This document shows positions 1 through 44,555 of a stretch of DNA of 44,555 bases, piece after piece. The DNA comes from Bacteroidales bacterium. Lineage in GTDB: Bacteria > Bacteroidota > Bacteroidia > Bacteroidales > Muribaculaceae. Location: NCBI GenBank assembly GCA_020859845.1, contig JAJBVL010000010.1:1-44555 (forward strand), given 5' to 3'. The position numbers and the translations under genes are program-made. The notes under the pieces were generated by a model. That model searched no databases and was not told where the DNA came from. It saw only the letters and a list, made by a program, of their open reading frames with translations. The first letter of the stretch is position 1; every line of letters starts with the position of its first letter.

Positions 1-20
1 CATTATTCCTAAGAAAAGAA

Positions 21-69
21 AAAAATCGTTCCAAATCTCACAATTATTATGAGATTTGGAACGATTTTT
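21..69. terminator. Perfect 20-bp hairpin, probable bidirectional terminator
   Basis: The arms at 21-40 and 50-69 are perfect reverse complements around a 9-base loop. The left arm starts with an A-run and the right arm ends in a T-run, so it can act as a rho-independent terminator in either direction. It closes whatever lies to the left of the window. It also shows that the downstream ATPase cannot start inside it. Confidence 0.85.
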
Positions 70-83
70 TCAAAGCTTATTAC

Positions 84-91
84 TACCTTTG
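84..91 (+). promoter_or_regulatory. Bacteroidales -7 element (TACCTTTG) for the ATPase gene
   Basis: TACCTTTG matches TAnnTTTG exactly and lies 21 bases before the ATG at 113. The 12-mer around it, TACTACCTTTGC, recurs on the minus strand upstream of hsdR at 10311-10322. No clear -33 box at the usual 19-21 base spacing is visible. Confidence 0.6.
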
Positions 92-112
92 CTGAAAAAT
101 AGAATTGTAATT

Positions 113-1531
113 ATGATAATAGCACGAGAAAAAGAAATAGCCAAACTCAGGAGCTGTCTGGAATCAGATCGATCTGAATTCATAGCTGTGTACGGACGTC
201 GCAGAATTGGCAAGACATTCCTAATTCGAGAATCTTACAATTATTCCTTCACCTTCCAGTATGCCGGTATAGCAAATGCGTCCAAGGAAATCCAACTCTC
301 CTCATTTGCTGATGCCTTGAGAGATAATGGGATGTTTATTGAGCAAAACCCTAAAAATTGGCTGCAAGCATTCCAATTTCTAAAGGAACTGATTAAGAAG
401 TCAACTGAGAAGAAGAGGGTCGTTTTTTTGGATGAATTATCGTGGATGTGGACCCCGGGGTGCGACTTGATAGCCGCACTGGAAAGCTTTTGGAATGGAT
501 GGGCGTCAACACGCAAGGATATCGTGCTAATTACATGCGCCTCAGCCACTTCGTGGATGATGAAAAATATTATCCACGCCTATGGAGGCCTTCACAATCG
601 TTTGTCGTTCGCAATAGGAGTGGCGCCATTCACATTAAAGGAATGCGAAGAATTTTCCGAGGCATATAATCTGGCTTTATCAAGAGATCAGATTATAGAA
701 GCTTATATGATTTTAGGAGGTGTGCCTTATTATTGGAGCCTTATGGACCCGCACAATAGTCTTCCACAGAATATTGATGCAATGTTCTTCTCTCCGGAAG
801 CCCTATTGAAAGATGAGTATAAATATCTCTACGCTTCACTATTTCGTAATCCTGAACCCTATTTGAGGGTTATAGAAATTCTAGGTACAAAGAAAATTGG
901 AATGACGCGTGAGGAAATTCTCGCTCATCTGGAGCAGGGGTCAGGAGGTAAGTTATCGGATATATTGGAGGATTTGGAACATTGTGGGTTCGTGCGCTCC
1001 TATCATCCTTTCGGCAGGAAGAAGAAAGGAAGCCTCTTCCAATTGATGGATTGTTTTACTCTTTTCCATTTCAAATATTTAGCAGTGCCACCGACCGACA
1101 TTCGTTTTTGGAGCCACTTTTACAACACTCCTAAGGCAAATGTATGGAGGGGATTGGCATTTGAGCGCGTGTGTCTATGGCATGTACAGCAAATTCTTGG
1201 CGCTTTAGGCATTTCTGGTATCTTGACGGATATCTGTAGCTGGCAATGCAACGGAGATGAGGAGAAAGGAATAAAAGGCGCACAAATCGATTTGGTGATT
1301 GACCGTCAAGATAAGCAGGTGGATTTGTGTGAAATAAAATGTTGCGGGGAAGAATTTGAAGTGAATAAAGATATGGTGGAGAGCCTTCGTTCAAAAGCAT
1401 CAAGTTTCAAGAAAAACACAGGCACTCGCAAAGGTTTGCGACAAACTCTTATCACCCCTGTGGGACTTGCCCGAAATAAGTATTCAGGCATCTTCAATTC
1501 TGTAATTACCACCGACGATCTTTTCTCCTGA
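113..1531 (+). CDS. AAA-type ATPase with C-terminal DUF234 nuclease-like domain
   Basis: 472-residue protein of the archaeal-type ATPase/DUF234 family common in Bacteroidetes. Near the N-terminus lies the Walker A motif GRRRIGKT; the Walker B-like FLDELSWM follows about 90 residues later. A winged-helix-like middle section leads into a C-terminal segment containing IDLVID...LCEIK, the D...ExK pattern of PD-(D/E)XK nucleases. I chose the ATG at 113 because an in-frame start at 56 would lie inside the terminator hairpin and upstream of the -7 element. Members are often linked to defence or mobile DNA, but no exact role is established. It is A+T-rich like the neighbouring R-M locus, and transcribed towards it. 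Function beyond ATP binding is inference. Confidence 0.85.
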   Translation: MIIAREKEIAKLRSCLESDRSEFIAVYGRRRIGKTFLIRESYNYSFTFQYAGIANASKEIQLSSFADALRDNGMFIEQNPKNWLQAFQFLKELIKKSTEKKRVVFLDELSWMWTPGCDLIAALESFWNGWASTRKDIVLITCASATSWMMKNIIHAYGGLHNRLSFAIGVAPFTLKECEEFSEAYNLALSRDQIIEAYMILGGVPYYWSLMDPHNSLPQNIDAMFFSPEALLKDEYKYLYASLFRNPEPYLRVIEILGTKKIGMTREEILAHLEQGSGGKLSDILEDLEHCGFVRSYHPFGRKKKGSLFQLMDCFTLFHFKYLAVPPTDIRFWSHFYNTPKANVWRGLAFERVCLWHVQQILGALGISGILTDICSWQCNGDEEKGIKGAQIDLVIDRQDKQVDLCEIKCCGEEFEVNKDMVESLRSKASSFKKNTGTRKGLRQTLITPVGLARNKYSGIFNSVITTDDLFS

Positions 1532-1790
1532 TTTGGCGTAACGATGCCCACAAAGAATAATGTCGCAGTGCAGCGGCCCTCCGACGCGACTTAATCGTCT
1601 CGTGTGTGCCGGAGTGCCGGCATACCAACAGCGGCGGAGGGTCGCCGTACTACAATAATAGCTGCCGCAGCGGGCGTCGTCGTCAGGCGACATCGTAGGT
1701 TGGGCGGCCTCGCCCGACCGCCTAGGCGTTGCTAACCCCAGCGGGGTTGTTTCAAATAGCAGCGGCGTACCTCCACTGCTCATAGCGCGG
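1532..1790. other. Intergenic region with GC-rich hairpins
   Basis: This 259-base gap is strikingly G+C-rich between two A+T-rich genes. It contains facing CCCTCCG/CGGAGGG arms near 1577 and 1636, the dispersed repeat at 1685-1728, and a perfect AACCCC/GGGGTT hairpin at 1734-1748. No credible gene is seen. It may be inserted repeat DNA also serving as terminator between the ATPase and the recombinase, which converge here. Confidence 0.6.
1685..1728 (-). repeat. 44-bp GC-rich dispersed repeat, copy A (left flank of R-M locus)
   Basis: Read on the minus strand, this block differs at two positions from the copy at 10552-10595 and at four from the copy at 10378-10421. Its core GGGCGG...CCGCCC can fold into a hairpin. 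The copies on the other side of the R-M genes are in the opposite orientation. REP-like; no transposase is linked to it. Confidence 0.8.
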
Positions 1791-2714
1791 CTACCTCATA
1801 GACTTTGCCATCCTCTCAATGCAACGCTTCTTCTGCTCCATATTAGGATGAACGTATAGATCGAGGGTGGTTGAGATGTTGGAATGGCCAAGAAGAACGC
1901 TCACTGTTTTATAGTCGCAATTGCTCTCAATACAGCGTGTGGCAAACGAGTGTCGAAGACCGTGGAACTTCAACGGAGGGATCCCCAGTTGCGCCATCAA
2001 CCTCTTGTAGTAGTTGCGGTATGTGCGTGGTTCTGTGGGCGAAGGCTCGTTGGTTATCACGTAATAGTCAGGATTGACGACCTTCATCAGAGGCCGGATG
2101 AGAGCCAATGCATCACGACTCAACGGTATCTCCCTGCAAGAGTTTGTCGTCTTGGGTGTATTAATAACAAGTTCCGTGTGCGTATTGTCCCCATCTATGA
2201 TATAGATACGTTCTATTGTGCGTTGAACCGTCAGAGTGCCTTTATCAAGGCTGATGTCACTCCACTTCAAAGCGCATACCTCCCCTATTCTCAATCCGGT
2301 GGAGAGGCATACAAAGATGCCCAGATTGCGAAACGTGAAGTTGTCTCGAATGTAATCGAGGATTTTCTTGTGGTTAGCCACTGTAAGCACTTCGATGTCA
2401 GGCGTGATAGCCGTTGTGGGATACTTTATATCCCACTCAGCATAATCCAGCCAGCCATTCTTCACACCAAACTTCATCACCATTTTTAGGACGATAAGAA
2501 TGTCCTTCGTGGATTTCACACTTAGGCCCTCCTCCAACTTTGAGAGGACAAACTCTTGAACAGTGCTCTCGGATAGGCCAATGGCACATCCGAACGATGG
2601 CAGAATATGGTTTTTCACTATCAGTGCATAGGCCGCATACGTGGAGGCCTTGACATACTGCCGCTTGTCTGCCAGCCAAGCCACGGCGATGTCCTTAATT
2701 GGTTTGTATTCCAT
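1791..2714 (-). CDS. Tyrosine recombinase, predicted hsdS inversion enzyme
   Basis: About 307 residues, phage-integrase/XerD-like family. The N-terminal core-binding (SAM-like) part includes VKASTYAAYALIVKNHILP. The catalytic set is complete: Arg in TGLRIGEVCALKW, His-x-x-Arg in HGLRHSFATR, His in LLGHSN and the nucleophilic Tyr in TTLDLYVH. I chose the ATG at 2714 (MEYKPIKDIAVAW); an ATG at 2756 or TTG at 2795 would extend it over the edge of the silent hsdS cassette. It sits directly beside the outer end of two tail-to-tail hsdS modules bounded by inverted repeats. In Bacteroides and other bacteria, recombinases in this position invert hsdS segments, so that role is inferred here. Convergent with the ATPase gene. 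Confidence 0.9.
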   Translation of the reverse strand: MEYKPIKDIAVAWLADKRQYVKASTYAAYALIVKNHILPSFGCAIGLSESTVQEFVLSKLEEGLSVKSTKDILIVLKMVMKFGVKNGWLDYAEWDIKYPTTAITPDIEVLTVANHKKILDYIRDNFTFRNLGIFVCLSTGLRIGEVCALKWSDISLDKGTLTVQRTIERIYIIDGDNTHTELVINTPKTTNSCREIPLSRDALALIRPLMKVVNPDYYVITNEPSPTEPRTYRNYYKRLMAQLGIPPLKFHGLRHSFATRCIESNCDYKTVSVLLGHSNISTTLDLYVHPNMEQKKRCIERMAKSMR

Positions 2715-2810
2715 CTTGATATGATTTAGGAGTTGCTTGGAGCAATACTGCCCCATTTCTATATACCTTTCCTCCAAACCATCCTCACTGGGCAACCCTC
2801 ATCAATTCCA

Positions 2811-4031
2811 ATCCTCAATGCCCCTCCTTTGCGCTTCCCGGGCTTCACTGAGCCGTGGGAAAAGGGGACACTTGAAGAATACGGTAAAGTCGTTACTGGC
2901 AATACGCCATCGACATCATGTCAGGAATATTACGGAGGTGATTATCCGTGGGTTTCTCCGTCTGATTTAGGATGCGGAAAAATTATAATGGACACCGCTA
3001 CAAAATTAACGCTGTTGGGGTTCTCAAAGACGCGCTCATTACCAATGGGCAGTGTTTTGGTAACATGTATAGGCTCTACAATTGGAAAAATGGGAATGGC
3101 AGGACGTGAACTATCTACCAACCAGCAAATAAACTCAGTTGTAGTGAATGAAGGCTTTGACAATCAGTTTGTTTACTACAACATAATGAGCGCGTTCCCC
3201 AGATACCTCAAAGAGGTTGCCGTGCAAGCTGTGCCGATACTATCAAAGTCGAGTTTTGAAAAACTTCCGACATGGAAAACTTCTCTTGCCGAACAAAAAC
3301 GAATCGGCAAACTGCTTTCTTTGATAGACGATAGAATAGACACTCAAAGCAAAGTAATTGAGGACTTGAAAAGACTAAAGTCCGCGATTACGGATTTAGT
3401 GTTTTGTTTACCGGATGAGCCTACACCATCTAAAAGACTTGGAGGATTCAGTAATGAATGGAAAGTAGTACGTCTCTCGGATATATGCAAAAGGATACGC
3501 ACTAAGAATACTGGAGAACGTTGTCAATTAGTTCTCACCATTGCGGCACAACATGGACTTGTGGGACAAGAAGATTTCTTTAATAAGTCCGTTGCCAGTG
3601 ATAACTTGGAAGGATATTATCTATTACAGCGTGGAGATTTCGCTTACAACAAAAGCTATTCAGGAGATTATACATGGGGCGCGGTAAAACGCTTAGAACG
3701 ATACGAGCAAGGCGTGTTGTCTCCTTTATACATCTGCTTTAGGCCAGATTTGTCCACTGTGAACGCTGAATATCTGTCCCATTACTTTGAATCAAAGAAA
3801 TGGCATAAAGGTGTTGCTGATATTGCTGGTGAGGGCGCAAGGAATCACGGTTTATTAAACATTTCTGTGGTTGATTATTTCAACACATTACATCGGTTGC
3901 CTTCATTGGAAGAACAAAGGGAGATTGCCAAATGCTTGAATTTCATGCAAGAGAAATTAAAATTAGAGCAAAATATACTGAACCAATTTCTTATTCAGCA
4001 CCATTATCTTCTTCGCCAGATGTTTATATAA
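2811..4031 (+). CDS. hsdS: Silent hsdS cassette (type I specificity subunit lacking its own start)
   Basis: About 406 codons of type I R-M specificity subunit, opposite in strand to the rest of the operon. Homology begins at ILNAPPLRFPGFTEPWEK, matching residues 9 onward of the expressed hsdS. It has two target-recognition domains separated by the helical segment around IDDRIDTQSKVIEDL, and ends LLRQMFI, again as in the expressed copy. The frame is open upstream only from a TTG at 2733 and has no ATG before the homology; that stretch is antisense to the recombinase start. There is no promoter, so it should be unexpressed until inverted. Its first 20 bases (2812-2831) are exactly repeated, inverted, at 5113-5132 in the expressed gene. 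The two genes overlap by 8 bases at their stops. Confidence 0.85.
   Translation: MLNAPPLRFPGFTEPWEKGTLEEYGKVVTGNTPSTSCQEYYGGDYPWVSPSDLGCGKIIMDTATKLTLLGFSKTRSLPMGSVLVTCIGSTIGKMGMAGRELSTNQQINSVVVNEGFDNQFVYYNIMSAFPRYLKEVAVQAVPILSKSSFEKLPTWKTSLAEQKRIGKLLSLIDDRIDTQSKVIEDLKRLKSAITDLVFCLPDEPTPSKRLGGFSNEWKVVRLSDICKRIRTKNTGERCQLVLTIAAQHGLVGQEDFFNKSVASDNLEGYYLLQRGDFAYNKSYSGDYTWGAVKRLERYEQGVLSPLYICFRPDLSTVNAEYLSHYFESKKWHKGVADIAGEGARNHGLLNISVVDYFNTLHRLPSLEEQREIAKCLNFMQEKLKLEQNILNQFLIQHHYLLRQMFI
2812..2831 (+). repeat. Outer inverted repeat of hsdS switch, left copy
   Basis: Twenty bases identical to the reverse complement of 5113-5132. Both copies encode the same frame (LNAPPL), so strand exchange here would join the silent cassette in frame to the start codon of the expressed gene. 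Confidence 0.85.
3350..3362 (+). repeat. Central inverted repeat of hsdS switch, left copy
   Basis: CAAAGTAATTGAG, present as its reverse complement at 4573-4585. Both copies fall in the helical spacer between the two target-recognition domains and in the same frame (KVIE), so exchange here would swap only the second recognition domain. Confidence 0.65.
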
Positions 4032-4050
4032 ACATCTGGCGAAGAAGATA
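4005..4050. repeat. 46-bp perfect palindrome joining the two hsdS 3' ends
   Basis: Every base from 4005 to 4027 pairs with 4028 to 4050. It encodes LLRQMFI-stop in both directions: the plus-strand stop is 4029-4031 and the minus-strand stop 4024-4026. It is the innermost inverted repeat of the switch and may also act as a bidirectional terminator. Confidence 0.9.
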
Positions 4051-5157
4051 TGCCTTTAAATTCAAGAGGCAGCCTAATATTTCCATTTCGCATATTGCTT
4101 TGCGTTCAACCGCCCTTATTGTATCGGCAATACGCTTTTGTTGTACCATTTCAGGACACCATATCTTAGCACGCCCATAGTCCTTAAAATATATATGCGG
4201 AATTGCCATGCCTGTTTTATACGGTTGGAAATTAAAGGCTTTAAGCGCGAAATACAAGTAAGGAAGATGAAAGCCATTTTTAGCCGTAAGATAGTTTAGC
4301 GTACCGATAACAGAGAAATTCCCCTGGGCATAAGATACTGTACCAACACCAGAACCATCTTTTATAATCATCATTGCCTCGCCACTCACCATTGCAGAAT
4401 CTATATAGCCAATTTGACCTGCTGCGCCATAGACAACACATTGACCTGTTTCATGAACTTCACTTTCTTGAAGCGTTGAACTATAACACTCCAGACAATC
4501 GCGAATTGGTATATTAGGCAAGCCTTGTGTAGTAAGGCGTACGGAAATCCCCTTGATTAAAGATTGCAGTTTCTCAATTACTTTGTTTTGGATAGCGATG
4601 CGCTCATTTAGTAATTCGAACATATCGCCAATTTTTTTTCTTTCACCCTTTTGTGGTGGAAAGAAAAATTCAAAAGAGTTTAAGTCTGATGTCGTAATTT
4701 GGTTGATACGGGCACCCATGTTTTCACCGATCTGAGACGTATATCGGCGAGTGCTTAAAAGTGGATGAACGAACTTGCCCTCGGAACTACGATACACCAT
4801 CATAAAAGCTCCAAAAGTATGATTTGTATCGCCTTTATGCAACAATGCGTTTTTACCAATCAAACGCGGACTTCCATTTCTTGCACAAATTAGAATATCT
4901 CCATCACGAGTTACAATTCTTTCTTTGATTGACGTATTAACCCTTACAAGGTCTTGGTAGTCTATCATCCCATCTTTAATGTTTGAAGAACGGAACACTA
5001 TAGTTCCTCCTTCGGATACAACATCTGAAGGTGAATATGTCAAGCCGATTAAGGTTTCACCAAGCTCTCCAAGTGAATGCTTCTCCCAACTTTCCGTGAA
5101 CTCCGGGAATCTCAAAGGAGGGGCATTGAGGACTTTATTGCTATTATCTTTTGCCAT
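4024..5157 (-). CDS. hsdS: Type I R-M specificity subunit HsdS (expressed copy)
   Basis: 377 residues. HsdS sets the DNA target of the type I complex, bringing HsdM (and HsdR) to a bipartite site. The start MAKDNSNKV is unique to this copy; from LNAPPLRFPEFTESWEK on it parallels the silent cassette. The first recognition domain covers about residues 10-165. A helical conserved region, LNERIAIQNKVIEKLQS, lies near 170-190. The second domain follows, then a terminal helical segment ending LLRQMFI. It lies 28 bases downstream of hsdM and is the last gene of the leftward hsdR-GIY-hsdM-hsdS operon. The recognition domains differ from those of the silent cassette, so inversion should change sequence specificity. 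Confidence 0.92.
   Translation of the reverse strand: MAKDNSNKVLNAPPLRFPEFTESWEKHSLGELGETLIGLTYSPSDVVSEGGTIVFRSSNIKDGMIDYQDLVRVNTSIKERIVTRDGDILICARNGSPRLIGKNALLHKGDTNHTFGAFMMVYRSSEGKFVHPLLSTRRYTSQIGENMGARINQITTSDLNSFEFFFPPQKGERKKIGDMFELLNERIAIQNKVIEKLQSLIKGISVRLTTQGLPNIPIRDCLECYSSTLQESEVHETGQCVVYGAAGQIGYIDSAMVSGEAMMIIKDGSGVGTVSYAQGNFSVIGTLNYLTAKNGFHLPYLYFALKAFNFQPYKTGMAIPHIYFKDYGRAKIWCPEMVQQKRIADTIRAVERKAICEMEILGCLLNLKAYLLRQMFI
4573..4585 (-). repeat. Central inverted repeat of hsdS switch, right copy
   Basis: Reverse complement of CAAAGTAATTGAG at 3350-3362, in the spacer helix of the expressed hsdS, same reading frame. Confidence 0.65.
5113..5132 (-). repeat. Outer inverted repeat of hsdS switch, right copy
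   Basis: Perfect partner of 2812-2831, located eight codons after the start of the expressed hsdS. Exchange between the two would invert 2832-5112, leaving the promoter side and the start codon in place. Confidence 0.85.
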
Positions 5158-5185
5158 AACAATTCTTCTTTTTTTGTAGACAAGG

Positions 5186-6739
5186 TTATTTCATTATTCC
5201 CAGTTCACGGAGATAGCCTTCAATCTCTTTGTCAAGGTCGGCTCGTTTAGCCTCCAACTCCTTAATCTCTGCCATTACGGCCTTGATGTCGATAGGCTCT
5301 TCTTCTTCAAAGGTATCGACATAACGAGGGATATTCAGGTTATAGTCGTTGTCGGCCACTTCTTGCAGGGAGGCCAGATGGCTATACTTCTCAATCTCTT
5401 TGCGCTCGCGATAGGTATCAACAATCTTCTTGATGTGATCATCTCGAAGCTTGTTTTGCGTCTTGACTTTTTCAAACTCCTTGCTCGCGTCGATGAAAAG
5501 AATATTGTCATCCTCCTTGCGACACTTCTTCATAACCAAAATACAGGTTGGGATTGAGGTGCCATAGAAGATGTTGGCAGGGAGGCCTATAATGGCGTCT
5601 ATATAGTTTTTCTTCTCGATGAGGAAACGGCGTATTTCTCCCTCGGCATTGCCACGAAACAACACCCCATGAGGGGCCACGCAAGCCATAGTACCTCCCT
5701 CGGCAAGATGATAAATCATGTGAAGAATAAAAGCGTAGTCGGCAGTTTTACGCGGAGCCAATCGCCCAGCCTTGCTGAAACGATCATCGCTCAAGAATTT
5801 GTTGGCAGCGCTCCACTCAGCTGAGAAGGGTGGGTTGGCCACCACGGCATCAAACTGGCGATCGCCAAAAGCATCCGCCTCGAGGGTGTCTCCATTTTCA
5901 ATCGTAAAGTTGGAAAACTTGATGCCATGCAGCAACATATTCATTCGGGCGAGGTTATAAGTGGTAGGATTTTTCTCCTGGCCAAATATCTCATAAGCCT
6001 TACCAGTGTGGGCAGCGCGGATAAGGAGAGAGCCAGAGCCACAAGTGGGGTCGTATACGTTGCGCAAGCGGGTATGGCCTATGGTGACAATTTCAGCCAA
6101 GATTTGGCTAACTTCCTGGGGGGTGTAAAACTCTCCTGCTTTCTTGCCTGCTCCTGCAGCAAACTGCGAAATCATATACTCATAGGCATCTCCAAGAATG
6201 TCGATTTGAGTAGCTTCATCAGCACCAAAGTCAATTCCATTCAAGGCCTTCAGAACATTGGAGATGAGCAAATTCTTATCGTCGGCTGTCTTGCCAAGTT
6301 TTGGGGAGGCAAGGTCGATATCAGAGAATAATCCTCCAAAGTCTTCTTCGCTATCTTGGCCCATAGTGCTGTCCTCGATACGCTTCAAAGAGCGTTCAAG
6401 TTGGGGAAGGATATTCTCATTTCTTCCTATAGCGTCAATTATAGAGGTAAAGAGATATTGCGGTTCGATGAAGTAGCCAATGTTTTCCAGACATTGCTGC
6501 TTTACCTCTTCTTGCAATTCCTCAGCCTCTTCTTGATTGCTTTGCCATAGCTCCTTAAACGTGATTTCATCATCTTCGAGACTCTGATCGGCATACTTCT
6601 CTATTTTCTCCGACAGGTACTTATAGAAGATGAAGCCCAATGAGAAATACATAAACTCATTGGCCGACATATTCCCACGAAGATTATTGGCTACCGCCCA
6701 TAGCTGAGAGCGTAGTTTCTGTTGCAGTTCTTCACTCAT
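5186..6739 (-). CDS. hsdM: Type I R-M DNA methyltransferase HsdM
   Basis: 517 residues, a normal length for HsdM. It methylates adenine N6 using S-adenosylmethionine as part of the HsdM2-HsdS complex. The N-terminal HsdM_N helical domain covers roughly residues 1-140. The methyltransferase domain carries motif I as DPTCGSGSLL (about residue 235) and motif IV as ANPPFSAEW. The C-terminal segment is rich in charged helices. It starts 3 bases after the stop of the GIY-YIG gene and ends 28 bases before hsdS, so the genes are probably co-transcribed from the hsdR promoter. The catalytic motifs are intact, so an active enzyme is expected. Confidence 0.95.
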   Translation of the reverse strand: MSEELQQKLRSQLWAVANNLRGNMSANEFMYFSLGFIFYKYLSEKIEKYADQSLEDDEITFKELWQSNQEEAEELQEEVKQQCLENIGYFIEPQYLFTSIIDAIGRNENILPQLERSLKRIEDSTMGQDSEEDFGGLFSDIDLASPKLGKTADDKNLLISNVLKALNGIDFGADEATQIDILGDAYEYMISQFAAGAGKKAGEFYTPQEVSQILAEIVTIGHTRLRNVYDPTCGSGSLLIRAAHTGKAYEIFGQEKNPTTYNLARMNMLLHGIKFSNFTIENGDTLEADAFGDRQFDAVVANPPFSAEWSAANKFLSDDRFSKAGRLAPRKTADYAFILHMIYHLAEGGTMACVAPHGVLFRGNAEGEIRRFLIEKKNYIDAIIGLPANIFYGTSIPTCILVMKKCRKEDDNILFIDASKEFEKVKTQNKLRDDHIKKIVDTYRERKEIEKYSHLASLQEVADNDYNLNIPRYVDTFEEEEPIDIKAVMAEIKELEAKRADLDKEIEGYLRELGIMK

Positions 6740-6742
6740 GGA

Positions 6743-7447
6743 TTATTCGTTATTTATCTCGTTGTCTTGTGAGTCGGTTTCTTCGCAACCATGTTCTTTC
6801 TGCTTGCGCAGGTCGTCTAAGACAACGTCGTTATATGTAAAATATTTAGCTCCTTGATAGGCTCCCGATGCATTACGTTTTTCCTCTGGCATAAATGTCC
6901 CTACAAAAGGAGATAGTTTATAGATGCGACCTTCAAATTCAACACTATCGTCGGAGGCTACTTTGACTTTTGTATCAGTGGGCGTGAACCTCACGTACTC
7001 GCCTATCTTTATACCTACCATGCTGAATTTGAAACGTGGACGAGTTTTGCCCTTAGGTGGCTTACAGACTGGAGGATTTGCATCCTTCTTAATGGGCTTG
7101 TTGTCTTCATATTCTATAATCTCGGCGTCATCAATAGTCATGGCAATATCATTGAAGATTTCGAGGGCCATTTGCGGTGCTACGTTAAAGAACTCCCTAT
7201 TCTGGCGAATACGGAGGTCGGTAAGGCGGTCAATTGTCTTGTGAACCAATTTCTCCACCTCATTAAACTTCACTGTTTTCATTGTGGCAAAGATTTCAAA
7301 AGGCAGAGGGACAGCAGTGTTGTCCAACTCCTTAGAACGTATATCCACAGGGCGCGCACTTTTCCCTATCTTCACCCAGTCTTCGCGAAAACTTGGATTG
7401 GTGAGGATATATACATAGCCTGGTTCTATTGTCTTTCCTTGTTTCAT
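6743..7447 (-). CDS. GIY-YIG (T5orf172-type) nuclease-like protein embedded in the R-M operon
   Basis: 234 residues from the ATG at 7447, one base after the hsdR stop; an open upstream extension overlaps hsdR and is unlikely to be used. Residues ~9-105 look like a T5orf172/MUG113 domain of the GIY-YIG superfamily: GYVYIL near the start, then WVKIGKS with an Arg in the following helix (ARPVDIRSKEL) and a Glu in REFFNV. The C-terminal half (about 140-220) contains KVKVASDDSVEFEGRIYKLS followed by YQGAKYFTY, resembling the RAMA/DUF4357-type domains found fused to restriction and methylation proteins; that match is by eye. Its position between hsdR and hsdM, with almost no spacers, implies a role linked to the type I system. 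What it does there is unknown. Confidence 0.8.
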   Translation of the reverse strand: MKQGKTIEPGYVYILTNPSFREDWVKIGKSARPVDIRSKELDNTAVPLPFEIFATMKTVKFNEVEKLVHKTIDRLTDLRIRQNREFFNVAPQMALEIFNDIAMTIDDAEIIEYEDNKPIKKDANPPVCKPPKGKTRPRFKFSMVGIKIGEYVRFTPTDTKVKVASDDSVEFEGRIYKLSPFVGTFMPEEKRNASGAYQGAKYFTYNDVVLDDLRKQKEHGCEETDSQDNEINNE

Positions 7448-7448
7448 G

Positions 7449-10268
7449 TTAATCCCAACTAAATGTTCTAATGATATTACGGAGCCTATCAAGAATTCTA
7501 TGGAGAGCACGGCGACGCTTAATAAGCCCAAGATGCTTGTCCTTTAAAGCTTCTTGTATTATTTCGGTAGATTCTTTCCCCGAGAAATCATATTCTCCCA
7601 AGAAACGTGTTACGGTATCAAGAGGCAGTTCTTCTTCGGAAGCTACTCGTTGAATAGCCTTTATCTTTTCAGCACGGACATATTGATTGAGGCGCTCTTC
7701 CAAGTCGGAGGTGCCATCTGCACGATTGCGCCTTACAAAACCTTCTTTATCATTATCGACGTTCTGAAGGATAAAACCATCAATAAGTTGGGCTTTGCTA
7801 CGCAGCTCGGCATCCTTTATCATCGTATCAATGATATCCTTGCGTCTTTCGGCATAATCCTCTGCGTAGGGATCAAGTTGCGCTATAAGCCCCAATATGT
7901 AGGCCACATTAATAACGTCGCTGTGAAGGAGCTCGAGACAGAAGTCGATATCTTCCAAGCCACCATCTTCCCCAGTGTCGTTGCCATTTGCGGGGCCTTC
8001 CGCATGTTGTTCATCAAAGAAAGTGTCGTGAAGATCAAGATACTTGCTACGGAAATCCATATACTGCTGTTCAGTCATAGGGAAGTCCTCATCATCCTCT
8101 CGATAATCCTCGTAGATCTGGATTTCCGAGTGCTTCTTGATGATTTCTCTGAACGCAAGTATAAAATTGCGCTTATCGGTCTCGCTTTGAAGATAGTCTA
8201 CTACATGGGCTTCGGGATAGTGGCGAAGAAATTCTTTGGTCAGTTGTATATATTCTTTCTTTACTGTATTAAAAGCCGGACGGACGATATCTTCTATATT
8301 GTTATTGTTGCTGAAGAGTTTTATAGCCGTATCAACATTGTCCTTCATATCACGGAAGCAGATGATTTTGCCAAAACGCTTCTTCTCGTTAAGCACCCGG
8401 TTGGTACGACTAAAGGCTTGGAGTAAACCATGGTACTCCATATTTTTGTCAACGTAAAGAGTATTGAGTTTCTTTGAGTCGAATCCCGTGAGAAACATCC
8501 CCACTACAAGACACAAATCGAGAGGCTTCTGAGACGGGTCTTTCTTCTTCATGCGCTTGTTGATATCATCATAGTACGCCCTGAAGTTATCCGTAGAGAA
8601 AGCGGTGCCAAACGTATCGTTATAGTCGTCCATGATGGCTTGCAGGTCGTCGGCCTCAGGCATGTGTTCCCCGCTAATAAATCCTCCATTAAGACCTGTC
8701 AATGTATCATCCAAAGGGATGTTTTGCTGATAGGTAAAGATAGCGCCAATGCTTATAGTAGGGCGCAGTTCCTTGAAGATTTTATAATATCTGACAAGAG
8801 TGGGGACGTTCTGCACAGCAAAAAGGGCGTCGAACTCGCCATCATAGGTAGACTTGCGAAAGTTGTTGAGGATAAACTTGGCTATTTCTTTCAGACGGTC
8901 ATCGTCGCCATTATCCACATTGATATTTCCATGATAGTATTCTACAAGAAATCCCAGAACATTCTCGTCAGCTATGGCATCCTTAATGAGATACTTGTGT
9001 AGGCATTCCCCAAATATCTCCTTGGTGGTATGCTTGTCAATAGAATTCTCGGCGAAGATAGGGGTGCCCGTAAATCCGAATATTTGGAGATGATTGAAAA
9101 AATTGACTATGTTCTTATGGCTTTCTCCAAAATGACTACGATGACACTCATCGAATATCATTACTATTCGGCTATCCTTGATGTGCTGAAGTTTTTGGCT
9201 ATACCACGGCCGAGTGACAGCAGCGTTGAGCTTTTGGATTGTTGTGATGATGATGCGGCTGTCGCTTTCCAGTCGCTTGATTAATTCGCTGGTGTTCTCC
9301 GTGTTGTCCACAGCTCCCGGCTCAAATGCTTCATATTCTGATTGAGTTTGCGTATCAAGATCATGACGATCCACCACAAACATTACCTTGTCTACATCGT
9401 CAAGTTCTGCCACAAGTTGGGCTGCTTTAAAAGAGGTTAAGGTCTTACCAGCACCCGTTGTGTGCCATATATATCCATCTTTTCCTGTGTTTTGCACGCA
9501 GTCGAGCACCTTCTCTACTGCGTAATATTGGTAAGGACGCATCACCATCAGACATTTATCGCCTTCGTGAAGCACGATGTATTTGCTCAACATCTTCCCA
9601 AGCACACACTTGTCAAAGAAGTTGGCTGCAAATATTGATAGTTCATTGAAGGGATTGTTGGCAGCGTCAGTCCAATTAAAGGTGAACTTATATCCTTGAT
9701 TAGGATTATTGGCGAAATAACGAGTGTTTACGCCATTGGAAATGACGAATATCTGGATGTAGTCAAAAAGGCCATGAAAAGAAGTCTTGTGGTAGCGTTG
9801 AATCTGGTTGTAGGCTTGCTTCAATTCTACTCCACGACGTTTTAGCTCTATTTGGACCAGAGGCAATCCGTTTACTAATATAGTAACATCATACCTACAA
9901 CGCTTGCGTCCTTCGACTGTGATTTGATTGGCAACTTGAAATTCATTCTGGCACCACTGTTTAGTATTAAGGAATGATACCCAAAGACGGTTGCCATCCT
10001 CTAATTCCAAAGGGTAAAGGTCGCGCAGTTTCTTGGCCTTTTCAAAACGGGAGCCGCCTTCAAGATAAAGCAAAATCTTGTCAAACTCTACATCGGAAAA
10101 ATGCTCTCGGCCATGGTCGGCAAGAGCTTTCCTGTTGTGTATTTCAAGTTGTTTCTTGAAATTCTCTTTGAGATTGGATTCCTCTTTGAGAGTTACGTAT
10201 TCATAGCTCATCTGTTGAAGAGTATGAATAAGTGCGTTTTCAAGTGCAGCTTCGCTTTGGGTGGGCAT
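7449..10268 (-). CDS. hsdR: Type I restriction endonuclease/translocase subunit HsdR
   Basis: 939 residues, first gene of the leftward R-M operon. HsdR supplies ATP-driven DNA translocation and cleavage of unmethylated DNA. The N-terminal HSDR_N nuclease domain has the PD-(D/E)XK signature as RYDVTILVNG...VQIELKRRG (about residues 123-146). The superfamily 2 helicase domains follow: Walker A TTGAGKT near residue 270, motif II MIFDECHRSH near 370, and the later motif VGMFLTGFDSKKLNTLYVDK. The C-terminal part is helical and charged, as in EcoR124I-like subunits. The ATG at 10268 lies about 45 bases beyond a good -7 element. All expected catalytic motifs are present. Confidence 0.95.
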   Translation of the reverse strand: MPTQSEAALENALIHTLQQMSYEYVTLKEESNLKENFKKQLEIHNRKALADHGREHFSDVEFDKILLYLEGGSRFEKAKKLRDLYPLELEDGNRLWVSFLNTKQWCQNEFQVANQITVEGRKRCRYDVTILVNGLPLVQIELKRRGVELKQAYNQIQRYHKTSFHGLFDYIQIFVISNGVNTRYFANNPNQGYKFTFNWTDAANNPFNELSIFAANFFDKCVLGKMLSKYIVLHEGDKCLMVMRPYQYYAVEKVLDCVQNTGKDGYIWHTTGAGKTLTSFKAAQLVAELDDVDKVMFVVDRHDLDTQTQSEYEAFEPGAVDNTENTSELIKRLESDSRIIITTIQKLNAAVTRPWYSQKLQHIKDSRIVMIFDECHRSHFGESHKNIVNFFNHLQIFGFTGTPIFAENSIDKHTTKEIFGECLHKYLIKDAIADENVLGFLVEYYHGNINVDNGDDDRLKEIAKFILNNFRKSTYDGEFDALFAVQNVPTLVRYYKIFKELRPTISIGAIFTYQQNIPLDDTLTGLNGGFISGEHMPEADDLQAIMDDYNDTFGTAFSTDNFRAYYDDINKRMKKKDPSQKPLDLCLVVGMFLTGFDSKKLNTLYVDKNMEYHGLLQAFSRTNRVLNEKKRFGKIICFRDMKDNVDTAIKLFSNNNNIEDIVRPAFNTVKKEYIQLTKEFLRHYPEAHVVDYLQSETDKRNFILAFREIIKKHSEIQIYEDYREDDEDFPMTEQQYMDFRSKYLDLHDTFFDEQHAEGPANGNDTGEDGGLEDIDFCLELLHSDVINVAYILGLIAQLDPYAEDYAERRKDIIDTMIKDAELRSKAQLIDGFILQNVDNDKEGFVRRNRADGTSDLEERLNQYVRAEKIKAIQRVASEEELPLDTVTRFLGEYDFSGKESTEIIQEALKDKHLGLIKRRRALHRILDRLRNIIRTFSWD

Positions 10269-10311
10269 AAGGATGATGGGTCGTTAAGGTGGTGGATTGA
10301 GGATGCAAGGG

Positions 10312-10319
10312 CAAAGGTA
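10312..10319 (-). promoter_or_regulatory. -7 element of the hsdR operon promoter
   Basis: On the minus strand this reads TACCTTTG, an exact TAnnTTTG match, giving a predicted leader of about 37 bases before the hsdR ATG. The surrounding 12-mer is the same as at 81-92. No strong -33 box is visible. Confidence 0.55.
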
Positions 10320-10377
10320 GTAAAAAGCCGCGAGTTGACAGCCCTTTCTGCAAAAATTTTCATGATGAGAATAGACA

Positions 10378-10421
10378 CGCCTGGGCGGTCGGGCGAGGCC
10401 GCCCCACCTACAATGTCGCCC
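10378..10421 (+). repeat. 44-bp GC-rich dispersed repeat, copy B
   Basis: Two differences from copy C. Orientation opposite to copy A at 1685-1728. Core GGGCGG...CCGCCC hairpin. Confidence 0.85.
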
Positions 10422-10445
10422 GACGTGGCCCGGAGGCTATGTAGT

Positions 10446-10488
10446 GCGGCTGCCTCAGCCGCCTATGTTATGCGGCTGCTTCAGCCGC
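10446..10488 (+). repeat. Two tandem perfect hairpins GCGGCTG-n3-CAGCCGC
   Basis: Stems 10446-10452/10456-10462 and 10472-10478/10482-10488 are the same hairpin except for one loop base, 26 bases apart. REP-like. Confidence 0.75.
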
Positions 10489-10494
10489 GCAGTG

Positions 10495-10522
10495 GATTCA
10501 ATATCGCCCCTTCCGGGCTCTG
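10495..10522 (+). repeat. 28-bp hairpin repeat, copy 1
   Basis: Begins GATTCAATATCGCC and ends GGCTCTG. An inverted copy lies at 44216-44243, differing at three positions; two of these preserve a stem base pair. Confidence 0.7.
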
Positions 10523-10551
10523 AGAGTGGTGCCCAAGAGAAAAGTTAGCAT

Positions 10552-10595
10552 CGCCTGGGCGGTCGGGCGAGGCCGCCCAACCTACAATGTCGCCT
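10552..10595 (+). repeat. 44-bp GC-rich dispersed repeat, copy C
   Basis: Same orientation as copy B, 174 bases downstream of it. Closest of the two to copy A (two differences in 44). Confidence 0.85.
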
Positions 10596-10703
10596 AACGG
10601 CCATCCGGATGGAATCCGTGTGCATCCATAAGAATTCCGTGGTTCGGGGGTGGGAGCACGCGAGGGCGCCGTGCTCTACGATGAGTGGGCGCCCTGCGGT
10701 GGA

Positions 10704-12971
10704 TTAGCGCTCCTTGAGGCGGTAGCGGAGGGTCTTGCCTTGGAGGAGGTCGTCGTGGGAGATGCGGTAGGATTTGAGTGGTCGTCCTCCAAGTTCCATC
10801 GTGTCAATGTAGATGGCCTCTGGGGTTGGGCGCTCGGCTTCGATGACGAGGGTGCCCTCCTTGGTGTCCACTTCCACGCGGTCGAAGGCGGGTGAGGTCA
10901 AGGTGTAGTAGGGTTCGCCCGGGCAGTCGGGATAGAGGCCCATCATGGAGAAGATGGCCCAGGCCGACATGGTGCCGGTGTCGTCGTTGCCGGGGATGCC
11001 CTTTGGCTCCGTGGTAAAATGCTCGGCAAGCAGGCGGTTAACCTCGCGCTGCGTCCTCCACTCTTCGCCCTTGAAGCGGCTGAAAAGGTAAGGATAAGCA
11101 ATGTCGGGCTCGTTGGCGGGGTCGTAAAGGCCTTCGTCCATCACCATCTGCAGCTTGTCGACAAAGGCGCGCTTGCCTCCCATGAGTTTGGCAAGACCTT
11201 CTACATCGTGGGGCACGAAGAAGGTGTAGTTCCACGCGCTTCCCTCATGGAAGCCTGGCACCTCCTCAAAGTTCTCGCCCTGACGAGGATTGAAGGGACT
11301 GAGAAACTCTCCGTCGGGGGTGAGTGGACGCAGGGTGCCACTCTCCTTGGAATAATAATTTTTGTATCCAAGCGAACGCTGACGCAGCTCGCGAGCAAAG
11401 TCAAGGTCGCCCTGCTGCTCGGCAAGCCATGCCAAGGCTGCATCGGCTACGTAATACTCCAGCGCGTGGCTCACAGAGTTGTCGCCTGAGAAGTCGCCAG
11501 CAAAGAAGCCCAGAGGTATATAGCCTTTTTCGATATAAGGATCGATGTCGGGACGCATGGGGTTGAGCTCGCCGGGCATGGTGGCGCTGCGCTTCATAGC
11601 CTTATAGGCGGCGTCGAGGTCAAAGTCGGTGAGGCCCTTGCGCCAGGTGTCGACAATCACTGGGATGGCAGGGTCGCCTTCCATAGTGAACGTCTCGCGG
11701 CCATAAAGCTCCCATTTGGGGAGCCAGCCCCACTCTTCGGCCATGCCCACCATGGAGCGCACCATGTCGAGCTGGCGCTCGGGATAGACGAGGGTCATCA
11801 GCTGGTGGAGATTGCGGTAGGTGTCCCAGAGGGAGAAGACAGTGTAGCGCGTAGACTCAGTGTGGCCGTCGCCAAAACTTTCCATCAATGGATACTCGCC
11901 GTTGACGTCGCTCAGGATGTTGGGATGGATGAGGGCATGATAGAGCGCGGTGTAGAACACGGTGCGCTGTTCGTCGGTGCCACCGCTGACGCGGATGCGG
12001 CCAAGGTCGTCGTTCCACTGGCGGCGCGCAGCAGCATGGATATCGTCGAAGGTGAGCGACAGCTGCTCCTTGTCGAGATTCTCGCGAGCATTCTCAGTCG
12101 ACACGAAGGAGACACCGAGCCTCACCTCTATCTGCTCTCCAGGAGCCAGCGAGTCGTAGCTCCACCAGTAGCCGATGTCGTTGCCCGACAGTTCGCGGCC
12201 ATACTTGGTATAGAGCTTATATTGTCCGGAAGTAGAGTCCCACATAGCCTCTACCCCCATCTCGGGCTGCATCTTATAGTAGCCATAGCTATCGGCAGGC
12301 TTGCTGACGCGCATCACGAAGTAGATGGGAAACACTGCCTGAGGATTGTAGCAGAACGTGCCCATCAGCTTTGAGCCTTCGATCTCCGTGTCGCTCACGC
12401 GGCGCACGGTGGCCCCGCTCTCATTCGTCAAGCCTTCGCCGAGGTTGATGAGGATGTTGCCTTGGCCGCCGGGGAAGGTGTAGCGCTCGGCGGAGGTGCG
12501 CGGAGTGGCCGTCACCTCGGTCAGGATGTCATACTTCGAGAGGCGGTTGCTATAGTAGCCCGGCGAGGCTTGCTCCTCGGTGTAGTGGCTGCCATACTTA
12601 TGGTAGTCGGGCTCCAGAGCGCCCGTGGTGGCCATGGTCAGCAGAGAGCCAAGCTCGGGACACCCTACGCCGCTCAGAGCCACGTGGGCATATCCTGTGA
12701 AGTAGCTATTGGTGACATCGTAGGGCGTTGACCACCATCGAGAGTCCTTGTCGTAACGGTTGTCCTTGGAGCCCATCACATTGAAAGGCACTACCTGCAT
12801 GAGCCCATTGGGGGTGAGAGCCCCGGGATTGGTGGTGCCATAATTAGTGGTGCCAATAAAGGGGTTGACCCATTGGGCGTAGTCAACGTCAGCGTTGTCG
12901 GTGGCGTAGCCTGCAAGGGGAGCCAAAAGGCAGGCGCTGGCCAAGGCAAGAGAGCCTAATAGATGCTTCAT
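10704..12971 (-). CDS. Secreted GH92 family alpha-mannosidase
   Basis: 755 residues, with an N-terminal signal peptide (MKHLLGSLALASACLLAPLAGYA). GH92 enzymes are calcium-dependent exo-alpha-mannosidases, mostly alpha-1,2 in Bacteroidetes, that trim N-glycan or yeast mannan side chains. Family hallmarks are the N-terminal VNPFIGT...NPGALTPNGLMQ, and near the C-terminus GNDDTGTMSAWAIFSMMGLYP with the conserved Asp pair. Length is normal for the family. It is the last gene of a minus-strand cluster (21 bases after the DUF4468 gene). No SusC/SusD pair or other glycosidase adjoins it, so it is not in a classical polysaccharide utilization locus here. The linkage preference cannot be read from sequence. 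Confidence 0.95.
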   Translation of the reverse strand: MKHLLGSLALASACLLAPLAGYATDNADVDYAQWVNPFIGTTNYGTTNPGALTPNGLMQVVPFNVMGSKDNRYDKDSRWWSTPYDVTNSYFTGYAHVALSGVGCPELGSLLTMATTGALEPDYHKYGSHYTEEQASPGYYSNRLSKYDILTEVTATPRTSAERYTFPGGQGNILINLGEGLTNESGATVRRVSDTEIEGSKLMGTFCYNPQAVFPIYFVMRVSKPADSYGYYKMQPEMGVEAMWDSTSGQYKLYTKYGRELSGNDIGYWWSYDSLAPGEQIEVRLGVSFVSTENARENLDKEQLSLTFDDIHAAARRQWNDDLGRIRVSGGTDEQRTVFYTALYHALIHPNILSDVNGEYPLMESFGDGHTESTRYTVFSLWDTYRNLHQLMTLVYPERQLDMVRSMVGMAEEWGWLPKWELYGRETFTMEGDPAIPVIVDTWRKGLTDFDLDAAYKAMKRSATMPGELNPMRPDIDPYIEKGYIPLGFFAGDFSGDNSVSHALEYYVADAALAWLAEQQGDLDFARELRQRSLGYKNYYSKESGTLRPLTPDGEFLSPFNPRQGENFEEVPGFHEGSAWNYTFFVPHDVEGLAKLMGGKRAFVDKLQMVMDEGLYDPANEPDIAYPYLFSRFKGEEWRTQREVNRLLAEHFTTEPKGIPGNDDTGTMSAWAIFSMMGLYPDCPGEPYYTLTSPAFDRVEVDTKEGTLVIEAERPTPEAIYIDTMELGGRPLKSYRISHDDLLQGKTLRYRLKER

Positions 12972-12992
12972 AGGAGATTAGGGGGAGAAAGA

Positions 12993-14087
12993 TTATTGAG
13001 CTATGGATAAGAGATATACATTGTAGGTGGTGGCGGGGTCGAGCTGCGAGTTGACCTCACAAGCCTCTTTGCCACTCATGGTCATCTTGGACATGCGACG
13101 CGCCGTGAGGCTCTCAGGAGCGCTGGCTCCCTCGCGACCCAGGGCGATGGTATAGGTGTCGGAGCCCTCCATCATGGCGTTGGCAAGAGCCTTGTTGGCC
13201 GCCACGAAGATATAGGCCACGGGCTGCCCCATCATGGAGCTCACGCCTCCCCAAGCGCTGGGGTCGAGCGTCAGCTGCTCGCCATTGGCATCGGTCACGG
13301 CCACGCTGACGATAGGAGCCTCAACGGGAGTCTCCGCGGGAGTCTCACTGGCTACGGCTGGCTCCTCTACTACTGCTACGGCTGGCTCCTCGGCTACAGC
13401 CACAGTAGCCGGAGCTTCAGCCACCGCGGGTGTCTCGGCCACAGTAGCTACGGGCGACTGAGCCACCACTGGCGCTGGCGCAGCCGTGGGGTCGTTGGCC
13501 ACTACGGCGTTGGCTATAGTGTTGCGGATGGAGGTGAAGAGGTCGTCCTTGAGGTCGACGGTCTCGCGGCGAAACTTGCCATACATATACACCAGCTTGG
13601 TCTTGCTCTTGTTGAGAGCCACTTCATCGGTGATAGCCTCCTCGGCCGACATCTTACGGCCGCCATCACGGTTTTCGTCGTAGAGATAGCGGATGTTGGA
13701 GATGGTGGCATCCACCGAGCCATCGCGGCACGTAAGGGTCAAGCGGTAATAGACACGGGTGCGGTCGAGCGAGATAGCGTTTTTAGTAAACACCATCCAC
13801 TCCTCGCCGCCATCGGCTATCACTCCCTCCTCGGGATTCTGGTAGAGGACGCGAGCATTCATATGATACTCCTCATTGCCCACAAAGCGCCCCTCCGACC
13901 ACTTGAGCAGGAGGTCGTAGAGCTGTGTCTGGGTCAACGTGGGAGCTTTAAACTCTGCAGAGAAAACGACCTTGCCGTCGCTCGTGGTTACGGCGCCGGC
14001 AAGGTAATTTTTCGTCTCTACAGTCTGTGCTAATGCTGCCAGACACATTAATAATATTGCTACGGCAGCGAGAAGATATCTTTTCAT
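12993..14087 (-). CDS. DUF4468-domain exported protein
   Basis: 364 residues with a signal peptide ending near ALAQ. Residues about 25-190 resemble the DUF4468 domain common in Bacteroidetes (WSEGRF...ARVLYQNPEEGVIADGGEEW, RVYYRLTLTCRDGSVDATISNIRYLY). A low-complexity Ala/Val/Pro/Glu linker follows at about 200-265, with repeats of the AEEPAVAVVEEPAV type. A small C-terminal domain then ends YNVYLLSIAQ. Function of the family is unknown; the architecture suggests an envelope protein. It begins 43 bases after the OmpH-like gene and ends 21 bases before the mannosidase gene, so co-transcription is likely. The linker DNA is repetitive and could vary in length between strains. Confidence 0.85.
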   Translation of the reverse strand: MKRYLLAAVAILLMCLAALAQTVETKNYLAGAVTTSDGKVVFSAEFKAPTLTQTQLYDLLLKWSEGRFVGNEEYHMNARVLYQNPEEGVIADGGEEWMVFTKNAISLDRTRVYYRLTLTCRDGSVDATISNIRYLYDENRDGGRKMSAEEAITDEVALNKSKTKLVYMYGKFRRETVDLKDDLFTSIRNTIANAVVANDPTAAPAPVVAQSPVATVAETPAVAEAPATVAVAEEPAVAVVEEPAVASETPAETPVEAPIVSVAVTDANGEQLTLDPSAWGGVSSMMGQPVAYIFVAANKALANAMMEGSDTYTIALGREGASAPESLTARRMSKMTMSGKEACEVNSQLDPATTYNVYLLSIAQ

Positions 14088-14130
14088 AATGTAGAGAATG
14101 GGGAGATATGTATGGAGCCCTGAGGGGAGC

Positions 14131-14718
14131 TTACTTGCTGCTGGCTACGCGATTGTAGCGGGCGTTGAGGCCTTCGACCACCTCGGCGGTGATGTCGAGC
14201 TGGGGATTGAAGTAAAGGCCAGCGGCACGGAGCAAGATGGCGTCGTAGCCGCGAGTGGCGTTGAAGCTCTCTATGAACGAGTTGATGGAGTCGAGGAGCT
14301 GCTGTTGCTGCTGAGCCAGTTCCTGCTGGGCTTCGCGTTCCATAGCCGCAAGTGCCTGCTGGGCATCCTGCTGCATCTTGTTGAAGCGCTGCACGTCGGC
14401 GTTGTAGCTCTCTTCGCTCAGATAGCCATTAGAGCGCATCTTCTGCTCAATCTGCGAGCCAAAGCGCTGTATCTCTGCTGCCTTGCTTTGCTGGGCATTG
14501 TCGAGTTTGCTCAACGAGCGCAGGTAGAGCTCCTGGAAGTCCTTTGCTAAGTTGTAATTGGCGTTGATAGAGTCCATATCTACATAGCGGATGTTGAGGG
14601 TAGCTACACTTCCATCGCTGTTGAGAGGGGCTGAAGCCACTGAAGGTTGGCTCTTGTCTGAGCATGATGTAGCTGCCAAGCAGAGCATTAAAGCAACAGG
14701 TAGTACTGCTTTTTTCAT
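14131..14718 (-). CDS. OmpH/Skp-like lipoprotein
   Basis: 195 residues. The N-terminus is a lipoprotein signal with lipobox LAATSC. The mature part starts with a short beta segment (IRYVDMDSINANYNLAKDF, the usual OmpH opening) and continues as a long Gln/Glu/Ala-rich coiled coil (about 60-150, including QQELAQQQQQLL), ending with a beta-strand region (YDAILLRAAGLYFNPQLDIT). Skp/OmpH proteins are trimeric periplasmic chaperones for outer-membrane proteins; the lipid anchor is a frequent Bacteroidales variant. It lies 41 bases downstream of the small membrane-protein gene, without an evident promoter of its own. Confidence 0.9.
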   Translation of the reverse strand: MKKAVLPVALMLCLAATSCSDKSQPSVASAPLNSDGSVATLNIRYVDMDSINANYNLAKDFQELYLRSLSKLDNAQQSKAAEIQRFGSQIEQKMRSNGYLSEESYNADVQRFNKMQQDAQQALAAMEREAQQELAQQQQQLLDSINSFIESFNATRGYDAILLRAAGLYFNPQLDITAEVVEGLNARYNRVASSK

Positions 14719-14759
14719 TTCGTTGGTAATAATAGGTATAGTTTTGTGGGGTTGATTTG

Positions 14760-14930
14760 TTAGTGTCCTTTCTCTTCGCTATGCGCACATCCTATGCCTC
14801 TACGGCGCAGCGCCTCCACATCGTGTACATGACCCGAAGGAAAGCGGCCACCCTTCACAAAGAAGACCTTGACGCCGAGCAACACTACGGCGATGGCCAC
14901 CAAAAGGATTGTGAGTAGCACTAATTTCAT
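14760..14930 (-). CDS. Small conserved-type membrane protein (56 aa)
   Basis: A 56-codon frame from ATG at 14930. It has one hydrophobic helix at residues 2-25 (MKLVLLTILLVAIAVVLLGV), then a basic stretch KGGRFPSGHVHD and a C-terminal tail LRRRGIGCAHSEEKGH with a single Cys. Small proteins of this type (one helix, then GGRFP and a late RRGI-x-C motif) are, as far as I recall, widespread in Bacteroidales and annotated only as hypothetical. A -7 element lies about 23 bases upstream. It precedes the OmpH-like gene by 41 bases and may head that operon. Confidence 0.75.
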   Translation of the reverse strand: MKLVLLTILLVAIAVVLLGVKVFFVKGGRFPSGHVHDVEALRRRGIGCAHSEEKGH

Positions 14931-14952
14931 GCGTAGATAGCGAAATTTTGTG

Positions 14953-14960
14953 CAAATATA
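14953..14960 (-). promoter_or_regulatory. -7 element (TATATTTG) for the small membrane protein/OmpH cluster
   Basis: Minus-strand TATATTTG matches TAnnTTTG exactly, 22 bases before the ATG at 14930. No clear -33 box. Confidence 0.5.
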
Positions 14961-15003
14961 AGAAAGGTGTGAGAAATATTCGTCACATGTAAATTTTATT
15001 TTG

Positions 15004-15011
15004 TAACTTAG
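15004..15011 (+). promoter_or_regulatory. Possible -7 element of pepD
   Basis: TAACTTAG is one mismatch from TAnnTTTG and would give a leader of about 130 bases, containing a small AGAGA/TCTCT hairpin at 15040-15053. Weak evidence only. Confidence 0.3.
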
Positions 15012-15145
15012 TGTGCTCTTTCAAACATAATTAACATTTAGAGATTCATCTCTGAAAAATTTTAACAGTCAACACTGCTTCCCACTGACACTCATATTCT
15101 CACATAATTACTCACTTATAATATAACCCATAACACGACATCGCA

Positions 15146-16606
15146 ATGACAATTCGCGAACTCAATCCCAAGCGCGTCTTTGAGATCTTTGACGAGATTA
15201 CAAAGGTGCCTCGCCCCTCTAAGAAGGAGGAGAAGATACGTCAATTTATCCTTGACTTTGCCAAGAAAAATGGTCTCACTGCCAAGACCGATGCCATAGG
15301 CAATGTGGTGATTACCAAGCCCGCCACTCCTGGCCATGAGAATGCTCCTACGGTGATACTCCAAGGCCACATGGACATGGTGTGTGAGAGCAACGATAAG
15401 AGCTTTGACTTTGAGCACAATCCCATCACCACCATCGTGGATGGCGAATGGGTGCGCGCCGATGGCACAACCCTCGGTGCCGACAACGGTATAGGCGTGG
15501 CTGCTTCGCTGGCAGTGCTCACCGACCCCGACTTGGTACACGGCCCACTGGAGGCCCTCTTCACTATGGACGAAGAGACGGGTATGACTGGCGCTTTCAA
15601 TCTCGGCGAAGGCATGATCTCGGGCTCGATACTCCTCAACCTCGACTCGGAGGACGACGCTGAGCTCTTCATAGGATGTGCGGGCGGCATCGACACCGTG
15701 GCCACCTTCCACTACAAGCGCTCCTTCGCTCCCAAGGACTTCTCCTACTTCAAGATTGACATCGCCAAGGGTCAAGGAGGCCACTCAGGAGGCGACATCC
15801 ACCTGGGTCGCGCTAATGCCAACAAGCTGCTGGCACGCTTCCTCTTCCAAATCACCCAGCGTCATGAGGTGGCTGTGGTAGAAATCGACGGCGGCAACCT
15901 GCGCAACGCTATTCCACGCGCCGCTCATGCCGTGATAGGTGTCGACACCAAGCGCAAGGAGGAGGTGAGGGCAGCCCTCAATGTGTTCATCGCCGAGATC
16001 GAAAACGAGTTTGCAGGCCTCGAACCCACTCTTGAGATAACTATGGAGGGCGTAGACACCCCCGAATATGCCATCGACAGCGAGACGTCGCTCAACCTTA
16101 TCCGCTCGGTCTACTGCGCTCCCCACGGCGTGATGTCGATGAGCCGCAGCCTCGAAGGCTTGGTAGAAAGTTCTACCAACCTCGCATCTATCAAGATGCC
16201 CGGCGACAACAAGATTGTGGTCACCACCAGCCAGCGTAGCGACGTAGACTCGCGCAAGCGCGACATCGCCAACCAGATCAAGGCCCTCTTCGAGCTGGCA
16301 GGCGCCGAGGTGGCAATAGGCGATGGCTATCCCGGATGGCAGCCCAACATGAATTCGCGTATCATGAAGATAGCCAGCGATGCTTACGAGGAGCTCTACG
16401 GCATCAAGCCTAAGATTACGGCTATCCACGCAGGGTTGGAGTGTGGGTTGTTCCTCACCAAGTTCCCCCACCTCGACATGGTATCCTTCGGCCCGACGCT
16501 GCGAGGCGTTCACTCCCCGTCGGAGAAGATGCACATCCCTGCTGTGGAGCGTTTCTACGAGCAGCTCAAGCGCATCCTCACCAAGGTAGCCGACATCAAG
16601 GAATAA
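15146..16606 (+). CDS. pepD: Aminoacyl-histidine dipeptidase (M20 family, PepD)
   Basis: 486 residues, cytosolic zinc exopeptidase that cleaves dipeptides such as Xaa-His. M20 metal-site motifs are present: GHMDMV near residue 75, ADGTTLGADNGIG near 110 (bridging Asp), DEETGMTGA near 140 (catalytic Glu followed by a ligand), and a late His in GLECGLF...GVHSPSE. A lid/dimerization domain occupies roughly 200-390. Length equals the usual PepD length. It stands alone between a divergent minus-strand cluster and a strong terminator. Housekeeping nitrogen recycling role. Confidence 0.95.
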   Translation: MTIRELNPKRVFEIFDEITKVPRPSKKEEKIRQFILDFAKKNGLTAKTDAIGNVVITKPATPGHENAPTVILQGHMDMVCESNDKSFDFEHNPITTIVDGEWVRADGTTLGADNGIGVAASLAVLTDPDLVHGPLEALFTMDEETGMTGAFNLGEGMISGSILLNLDSEDDAELFIGCAGGIDTVATFHYKRSFAPKDFSYFKIDIAKGQGGHSGGDIHLGRANANKLLARFLFQITQRHEVAVVEIDGGNLRNAIPRAAHAVIGVDTKRKEEVRAALNVFIAEIENEFAGLEPTLEITMEGVDTPEYAIDSETSLNLIRSVYCAPHGVMSMSRSLEGLVESSTNLASIKMPGDNKIVVTTSQRSDVDSRKRDIANQIKALFELAGAEVAIGDGYPGWQPNMNSRIMKIASDAYEELYGIKPKITAIHAGLECGLFLTKFPHLDMVSFGPTLRGVHSPSEKMHIPAVERFYEQLKRILTKVADIKE

Positions 16607-16627
16607 AGGTCAATGGCTCTTAATAAC

Positions 16628-16670
16628 AGGGGGCTGCAATCGGTTGCAGTCCCCTGTGTCGTTTTTTTTC
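16628..16670 (+). terminator. Rho-independent terminator of pepD
   Basis: Arms 16628-16640 and 16645-16657 form a 13-bp stem with one G-T pair and a TCGG loop. A run of T follows within five bases. The Rpn gene converges from the right and stops at 16680. Confidence 0.9.
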
Positions 16671-16679
16671 TGGAGGTGG

Positions 16680-17594
16680 TCAAAGTAGGTCCTGCACTTC
16701 GTTTATACTAAGGCCAGTATATTTAGCCACAATCTCTTCGGAAAGTCCATCGCCAAGCATTAGCTTTGCCATCTCTTTTTTCCCCTCGGCAATCCCTTCC
16801 AAACGGCCCTCGGCTCGTCCCTCGGCTCGTCCCTCGGCTCTGCCTTCGGCTCTGCCCTCAAGGCGCCCTTCTCCACGGGCGGTCTCTATATTGTCTTGGA
16901 GAATTACGGCATTGTTAAGATGGGCCTCATAGCGACGCTTTTCGGCGTCGTTCATGTGTTCAAACAGCATTATCTCTTTTGCTTCAGCCAGTCCAGGAGC
17001 CTTTGGATTATCAGCTATACGCTCATTTTTCAAGAAATCCAGCCATTCCTCAAGAGGCGTGGTGGCCACCTTATTAAATTCGTTCACCTTCAGAATATAA
17101 TACTCTGGAAAGAGATTGCTCACAGCATCGGTATCAAACTTCTGACGCTGAAAAGGAGATAAGGACAGGAGTTCGTTGGTGTGTATACCTCTAAACTCCG
17201 TAGTGCCACGATACACTGTATCCGTCCCGCTGCCAAGAGGGAAATAAACGATGTTGATGCTATAAATCTTTTGGATATCGTGGTATTTGCCGCCTCGGCG
17301 CATATATTGAGTCACCAACTTAGAGGTGCCAAAGAGTATACGCTGAAAATACGCAAATTCACTCTCATTTTGCACTTCGATAATATACTTGGCTCCTGAG
17401 GTGTCGAGCGCCAGGATGTCAACACGGTTTTGCTTGTCGTCCTCGTCGTCTTGATTGCTTTCGCTTTCGAGAAGGTGTTCTATCTTTATTGTCTTGCCCA
17501 AAAGCGTAGAAATCAATCCCTCCAACACAGCAAAGTTGGCTTTGTTGCGTAGGAGTTTCTTCATGGCCCAATCAAATCGAATGTATCTCTTCAT
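16680..17594 (-). CDS. Rpn-family PD-(D/E)XK nuclease (transposase-31-like)
   Basis: 304 residues from ATG at 17594 (MKRYIRFDWAMKKLLRNK); the longer open frame from 17627 begins upstream of the predicted promoter. Rpn/TIGR01784 proteins are recombination-promoting nucleases. The nuclease core is RVDILALDTSGAKYIIEVQ, with the D...ExQ variant usual in this family. After the core comes a Gly-Arg-Ala-Glu tandem repeat (GRAE units, about residues 242-265), then a short C-terminal SxEEIVAKYTGLSINEVQ helix pair typical of the family. The repeat is encoded by 12-base units, so its copy number may vary. It has its own promoter and converges on pepD. Confidence 0.88.
   Translation of the reverse strand: MKRYIRFDWAMKKLLRNKANFAVLEGLISTLLGKTIKIEHLLESESNQDDEDDKQNRVDILALDTSGAKYIIEVQNESEFAYFQRILFGTSKLVTQYMRRGGKYHDIQKIYSINIVYFPLGSGTDTVYRGTTEFRGIHTNELLSLSPFQRQKFDTDAVSNLFPEYYILKVNEFNKVATTPLEEWLDFLKNERIADNPKAPGLAEAKEIMLFEHMNDAEKRRYEAHLNNAVILQDNIETARGEGRLEGRAEGRAEGRAEGRAEGRLEGIAEGKKEMAKLMLGDGLSEEIVAKYTGLSINEVQDLL
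16802..16871 (-). repeat. 12-base tandem repeat encoding GRAE units
   Basis: About five to six in-frame 12-base units of the type (minus strand) GGCCGAGCCGAG encode GRAEGRAE... within the Rpn nuclease. Copies gained or lost keep the frame. Confidence 0.8.
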
Positions 17595-17614
17595 AATCTT
17601 AATAGGTCTTTTTG

Positions 17615-17645
17615 CAAAGATAAGCAATCCTCGGGATATTTACAA
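17615..17645 (-). promoter_or_regulatory. Promoter of the Rpn nuclease gene
   Basis: Minus strand: TTG at 17643-17645, 20-base spacer, TATCTTTG at 17615-17622. Predicted leader of about 15 bases to the ATG at 17594. Confidence 0.65.
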
Positions 17646-17693
17646 CTAATTAGGGCCTAAAGAACCAAATGAAAAAGCGATTCTTGAGCATTC

Positions 17694-18413
17694 TCAGTCG
17701 CTGACGAGCACGTCGGGGATATGTGCCATCAGCTCCTCTTGGAGGGTGGCGCGTTGACGCTTAGCCTTCTCCACAGCATCCTTATGGTAGGCGTAGGCCG
17801 AGGCGAGGCGTTTATGATAGCCGCGGCGAGCATAGGAGGCTCCATTATAGCCGCGGGCAAAACGCGCCCAGTCGTGGGCCTTTAGCGCCGGCAAGAGGCC
17901 CGAGGCTTTCACGAAGGCGGCAAAGAGCTCCAGCTGCTCGCGCTCGGAGGTCGACATGCGGTCGACAAAATCCTCCACCGACTCGCAGCCGCAGAGGCGC
18001 CAATTAAAGCCCCCTATCTGAAACATCCCCCAGAAGGTAGCCTCCATAGCCAAGTCGCTATTGATGGTCTCAGCGCTATGCAACCGCGCATACTGGGCTG
18101 CCTGGCGCGAGCCGTAGCGCTTGACGTTGGGCGCGGCAAAGACCACTGCATGGCTCTTCTGATACTTGGCCAGCGATATCTTGCGCTTGGTAGCCAACGA
18201 CTTAAACATCGACAAGTCAAAATTGATGATGGGCTGCGCCGGGGCGTAAAACCCCTTATGGGTCTTGCCGGCTTCGATATCTACCACCGCCTTGAGCGAC
18301 GCCACGTCGACACCCAGCTCGCTGGCCACGGCTTCGTAGTCGGCAAGCGTCAGGCGCGAGTATTTGTCGGCCATAGGCGTGGCTGCCTGGCCGATAAAAG
18401 GACATGCCATCAT
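17694..18413 (-). CDS. N-acetylmuramidase (DUF3380/PF11860-type) exported lysozyme-like protein
   Basis: About 239 residues from ATG at 18413. The family is known from phage and T6-type muramidases that cleave peptidoglycan. Recognisable features are the early VDIEAGKTHKGFYAPAQPIINFD (candidate catalytic Glu followed by the substrate-groove segment), the central MEATFWGMFQIGGFNWRLCG, and ARFARGYNGASYARRGYHKRLASAY near the end. A -7 element at 18469-18476 fits the ATG at 18413. A GTG at 18464 would add a hydrophobic, signal-like N-terminus (LITATLASTMMA) but would be almost leaderless. Export is therefore plausible but unproven. Divergent from lptF; no phage genes adjoin it. Confidence 0.82.
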   Translation of the reverse strand: MMACPFIGQAATPMADKYSRLTLADYEAVASELGVDVASLKAVVDIEAGKTHKGFYAPAQPIINFDLSMFKSLATKRKISLAKYQKSHAVVFAAPNVKRYGSRQAAQYARLHSAETINSDLAMEATFWGMFQIGGFNWRLCGCESVEDFVDRMSTSEREQLELFAAFVKASGLLPALKAHDWARFARGYNGASYARRGYHKRLASAYAYHKDAVEKAKRQRATLQEELMAHIPDVLVSD

Positions 18414-18468
18414 GGTGGAGGCTAAGGTCGCGGTTATGAGGGAAAAAGTCTGGAGAGTTTCCACGCCG

Positions 18469-18476
18469 CAAAAATA
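18469..18476 (-). promoter_or_regulatory. -7 element (TATTTTTG) of the muramidase gene
   Basis: Exact TAnnTTTG match on the minus strand, 55 bases before the ATG at 18413. It lies only about 40 bases from the divergent lptF -7 element. Confidence 0.5.
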
Positions 18477-18517
18477 CAAAAAATATGGGAAATACGCTAT
18501 TTATCAAATAAAAGCAG

Positions 18518-18525
18518 TAACTTTG
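18518..18525 (+). promoter_or_regulatory. -7 element (TAACTTTG) of the lptF-ribBA operon
   Basis: Exact match, 87 bases before the lptF ATG. The leader carries a 7-bp hairpin, CGACGGC (18542-18548) with GCCGTCG (18571-18577). Confidence 0.6.
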
Positions 18526-18612
18526 TGGGGGGAAATCCCACCGACGGCCTGCCTTCTCTCCCCCCGCGAAGCCGTCGCCACTTCAAAATCCACTGCTAAG
18601 TATACCTCTTCA

Positions 18613-20514
18613 ATGGGTTTAAAGCGTCTCTACCGGTTCATGCTGCAGACCTTCGTGCCTCTGTTTGTCATGACTTTCTTCATATGCCTTTTTATAGTCT
18701 TGATGCAATTCCTATGGAAATACATCGACGACTTGGTAGGCAAAGGGCTTGGTATCGAGGTGATAGGCGAGCTCTTCTTTTACGCCGCGCTGTCGCTGAT
18801 ACCGATGGCGCTGCCGTTGGCTATTCTCTTGGCGTCGCTAATGACGTTTGGCAACCTCGGCGAGCACTTCGAGCTCACAGCCATGAAAGCCTCCGGGGTG
18901 TCGCTCCTCAAGACGATGCGCCCGCTAATAGTCTTGATGGTGCTGATAGCCATCGGCGCCTTCTTCTTCCAAAACGATGTGTTGCCCGTGGCTCAGACCA
19001 AGATGTGGACCCTCCTCTACTCCGCCCGTCAGAAGTCGCCCGAGCTGGACATTCCCGAGGGTGCCTTCTACGACCAGATACCGGGCTACAACCTCTACGT
19101 GGAAAAGAAAGACCGCGAGACTGGCACGCTCTACGACGTGATGATCTACGACATCTCCAAGGGCTTTGACAACGCCAGCATCATCCTGGCCGACTCGGGG
19201 CGCCTGGCCACGAGCGAAGACAAGACCCACCTCTTCTTGACCCTCTGGCATGGCGAATCGTTTGAAAACCTCAAGGAGCAGGGCCAGAGCAACATGAAGA
19301 ATGTGCCCTATCGGCGCGAATCGTTTACCGATAAGGAGATACTACTGAAGTTTGACGCCAACTTCAACCGCATGGACGAGGATGGTATGCGCAATCAATA
19401 TGTGGGTAAAAACATGGCGGAACTTCAAGCCACCATCGACTCGGTGGGAGCGCGCATCGACAGCATCGGGCGTGGATATTCACGGGCCGTGAAGACGGCT
19501 CCTCGATTGGGCCTCACCTACTACACCACCGAAAAGGTGGATGGGAAGATTGTGGAGGTGCCTCAGCCACCGGTAGAACTCGACCATCCCCTAAATATCG
19601 ACTCCATCTTTCGCGGCACCACCTCGGGCTATGCCCTCACCTATCTCAACCAAGCCCTCACCAAGGCGCGACGCATAAAGCAGGAAAACGACTTTAAAGG
19701 CGTCACGATGGCCGACGACCGAAAGACGGTGCGCCGCCATGCCATCGAACTGCAGAAGAAATTTACCCTCTCGGTGGCCTGCATCATATTTTTCTTCATC
19801 GGCGCACCGCTGGGAGCTATCATACGCAAGGGCGGATTGGGAATGCCGCTGGTCATCTCGGTATTCCTCTTCATCTTCTATTACATCATCGACAACACGG
19901 GCTACAAGCAGGCGCGCGAAGGGCGCTGGGACATCATCGAGGGTATGTGGCTATCCACTGCCGTACTACTGCCCTTGGGTGTGTTTTTCACCTACAAGGC
20001 TGTCAACGACTCGGCGGTATTCAACCCCGACCTATACCTCAACTTCATCAACCGTCTGCTGGGCCGCAACGAGGTGCGTCAAGTGACGATGAAGGAGGTG
20101 GTGATGGAGGATGTAGAGCCCCAATTGGCTATCGAGCGCTTGACCCAACTGCAAGACCAAGCCAGCGCTTACCTCGCAAAATACCAACCTCAGAAATATC
20201 TCCCTTACTGGCTGGAGGGCTTCCCACGAGCGCCCTTGAGAGCCTTGGCAGCCACCGAAGAGCATCTGGTAGACTATCTATCCAATTCGCGACAGAAGAT
20301 GGTGATTCTCAAGCTGATGGACTACCCCATACTCCGCAGCCTGTGGCTCTATCACCCTTCGCGATATCGCTGGGCCAGCTGGGCAGCCATAGTCTGCTTC
20401 CCCATTGGCATCCCCCTGTGGCTCATAGGCCGACGCCAGCAATCCATACTCCTCTCGGAGGTAGCCACCATCAAGCGTGTGTCCTCCGAGCTAATCCCTC
20501 TTATTAACCCTTAA
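18613..20514 (+). CDS. LptF/LptG (YjgP/YjgQ) family lipopolysaccharide export permease
   Basis: 633 residues from ATG at 18613 ([14 protein letters not shown]); longer frames overlap the divergent gene and its promoter. LptF/G permeases pair in the inner membrane with LptB2 to extract LPS for transport to the outer membrane. Three N-terminal membrane helices (about 12-35, 55-80, 100-120), a periplasmic beta-rich region (about 130-330) and three more helices (about 390-480) follow the family plan. The extra ~150 residues after the last family helix, ending in a further hydrophobic stretch near 590-610, make it longer than the E. coli proteins, as is usual in Bacteroidetes. ribBA follows after 10 bases. 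Confidence 0.9.
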
Positions 20515-20524
20515 CACCCCTCAT

Positions 20525-21724
20525 ATGCTCAACACCATACCCGAAGCCATTGAAGACTTTAAGAACGGAAAGTTTGTAATCGTGGTGGACGACGAAGACC
20601 GCGAGAACGAAGGCGACCTCATCATGGCCGCTGAGAAAGTGACCCCCGAGGATGTCAACTTTATGGTGACCAACGCTCGCGGCGAATTGTGTGCTCCGCT
20701 CACCATCTCGCGCTGCAAGGAGCTTGGGCTCACCCATCAGGTTGACGACAACACTTCGATGCTCGGCACCCCCTTCACCATCACCGTCGATAAGCTCGAA
20801 GGCTGCACTACGGGCGTGTCGTGTCACGACCGCGCCGCCACTCTGCGCGCCTTGGCCGACCCTCAGTCTAAGCCAGAGACGTTTGGCCGTCCAGGCCACG
20901 TGCATCCTCTATACGCCCAGGACGAGGGCGTGCTGCGCCGCCCCGGCCACACCGAAGCCGGAGTGGACCTGGCACGCATGGCCGGCCTTTACCCCGCAGC
21001 TACCCTCATAGAGATCCTCAACGAGGACGGCACGATGGCCCGCCTGCCCCAACTCCGCGAAAAGGCCGACAAGTGGGGCCTCAAGCTTATCTCCATCCGC
21101 GATCTCATAGCTTACCGCCTAAAGAAGGAGAGCCTCGTGGAGCGCGGGGTGGAGGTGGATATGCCCACAGCCTACGGCCACTTTCGCCTCATCCCTTTCC
21201 TCCAGAAGAGCAACGGCCTTGAACACATTGCCCTTATCAAGGGCGAGATTGACAATGGCGAGCCTGTGTTGGTAAGAGTCCACTCTTCGTGTGCCACCGG
21301 CGACATCTTTGCCTCGCAGCGCTGCGACTGCGGCGAGCAGCTCCACAAAGCCATGCAAATGATAGAGAAGGAAGGCCGCGGGGTGGTGTTATACCTCAGC
21401 CAAGAGGGGCGCGGCATAGGCCTCATGGAGAAAATCAAGGCTTACAAGCTCCAAGAAGAGGGGTTCGACACCGTCGACGCCAACCTCCACCTGGGCCACA
21501 AGGCCGACGAGCGCGACTATGGCGTAGGTGCTCAGATACTCCACCAGCTCGGAGTGGAGAAAATGCGTCTGCTCACCAACAATCCCAAGAAACGCATTGG
21601 CCTTGAAGGCTACGGCCTCGAGGTGGTAGAGAATCTGCCCATCGAGATAGAGCCCAACGATTACAACCGCCAGTATATGCACACCAAGAAGGTGCGCATG
21701 GGGCATGATCTTCACGAATGCTAA
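20525..21724 (+). CDS. ribBA: Bifunctional 3,4-dihydroxy-2-butanone-4-phosphate synthase / GTP cyclohydrolase II
   Basis: 399 residues, a two-domain riboflavin-biosynthesis enzyme. The N-terminal RibB half (1-~200) turns ribulose 5-phosphate into dihydroxybutanone phosphate; [11 protein letters not shown] supplies its acidic Mg-binding/catalytic residues. The C-terminal RibA half opens the imidazole ring of GTP; its zinc Cys set is in [17 protein letters not shown], with the downstream QEGRGIGL motif. Both active sites look intact. It lies 10 bases after lptF and abuts the next gene (stop and ATG adjacent), so all three are probably one transcript. No FMN riboswitch is seen. Confidence 0.97.
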
Positions 21725-23734
21725 ATGAAACGCTTCCTCTCATCGCTCCTCATTAAGGCTATAGTAATAGCTTCGGTTGCCGTGGCGACGTGGAGTTGTT
21801 CTCACAACTTCGACAACGAGCCCCCAGAGATACGACGCGCTCTCGACAAGGCTGGTCGCAATCGCGGCCAGCTGGAGAAGGTGCTTCTCCACTATGCCAA
21901 CGATTCTCTACGCCTCGAGGCTGCCCGATTCCTGATAGGCAACATGTCGGGCCATTATGGGTATGACGGCAGCGCTCTCGACTCCGTAGAGTCAGTGTTG
22001 GCCGAAATCTCCACCCGGCGTATCAACTATATCCTTACCGACAGTATGCGCGAGAGGCTTAAGTTTCCCTTCTTCTTGCTGCCGAGGCTCGACGATGTGC
22101 GCACGCTCAAAGCCTCTGTCCTCATCGACAACATAGATCAGGCCTTTGAGATGCTGGAGAAGCGTCCGTGGAATCGCGACCTCCCCTTTGAGGACTTCTG
22201 CGAGCTCCTCCTCCCCTACTGTATCGGCGACGAGCGCTGGACGGTGTGGCGAAAGACCTACTACGACTATTACGCTCCCAAGCTCGACTCGCTCTATCAA
22301 GGCGACGACGTGGTGGAGGCTGCCCGCATACTCCAGAGCCTCGTATCGGAGCGACCAATGTACTACAACGACGAGCTGGTGACCCCCCACCGCGACGCGC
22401 TCTCGCTCTTCAAGAGCCGCGTGGGATTTAACCGCGATGTCATCGACCGCTTGCTCTACGCTATGAGGGCCTGCGGCATACCTGTGGCTATCGACCAGGT
22501 GATAGTCACTCCATATAGCGGCGCATCTCATCAATGGCTGGTGGTGCGCGACAATAAGACAGGGCGCTACATCCCATTTGGCTACGACGGCATGATACCC
22601 TCGCGCGACTCTGTGCAGTGGGATATGCGCAAGAAAGGCAAGGTGTTTCGCACCACCTACGCTCAGCAGCCCGAGCATTTTGAGCGCTTTCAGAGCATCC
22701 GTTCGCTCCCGGTGAAGTTTAACAACCCCTTCCTCAAGGATGTCACCGCCGACTATTTTGGCCACAACGTAGTGAAGGTGCCAGTCTATGCCGCCAAGTC
22801 AAATATCTTCCTCACCATACAAGGCCCTGCCACCGGGCGCCTGAGGGCCATTGACGGCGGGGAAATCCAAGACAGCGTGGCCACCTTTACCGACCTGGAG
22901 CCGGGGGTATACTATATCCCAGCCTTCGAGCATAGGGCGAGCTTCTACCCCGGCGGCTACCCATTTGTAATCGAAAACGATGGCAAGGTGAAAATCCTGG
23001 AGCCCGACACTCTCCACTGGGAGAAGGTGAAGCTCACACGCGTGATGCCCTACTCGCGCCTGGTGCTTCATCGCTTGGCCGATGGCGTGATAGGAGGGGT
23101 GCTTGAGGCTTCGGCCGACTCCACCTTCGACCATGCCGACGTGGTGTTTGAGATCTCCGACACCCTGCGCACCAACTACTGGGAAATACCTATGGCCTTC
23201 CCCGACAAGGAATATCAATACCTCCGCTATACAGCCCCTGAAGGGCGCCGACTCGTGGTGGCCGAGCTGGAAGCTTATGGCGATATGGAGAAGAATGACA
23301 CCCTCCAGCTCCGTATATTAGGGTCGTTTGGCAAGGGATTTACGCCACAAGATATGATTGATGGCGACATCACCACTACGTTCACTGCCCCCGAGGGAGT
23401 ACACTCGGTGACCCTCGGCTTTGACACGCCTCAAAAGATTAAGAAAATAGTGTTCTCGCCGCGCAACGACAACTTCTTTATCTGGCACGATGATGAGTAT
23501 GAAGTGTCATACCACGCCGGCATCCGCGGATGGATTCCCGTCGACACTATCCTCGCTAAGGGAGGCCAAATCGTGACCCGCGTGCCACGCGGTGCCCTCC
23601 TTTTGATACGCGATCTCACCAACCCTACCTACGCTGGTTCCTTCACGATGAAGGGGGGAAAGCAGTGGTGGCCCATAGATTATGGCCGTTTTAACACTCC
23701 CGATGTAAAACTTCAAATCATTGATAATGAGTGA
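21725..23734 (+). CDS. Transglutaminase-like lipoprotein with C-terminal discoidin-like domain
   Basis: 669 residues; the ATG immediately follows the ribBA stop. The N-terminal signal ends in a lipobox-like TWSC, so it is probably a lipoprotein. The middle (about 225-290) resembles a transglutaminase core: AMRACGIPVAI, then GASHQWLVV with the candidate His, and GRYIPFGYDG with the candidate Asp. The catalytic Cys normally found a few residues before the LRAxGIP helix appears absent (VGFNRDVIDRLL). Beta-rich segments follow, then a C-terminal region around FTPQDMIDGDITTTFTAPEG that looks like an F5/8 type C (discoidin) carbohydrate-binding fold. Surface binding rather than catalysis is a reasonable guess, by inference only. 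Confidence 0.75.
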   Translation: MKRFLSSLLIKAIVIASVAVATWSCSHNFDNEPPEIRRALDKAGRNRGQLEKVLLHYANDSLRLEAARFLIGNMSGHYGYDGSALDSVESVLAEISTRRINYILTDSMRERLKFPFFLLPRLDDVRTLKASVLIDNIDQAFEMLEKRPWNRDLPFEDFCELLLPYCIGDERWTVWRKTYYDYYAPKLDSLYQGDDVVEAARILQSLVSERPMYYNDELVTPHRDALSLFKSRVGFNRDVIDRLLYAMRACGIPVAIDQVIVTPYSGASHQWLVVRDNKTGRYIPFGYDGMIPSRDSVQWDMRKKGKVFRTTYAQQPEHFERFQSIRSLPVKFNNPFLKDVTADYFGHNVVKVPVYAAKSNIFLTIQGPATGRLRAIDGGEIQDSVATFTDLEPGVYYIPAFEHRASFYPGGYPFVIENDGKVKILEPDTLHWEKVKLTRVMPYSRLVLHRLADGVIGGVLEASADSTFDHADVVFEISDTLRTNYWEIPMAFPDKEYQYLRYTAPEGRRLVVAELEAYGDMEKNDTLQLRILGSFGKGFTPQDMIDGDITTTFTAPEGVHSVTLGFDTPQKIKKIVFSPRNDNFFIWHDDEYEVSYHAGIRGWIPVDTILAKGGQIVTRVPRGALLLIRDLTNPTYAGSFTMKGGKQWWPIDYGRFNTPDVKLQIIDNE

Positions 23735-23770
23735 TTTGAAAAAATAAATATGTTAAAAAACATAGTTCTA

Positions 23771-23802
23771 TTGCATTTTTCGGGGAAAATCATCTAACTT
23801 TG
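23771..23802 (+). promoter_or_regulatory. Promoter of the small-peptide unit
   Basis: TTG at 23771-23773, 21-base spacer, TAACTTTG at 23795-23802: one of the best matches to the Bacteroidales consensus in the window. Confidence 0.7.
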
Positions 23803-23814
23803 CACCCAGTTCAA

Positions 23815-23858
23815 GTGTATATAATAGTGAAGTTCTTGAAGAGTCAAGACTCATACAC
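23815..23858 (+). ncRNA. Structured 5' leader of the small-peptide unit
   Basis: Two nested stems: outer GTGTAT (23815-23820) with ATACAC (23853-23858), inner TCTTGA (23834-23839) with TCAAGA (23844-23849) around an AGAG loop. They begin just after the predicted start of transcription. May be a leader or part of a small RNA; not assigned to any known family. Confidence 0.4.
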
Positions 23859-23887
23859 GTTTTAGGTTTAATTTAATTATTATTATT

Positions 23888-24004
23888 ATGAGAAAGATGT
23901 TTAATTTTTTGAGGAATGGTCTTCATAAGGCCGCTGAGAATCTTCATGAGAGTCCCTACTTCCGCATCACAGGTGATTGCACACCTACGCACCGCGATTT
24001 CTAA
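23888..24004 (+). CDS. Tiny ORF 1 (38 aa), unknown
   Basis: ATG at 23888, stop at 24002-24004. The peptide starts MRKMFNFLRNGLHKAAEN, a basic amphipathic helix, and ends with polar residues (HRDF). It lies about 80 bases downstream of a consensus-like promoter, after a run of A/T as is usual for Bacteroidales start regions. I do not recognise the family. Support for translation is circumstantial: position in the transcript, start context, and resemblance to the second tiny frame (both M-x-K-M, then a basic helix with an AA pair). Confidence 0.45.
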   Translation: MRKMFNFLRNGLHKAAENLHESPYFRITGDCTPTHRDF

Positions 24005-24070
24005 TGAAGCTCTGAAAGCCTCTCAATCGTGACTGAAATTCAAAAATTAACTCTTTAAATTTTCTAAGGT

Positions 24071-24136
24071 ATGAAAAAGATGATGACACGCATCGCTAAA
24101 TGGTATTTTGAGGCTGCTGCCCAGATTTATCGTTAA
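24071..24136 (+). CDS. Tiny ORF 2 (21 aa), unknown
   Basis: ATG at 24071, stop at 24134-24136. The peptide begins MKKMMTRIAKWYFEAAAQ: short, basic and amphipathic, with aromatic residues on one face. It is 66 bases after tiny ORF 1 and 34 bases before the terminator hairpins, so both frames would sit on one ~440-base RNA. It could be a membrane-active peptide, a regulator, or simply chance within a non-coding RNA. Confidence 0.4.
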   Translation: MKKMMTRIAKWYFEAAAQIYR

Positions 24137-24170
24137 TCTGATGGTCGTATCGTTCTGACCCGAATACCTT

Positions 24171-24250
24171 TGAAGAGACCTAATCCGGGGTCTCTTCAGC
24201 TGCAGACGAGAATTGCTACCCTTCATATATGGAGCGAAGCAATTTTTTTT
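24171..24250 (+). terminator. Double hairpin terminator of the small-peptide unit
   Basis: The first hairpin is a perfect 10-bp stem (24171-24180 with 24189-24198, GAAGAGACC core) without a T-run. The second pairs AATTGCT (24211-24217) with AGCAATT (24238-24244), with extra pairing inside, and runs into nine or more T. The next promoter begins three bases later. Confidence 0.75.
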
Positions 24251-24252
24251 TG

Positions 24253-24260
24253 TACCTTTG
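24253..24260 (+). promoter_or_regulatory. -7 element (TACCTTTG) of trxA
   Basis: Exact TAnnTTTG match directly after the terminator T-run, giving a leader of about 150 bases to the trxA ATG at 24417. Confidence 0.55.
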
Positions 24261-24364
24261 TCCCCGCCAATCCACAACAACGGCAAAGAACCAAAAAAAA
24301 CCAACAACCCCAAAACGGCAAAAAACCAAAAACTCAAAAACTCTAACCCCCCAGCAACCCCAAC

Positions 24365-24412
24365 AACTCTATAACTCTGTCACTCTATAACTCTATAACT
24401 CTATAACTCTAT
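24365..24412 (+). repeat. Six 8-base repeats (AACTCTAT type) in the trxA leader
   Basis: Units at 24365, 24373, 24381, 24389, 24397 and 24405; four are exactly AACTCTAT and two vary (AACTCTGT, CACTCTAT). They end five bases before the trxA ATG. The leader from about 24260 on is almost devoid of G. Confidence 0.85.
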
Positions 24413-24416
24413 AAAT

Positions 24417-24743
24417 ATGGCAAAAGAATTTACCGATGCCGACGTGCATCAGATTATCGAATCGGGACGTCCCGTAGTGATCGACTTTTGGGCCACTTGG
24501 TGTGGTCCCTGTGTGGGCATGACCCCCATCGTCAACGAACTCGCTGAAGAATACGAGGGCCGCGTAGAGATAGGCAAGTATAACATCGAGGAGCAAAACG
24601 ACCTCGCTGCCGAGTATCGTATCATGTCGATCCCAGTGTTCCTCTTCTTCAAGGACGGCAAGCAGATACGCGACCTGCGCCTCGCTGGCTCACAGTCGAA
24701 GGCCACGCTCCAAGCCAACATCGAGAAGCTCCTGGCCCTCTAA
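24417..24743 (+). CDS. trxA: Thioredoxin
   Basis: 108 residues, full-length thioredoxin. The active site is WCGPC in FWATWCGPC at about residues 26-34, and the cis-proline is in SIPVFLFF. No signal peptide, so it is a cytosolic dithiol reductant for ribonucleotide reductase, peroxidases and others. The start is fixed by the family N-terminus (MAKEFTDADV). The Dabb-domain gene follows after 6 bases. The octamer repeat immediately upstream is unusual for a housekeeping gene. Confidence 0.96.
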   Translation: MAKEFTDADVHQIIESGRPVVIDFWATWCGPCVGMTPIVNELAEEYEGRVEIGKYNIEEQNDLAAEYRIMSIPVFLFFKDGKQIRDLRLAGSQSKATLQANIEKLLAL

Positions 24744-24749
24744 AAAATC

Positions 24750-25043
24750 ATGGTAAAGCATATCGTCTCTTTCAAGCTCAAGGGCACTCCCGCTGAGCGC
24801 CTTGAGGTGGCACAGCGATTTAAAGAGGCCTTGGAGGCTCTCCCTTCACAAATCGAGGTGCTCAAGGCTATCGAGGTGGGCATCAACCAGAATCCCGCCG
24901 AGGACTGGGACGTGGTGTTGACAGCCACTCTGCCAACGATGGCCGATGTAGCCACCTATGCCACCCATCCAGCCCATGTGGCAGCCGCTGGGCTGCTCGC
25001 CGGACATAAGGAGGCGCGTGCTTGCGTCGACTACCAGTTGTGA
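24750..25043 (+). CDS. Dabb (stress-responsive A/B barrel) domain protein
   Basis: 97 residues, a single Dabb domain (ferredoxin-like fold, usually dimeric). Family signature residues: MVKHIVSFKLK at the start, ALPSQIEVLKAIEVGIN in the middle, then TYATHPAHVAA near the end. Biochemical roles in the family vary and are often unknown. It sits 6 bases after trxA and overlaps the transporter start by four bases if that starts at the GTG at 25040, indicating one operon. Confidence 0.88.
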   Translation: MVKHIVSFKLKGTPAERLEVAQRFKEALEALPSQIEVLKAIEVGINQNPAEDWDVVLTATLPTMADVATYATHPAHVAAAGLLAGHKEARACVDYQL

Positions 25044-25969
25044 CCCCCAAGCTTTATCCTTCATCGATAGGCTATAGAGCCGTGGGCCATCTGGCTTGCT
25101 TCGCGGCTTACGCTATTTTTGGCTTCAACATAGTGGTGTGTAAGAGTCTTACATCGAGCCACTTGTTGGAGCCTCTTACTATCTACGCCCTGCGCTCGCT
25201 CGGCGCGGGCGCTATCTTCTGGCTCCTAAGCCTCTTCTTACCCTATGAGAGAGTGGCGTGGAGCGATCTCTGGAAGATAGCCGTGGCGGCCTTCCTGGGA
25301 TTTTTCCTCACCCAGCTATCATTCTTGATGGCTATCCCCGACATCACGCCCATGGACTGCTCCATCATGGGCTCTCTGAGTCCTATCTACACGATGTTTA
25401 TAGCCGCGATAGCCGTCAAGGAGCCCATCACGCTCAAGAAGGCCGGGGGCGTGTTGCTCAGTTTCTTGGGCATCCTCTACCTCATCTTGACTAGCATCAA
25501 TCCTCAGGGTGGAGAGGTGGTCACCAAGCCCGCTGGCCTACTGCTCATGGTGGTCAATAGCCTTAGCTTTGCCCTTTATCTGGGCATCTTCAGGCCGTTG
25601 ATCAATCGCTACTCGGTGGTGACCTTCATGAAGTGGATATTCTTCTTTGCCATAGTGATGGTGTTGCCGCTCACCGCCTCCGACATCCTTGCTATCTCCT
25701 GGAGCGAGATGCCTTCAAGCTACCTATGGCAGCTATCCTATCTCATCATCTTCGCCACATTCATCGCCTACTTTCTTATCCCCCTGGGCCAAAAGCGCAT
25801 TCGCCCTACCCTCGTGAGTCTTTATAGCTACTTACAGCCCATCATAGCCATTGCCATCAGCATCTGGATAGGGATGGATCGCTTGACGGTGGCCAAGGTG
25901 ATAGCCGCTCTGACGGTGGTGGCAGGCGTGGCCATCGTCACCCGTAGCCGACGAGCCGGCAGCAACTAA
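25040..25969 (+). CDS. EamA/DMT-superfamily transporter
   Basis: About 309 residues, ten predicted membrane helices in two EamA repeats (first about 15-140, second about 160-300). No ATG precedes the first helix. The GTG at 25040 overlaps the preceding stop as GTGA, the usual arrangement for coupled translation; a TTG at 25022 is the alternative. Motifs such as ALRSLGAGAIFWLL, the helix-4 region MDCSIMGSLSPIYTMFIA and AVKEPITLKKAGGVLLSFLGI are characteristic of the family. EamA proteins export amino acids or metabolites; the substrate cannot be told from sequence. Confidence 0.9.
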   Translation: MTPKLYPSSIGYRAVGHLACFAAYAIFGFNIVVCKSLTSSHLLEPLTIYALRSLGAGAIFWLLSLFLPYERVAWSDLWKIAVAAFLGFFLTQLSFLMAIPDITPMDCSIMGSLSPIYTMFIAAIAVKEPITLKKAGGVLLSFLGILYLILTSINPQGGEVVTKPAGLLLMVVNSLSFALYLGIFRPLINRYSVVTFMKWIFFFAIVMVLPLTASDILAISWSEMPSSYLWQLSYLIIFATFIAYFLIPLGQKRIRPTLVSLYSYLQPIIAIAISIWIGMDRLTVAKVIAALTVVAGVAIVTRSRRAGSN

Positions 25970-26066
25970 CAAGGCTCTCTCATCGTTATAACCCTAGAGG
26001 CATCCTCCCCCCTATCTCTTTATTCCATTATTTCCAAAAATCAAAAAAAGCTAAACGTCACTCACT

Positions 26067-26957
26067 ATGCGTCTTGACAATCGTCGCTCCAGTCAGAATA
26101 TCGACGACCGTCGCCGGTCGTCGCTCTCCGGCCGCACCGTTGGCATCGGAGGGGGTGTTGTAGGTCTTATCGTCGTGGCTCTCCTCACTTGGCTTAGCGG
26201 AGGAGATGTAGGCGACGTGATCAACAACGTTGTAGGCCAAGCCACTAATGGCCAGTATGTCACCTCATCATCTTCATTATCCACCTACGAGCCTTCGGCC
26301 GAGGAAGAACAGCTCGCTCAGTTTACCTCCAAGATCCTGGCTGGCACCGAGGACGTATGGACGCGCGAATTTCAGCGTCAGGGCTGGGGCGAGTATGTCT
26401 GCCCTAAGCTGGTGCTCTTCCATGGAGCTATACAGAGTGGTTGTGGCAACGCCACCTCGCAGACGGGCCCCTTCTACTGCTCGGCCGACCAGACGGTATA
26501 TATCGACCTCGACTTCTTTGAGACAATGCAAGAACAGATTGGCGCCTCGGGCGACTTCGCCTATGCTTATGTCATAGCCCACGAGGTGGGCCATCACGTG
26601 CAATACCTGCTGGGCACCCTCGACCAAGCCCACCAACTGATGGCCAAGCTACCTGAGACACAAGCCAACCAGATAAGCGTGCGTCTGGAACTACAGGCCG
26701 ACTTCTATGCCGGAGTGTGGGCCTATCAAGACAATGAGATGTTTGGCTCGCTCGAAGAGGGCGACGTTGAGAAAGCTATCAACGCTGCCTCTAAGATTGG
26801 CGACGACTATCTACAAAAGAAGGCTTATGGCCGCGAGATGCCCGATTCGTTCAACCACGGGCGCTCTTCGCAGCGAGTAAAGTGGCTCTCCAAGGGCTTG
26901 CAGACGGGCGACCCGCTGCAGGGCGACACCTTCTCTCCGGCCTATTCCGCCCTTTAG
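26067..26957 (+). CDS. YpfJ/KPN_02809-family neutral zinc metallopeptidase
   Basis: 296 residues. The N-terminus is Arg/Asp-rich (RRSSQNIDDRR), followed by one membrane helix (about 28-45) and a periplasmic domain. The zinc-binding motif is HEVGHH near residue 172, preceded by YCSADQTVYIDLDFF, and a later LELQADFYAGVWA supplies the third-ligand region: all hallmarks of the family. Orthologues are common but physiologically uncharacterized. It converges with pcrA; stop codons are 20 bases apart. Confidence 0.93.
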   Translation: MRLDNRRSSQNIDDRRRSSLSGRTVGIGGGVVGLIVVALLTWLSGGDVGDVINNVVGQATNGQYVTSSSSLSTYEPSAEEEQLAQFTSKILAGTEDVWTREFQRQGWGEYVCPKLVLFHGAIQSGCGNATSQTGPFYCSADQTVYIDLDFFETMQEQIGASGDFAYAYVIAHEVGHHVQYLLGTLDQAHQLMAKLPETQANQISVRLELQADFYAGVWAYQDNEMFGSLEEGDVEKAINAASKIGDDYLQKKAYGREMPDSFNHGRSSQRVKWLSKGLQTGDPLQGDTFSPAYSAL

Positions 26958-26963
26958 GAGCGC

Positions 26964-26989
26964 TATCGTCTACGCTCTATGAGACGATA
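26964..26989. terminator. Possible shared terminator hairpin between the metallopeptidase gene and pcrA
   Basis: TATCGTCT (26964-26971) pairs with AGACGATA (26982-26989) around a 10-base loop; the pcrA stop lies in the loop. There is no strong T-run, so its activity is uncertain. Confidence 0.4.
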
Positions 26990-29277
26990 TTAAACTTGGC
27001 AAACTTCAAGAGCAACTTCTTCACACCACAGCTCTCGAAACTCACCACTATTGCATCACCGTTGCTATCATCGAGGCTCTCTATAGTGCCTTTGCCAAAT
27101 CTCACATGCTCTATCACCATCCCCTCCTGCAGCTCCTTGATGCTATGGAGGCCAGGAAGGCCTGTGGCCGTGGACGATGACGATGCTGACGGGGGTGCCG
27201 ATGGCTGAGGAGCGGCGCCCGACGATGGCTTACCCATCGAGGGAAAGGCTGAGGCTGAGCCTTTGGTGGACCAGCGCGTCGGAGAGCTATGAAATGAGGA
27301 TTTGTAGTTGGCAGCCGGATTGATGCCACCACCCCCACCACCATCGCTCGACGATGAGGAGAGGAGCAGATAGCGCCCATCAATGTCGCGCAGAAAGCGC
27401 GAGGGCTGACACAAAGCCGTCATGCCGTTGCGAAAACGCGACTTGGCATAAGTCATCATGCAAAACTTGCGAGCGCGTGTCAAGGCCACGTAGAGCAGAC
27501 GGCGCTCCTCTTCGATCTCGCTCATGGAGCCGCTGCTCATGGCCGAGGGAAAGAGGTCTTCCTCCACACCCACAATGATGACGTTGTTAAACTCCAGCCC
27601 TTTGGCGGCATGGACCGTCATGAGCGTCACGCGCTCGTCGCTGCCGTCGTCGCTATCTTGATCCGTAGCGAGCGACACCTCGCCGAGAAAGTCGACCAAG
27701 CTCGTAGGGCGTCCTTCGCCCTCCTCCTGACGCTCCTCCACCATCTCGCGCACACCATTGATAAGCTCCTCAACGTTTTCGCGCTTGGCGATGCTCTCAG
27801 GTGTGCGGTCGCTTATGAACATTGCCAGCAGACCCGTCTTGCTGATAATCTCGCGTGTCACCTCCAAGGCATCCTTCCCTTGCTGGTGCATCCTTATAAA
27901 TCCCTCCATCATCATCCTGAAAGCATCGAGCTTCTTGACCGTGGCCCCACTCACCCCCGGATTATAATAAGCCAGATTGGAGAGGATCTCCCAGATGCTC
28001 ACCTTCTCCTCCACGGCGCGTTTCATAAGGCGATTGAGCGTGGTCTCGCCGATGCCACGCGTGGGATAGTTGATGATGCGTCTCAGCGCTTCGTCATCGT
28101 TGGGGTTGACCGTAAGGCGCATATAGGCGATAGCGTCCTTCACCTCCTTGCGCTGGTAGAACGATAGACCTCCATAGATACGATAGGGGATATTGCGCTT
28201 GCGCAGCGTCTCCTCCAAGAGACGGCTCTGAGCATTGGTGCGATACAGGATGGCAAACTCCTCATAGCTGTCGCGACACGTCATTTTCACCTCCGAGATG
28301 GTATTGGCCACCTGGAAGGCCTCGTCGTAGTCGCTAAAGGTCTGCACCACCTTCACTCGCTTGCCCTCTTCGTTGCGCGAGAAGACATGCTTGCGTATCT
28401 GCTCCTGATTTTTCTCGATGAGCGAGTTGGCAGCGTTGATGATGTTTTGTGTTGAGCGGTAGTTTTGCTCCAGCTTAAAGATAGCGAGCCGCGGGTATCC
28501 ATTCTTGAGATTGAGGATATTGCGTATGTTGGCGCCGCGAAAGGAGTAGATGCTCTGGGCATCGTCGCCTACCACACAGAGTTGCTCGTTCTGCCGCGTC
28601 AGTTGCGACACGATGACGTGTTGGGCATAATTGGTGTCCTGATACTCATCCACCAGCACGTAGCGAAAATATTCCTGATAGTGGTGGAGGATATCGGGGT
28701 TGTCGCGCAGCAGGAGGTTGGTATAGTAAAGCAGGTCGTCAAAGTCCATAGCTCCGGCAGCAAAGCAGCGGTCGCGATAGCGCTGATAGATGGCATAAAG
28801 CAACGGGCGGCGTGCGCGCTTGTCAGCCTCCATGATATCCGCTGACTGAGCATACTCCGTGGGCGAGATGAGGGCGTTTTTAGCTGCCGAGATAGCGCCC
28901 ATCACGGTGGATGGTTTGTATATCTTATCATCGAGATCCATCTCCTTGATGATGAGCTTTATGAGGCTCTTGCTGTCGGCTGTGTCGTAGATGGTAAAGC
29001 TGGGCTTAAACCCCAGCCGATCGGCATGGGAGCGCAGGAGGCGGGCAAAGATGCTGTGGAAGGTGCCCATCCACAGGCGGCTCGACGTCTTAGGTCCCAC
29101 CAGCTGCTCTATGCGCTCGCGCATCTCTCGCGCGGCCTTGTTGGTAAAGGTGAGGGCCAGTATGCGCCACGGCTCGTAGCCATGATGCAGCAGATGCACT
29201 ATCTTATAGGTCAAGACACGCGTCTTGCCCGAGCCAGCGCCGGCTATCACCAGTGCTGGCCCGTCGAGATACTCCAC
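26977..29277 (-). CDS. pcrA: UvrD/PcrA-type ATP-dependent 3'-5' DNA helicase
   Basis: At least 766 residues, superfamily 1A repair/replication helicase. Motif Ia/Walker A is AGAGSGKT near the N-terminus, motif II VDEYQDTNY near 210, QNYRS near 270, and late motifs TVHAAKGLEF and YVALTRAR. A Ser/Gly/Pro-rich linker (about 645-705) leads to the small C-terminal domain (EGMVIEHVRFGKGTIESLDD) of PcrA/UvrD. The only standard start before motif I is GTG at 29277, but the open frame continues upstream with YLDQLNEQQRAAV, the conserved helicase Q-motif. No ATG, GTG or TTG lies there: only CTG (29328) or ATT (29346, overlapping the folB stop). True N-terminus is probably one of these. Confidence 0.93.
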   Translation of the reverse strand: MEYLDGPALVIAGAGSGKTRVLTYKIVHLLHHGYEPWRILALTFTNKAAREMRERIEQLVGPKTSSRLWMGTFHSIFARLLRSHADRLGFKPSFTIYDTADSKSLIKLIIKEMDLDDKIYKPSTVMGAISAAKNALISPTEYAQSADIMEADKRARRPLLYAIYQRYRDRCFAAGAMDFDDLLYYTNLLLRDNPDILHHYQEYFRYVLVDEYQDTNYAQHVIVSQLTRQNEQLCVVGDDAQSIYSFRGANIRNILNLKNGYPRLAIFKLEQNYRSTQNIINAANSLIEKNQEQIRKHVFSRNEEGKRVKVVQTFSDYDEAFQVANTISEVKMTCRDSYEEFAILYRTNAQSRLLEETLRKRNIPYRIYGGLSFYQRKEVKDAIAYMRLTVNPNDDEALRRIINYPTRGIGETTLNRLMKRAVEEKVSIWEILSNLAYYNPGVSGATVKKLDAFRMMMEGFIRMHQQGKDALEVTREIISKTGLLAMFISDRTPESIAKRENVEELINGVREMVEERQEEGEGRPTSLVDFLGEVSLATDQDSDDGSDERVTLMTVHAAKGLEFNNVIIVGVEEDLFPSAMSSGSMSEIEEERRLLYVALTRARKFCMMTYAKSRFRNGMTALCQPSRFLRDIDGRYLLLSSSSSDGGGGGGINPAANYKSSFHSSPTRWSTKGSASAFPSMGKPSSGAAPQPSAPPSASSSSTATGLPGLHSIKELQEGMVIEHVRFGKGTIESLDDSNGDAIVVSFESCGVKKLLLKFAKFNIVS

Positions 29278-29341
29278 GGCGGCTCGCTGCTGCTCGTTGA
29301 GTTGGTCGAGATATGATGAAGTTTCCAGTGTTTTTGCGGTG

Positions 29342-29716
29342 TTAATGGATTGATTGTTGACGGCGCTTCACGAATAGGGTGGCTGACACCCCGGCAAGCT
29401 CAGCGCCACAGGGCGGACATAGCTTGGCCACTGCCACCTCCACCTCATCGACCAGTGGCTGGGTGTCGAGGATGCGTCGGCCTATGCGCCAAGCCACATG
29501 CTCGATGAGCTCCGAGGGGATGGCCATCTCCTCCTTCACCAGGGCTATCACGTCGGCATAGTTGACGGTCCCTGACAAGCTGTCGCCTTCGAGGGCCTCG
29601 CGCCCGGGGGTGAGGTAAAGGCGGAGTGTCACCTCAAAAGTGTTGCCCACGCGGCGCTCCTGCTCCAGAACGCCGTGGTGGGCAAATACTTTCAGACGGT
29701 CAATGGTGATAATCAT
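29342..29716 (-). CDS. folB: Dihydroneopterin aldolase
   Basis: 124 residues. It converts dihydroneopterin to hydroxymethyl-dihydropterin in folate synthesis. Family residues: the start ITIDRLKVFAHHGVLEQERRVGN, the Glu of SELIEHVAWRIG, and the late Lys in EVAVAKLCPP. It lies between rnr (6 bases upstream) and pcrA, in a compact leftward operon. Full length with intact active-site residues. Confidence 0.93.
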   Translation of the reverse strand: MIITIDRLKVFAHHGVLEQERRVGNTFEVTLRLYLTPGREALEGDSLSGTVNYADVIALVKEEMAIPSELIEHVAWRIGRRILDTQPLVDEVEVAVAKLCPPCGAELAGVSATLFVKRRQQSIH

Positions 29717-29722
29717 GCTCCC

Positions 29723-32002
29723 TTACCTACGGCGACGTCCTTTCGAGCCACGTGATTTCTGCTTCGAGCCACGGCTACGCGAATTGCGGCCGTTGGACGA
29801 GGAGCTCAGTGCTTGCTTCACGCTCATCGTCTTGCCCAGGTCGTCCTCGCCGAGACGCCCCTTGTCATCGATAAGGATGAAGTCGAGCTGCTTACGCTCA
29901 AGGTTGGCGCGTGCCACCTTCACCTTCACCTCGTCGCCCAGACGATAGCGCACGTTGTGGCGTCGGCCCACGAGGCAATAGTTTTTCTCATCAAAGTCGT
30001 AGTAGTCGTCGGCAAGGTCGCGCACGGGCACGAGGCCTTCACACATATTGGTGTTAAGCTCCACGTAGAGCCCCCACTCGGTGACGCCCGAGATGACGCC
30101 GTCATACACCTCGCCCATGTGGTCGCCCATATACTCCACCTGCTTATACTTAATGGAAGCGCGCTCGGCGTTGGCTGCCAGCTGCTCCATGTCGCTGGAG
30201 TGTTTACACTGCTCTTCGAGCTTGTCTACGTTGACACTGCGCCCCCCGGCCAGATAGCGATCGAGCAGACGGTGTACCATCATGTCGGGGTAGCGGCGTA
30301 TAGGCGACGTGAAGTGGGTATAGTAGTCAAAGGCCAAGCCATAGTGGCCTATGTTTTGGGTAGTATAGATAGCTTTTGCCATCGAGCGAATGGCCAGAGT
30401 GGAGAGGAAGTTTTCCTCGCCCTTGCCCTTGACGTCGGCAAGCATGCGGTTGATGCTCTTGTTGACGTCGCGGCTCGACCCCGTCTCCTTCACCTTGTAG
30501 CCAAACGTGCGGGCTATCTTGGAGAGGTCGGCCAGCTTGCCAGGATCGGGCATGTCGTGTACGCGGTAGACAAAGGCCTTGGCTTTCTTCTTCCCCTCGG
30601 GCTTGCCCACAAAGGTAGCCACCGTCCTATTGGCCAGAAGCATAAACTCCTCGATGAGCTTATTGGCGTCCTTCGACTCCTTGAAGTAGACCCCCACAGG
30701 GTGGCCGGTCTCATCGATGTCGAAGCGCACCTCAGCGCGGTCAAACTCCACAGAGCCATTGGCATAGCGCTCTTTGCGTAGGATTTTGGCCAGACGGTCG
30801 AGGGTCAGGATCTCGTCGGCATAGTCGCCTTGGCCTGTCTCTATTATCTCTTGGGCCTCCTCGTAGGCATAGCGCCGATTGCTCTTGATCACTGTGCGAG
30901 CTATCTTGGAGCTTAACACCTGAGCCTGGTCGTTCATCTCGAAGATACACGAGAAGGTGAGCTTCTCCTCATCGGGACGTAGCGAGCAGATGCCGTTGCT
31001 AAGATGCTCGGGCAGCATCGGCACTACCCTATCCACCAGATAGACCGACGTGGCTCGCTTCTGAGCCTCCTTGTCGATGATGGTGTCGGGGTGGACGTAG
31101 TGGGTCACGTCGGCGATATGCACGCCCACCTCATAGTTGCCGTTGGGCAACCGGCGTATCGAGAGGGCGTCGTCAAAGTCCTTGGCGTCCTTGGGGTCGA
31201 TGGTAAAGGTGGTGACGTCGCGCATATCTATACGCTTGGCCACTTCCTCGGGGGTGATGCCAGCGCCTATCTTGTTGGCGGCGGCCTCCACATTCTCGGG
31301 ATAGCGGTATGGGAGCCCAAACTCAGCCAAGATGGCATGCATCTCGGTGGTGTTCTCGCCCGTGAGGCCCAGAATATCTACCACCTCGCCCTTGGGATTC
31401 TTGGCGTCCTCAGGCCACGACGTTATCTTCACGATGGCCTTGTCGCCAGTCTTGCCTCCCTTGAGCTTGGCCTTGGGGATAAGGATGTCGGTGGCCAGGA
31501 ATTTGGAGTCGGTCACCAAGATGCCATATTGCTTCTCCACCTGCAGAGTGCCTATGAAGGTCTGCTCCTTAGGCTCTATTATCTCCACCACCTCGGCTTC
31601 GGGCTCTACGCCCTTGCGGCGTGCGGCAACGATGATCTTCACCTTGTCGCCGTTGAGGGCATGCATAGAGTTGCGCTCGGCCACAAAGATGTTTTCGCCA
31701 TCCTCGTCGGTGATCACGCTGTTCTTGCCGTTGGAGCGGCGCACGAAGACGCCCGTCGTCACGTTGCTACGCTGCGGCGACTTATACTTACCAGGCGACA
31801 CCTCTATAAGGTCGCCATCGAAGGCTAAGGCTGCCAAGGCGATTGCCACATTGCGCTGGCCTGCGGGAGTAGTGACACCTAAGGCAAATGCCACTTGCTT
31901 ATAGTTGAACGTATTGTTTTTCTGTTGGGCAACGTATTGCGCCACCTCTCGCTGGAGGTCTTTGGTCGGTGTCGAGCCCGAGGTTGTCTTTTTTGCAGCC
32001 AT
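29723..32002 (-). CDS. rnr: Ribonuclease R
   Basis: 759 residues, RNB-family 3'-5' exoribonuclease that degrades structured RNA. Domain order: N-terminal winged helix (about 15-70), cold-shock/OB domains (70-230), and the catalytic RNB domain, whose acidic metal-binding cluster is in DPKDAKDFDDALS near 275. A C-terminal S1 domain (about 640-725, GEVYDGVISGVTEWGLYVEL) follows, then a basic Ser/Arg/Lys tail (SRGSKQKSRGSKGRRRR). Length and domains are those of RNase R rather than RNase II. First gene of the rnr-folB-pcrA operon. A hairpin separates it from gyrB. Confidence 0.96.
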   Translation of the reverse strand: MAAKKTTSGSTPTKDLQREVAQYVAQQKNNTFNYKQVAFALGVTTPAGQRNVAIALAALAFDGDLIEVSPGKYKSPQRSNVTTGVFVRRSNGKNSVITDEDGENIFVAERNSMHALNGDKVKIIVAARRKGVEPEAEVVEIIEPKEQTFIGTLQVEKQYGILVTDSKFLATDILIPKAKLKGGKTGDKAIVKITSWPEDAKNPKGEVVDILGLTGENTTEMHAILAEFGLPYRYPENVEAAANKIGAGITPEEVAKRIDMRDVTTFTIDPKDAKDFDDALSIRRLPNGNYEVGVHIADVTHYVHPDTIIDKEAQKRATSVYLVDRVVPMLPEHLSNGICSLRPDEEKLTFSCIFEMNDQAQVLSSKIARTVIKSNRRYAYEEAQEIIETGQGDYADEILTLDRLAKILRKERYANGSVEFDRAEVRFDIDETGHPVGVYFKESKDANKLIEEFMLLANRTVATFVGKPEGKKKAKAFVYRVHDMPDPGKLADLSKIARTFGYKVKETGSSRDVNKSINRMLADVKGKGEENFLSTLAIRSMAKAIYTTQNIGHYGLAFDYYTHFTSPIRRYPDMMVHRLLDRYLAGGRSVNVDKLEEQCKHSSDMEQLAANAERASIKYKQVEYMGDHMGEVYDGVISGVTEWGLYVELNTNMCEGLVPVRDLADDYYDFDEKNYCLVGRRHNVRYRLGDEVKVKVARANLERKQLDFILIDDKGRLGEDDLGKTMSVKQALSSSSNGRNSRSRGSKQKSRGSKGRRRR

Positions 32003-32051
32003 GACGTTGAGGGGTATTGATAAGATAATTATATTTTATATACAACGCTTA

Positions 32052-32103
32052 AAGGCTCCATTTCTTTCAATCGCTAAGCCAGAATTGACAGAAATAGAGC
32101 CTT
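32052..32103 (-). terminator. Hairpin between gyrB and rnr
   Basis: Arms 32052-32071 and 32084-32103 match at 18 of 20 positions, loop 12 bases. It starts 11 bases after the gyrB stop. No strong T-run follows in the gyrB direction, so termination may be partial. Confidence 0.5.
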
Positions 32104-32113
32104 ATGGGATTAT

Positions 32114-34045
32114 TTAGGCATCGATATTAGCGTAGTTGGCATTCGCCTCGATGAAGTCGCGACGCGGGCCCACATCCTCGCCCATCAGCATGGAGAAGAT
32201 GCGGTCGGCCTCGGCGGCATCGCTGATGTTGACCTGCTTGAGCAGACGCTTCTCGGGGCTCATCGTGGTGTCGCGGAGCTCCTCGGCGCTCATCTCTCCC
32301 AGACCTTTGTAGCGCTGCACCTTGGTCTTGTCGCCATACTTGTCGATAAACTGCTTGACCTGCATGTCGGTCCAGCAATATTCCTCCACCTTGCCGCGAG
32401 TACACTTGTAGAGCGGCGGCGTGGCCAGATAGAGATAGCCGTTCTCGATGATGGGACGCATGCGGCGGAAGAAGAAGGTCATCAGCAGCGTGGCGATGTG
32501 GCTACCGTCGACATCAGCATCGGTCATGATGATTATCTTATGGTAAGCCAGCTTGGAGATGTTGACTTCCTTGGAGTCTTCGTCGGTGCCTATCGTGACG
32601 CGCATCGCGCGGAAGAGGCTGGTGATCTCCTGATTGTCAAATATCTTGTGGTCCATGGCCTTCTCCACGTTGAGGATCTTGCCTCGCAGCGGCAGAATGG
32701 CCTGGAACTGACGGTCGCGGCCCTGCTTGGCGGTGCCGCCTGCCGAGTCGCCCTCCACCAGGAAGAGCTCGCAGTCCTCTGCCGTGCGGCTTGAGCAGTC
32801 GGCGAGTTTGCCGGGCAGTCCACCACCCGACAGAGGCGACTTGCGCTGTATCTTGACGCGGGCGTTGTAGGCGGCATGGCGTGCCTGAGCGGCCAGTATC
32901 ACCTTCTCCACGATCGTCTTGGCTTGGCGTGGATGCTCCTCAAGATAGGTGCGCAGAGCGTCGCTGACGGCTGTCTGCACAGCGCCTATCACCTCGTTGT
33001 TGCCCAGCTTGGTCTTGGTCTGGCCCTCAAACTGTGGCTCCATCACCTTGACGCTCACCACGGCTGTCAGGCCTTCGCGGAAGTCGTCGCTGGCCACCTC
33101 TATCTTCACCTTCTCAAGCATCTTGTTGTCCTCGGCATACTTCTTGAGCGTAGAGGTGAGGCCACGGCGGAAGCCTGTCAGGTGGGTGCCACCTTCGATG
33201 GTGTTGATATTGTTGACGTAGGAGTAGACGTTCTCGTTGAAGGTAGTGTTGTAGGTCAGCGCCACCTCTACAGGTATACCTCCCTTCTCGGTGTTGAGAT
33301 GTATCACGTCGTCGATCAGTGGCTCCTTGTTGGAGTCGATATATTGCACAAATTCGCGCAGGCCGTTCTTGGAGAAGAAGGTCTCTTTCTTCACCTCTCC
33401 GCTCTCGTTCTTCTGGCGCTTGTCGGTCAGCGTCAGCGTGATGCCAGCGTTGAGGAAGGCCAAGTCGCGCAGACGATTGGCAAGCGTCGAATAGTCGTAT
33501 TCTGTCACCGTGAAGATGCTTTCATCGGGCTTGAAGGTGATGGTAGTGCCCGTGTGGGTGCTTTCGCCCACCACCTGAAGCTCCGTCGTGGCCTTGCCAT
33601 AGGCATACTTCTGGCGGTAGAGCTTGCCATCGCGCGCCACCTCGGCCGTGAGGCTCGACGACAGGGCGTTGACACACGATACGCCCACGCCGTGCAGACC
33701 GCCCGACACCTTATAGGAACCTTTGTCAAACTTACCACCGGCGTGGAGCACCGTGAGGACCACCTCCAGAGCGCTCTTATGCTCCTTCTCGTGCATGTCC
33801 ACAGGGATACCACGGCCGTTGTCGACCACCGTCACTGAATTATCCTCATTGATTGTCACATCGATATGGGTGGCGTAGCCTGCCAACGCCTCGTCGATCG
33901 AGTTGTCGACCACCTCATATACCAAGTGATGGAGTCCTTTGGTGCTGATGTCGCCTATATACATCGCCGGGCGCTTGCGCACGGCCTCTAAGCCTTCGAG
34001 CACTTGTATGCTTTTCGCACCATATTCCTCTTCGATTTCTTCCAT
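32114..34045 (-). CDS. gyrB: DNA gyrase subunit B
   Basis: 643 residues from ATG at 34045 (MEEIEEEYGAKSIQVLEGLE); a longer frame from 34135 would begin close to the -7 element. ATPase half: VVDNSIDEALAG, GRGIP and GGLHGVGVS of the GHKL fold, then the transducer domain. The TOPRIM half carries EGDSAGGTAKQGRDR and DADVDGSHI (Mg-binding), and the short C-terminus ends in KGLGEMSAEEL...KRLLKQV. With GyrA it introduces negative supercoils. The IQVLEGLEAVRKRPAMYIGD opening favours GyrB over ParE. Own promoter at 34137-34167. Confidence 0.96.
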   Translation of the reverse strand: MEEIEEEYGAKSIQVLEGLEAVRKRPAMYIGDISTKGLHHLVYEVVDNSIDEALAGYATHIDVTINEDNSVTVVDNGRGIPVDMHEKEHKSALEVVLTVLHAGGKFDKGSYKVSGGLHGVGVSCVNALSSSLTAEVARDGKLYRQKYAYGKATTELQVVGESTHTGTTITFKPDESIFTVTEYDYSTLANRLRDLAFLNAGITLTLTDKRQKNESGEVKKETFFSKNGLREFVQYIDSNKEPLIDDVIHLNTEKGGIPVEVALTYNTTFNENVYSYVNNINTIEGGTHLTGFRRGLTSTLKKYAEDNKMLEKVKIEVASDDFREGLTAVVSVKVMEPQFEGQTKTKLGNNEVIGAVQTAVSDALRTYLEEHPRQAKTIVEKVILAAQARHAAYNARVKIQRKSPLSGGGLPGKLADCSSRTAEDCELFLVEGDSAGGTAKQGRDRQFQAILPLRGKILNVEKAMDHKIFDNQEITSLFRAMRVTIGTDEDSKEVNISKLAYHKIIIMTDADVDGSHIATLLMTFFFRRMRPIIENGYLYLATPPLYKCTRGKVEEYCWTDMQVKQFIDKYGDKTKVQRYKGLGEMSAEELRDTTMSPEKRLLKQVNISDAAEADRIFSMLMGEDVGPRRDFIEANANYANIDA

Positions 34046-34136
34046 TATTATATATTTAACGTGTTGTATGTCAGTTGTTTGTTGTACCTTTTGGAATTTC
34101 GTTTCGCTCCTTTGGTCCTTAGGCCTTAAGAGCAAA

Positions 34137-34167
34137 CAAAATTACGAAATTTTCTTGAACCGACCAA
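34137..34167 (-). promoter_or_regulatory. Promoter of gyrB
   Basis: Minus strand: TTG at 34165-34167, 20-base spacer, TAATTTTG at 34137-34144. Leader of about 85 bases. Confirms the start at 34045 rather than 34135. Confidence 0.65.
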
Positions 34168-34276
34168 GCATTTTGGTCCCTTTTCTGTCCCTCTATTTTA
34201 GGCGACAAGCCACCTCTGAGAGCAGGAGAGGAAGAAATTGGCTGGGGTTAAAATCTGTTAAATTTCAACCAAGCTC

Positions 34277-34307
34277 TTGCACGCTATTGTAGGAAGCAGT
34301 AACTTTG
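34277..34307 (+). promoter_or_regulatory. Promoter of tRNA-Pro
   Basis: TTG at 34277-34279, 20-base spacer, TAACTTTG at 34300-34307, then the tRNA 18 bases on. Textbook Bacteroidales spacing. Confidence 0.75.
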
Positions 34308-34325
34308 CAGCGCTTTTAAGCCAAT

Positions 34326-34401
34326 CGGGGTGTAGCTCAGCCAGGTTTAGAGTACGCGTCTGGGGGGCGTGTGGTCGGAAGTTCGAATCTTCTCACCCCG
34401 A
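34326..34401 (+). tRNA. tRNA-Pro (anticodon GGG)
   Basis: 76 bases fold as a cloverleaf: acceptor stem CGGGGTG/CACCCCG, D-arm GCTC...GAGT, anticodon stem CGCGT/GCGTG with loop CTGGGGG (anticodon at 34362-34364 = GGG), T-arm GGAAG-TTCGAAT-CTTCT. The discriminator base is A and CCA is not encoded. Reads CCC/CCU proline codons. Confidence 0.97.
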
Positions 34402-34410
34402 CTGACAGTT

Positions 34411-34450
34411 TGAGAGGCTCTTGCAAATGCAGGAGCCTCTCATCTTTTTT
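34411..34450 (+). terminator. Terminator of tRNA-Pro
   Basis: TGAGAGGCTC (34411-34420) pairs perfectly with GAGCCTCTCA (34433-34442), followed by a T-run. Strong rho-independent terminator. Confidence 0.92.
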
Positions 34451-34537
34451 TCTCTTCAGTGTTTATTATCCTCGGAAGTAAACACCATTCATCTCCCACG
34501 CGTTTCTACTATACAATCCCTCATAGACCATCGCCTT

Positions 34538-35080
34538 ATGAAAGCTCTAAAATACTTCTTCGCTGCCTTCCTGCTCCTGGGCATCATCTCATCCTCCACC
34601 ACAGGGTGCAAGGTGCTCAAGACCGACCCCAACGCTGTGCGCGCCGACTCTATCAACCATCTGGTGGCTCTCGCCCTCATCGACTCCCAGCAGTTTGTCA
34701 TGACCTTTGACCGCGTGCAGGTCAAAAACACGTTTCTCAACACTCTCAACTCCGCCACCAACTTTGTCCTTGTCAACGGCCAAGAAGCCGTAGTGCAGTT
34801 TTCACCAGCCTATGGCGGCGGTCCTAACGGTGTGGGTGGCTTCACGGTAAAAGGCAAGGTGACAGGATATCAAGTATCCCAGGCCAACAAAGGGATAATA
34901 AATGTGTCGTTTCACGTTGGGGCCAACGTGGGTGCTTGCGACGTGCAGATACAGCTAATGCCCGAGTCAAATCGCACAGTGTCCTACATCAACAGCACCT
35001 TCCATAGCGCCCGAATCCTCGTCTATGGCACTATCCTCCCCCTCGACGACGGCTACATCCAAGGCCGCTACCCCCTCTGA
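34538..35080 (+). CDS. DUF4251-domain lipoprotein
   Basis: 180 residues from ATG at 34538; upstream codons run into the tRNA terminator. The signal ends with a lipobox-like TTGC, so it is a probable lipoprotein. The mature part (QQFVMTFDRVQ, GFTVKGKVTGYQVSQANKG, then the late DDGYIQGRY) fits the DUF4251 family of Bacteroidetes, of unknown function. A 7-bp inverted repeat, GTGTTTA (34459-34465) with TAAACAC (34479-34485), lies in its upstream region and could be an operator or leader hairpin. Converges with the beta-barrel gene. Confidence 0.85.
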   Translation: MKALKYFFAAFLLLGIISSSTTGCKVLKTDPNAVRADSINHLVALALIDSQQFVMTFDRVQVKNTFLNTLNSATNFVLVNGQEAVVQFSPAYGGGPNGVGGFTVKGKVTGYQVSQANKGIINVSFHVGANVGACDVQIQLMPESNRTVSYINSTFHSARILVYGTILPLDDGYIQGRYPL

Positions 35081-35122
35081 CCTCTATCCCTCTGTCCTCT
35101 ATCCCTCTATCCCTCTATTTTA
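35081..35122 (+). repeat. CTCTAT/CTCTGT pyrimidine microsatellite
   Basis: Repeated CCTCTATC/CCTCTGTC units immediately after the DUF4251 stop, running into the 3' end of the facing gene. Similar units are in the trxA leader (24365-24412) and, inverted, at 37855-37899. Confidence 0.7.
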
Positions 35123-35813
35123 TCGCAAAATTATACCCCAGAGTGATTTCAATGGATGTGGGGCGCGAGGCCGAGAAGACGTCGCGCTTGCGGGCCGAAT
35201 AGACATTCCCCAGGCCGAAGTAATAGCGGCCTTCGAGCTGGATGGAATGATGGCCAAAGAATAGCTCGATGCCAGCGCCACCAATAATGCCGTAGTCAAA
35301 CTTGTTTTTCACCTCCATCGCCATCTGCTCGTTGCTGCGATTCTCCACCGGGAAGTCGGCTATCGAGCCCGGATTCATGTAGTCGAAGTTGGAGCTGATG
35401 CTGCTTGATATCATGTAAGAAGCGGCAGGGCCGAGGTTGACAAACCCATGAAACCGCTTGCTGCCAAAGAAGATATGCGTCAAGAATGGCACCTGAATGT
35501 AGGTCAGCGTGCGCTGATATTCCCAGTCGCCTTCGTCAAACTTCTCCTTCCAACCTCGCTGCGACAAGTTGATCTCAGCTATCAGTCCAAATATCTTCTC
35601 CTCGCTGTAGCGTATCGAGAGGCCCATCGTCATGCCCTGCAGCATCTGCTGCTCCACCGAGGGCGAGAATTGCACGTTGGAGAGCGTGACGCCCGCGTGG
35701 CCTCCCACCCAGAAGTGGGGCTCGTAGTAGCGCTGCGCCGCGCCAGGGAGCGCCATCCCCACAAGCATCACAGCCAGCAGCGCCCAGCGCAGTAGTCCTT
35801 TTACTTTCTTCAT
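35115..35813 (-). CDS. PorT-family outer-membrane beta-barrel protein
   Basis: 232 residues. Signal peptide ending ALPGAAQ, then eight or so amphipathic strands typical of the OMP_b-brl_2/PorT fold: FWVGGHAGVTLSNVQFS opening, LTYIQVPFLTHIFF, FHGFVNLGPAASYMIS, and a terminal strand TSIEITLGYNFAIK. The central LSQRGWKE and YIQVP motifs are frequent in the family. The start lies 2 bases after the LysM gene stop, so the two are translationally linked. PorT-like barrels in Bacteroidetes occur in secretion or unknown envelope roles; no type IX secretion genes adjoin it, so the role here is open. Confidence 0.88.
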   Translation of the reverse strand: MKKVKGLLRWALLAVMLVGMALPGAAQRYYEPHFWVGGHAGVTLSNVQFSPSVEQQMLQGMTMGLSIRYSEEKIFGLIAEINLSQRGWKEKFDEGDWEYQRTLTYIQVPFLTHIFFGSKRFHGFVNLGPAASYMISSSISSNFDYMNPGSIADFPVENRSNEQMAMEVKNKFDYGIIGGAGIELFFGHHSIQLEGRYYFGLGNVYSARKRDVFSASRPTSIEITLGYNFAIK

Positions 35814-35815
35814 CC

Positions 35816-37783
35816 TTAGAGCGATATCTTGTCAATGAGTCCGCTGGGACGGAAGTTGATAAAGTAGAGCTGCTCGTTGATATGGCCTGCCACTCCTGCT
35901 GGGCGAGTGAAGTCAAAGCCGTTCTGTAGGCCTTTATACGTAGGGGTGTAGCTCGTGTAGTCGCCACGGTTGGCTCGCAGCGAGCGTATCAGAAACATGC
36001 CAGTATCGAAGCCAAACAATCCCTGACGCGGCACAGCCTTCGACATGTCTTCGCCATACCAGCGCTTGTAGCGGCCCTCAAGCTCCTTCACCGCCGGGTC
36101 GTCGGGCACCTCATAGAAGCGCGAGTAGACCAGCGCGTTGAGCTTGTGCATATTTATCAGGGTCTCGCCCTTGAAGGTGGTCCATTCGGGATAGCCCATC
36201 AGGTGGACGGGGTCGTAGTCGGTGGCGCGCTCGCGAAATTCGAGCAGCGCGGGCAGCACATAGGTGAGCTCGGTCTGCTTGCCCGAGGCGGGAATGAAAG
36301 CATAGGCACCGGAGGTGTCGAGCCCCTTGAGGTCGGTCATCGTCAGCAGTCCCTCAAACTCTATCAACTCAAAGGGCTTGCCCTGCTCGGTGAGCGAAGC
36401 CTTCATCTGGTTGATAAATGCGCTCTTGTCTTGATCGCCATCCTTGCGGATGAGTATCACCGGGGTGTAGCGAGCAAAGCGGTCGCTCATGCCCTGTATC
36501 GCCTTGCGATACATCTCGGAGTGGGGGATGTTGGCCTGCATCACGTAGGGGTTGTTGGCATAGCTCTCATCCTTCACCACAAAGAGGTTGATGACGTTGA
36601 TGCCATGCGCCGCCCCATAGCTCCCTATCTCGCGTAGCTGCTCTTCGTTGTCGGGGGCCACTATCATCTCCACCTGCTGTAGCTCGGGCTTCTCAAGAAT
36701 GCTCTTCACCGTGGCCAGGGAGCCCTCGGTGTCGTATACCTGCAGGTGGATAGGCGTCCCGTTATTGCGCAGGCTGTCTACAGCCAACAGGAAGCCCTTG
36801 TAAAACTCGGTATAGAGCTGCGCCTGGCGAGGCTGAGGGTCGTTGGAGGCCATCAGTGGCAGCATCAAGGCTATGTTGATGCCTTCGGGCTTGGTGACAG
36901 CTGGCGCCAAGGGGGCCAAGGTGTCGGTGGGCGCGGGCTCTACAGCGCGCTCATTGGCCACCGCTGCCGGCTCAGCGGGCTGCGCTGTGGCTGCCATCGC
37001 GGGCGTAGCTGCGGAGGGCGTAGTAGGGCAGTTCTTGATGGGGATATTGAGTTTCATCCCTTCCTTCAGCACTCCCACTTCGGGGTTGGCCTGCTCCAGC
37101 TGCTCCACGGTGAGGTCGTGGGCGCGAGCTATCGAGTAGAATGTCTCGCCCTTGTGGACCACGTAGGTGGTGTATTGCGGATTGGCCTCCGGCACGTCCA
37201 CCTCCTCGCGCCCCACTCGTGGAGGATTTATCTGATAGGTGATGCCCGGGATATCGTTGTCGGTTGTTGGGGTCGCAGCAGTTGTTGCTGTGGTTACTGT
37301 AGTTGCTGTAGGTGCTGTGGTTTCTGAGGTTGCAGTGGTTGGAGTGGTTGGAGTTGTTGGAGTACCTACTATTAGCATTTGGCCCGTTTTGAGGCCGTCG
37401 CGAGCCGAGGGATTCCACGCCAGAATCTGGTCGATGCTCACCCCATACTGCCGACTGATACCATAGAGGGTCTCCCCCTTCTTCACCTCATGGGTGGTAG
37501 AGGCCTTGATGGCGGCTTCCTGCGATGCGGGGAAGAGGAGGGTCTGGCCTGCCTTCAGCCCGTCGGCCACCGAGGGGTTGTAGCGCTCCATCTCCTCGCG
37601 GCTCACGCCAAAGCGCTTGCAGAGACTATACACCGTCTCCTTCGACTGCACTACGTAGTAGTGGTAGGCCACGCCATCCACCGTCTTGATAGGCAGAGTA
37701 TCCACTTGGGCCAGTGCCGCAGAGGCAGTCATCAGGGCCACAGCCACTGTCAGCGTGGCCAGTATCTTTTTGTACAGGGTCAT
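35816..37783 (-). CDS. LysM protein with periplasmic receptor-like domain
   Basis: 655 residues. Signal peptide ending ASAALAQ. Three LysM domains follow at roughly 40-88, 96-141 and 205-252, e.g. VVQSKETVYSLCKRFGVS, EVKKGETLYGISRQYGVS and VVHKGETFYSIARAHDLT, which bind peptidoglycan. A Thr/Pro-rich linker (about 142-175) separates the second and third; an Ala/Pro-rich linker follows the third. From about 300 on, INIALMLPLMASNDPQ...LYTEFYKGFLLAVDSL begins a type I periplasmic-binding-protein fold like that of branched-chain amino-acid receptors or LpoA. This suggests a cell-wall-anchored sensor or regulator of peptidoglycan synthesis. It leads a two-gene operon with the beta-barrel gene. Confidence 0.88.
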   Translation of the reverse strand: MTLYKKILATLTVAVALMTASAALAQVDTLPIKTVDGVAYHYYVVQSKETVYSLCKRFGVSREEMERYNPSVADGLKAGQTLLFPASQEAAIKASTTHEVKKGETLYGISRQYGVSIDQILAWNPSARDGLKTGQMLIVGTPTTPTTPTTATSETTAPTATTVTTATTAATPTTDNDIPGITYQINPPRVGREEVDVPEANPQYTTYVVHKGETFYSIARAHDLTVEQLEQANPEVGVLKEGMKLNIPIKNCPTTPSAATPAMAATAQPAEPAAVANERAVEPAPTDTLAPLAPAVTKPEGINIALMLPLMASNDPQPRQAQLYTEFYKGFLLAVDSLRNNGTPIHLQVYDTEGSLATVKSILEKPELQQVEMIVAPDNEEQLREIGSYGAAHGINVINLFVVKDESYANNPYVMQANIPHSEMYRKAIQGMSDRFARYTPVILIRKDGDQDKSAFINQMKASLTEQGKPFELIEFEGLLTMTDLKGLDTSGAYAFIPASGKQTELTYVLPALLEFRERATDYDPVHLMGYPEWTTFKGETLINMHKLNALVYSRFYEVPDDPAVKELEGRYKRWYGEDMSKAVPRQGLFGFDTGMFLIRSLRANRGDYTSYTPTYKGLQNGFDFTRPAGVAGHINEQLYFINFRPSGLIDKISL

Positions 37784-37822
37784 CTATTCTTGGGTCAACG
37801 ATTAACTACAGTTTTTGACACG

Positions 37823-37853
37823 CAAAGTTAACTCCTTTGCCCGAAATATGCAA
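37823..37853 (-). promoter_or_regulatory. Promoter of the LysM/beta-barrel operon
   Basis: Minus strand: TTG at 37851-37853, 20-base spacer, TAACTTTG at 37823-37830. Leader of about 30 bases. Confidence 0.7.
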
Positions 37854-37854
37854 G

Positions 37855-37899
37855 AGATAGAGGGGCAGAGGGAGAGAGGATAGAGGGACAGAGATGGGA
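37855..37899 (-). repeat. Purine-rich microsatellite (inverted CTCTAT/CTCTGT type)
   Basis: GATAGAGGG/ACAGAG units between the LysM promoter and the holA stop; read on the minus strand it is the same pyrimidine motif as at 35081-35122. It overlaps the region just upstream of the -33 box. Confidence 0.6.
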
Positions 37900-38919
37900 T
37901 TAGAGGGTGAGGATGCGAAAGATGAGGTCGTGGAGAAGGTCATACTCCCCTTGGCGGCTCCCGATGCCCTTCGACTGCGCGTCAAAGCGCCGCAGGGCCG
38001 ATATCACCTCCACCGTCTGCCGGGGGCGGTATTGCTGGGCTCCCATCGTGTAGTTGCGCAGCTGCGAGTCCCACTTCAGGCCCAGAGCCTCCTTGGCGGT
38101 GTCGGGATTCTTCACCGGCAGGTATTGATATATTAGGAGGCCCGAAAAGTAGTTGAAGAGCGTGGCCACGGTCATCACCGTCGGTGATGCCTTGGGGTTG
38201 CTCTTGAAGTAACGCAGTATGGTGAAGGCCTTCTGAGCGTTGCGGTTGATGAGGGCGTCGAGCAGCTCGAAGTTGTTAAACTCGCGGCTGATGCCTATGT
38301 TGCGCTCTATGCTCTCCGGGGTGATCATCGCCCCTGGTCCAAGCACCATGGCCAGCTTCTTTATCTCGTTGTAGAGGCGCGAGAGGTCGGTGCCTATAAA
38401 GTCGCGCAGCATCGACAGTCCCTTGGCCTCTATTTTCAGTCCATGCTCCCCCACAATCTCCATTATCACTGGGTCGATGGTGCGCTCAGTGAGTTTCTTG
38501 GATTCAAACACTATGCCCTTCCCCTTCTTGATGGCGTCAAGCAGTTCCTTGCTCTTCACGGCTGCTCCGCGACTACAGATCACGAGGATGGCAGTAGGCG
38601 ATGGATTGGCGGCATACGGAGCCAGCTTCTTGAGGTAGTCGGCGCGGGCGCTCTGGGCCTCCTTGAGGATCACCACCTGACGCTCGCCCATCATAGGGAA
38701 GCTACGACAGGCATCCATCACGCGCTCGGGGGTTGTCTCGTGGGCATAGAGTTGATAGAGGTTGAAGGCGCGCAGATCCTCGGGCGGTATCTGCTCAAAG
38801 ATTTCCACGAGTTGGTCTATGTAGTAGCCTTCCTCGCCGTGGAGGAGGTAGACGGGGGCATACTGGCCCGCTTTGAGCGAAGCCTTAAGTCCAGGGAAAG
38901 TGACAACCGAGGGAGCCAT
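37900..38919 (-). CDS. holA: DNA polymerase III delta subunit
   Basis: 339 residues from ATG at 38919 (MAPSVVTFPGLKASLKAGQ). In-frame ATGs at 39000 and 39039 lie upstream of the predicted transcription start, so they are rejected. Delta opens the sliding clamp within the clamp loader. Family traits: APVYLLHGEEGYYIDQLVE near the N-terminus, then AILVICSRGA and KKGKGIVFESKKLTERTI in the AAA-like core, and a C-terminal helical collar with the late NYTMGAQQYRPRQTVEVISALRR region. Divergent from the HsdR-N-domain gene. Confidence 0.93.
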   Translation of the reverse strand: MAPSVVTFPGLKASLKAGQYAPVYLLHGEEGYYIDQLVEIFEQIPPEDLRAFNLYQLYAHETTPERVMDACRSFPMMGERQVVILKEAQSARADYLKKLAPYAANPSPTAILVICSRGAAVKSKELLDAIKKGKGIVFESKKLTERTIDPVIMEIVGEHGLKIEAKGLSMLRDFIGTDLSRLYNEIKKLAMVLGPGAMITPESIERNIGISREFNNFELLDALINRNAQKAFTILRYFKSNPKASPTVMTVATLFNYFSGLLIYQYLPVKNPDTAKEALGLKWDSQLRNYTMGAQQYRPRQTVEVISALRRFDAQSKGIGSRQGEYDLLHDLIFRILTL

Positions 38920-38987
38920 GTCGATTCTGAGTATGGTGGTGGTGGGGATAGTAGAGCTATCGGTGGTGGAGGTTGATTTCTGTCGGT

Positions 38988-38995
38988 CAAAGTTA
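38988..38995 (-). promoter_or_regulatory. -7 element (TAACTTTG) of holA
   Basis: Exact match on the minus strand, 68 bases before the ATG at 38919; it fixes the holA start. No clear -33 box. Confidence 0.55.
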
Positions 38996-39027
38996 GTCAT
39001 TATTGGGGAATATTGAAGAATATTGCG

Positions 39028-39035
39028 TAATTTTG
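39028..39035 (+). promoter_or_regulatory. -7 element (TAATTTTG) of the HsdR-N-domain gene
   Basis: Exact TAnnTTTG match, 19 bases before the ATG at 39055; a TTG at 39003-39005 is 22 bases upstream. Back to back with the holA promoter. Confidence 0.55.
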
Positions 39036-39054
39036 TCAATCATAATTGTGCACG

Positions 39055-39546
39055 ATGGCTCTAAAGAAAAGCTTATCACGCGGACATCGTCCCGCCGCCA
39101 TGGTGGCCTTGGCGCTCCCTCCTATCAATATCGCCGAGAGGGTGTCGGCCGATGGCGGCAAGATTTTCGACGACCTGCGCCAGCGCTGGGTGACCCTCAC
39201 CCCCGAGGAATGGGTGAGGCAACACTTCACGGCCTGGCTGCGGATGGCTTTTGGCTACCCCGCGACGATGATGGCCAACGAGGTGAGCCTCCGCCTCAAC
39301 GGTATGCTGCGCCGCTGCGACACGCTGGTCTACGACCGCGCTCTGCGTCCGCGCCTCATCGTGGAGTACAAAGCCCCCGAGGTGCCCATCACCCTCTCCG
39401 TCTTCGACCAGATAGCGCGCTACAACATGGTCATCAACGCTCCGTGGCTCATAGTCTCCAATGGTCGCTCCCACTACTGCTGCCACTACGACGGCCCGCA
39501 ATCCTACTCATTCGCCACAGCCATACCCCCCTACTCCGAGCTCTGA
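39055..39546 (+). CDS. Solitary HsdR N-terminal (PD-(D/E)XK) domain protein
   Basis: 163 residues from ATG at 39055. The protein is just the nuclease domain of type I restriction R subunits: EEWVRQHFTAWL helix, then CDTLVYDRALRPRLIVEYKAP with the Asp and ExK of the PD-(D/E)XK site, and QIARYNMVINAPWLIVSNG. No helicase part follows. In Bacteroidetes such single-domain genes are regularly found beside holA, far from any R-M operon, which suggests a DNA repair or processing role, though none is established. It is in normal-GC DNA, unlike the R-M island at the left end. Confidence 0.88.
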   Translation: MALKKSLSRGHRPAAMVALALPPINIAERVSADGGKIFDDLRQRWVTLTPEEWVRQHFTAWLRMAFGYPATMMANEVSLRLNGMLRRCDTLVYDRALRPRLIVEYKAPEVPITLSVFDQIARYNMVINAPWLIVSNGRSHYCCHYDGPQSYSFATAIPPYSEL

Positions 39547-39579
39547 CGCCCCTCCATGGCGATTAGCCCAGCCAAAAAT

Positions 39580-39610
39580 TTTGCCATTTCTCAAACCTTT
39601 ACTAACTTTG
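39580..39610 (+). promoter_or_regulatory. Promoter of mutA-mutB
   Basis: TTTG at 39580-39583, 19-base spacer, TAACTTTG at 39603-39610: full consensus. Leader of about 75 bases, A/C-rich. Confidence 0.75.
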
Positions 39611-39692
39611 TCACCACTATTAGTTAACCCCATAGAGCCCCCGGCTCGCAACCATAATAGACCCTAAAAAATCATAATCATACAATCTTATC

Positions 39693-41552
39693 ATGGCAGA
39701 AAACAAAGAACGTTTATTTGACCAATTTCCACCGGTGTCTACCGCCGAGTGGCGTGCCAAAGTGGAAGCCGACCTCAAGGGAGCTCCTTTTGACAAGAAA
39801 TTGGTCTGGCGCACCAACGAAGGCTTCAACCTTCAGCCTATGTATCGCGCTGAAGACATTGAGGACCTCGCTACCACCTCTTCGCTACCTGGCGAATACC
39901 CCTTCCTGCGCGGCACCCGCACCGACAACGACTGGCTTGCCCGCCAGGAAATCCTGGCCGACGTCCCCGCCGACGCCAACGCCAAGGCTCGTGAAGTGCT
40001 TACCAAGGGAATCACCTCCATCGGCTTCAAGGTGGCCGAGCCCACGGCTGAGACTGTAGCTGCCCTCCTCGACGGCATCGACCTGACCAAGGTGGAAGTC
40101 AACTTCACCACCTGCCCCCGCCACTGCGTAGAGTTGGCTCGCATCCTCGTGGCCTATCTCCAAGAGCGTGGCTTGGCCGACGCCTTCCACGGCTCCATAG
40201 AGTTTAACCCCTTCCGCCGCGAGCTGCGCCACGGCCAGCCATTCCCCGGCGACATCACAGCCATCGCCAAAGAGCTTGTAGAGACTGTGGCTCCCGTGCC
40301 CGCTCTGCGCTGCCTGCAGGTCAACTCAGCAATGCTCAGCAATGCCGGCGCCTACATCTACCAGGAGCTCGGCTATGCCCTGGCTTGGGGCGCTGAGTGG
40401 CTCACCCTCTTGACCGAGGCTGGCCTCGACGCCGACACGGTAGCTCGCCGCGTGAAGTTTGACATGGGCGTGTCGTCCAACTACTTCATGGAGCTCGCCA
40501 AATTCCGCGCCGCCCGCATGCTTTGGGCCCAGATCGTGGAGCAGTATAAGCCCGCATCCAAGGACGCTTGCAAGATGGCCGTTCATGCCACCACCTCCAC
40601 CTTCAACCAGACTATCTACGACGCTCACGTCAACCTGCTCCGCAGCCAGACCGAGTGTATGTCGGCCGCCCTCGCTGGCGTCGACTCTATCACCGTCACC
40701 CCCTTCGACGCTCCATATAAGCGCCCCGACGACTTCTCAGAGCGCATTGCCCGCAATCAGCAGTTCCTCCTCAAGGAGGAGAGCCACCTCGACAAGGTGG
40801 TTGACCCCGCTGGCGGTAGCTACTACGTAGAGACCCTCACCGTCTCCATAGCCCGCGAGGCCTGGAAACTATTCCTCGACGTAGAGGAGAAGGGCGGATT
40901 CCTCGCTTGCCTCACCGATGGCTCCATCCAGAAGGCCATCCGCGAGAGCTCGGAGAAGCGCCACACCGACGTGGCTCGCCGCAAGGAGATCCTCCTCGGC
41001 ACCAACCAGTATCCCAACGTCAACGAGAAGGCTGCCGACAAGATCCAGGCCGAGGCCTGCGCTTGCTCATGCCATCACGACCACGCCGAGGGCGAGGCCG
41101 AAGGCCAAGGGCTCCCCACCAGCCGCGCTGCCAGCGACTTTGAAGCTCTGCGTCTGGCCACCGAGGGTGCTGCCCGTCGTCCCAAAGTGTTTATGCTGAC
41201 CATTGGCAATCTGGCTATGCGTCTGGCTCGCGCTCAGTTCTCGACCAACTTCTTTGGCTGTGCCGGCTACGAGATTATCGACAATCTTGGCTTCGACACC
41301 GTGGAGAAGGGCGTAGACGCTGCGCTTGAGAAGGGTGCCGACGTAGTGGTGCTCTGCTCCAGCGACGATGAATACGCCGAGCTGGCCCCCGCCGCCTTCA
41401 AGTATCTCGACGGCCGCGCCGAGTTTGTTGTGGCAGGCGCTCCTGCTTGCAGCGACGACCTCAAGGCCATCGGCATCAAGGACTTTGTCAACGTGCGTTC
41501 CAACGTGCTGGAGACCTTGCGCGACTTCAACGCCCGTCTGCTCAATAAATAA
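39693..41552 (+). CDS. mutA: Methylmalonyl-CoA mutase small subunit
   Basis: 619 residues, the non-catalytic partner of MutB. The TIM-barrel part (about 30-450) opens FPPVSTAEWRAKVEADLKG and includes [22 protein letters not shown] and VDPAGGSYYVETLT. The C-terminal B12-like domain (about 490-619) lacks the cobalamin ligand motif DxHxxG, as is usual for this subunit. Between them lies an unusual Cys/His-rich segment, EACACSCHHDHAEGEAEG (about 455-472), which could bind metal. The enzyme interconverts succinyl-CoA and methylmalonyl-CoA for propionate production. mutB follows after 40 bases. Confidence 0.96.
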   Translation: MAENKERLFDQFPPVSTAEWRAKVEADLKGAPFDKKLVWRTNEGFNLQPMYRAEDIEDLATTSSLPGEYPFLRGTRTDNDWLARQEILADVPADANAKAREVLTKGITSIGFKVAEPTAETVAALLDGIDLTKVEVNFTTCPRHCVELARILVAYLQERGLADAFHGSIEFNPFRRELRHGQPFPGDITAIAKELVETVAPVPALRCLQVNSAMLSNAGAYIYQELGYALAWGAEWLTLLTEAGLDADTVARRVKFDMGVSSNYFMELAKFRAARMLWAQIVEQYKPASKDACKMAVHATTSTFNQTIYDAHVNLLRSQTECMSAALAGVDSITVTPFDAPYKRPDDFSERIARNQQFLLKEESHLDKVVDPAGGSYYVETLTVSIAREAWKLFLDVEEKGGFLACLTDGSIQKAIRESSEKRHTDVARRKEILLGTNQYPNVNEKAADKIQAEACACSCHHDHAEGEAEGQGLPTSRAASDFEALRLATEGAARRPKVFMLTIGNLAMRLARAQFSTNFFGCAGYEIIDNLGFDTVEKGVDAALEKGADVVVLCSSDDEYAELAPAAFKYLDGRAEFVVAGAPACSDDLKAIGIKDFVNVRSNVLETLRDFNARLLNK

Positions 41553-41592
41553 GCTGTCCCACTCTTAATCACACCCTAAGAAACAGTCAATT

Positions 41593-43731
41593 ATGCAACC
41601 CGATTTTAAGACTATCGATATTACAAAAGACGCCTTTACCGCCCCTCAGGGCCAGGTAGAGCTCAAGGGAGAAGAGTGGCTCACCCCCGAACTCATCCCC
41701 GTAAAACCCATCTACACCAAGGACGACCTTGAGGGCATGGAGCATCTCAACTACGTCTCTGGTATCCCCCCATTCCTGCGTGGCCCGTACAGCGCCATGT
41801 ATCCCCTGCGCCCCTGGACCATTCGCCAGTATGCCGGTTTCTCCACCGCCGCCGAGTCAAACGCCTTCTATCGCCGCAATCTTGCCGCTGGTCAGAAGGG
41901 TCTGTCGGTGGCCTTCGACCTTGCCACCCACCGCGGCTACGACGCCGACCACGAGCGCGTAGTGGGCGACGTGGGTAAGGCTGGTGTGTCGATCTGCACC
42001 CTCGAGGATATGAAGGTGCTCTTCGATGGCATACCCTTGAACAAGATGTCGGTCTCCATGACCATGAACGGCGCTGTGCTCCCCGTGCTCGCCTTCTATA
42101 TCAACGCTGGTCTGGAGCAGGGCGCCAAGCTCGAAGAGATGGCCGGCACCATCCAAAACGACATCCTCAAGGAGTTTATGGTGCGCAACACCTATATATA
42201 TCCTCCTGAATTCTCGATGCGCATCATCGCCGACATCTTTGAGTATACGTCGCAAAACATGCCCAAGTTTAACAGCATCTCCATCTCCGGCTATCACATG
42301 CAGGAGGCTGGTGCTACCTGCGACATCGAGCTGGCCTACACCCTGGCCGACGGTCTCGAATATCTCCGCGCTGGTGTCAACGCCGGCATGGACATCGACG
42401 CCTTCGCTCCTCGTCTGTCGTTCTTCTGGGCCATCGGTATGAACTTCTTTATGGAGGTGGCCAAGATGCGCGCCGCTCGTATGCTCTGGGCCAAGATCGT
42501 AAAGCAGTTCAACCCCAAGAACCCCAAGTCGCTCGCGCTGCGCACCCACTCCCAGACCTCTGGCTGGTCGCTCACCGAGCAAGACCCCTTCAACAACGTT
42601 GGCCGCACGTGTATCGAGGCCATGGGCGCCGCTCTCGGCCACACCCAGAGCCTCCACACCAACGCTCTCGACGAGGCCATCGCCCTCCCCACCGACTTCT
42701 CGGCCCGCATAGCCCGCAACACCCAGATCTACATCCAAGAGGAGACCATGGTCACCAAGCAGGTTGACCCCTGGGCTGGTAGCTACTACGTAGAGAGCCT
42801 CACCAACGAGATAGCCCACCGCGCTTGGCAGCACATCCAGGAGATTGAGAAGCTCGGCGGCATGGCCAAGGCCATCGAGACTGGTCTGCCCAAGCTCCGC
42901 ATCGAAGAGGCTGCTGCTCGCACACAGGCTCGCATCGACTCGGGTCGTCAGACCATCGTCGGTATCAACAAGTATCGTCTCGACCACGAAGACCCCATCG
43001 ACATCCTCGAAATCGACAACACCGAGGTGCGCAAGGAGCAGATAGAGCGTCTCAACGACGTGAAGGCCCACCGCGACGAGGCTCAGGTGAAGGCCGACCT
43101 CGAAGCCATCACCGAGTGTGTACGCACCAAGAAGGGCAACCTCCTCGACCTCGCCGTCAAGGCAGCTGGCCATCGTGCCACCCTCGGCGAGATTTCCGAT
43201 GCCTGCGAGGCAGTCGTAGGCCGTTATAAAGCAGTAATCCGAACTATTTCAGGCGTGTATTCAGCAGAAACCAAGCAAGACCCCGACTTCATTAAGGCTC
43301 AGCAGAAGGTTGAAGAGTTTGCTAAGCGTGAAGGTCGCCAGCCACGTATCATGATTGCCAAGATGGGTCAGGACGGCCACGACCGCGGTGCCAAGGTGGT
43401 AGCCACCGGCTACGCCGACTGCGGCTTCGACGTCGACATGGGCCCACTGTTCCAGACCCCAGCAGAGGCTGCCCGCCAGGCCGTAGAAAACGACGTCCAC
43501 ATCCTCGGCGTCAGCTCGCTCGCTGCCGGTCATAAGACCCTCATCCCACAGGTGATCGAAGAGCTCAAGAAGCTCGGTCGTCCCGACATCCTCGTGACAG
43601 CCGGTGGCGTTATCCCCGCTCAGGACTACGACTTCCTCTACAAGGCAGGCGTAGCTGCCATCTTCGGCCCTGGCACCCGCATCCCCGCCAGCGCCATCAA
43701 GATGCTTGAGATCCTCAACAGCGAAGAATAA
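41593..43731 (+). CDS. mutB: Methylmalonyl-CoA mutase large (catalytic) subunit
   Basis: 712 residues, the coenzyme-B12-dependent catalytic subunit. The TIM barrel starts near residue 40, with [28 protein letters not shown] (substrate and radical-site residues) and later [19 protein letters not shown]. The cobalamin-binding domain has the base-off ligand motif as [10 protein letters not shown] (Asp594, His596), followed by [15 protein letters not shown] and [15 protein letters not shown]. Complete and apparently functional. With MutA it serves the succinate-propionate pathway, a main fermentation route of Bacteroidales. The stop codon merges into the first unit of a tandem repeat array. Confidence 0.97.
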
Positions 43732-44086
43732 TCCCCCGCAGGGCCTCCCATGCAGCCCCCTCCGAAAGAATCCCGTAGGGCCTCCCATGCAGCCCCCTCC
43801 GAAAGAATCCCGTAGGGACTCTTCCAATTAGCAATCAAATCCCCCTTTTCTTCACCTCCCATTCTGCGCCGTCGGCGCAGAATGGGGGGTGATTTTTTGG
43901 ACCCATCCTCAGCTAATTGAAAGAATCCCTACGGGATTCCCCAATGCCACAGCGGCCCCGAATCCCGTAGGCCTCCCATGAACCCACCACCGAATGAATC
44001 CCGTAGGGCCTCCCATGCAGCCCCCACCGGATGAATCCCGTAGGGCCTCCCATGCAGCCCCCACCGGAAGAATCCCTACGGGATTC
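43729..44086 (+). repeat. 37-bp tandem/interspersed repeats downstream of mutB
   Basis: Units beginning GAATCCCGTAGGGCCTCCCA start at about 43731, 43768, 43805 (truncated), 43960, 43996 and 44033, spaced 36-37 bases within each cluster. Two palindromes GAATCCC-TAC-GGGATTC (43923-43939, 44070-44086) bound the second cluster. There are no spacers, so this is not a CRISPR array. Confidence 0.85.
43858..43898 (+). terminator. Terminator of mutA-mutB
   Basis: ATTCTGCGCC (43861-43870) pairs perfectly with GGCGCAGAAT (43874-43883), extended by CCC/GGG on the outside, with a T-run at 43893-43898. It lies between the two repeat clusters. Confidence 0.85.
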
Positions 44087-44142
44087 CCCCAATGCCCCAG
44101 CCACCCTATATGCCCCATGAGGCCTATCGCTTCATCCTCGGA

Positions 44143-44243
44143 GCCCCGAAGGGGCGTGACTTATGTTAACCCCTGGCGACCGCAGGGAGCCAGGGGCCTC
44201 TCCTCTCCCCCTCCTCAGAGCCGCGAAGCGGCGATATTGAATC
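44143..44243 (+). repeat. Cluster of GC-rich hairpin repeats
   Basis: Three hairpins in a row: GCCCC-GAA-GGGGC (44143-44155), CCCCTGGC (44170-44177) with GCCAGGGG (44189-44196), and GCCGC-GAA-GCGGC (44220-44232). The last belongs to the 28-bp repeat at 44216-44243, the inverse of 10495-10522. REP-like intergenic elements. Confidence 0.75.
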
Positions 44244-44555
44244 AAATAAGTATTTCCTCAACCATATCTCTCCTAAAAGTTTCCCAAAACCAATTACTAT
44301 ACACCTATCCTTTACCCATTTACCCATTTACACTCCCCTCCAAAGTTTCCCAAAAAGAAAATTTCCTCCCCTCTCAAAAATAAAAAATCTCCAAATGTTG
44401 ATAACTTTTAGTATCATTTTATTTCTTCAATTGTTATAAGAGTTGTAACTTTGCATCGCGCAAAGCGAAGCTGCCTTGCAGCTTCCACCCTCCCCTCACC
44501 GATAACCCTCACTAATCGGGGGGGGGCGCGGGGGCGGCGCGGGCGGGGAGGGGGG
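44244..44555. other. Gene-free right end with a promoter and G-rich tail
   Basis: About 310 bases without a gene. An A/T/C-rich stretch leads to a -7 element at 44446-44453, then unknown leader sequence. From about 44518 to the end the sequence is almost pure G with scattered C and A, probably unreliable contig-end sequence. Confidence 0.6.
44446..44453 (+). promoter_or_regulatory. -7 element (TAACTTTG) reading out of the window
   Basis: Exact match after an A/T-rich stretch; TTTC at 44422-44425 is a weak -33 candidate at 20-base spacing. The gene it serves lies beyond the window. Confidence 0.5.

Follow-up and report, generated by a model that had tools for sequence, protein, structure and literature searches.

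Two hsdS genes, together with an adjacent tyrosine recombinase gene, very probably constitute an invertible switch of specificity for a complete type I restriction-modification (R-M) system in the 44,555-nucleotide stretch of Bacteroidales DNA analysed here (referred to as the window), which is contig 65 of a 2.92-Mb assembly in 112 contigs. This reading is based on features present in the DNA itself, namely the repeats, the reading frame, the uninterrupted genes, the residues taken to be catalytic in the recombinase, and a like arrangement in relatives. The switch probably has two states and possibly four.

Organization of the restriction locus and its inverted repeat

The type I R-M set was found to be complete at the locus, with hsdR, hsdM and hsdS each recognized by Pfam, TIGRFAM or PADLOC profile matches. 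On the minus strand, hsdR (7449..10268; TIGR00348, 449.9 bits with a cut-off of 284.55; PADLOC REase_I) and hsdM (5186..6739; TIGR00497, 464.3 bits with a cut-off of 242.75) both scored far over the curated cut-offs, and between them lies a T5orf172-type gene (6743..7447, minus strand; Pfam T5orf172, E 4.9e-13; PADLOC PDC-S57). The hsdS gene in the expressed position (4024..5157, minus strand; Pfam Methylase_S, E 9.3e-15; PADLOC Specificity_I, E 1.4e-42) starts 28 bp past hsdM. A second hsdS body occupies the silent position on the plus strand (2814..4031, from profile matches and a start-codon scan), with its first ATG not before 2988. When scanned as an ORF of 2733-4031, it matched PADLOC Specificity_I with E 1.1e-81 and Pfam Methylase_S with E 1.3e-22. 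The two hsdS genes lie on opposite strands, tail to tail, and have different recognition domains, with different best database matches. Solved-structure matches of both recognition proteins were type I specificity subunits and one entry named methyltransferase subunit.

A perfect 20-bp inverted repeat, TCCTCAATGCCCCTCCTTTG, was identical at 2812..2831 on the plus strand, on the silent side, and at 5113..5132 on the minus strand, in codons 9-15 of the expressed hsdS. These two copies are the predicted 5' crossover repeats, and in both hsdS genes they are read in the same frame as CTC AAT GCC CCT CCT TTG (LNAPPL). In 500 order-2 Markov sequences of 2501-5500, with a spacer of at least 300 bp, the longest exact inverted repeat was no longer than 17 bp (an earlier set of 200 gave no more than 16 bp). 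Chance was ruled out as the source of the repeat because none of the 500 simulations reached its length. A genome-wide repeat was also ruled out, since only the two copies were present and no third was found in the 2.92-Mb assembly at three or fewer mismatches. Past the 20 bp, the two hsdS copies remained similar without matching exactly (78% over 67 nt).

The predicted invertible segment, 2832..5112, was then inverted in silico. The frame was kept and the left gene was joined to MAKDNSNKV of the expressed gene, giving an HsdS product that starts with MAKDNSNKVLNAPPLRFPGF (also written MAKDNSNKVLNAPPLRFPGFTEPWEK) and extends over 414 aa up to the stop codon, and the body of the present expressed gene was left without a leader as the new silent body. 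Thus, the tail-to-tail pair beside a tyrosine recombinase, the repeat with its shared frame and the in-frame junction, all of which had been put forward in the initial annotation, were reproduced by the ORFs, the profile matches, the exact repeat match and the inversion. We propose that hsdR, hsdM and the hsdS starting at 5157 would be transcribed together and that the recombinase would act on the 20-bp repeats, flipping the segment between them so that either hsdS could come to stand behind the only start codon. In the inverted state, HsdM and HsdR would be combined with a different recognition subunit, and methylation and cutting would change together.

The left gene had also been described as having neither an ATG nor a promoter. 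The first part stood, as no ATG was present in its frame from the in-frame stop at 2727 to 2988. It should be read as the lack of a usual start codon only, because two in-frame TTG codons are present, at 2733 and 2829. The second part is unproven, as the promoter scans were weak. TAnnTTTG is a motif of Bacteroides promoters; it had no match on the plus strand between 92 and 8440, and a match to it upstream of hsdR on the minus strand, TACCTTTG at 10312..10319, is a possible -7 element of an operon promoter. A sigma-70-type scan gave no plus-strand site in 1562-3591 and overall fewer sites than were found in shuffles (10 vs 17.1), which makes it uninformative, and a stricter two-part promoter pattern gave no match near the locus. 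The promoter evidence is weak for both the expressed and the silent side. Of the two parts, the loss of a usual start codon on the silent side has better support than a missing promoter.

Other features were observed in and around the locus. A 46-bp perfect palindrome (an inverted repeat with 23 nt per arm and no spacer) is located at 4005..4050, where the hsdS 3' ends overlap; it may be a terminator or a trace of duplication. An ATPase gene (56-1531; PADLOC candidate family PDC-S27, E 5e-184) adjoins the locus. A GC-rich REP-like repeat is present on both flanks of the restriction locus (1681-1736, 10372-10425 and 10544-10599), and its 22-nt core has 19 genomic copies at three or fewer mismatches. 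The protein encoded at 16680-17627 contains a run of EGRA-type repeats in its C-terminal part.

The recombinase and its relatives

The tyrosine recombinase gene (1791..2795, minus strand; Pfam Phage_integrase, E 3.9e-30, and Phage_int_SAM_3) likely starts at the ATG at 2714, which is residue 28 of the ORF, and the matches of its relatives begin at residues 12-33. Residues R169, K215, H278, R281, H304 and Y314, which by their motifs we take to be the catalytic residues, were invariant in 81 of 81 aligned sequences, the window included. The database matches of the recombinase were mostly integrases and Xer proteins. A scan of GTDB species genomes gave 188 relatives, and the best 80 of the 188 (61-76% identical; loci L036-L115) were kept. 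Of these 80 loci, 41 extend over 2.5 kb upstream of the recombinase. In 35 of the 41, hsdS genes were found on both strands of that region, and on this ground an ordinary phage integrase was ruled out. The pair was absent in the other six (L073, L081, L088, L101, L103 and L107). The layout of the window recurs, for example, in B. fragilis Q1F2 (L094) and in P. vulgatus ATCC 8482 (L055).

In the remaining 39 of the 80 loci, the contig or sequence stretch stops less than 2.5 kb upstream of the recombinase, and in 29 of them less than 1 kb; these early ends may be assembly breaks in repeated, mixed or invertible DNA. A recombinase match at E 1e-40 or better was present in 45 of 397 genomes of the family, the window's own counted. 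Within the same genus, no hsdS was found by BLAST in the stretch flanking three recombinases of 42-49% identity (L117-L119), and the contig of a relative with 73% identity starts inside the gene. A relative of the T5orf172-type gene was found directly before hsdM in five loci (L037, L065, L076, L078 and L079).

The copies could also have been matched by RecA-dependent gene conversion or by occasional homologous recombination, without any part played by the adjacent recombinase. A repeat of 20 bp is short for RecA, and a recombinase with conserved catalytic residues adjoins the hsdS pair in the great majority of the related loci in which the upstream region could be seen, and both points argue against this route. 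In its favor, the title of a study of pneumococcal spnIII describes the recombination there as not depending on any site-specific recombinase known in pneumococci (PMC6620402). On balance, we regard matching without the adjacent recombinase as very improbable, and inversion by that recombinase is the reading followed below.

Matched sites in the paired hsdS genes

The 5' ends of paired hsdS genes were compared across loci. The locus set comprised 85 loci (84 relatives and the window; L120-L147 are outside it), of which 40 (39 relatives plus the window) carried an hsdS gene on each strand, one of them adjoining the recombinase. At each locus, the first plus-strand hsdS was compared with the minus-strand hsdS next to the recombinase. 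A common inverted repeat of at least 19 bp was found at the 5' ends in 31 of the 40 loci, window included. The longest repeat was shorter than 19 bp in the other nine, and in five of these nine the chosen plus-strand ORF was shorter than 800 bp. The 5' matched repeats of L102 and L109, at 121 and 96 nt, were far above those of the rest of the set.

When the 34 of 40 loci that were alignable on the LRF motif were placed in register, the identity between the two copies from -12 to +8 was 0.95 within a locus compared to 0.77 between loci, and from 0 to +15 and +15 to +30 it was 0.94 and 0.86 within compared to 0.78 and 0.74 between, respectively; none of 5000 permutations reached the within-locus value in any of the three intervals. 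The same was true from -25 to -13 (0.48 within and 0.38 between, 0 of 5000). Further upstream, from -45 to -26, the values were 0.39 and 0.35, with 44 of 5000 permutations reaching the within-locus value, and from +30 to +60 they were 0.44 and 0.42, with 612 of 5000. At third codon positions, identity was 0.92 within and 0.66 between loci from -12 to +8 (0 of 5000), 0.77 and 0.54 from +9 to +30 (0 of 5000), and 0.33 and 0.32 beyond +30 (1885 of 5000). Matching runs of at least 20 occurred in a fraction of 0.06 of 1122 between-locus comparisons. These identities show that the match is local, peaks at the site and is lost 30 nt downstream, and that its spelling is locus-specific. Such a local match within a locus would be the expected product of recombination between the two copies, and gene conversion would look alike. 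The invertible hsdS switch suggested by the initial annotation is supported as a prediction by these 34 loci.

The identities of the window's own two copies, from the -45 to -26 interval through the +30 to +60 interval in order, were 0.25, 0.62, 0.90, 0.73, 0.67 and 0.63. Past the repeat they were below the between-locus mean (0.73 vs 0.78 from 0 to +15, and 0.67 vs 0.74 from +15 to +30), indicating that the window's match stops where the 20-bp repeat does and spans less sequence than that of most relatives. This counts against the switch, as do the shorter repeats in nine of the 40 loci, the six related loci that lack the hsdS pair, and the three same-genus recombinases with no hsdS found nearby. 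Placed in register against the opposite copies of 33 other loci, the window copies never gave runs of more than 18 nt.

These comparisons bear on whether the left hsdS is instead a dead relic of a duplication, in which the repeat was kept by a conserved N-terminal motif of HsdS and no inversion occurs. The conservation of LRFPEF-type motifs from locus to locus would fit such a relic, and the conserved protein motif accounts for part of the repeat similarity. However, the within-locus match at the site exceeded the between-locus match even at third codon positions and showed no excess 30-60 nt downstream, neither window copy matched the opposite copies of other loci over the length of the repeat, and the silent frame is still open over 405 codons. 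A dead relic is therefore considered improbable, and the switch remains the preferred reading.

In relatives, the copies also match at a second site, which lies between the recognition domains. A central motif was present in both copies in 22 of the 40 loci, and one was dropped for an N, leaving 21. At this site, 13 nt were exact within the locus in 15 of the 21, compared to 0.248 between loci (0 of 5000 permutations). A control region far upstream showed no difference (0.56 vs 0.56, 2721 of 5000), and small excesses were seen in the first half of the motif (0.70 vs 0.66, 93 of 5000) and far downstream (0.51 vs 0.46, 134 of 5000). In the register of this family site, the window contains a possible central crossover repeat, CAAAGTAATTGAG, in the KVIE codons of the silent gene (3350..3362, plus strand) and in the expressed gene (4573..4585, minus strand). 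It is present in both window hsdS genes, and none of the 40 copies at the other loci is spelled alike. The window's central match is 13 bp, a match of at least 13 bp arose in 38 of 500 simulations, and few bases of the site are free to vary. A match of just 13 bp makes two states likely and four possible.

If the shorter central site recombines too, four HsdS proteins rather than two may be formed. We tentatively suggest, as a model that is somewhat more doubtful than not, that the hsdS recombinases of Bacteroidales use two in-frame sites, one at the 5' end and one between the recognition domains, made of matched pairs spelled privately in each locus. The window would then be a four-state system whose outer 20-bp site is strong and whose central 13-bp site is weak, and a single recombinase would swap whole genes often and half genes rarely. 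Half-length hsdS cassettes were observed between the outer hsdS genes in L036, L040, L051, L055 and L078. They start near an SLIKG-like motif and apparently encode the second recognition domain alone.

Database forms, known shufflons and predicted consequences

The inverted form of the locus was not found among the listed protein database matches to the left body and the right protein, and this counts in favor of a left gene that is dead and does not invert. Within the best 120 of 7983 matches, the left body had a single near-identical match, P0001 (2 member sequences, 3 contigs), and the next best was 67%. All 347 residues of P0001 agree with the left body, and the protein begins at an internal Met, which would be expected of the silent form. 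The closest database match of the right HsdS, among the matches listed, was 66%. No match to the left body or to the 20-mer was found in viral contigs, and plasmids gave partial matches of 67-70% in five records.

The central motif was present in 228 of 240 listed database proteins, which were used as the HsdS set. Seven of the 12 short-leader proteins among these 228 shared at least 95% of the first domain, measured over 140 ungapped residues, with a protein having a leader of at least 8 residues; P0003 (short leader) and P0002 (long leader), whose first domains are identical, are an example. These short leaders are of the type that silent-position genes of relatives show (MGNVPN in L037; MSDVPH in L078 and L082). 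Among the other 119 listed left-gene matches (best 120 of 7983), 48 had a leader of at least 8 residues and 71 did not. Such pairs show both contexts for the class, though not for this locus, and miscalled starts or contig ends can also drop a leader. Pairs with the same second and a different first recognition domain numbered 334 at a lenient cut-off and 273, among 71 proteins, at a strict one, and relative to the central motif the break in the strict pairs was located at residues -8 to +3. Pairs with the same first and a different second domain numbered 358 at the lenient and two at the strict cut-off; because there were only two strict pairs, the 358 are not relied on. The pairs with a shared second domain were drawn from the matches listed for the window's own HsdS proteins, and they do not count as independent.

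The predicted switch belongs with the hsdS shufflons of Bacteroidales, such as shufflon BB of Bacteroides fragilis; the kind is known and this locus is new to it. No paper title on this locus was found in the literature searched, which leaves most subscription papers outside and does not prove that none exists. Porphyromonas gingivalis and Prevotella intermedia also belong to the Bacteroidales. A B. fragilis phase-variable R-M system was reportedly the subject of work in NAR in 2020, and gene-altering programmed inversions are said to have been treated there in 2023. Inverting hsdS loci are an established class, as presented in the available portions of several reports (PMC7394358, PMC5903667, PMC11868660, PMC5690328, PMC11892184, PMC3090145), and the initial annotation had named this class correctly for Bacteroides and streptococci.

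In the portions of PMC3090145 that were available, shufflon BB of B. fragilis NCTC 9343 (BF1839-1842; BF638R_1146-1149 in 638R) is described with hsdS genes and inverted repeats, and with a tyrosine integrase gene directly beside the last hsdS, as in the window. By our own translation, a matched repeat there is in the central LIDERIATQNKI region, comparable to the central match of the window. In contrast to the four repeat sets and eight HsdS combinations given for NCTC 9343 (PMC3090145), the window has two full hsdS genes, one 20-bp pair and the 13-bp central match. According to excerpts of a REBASE survey (PMC7394358), inverting type I loci such as those of Streptococcus suis and S. pneumoniae (SpnD39III) have duplicated variable hsdS genes, as here, with one repeat ahead of the first recognition domain and another separating it from the second, and a recombinase gene at some; the organisms and repeats are other than the window's. 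The same excerpts state that only 100% matches were accepted, longer than the lengths known for homologous recombination, and that P. gingivalis has multiple variable hsdS genes (PMC7394358). Invertons of group 145, reported from a defined community of gut bacteria, in the text available overlap hsdS genes and lie near tyrosine recombinases (PMC11892184); they and the phase-variable type I systems of P. gingivalis and P. intermedia (PMC5690328, in part) resemble the window in their description.

If the segment inverts, one clone would be a mixture of cells differing in the DNA sequences they mark and cut, the entry of phages and plasmids would be altered, and gene expression may change. As the restriction subunit looks intact, the question arises of how cells live through a switch in specificity. 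The loci gathered here also make it testable which part of the site is needed by the recombinase and which part must only match its partner.
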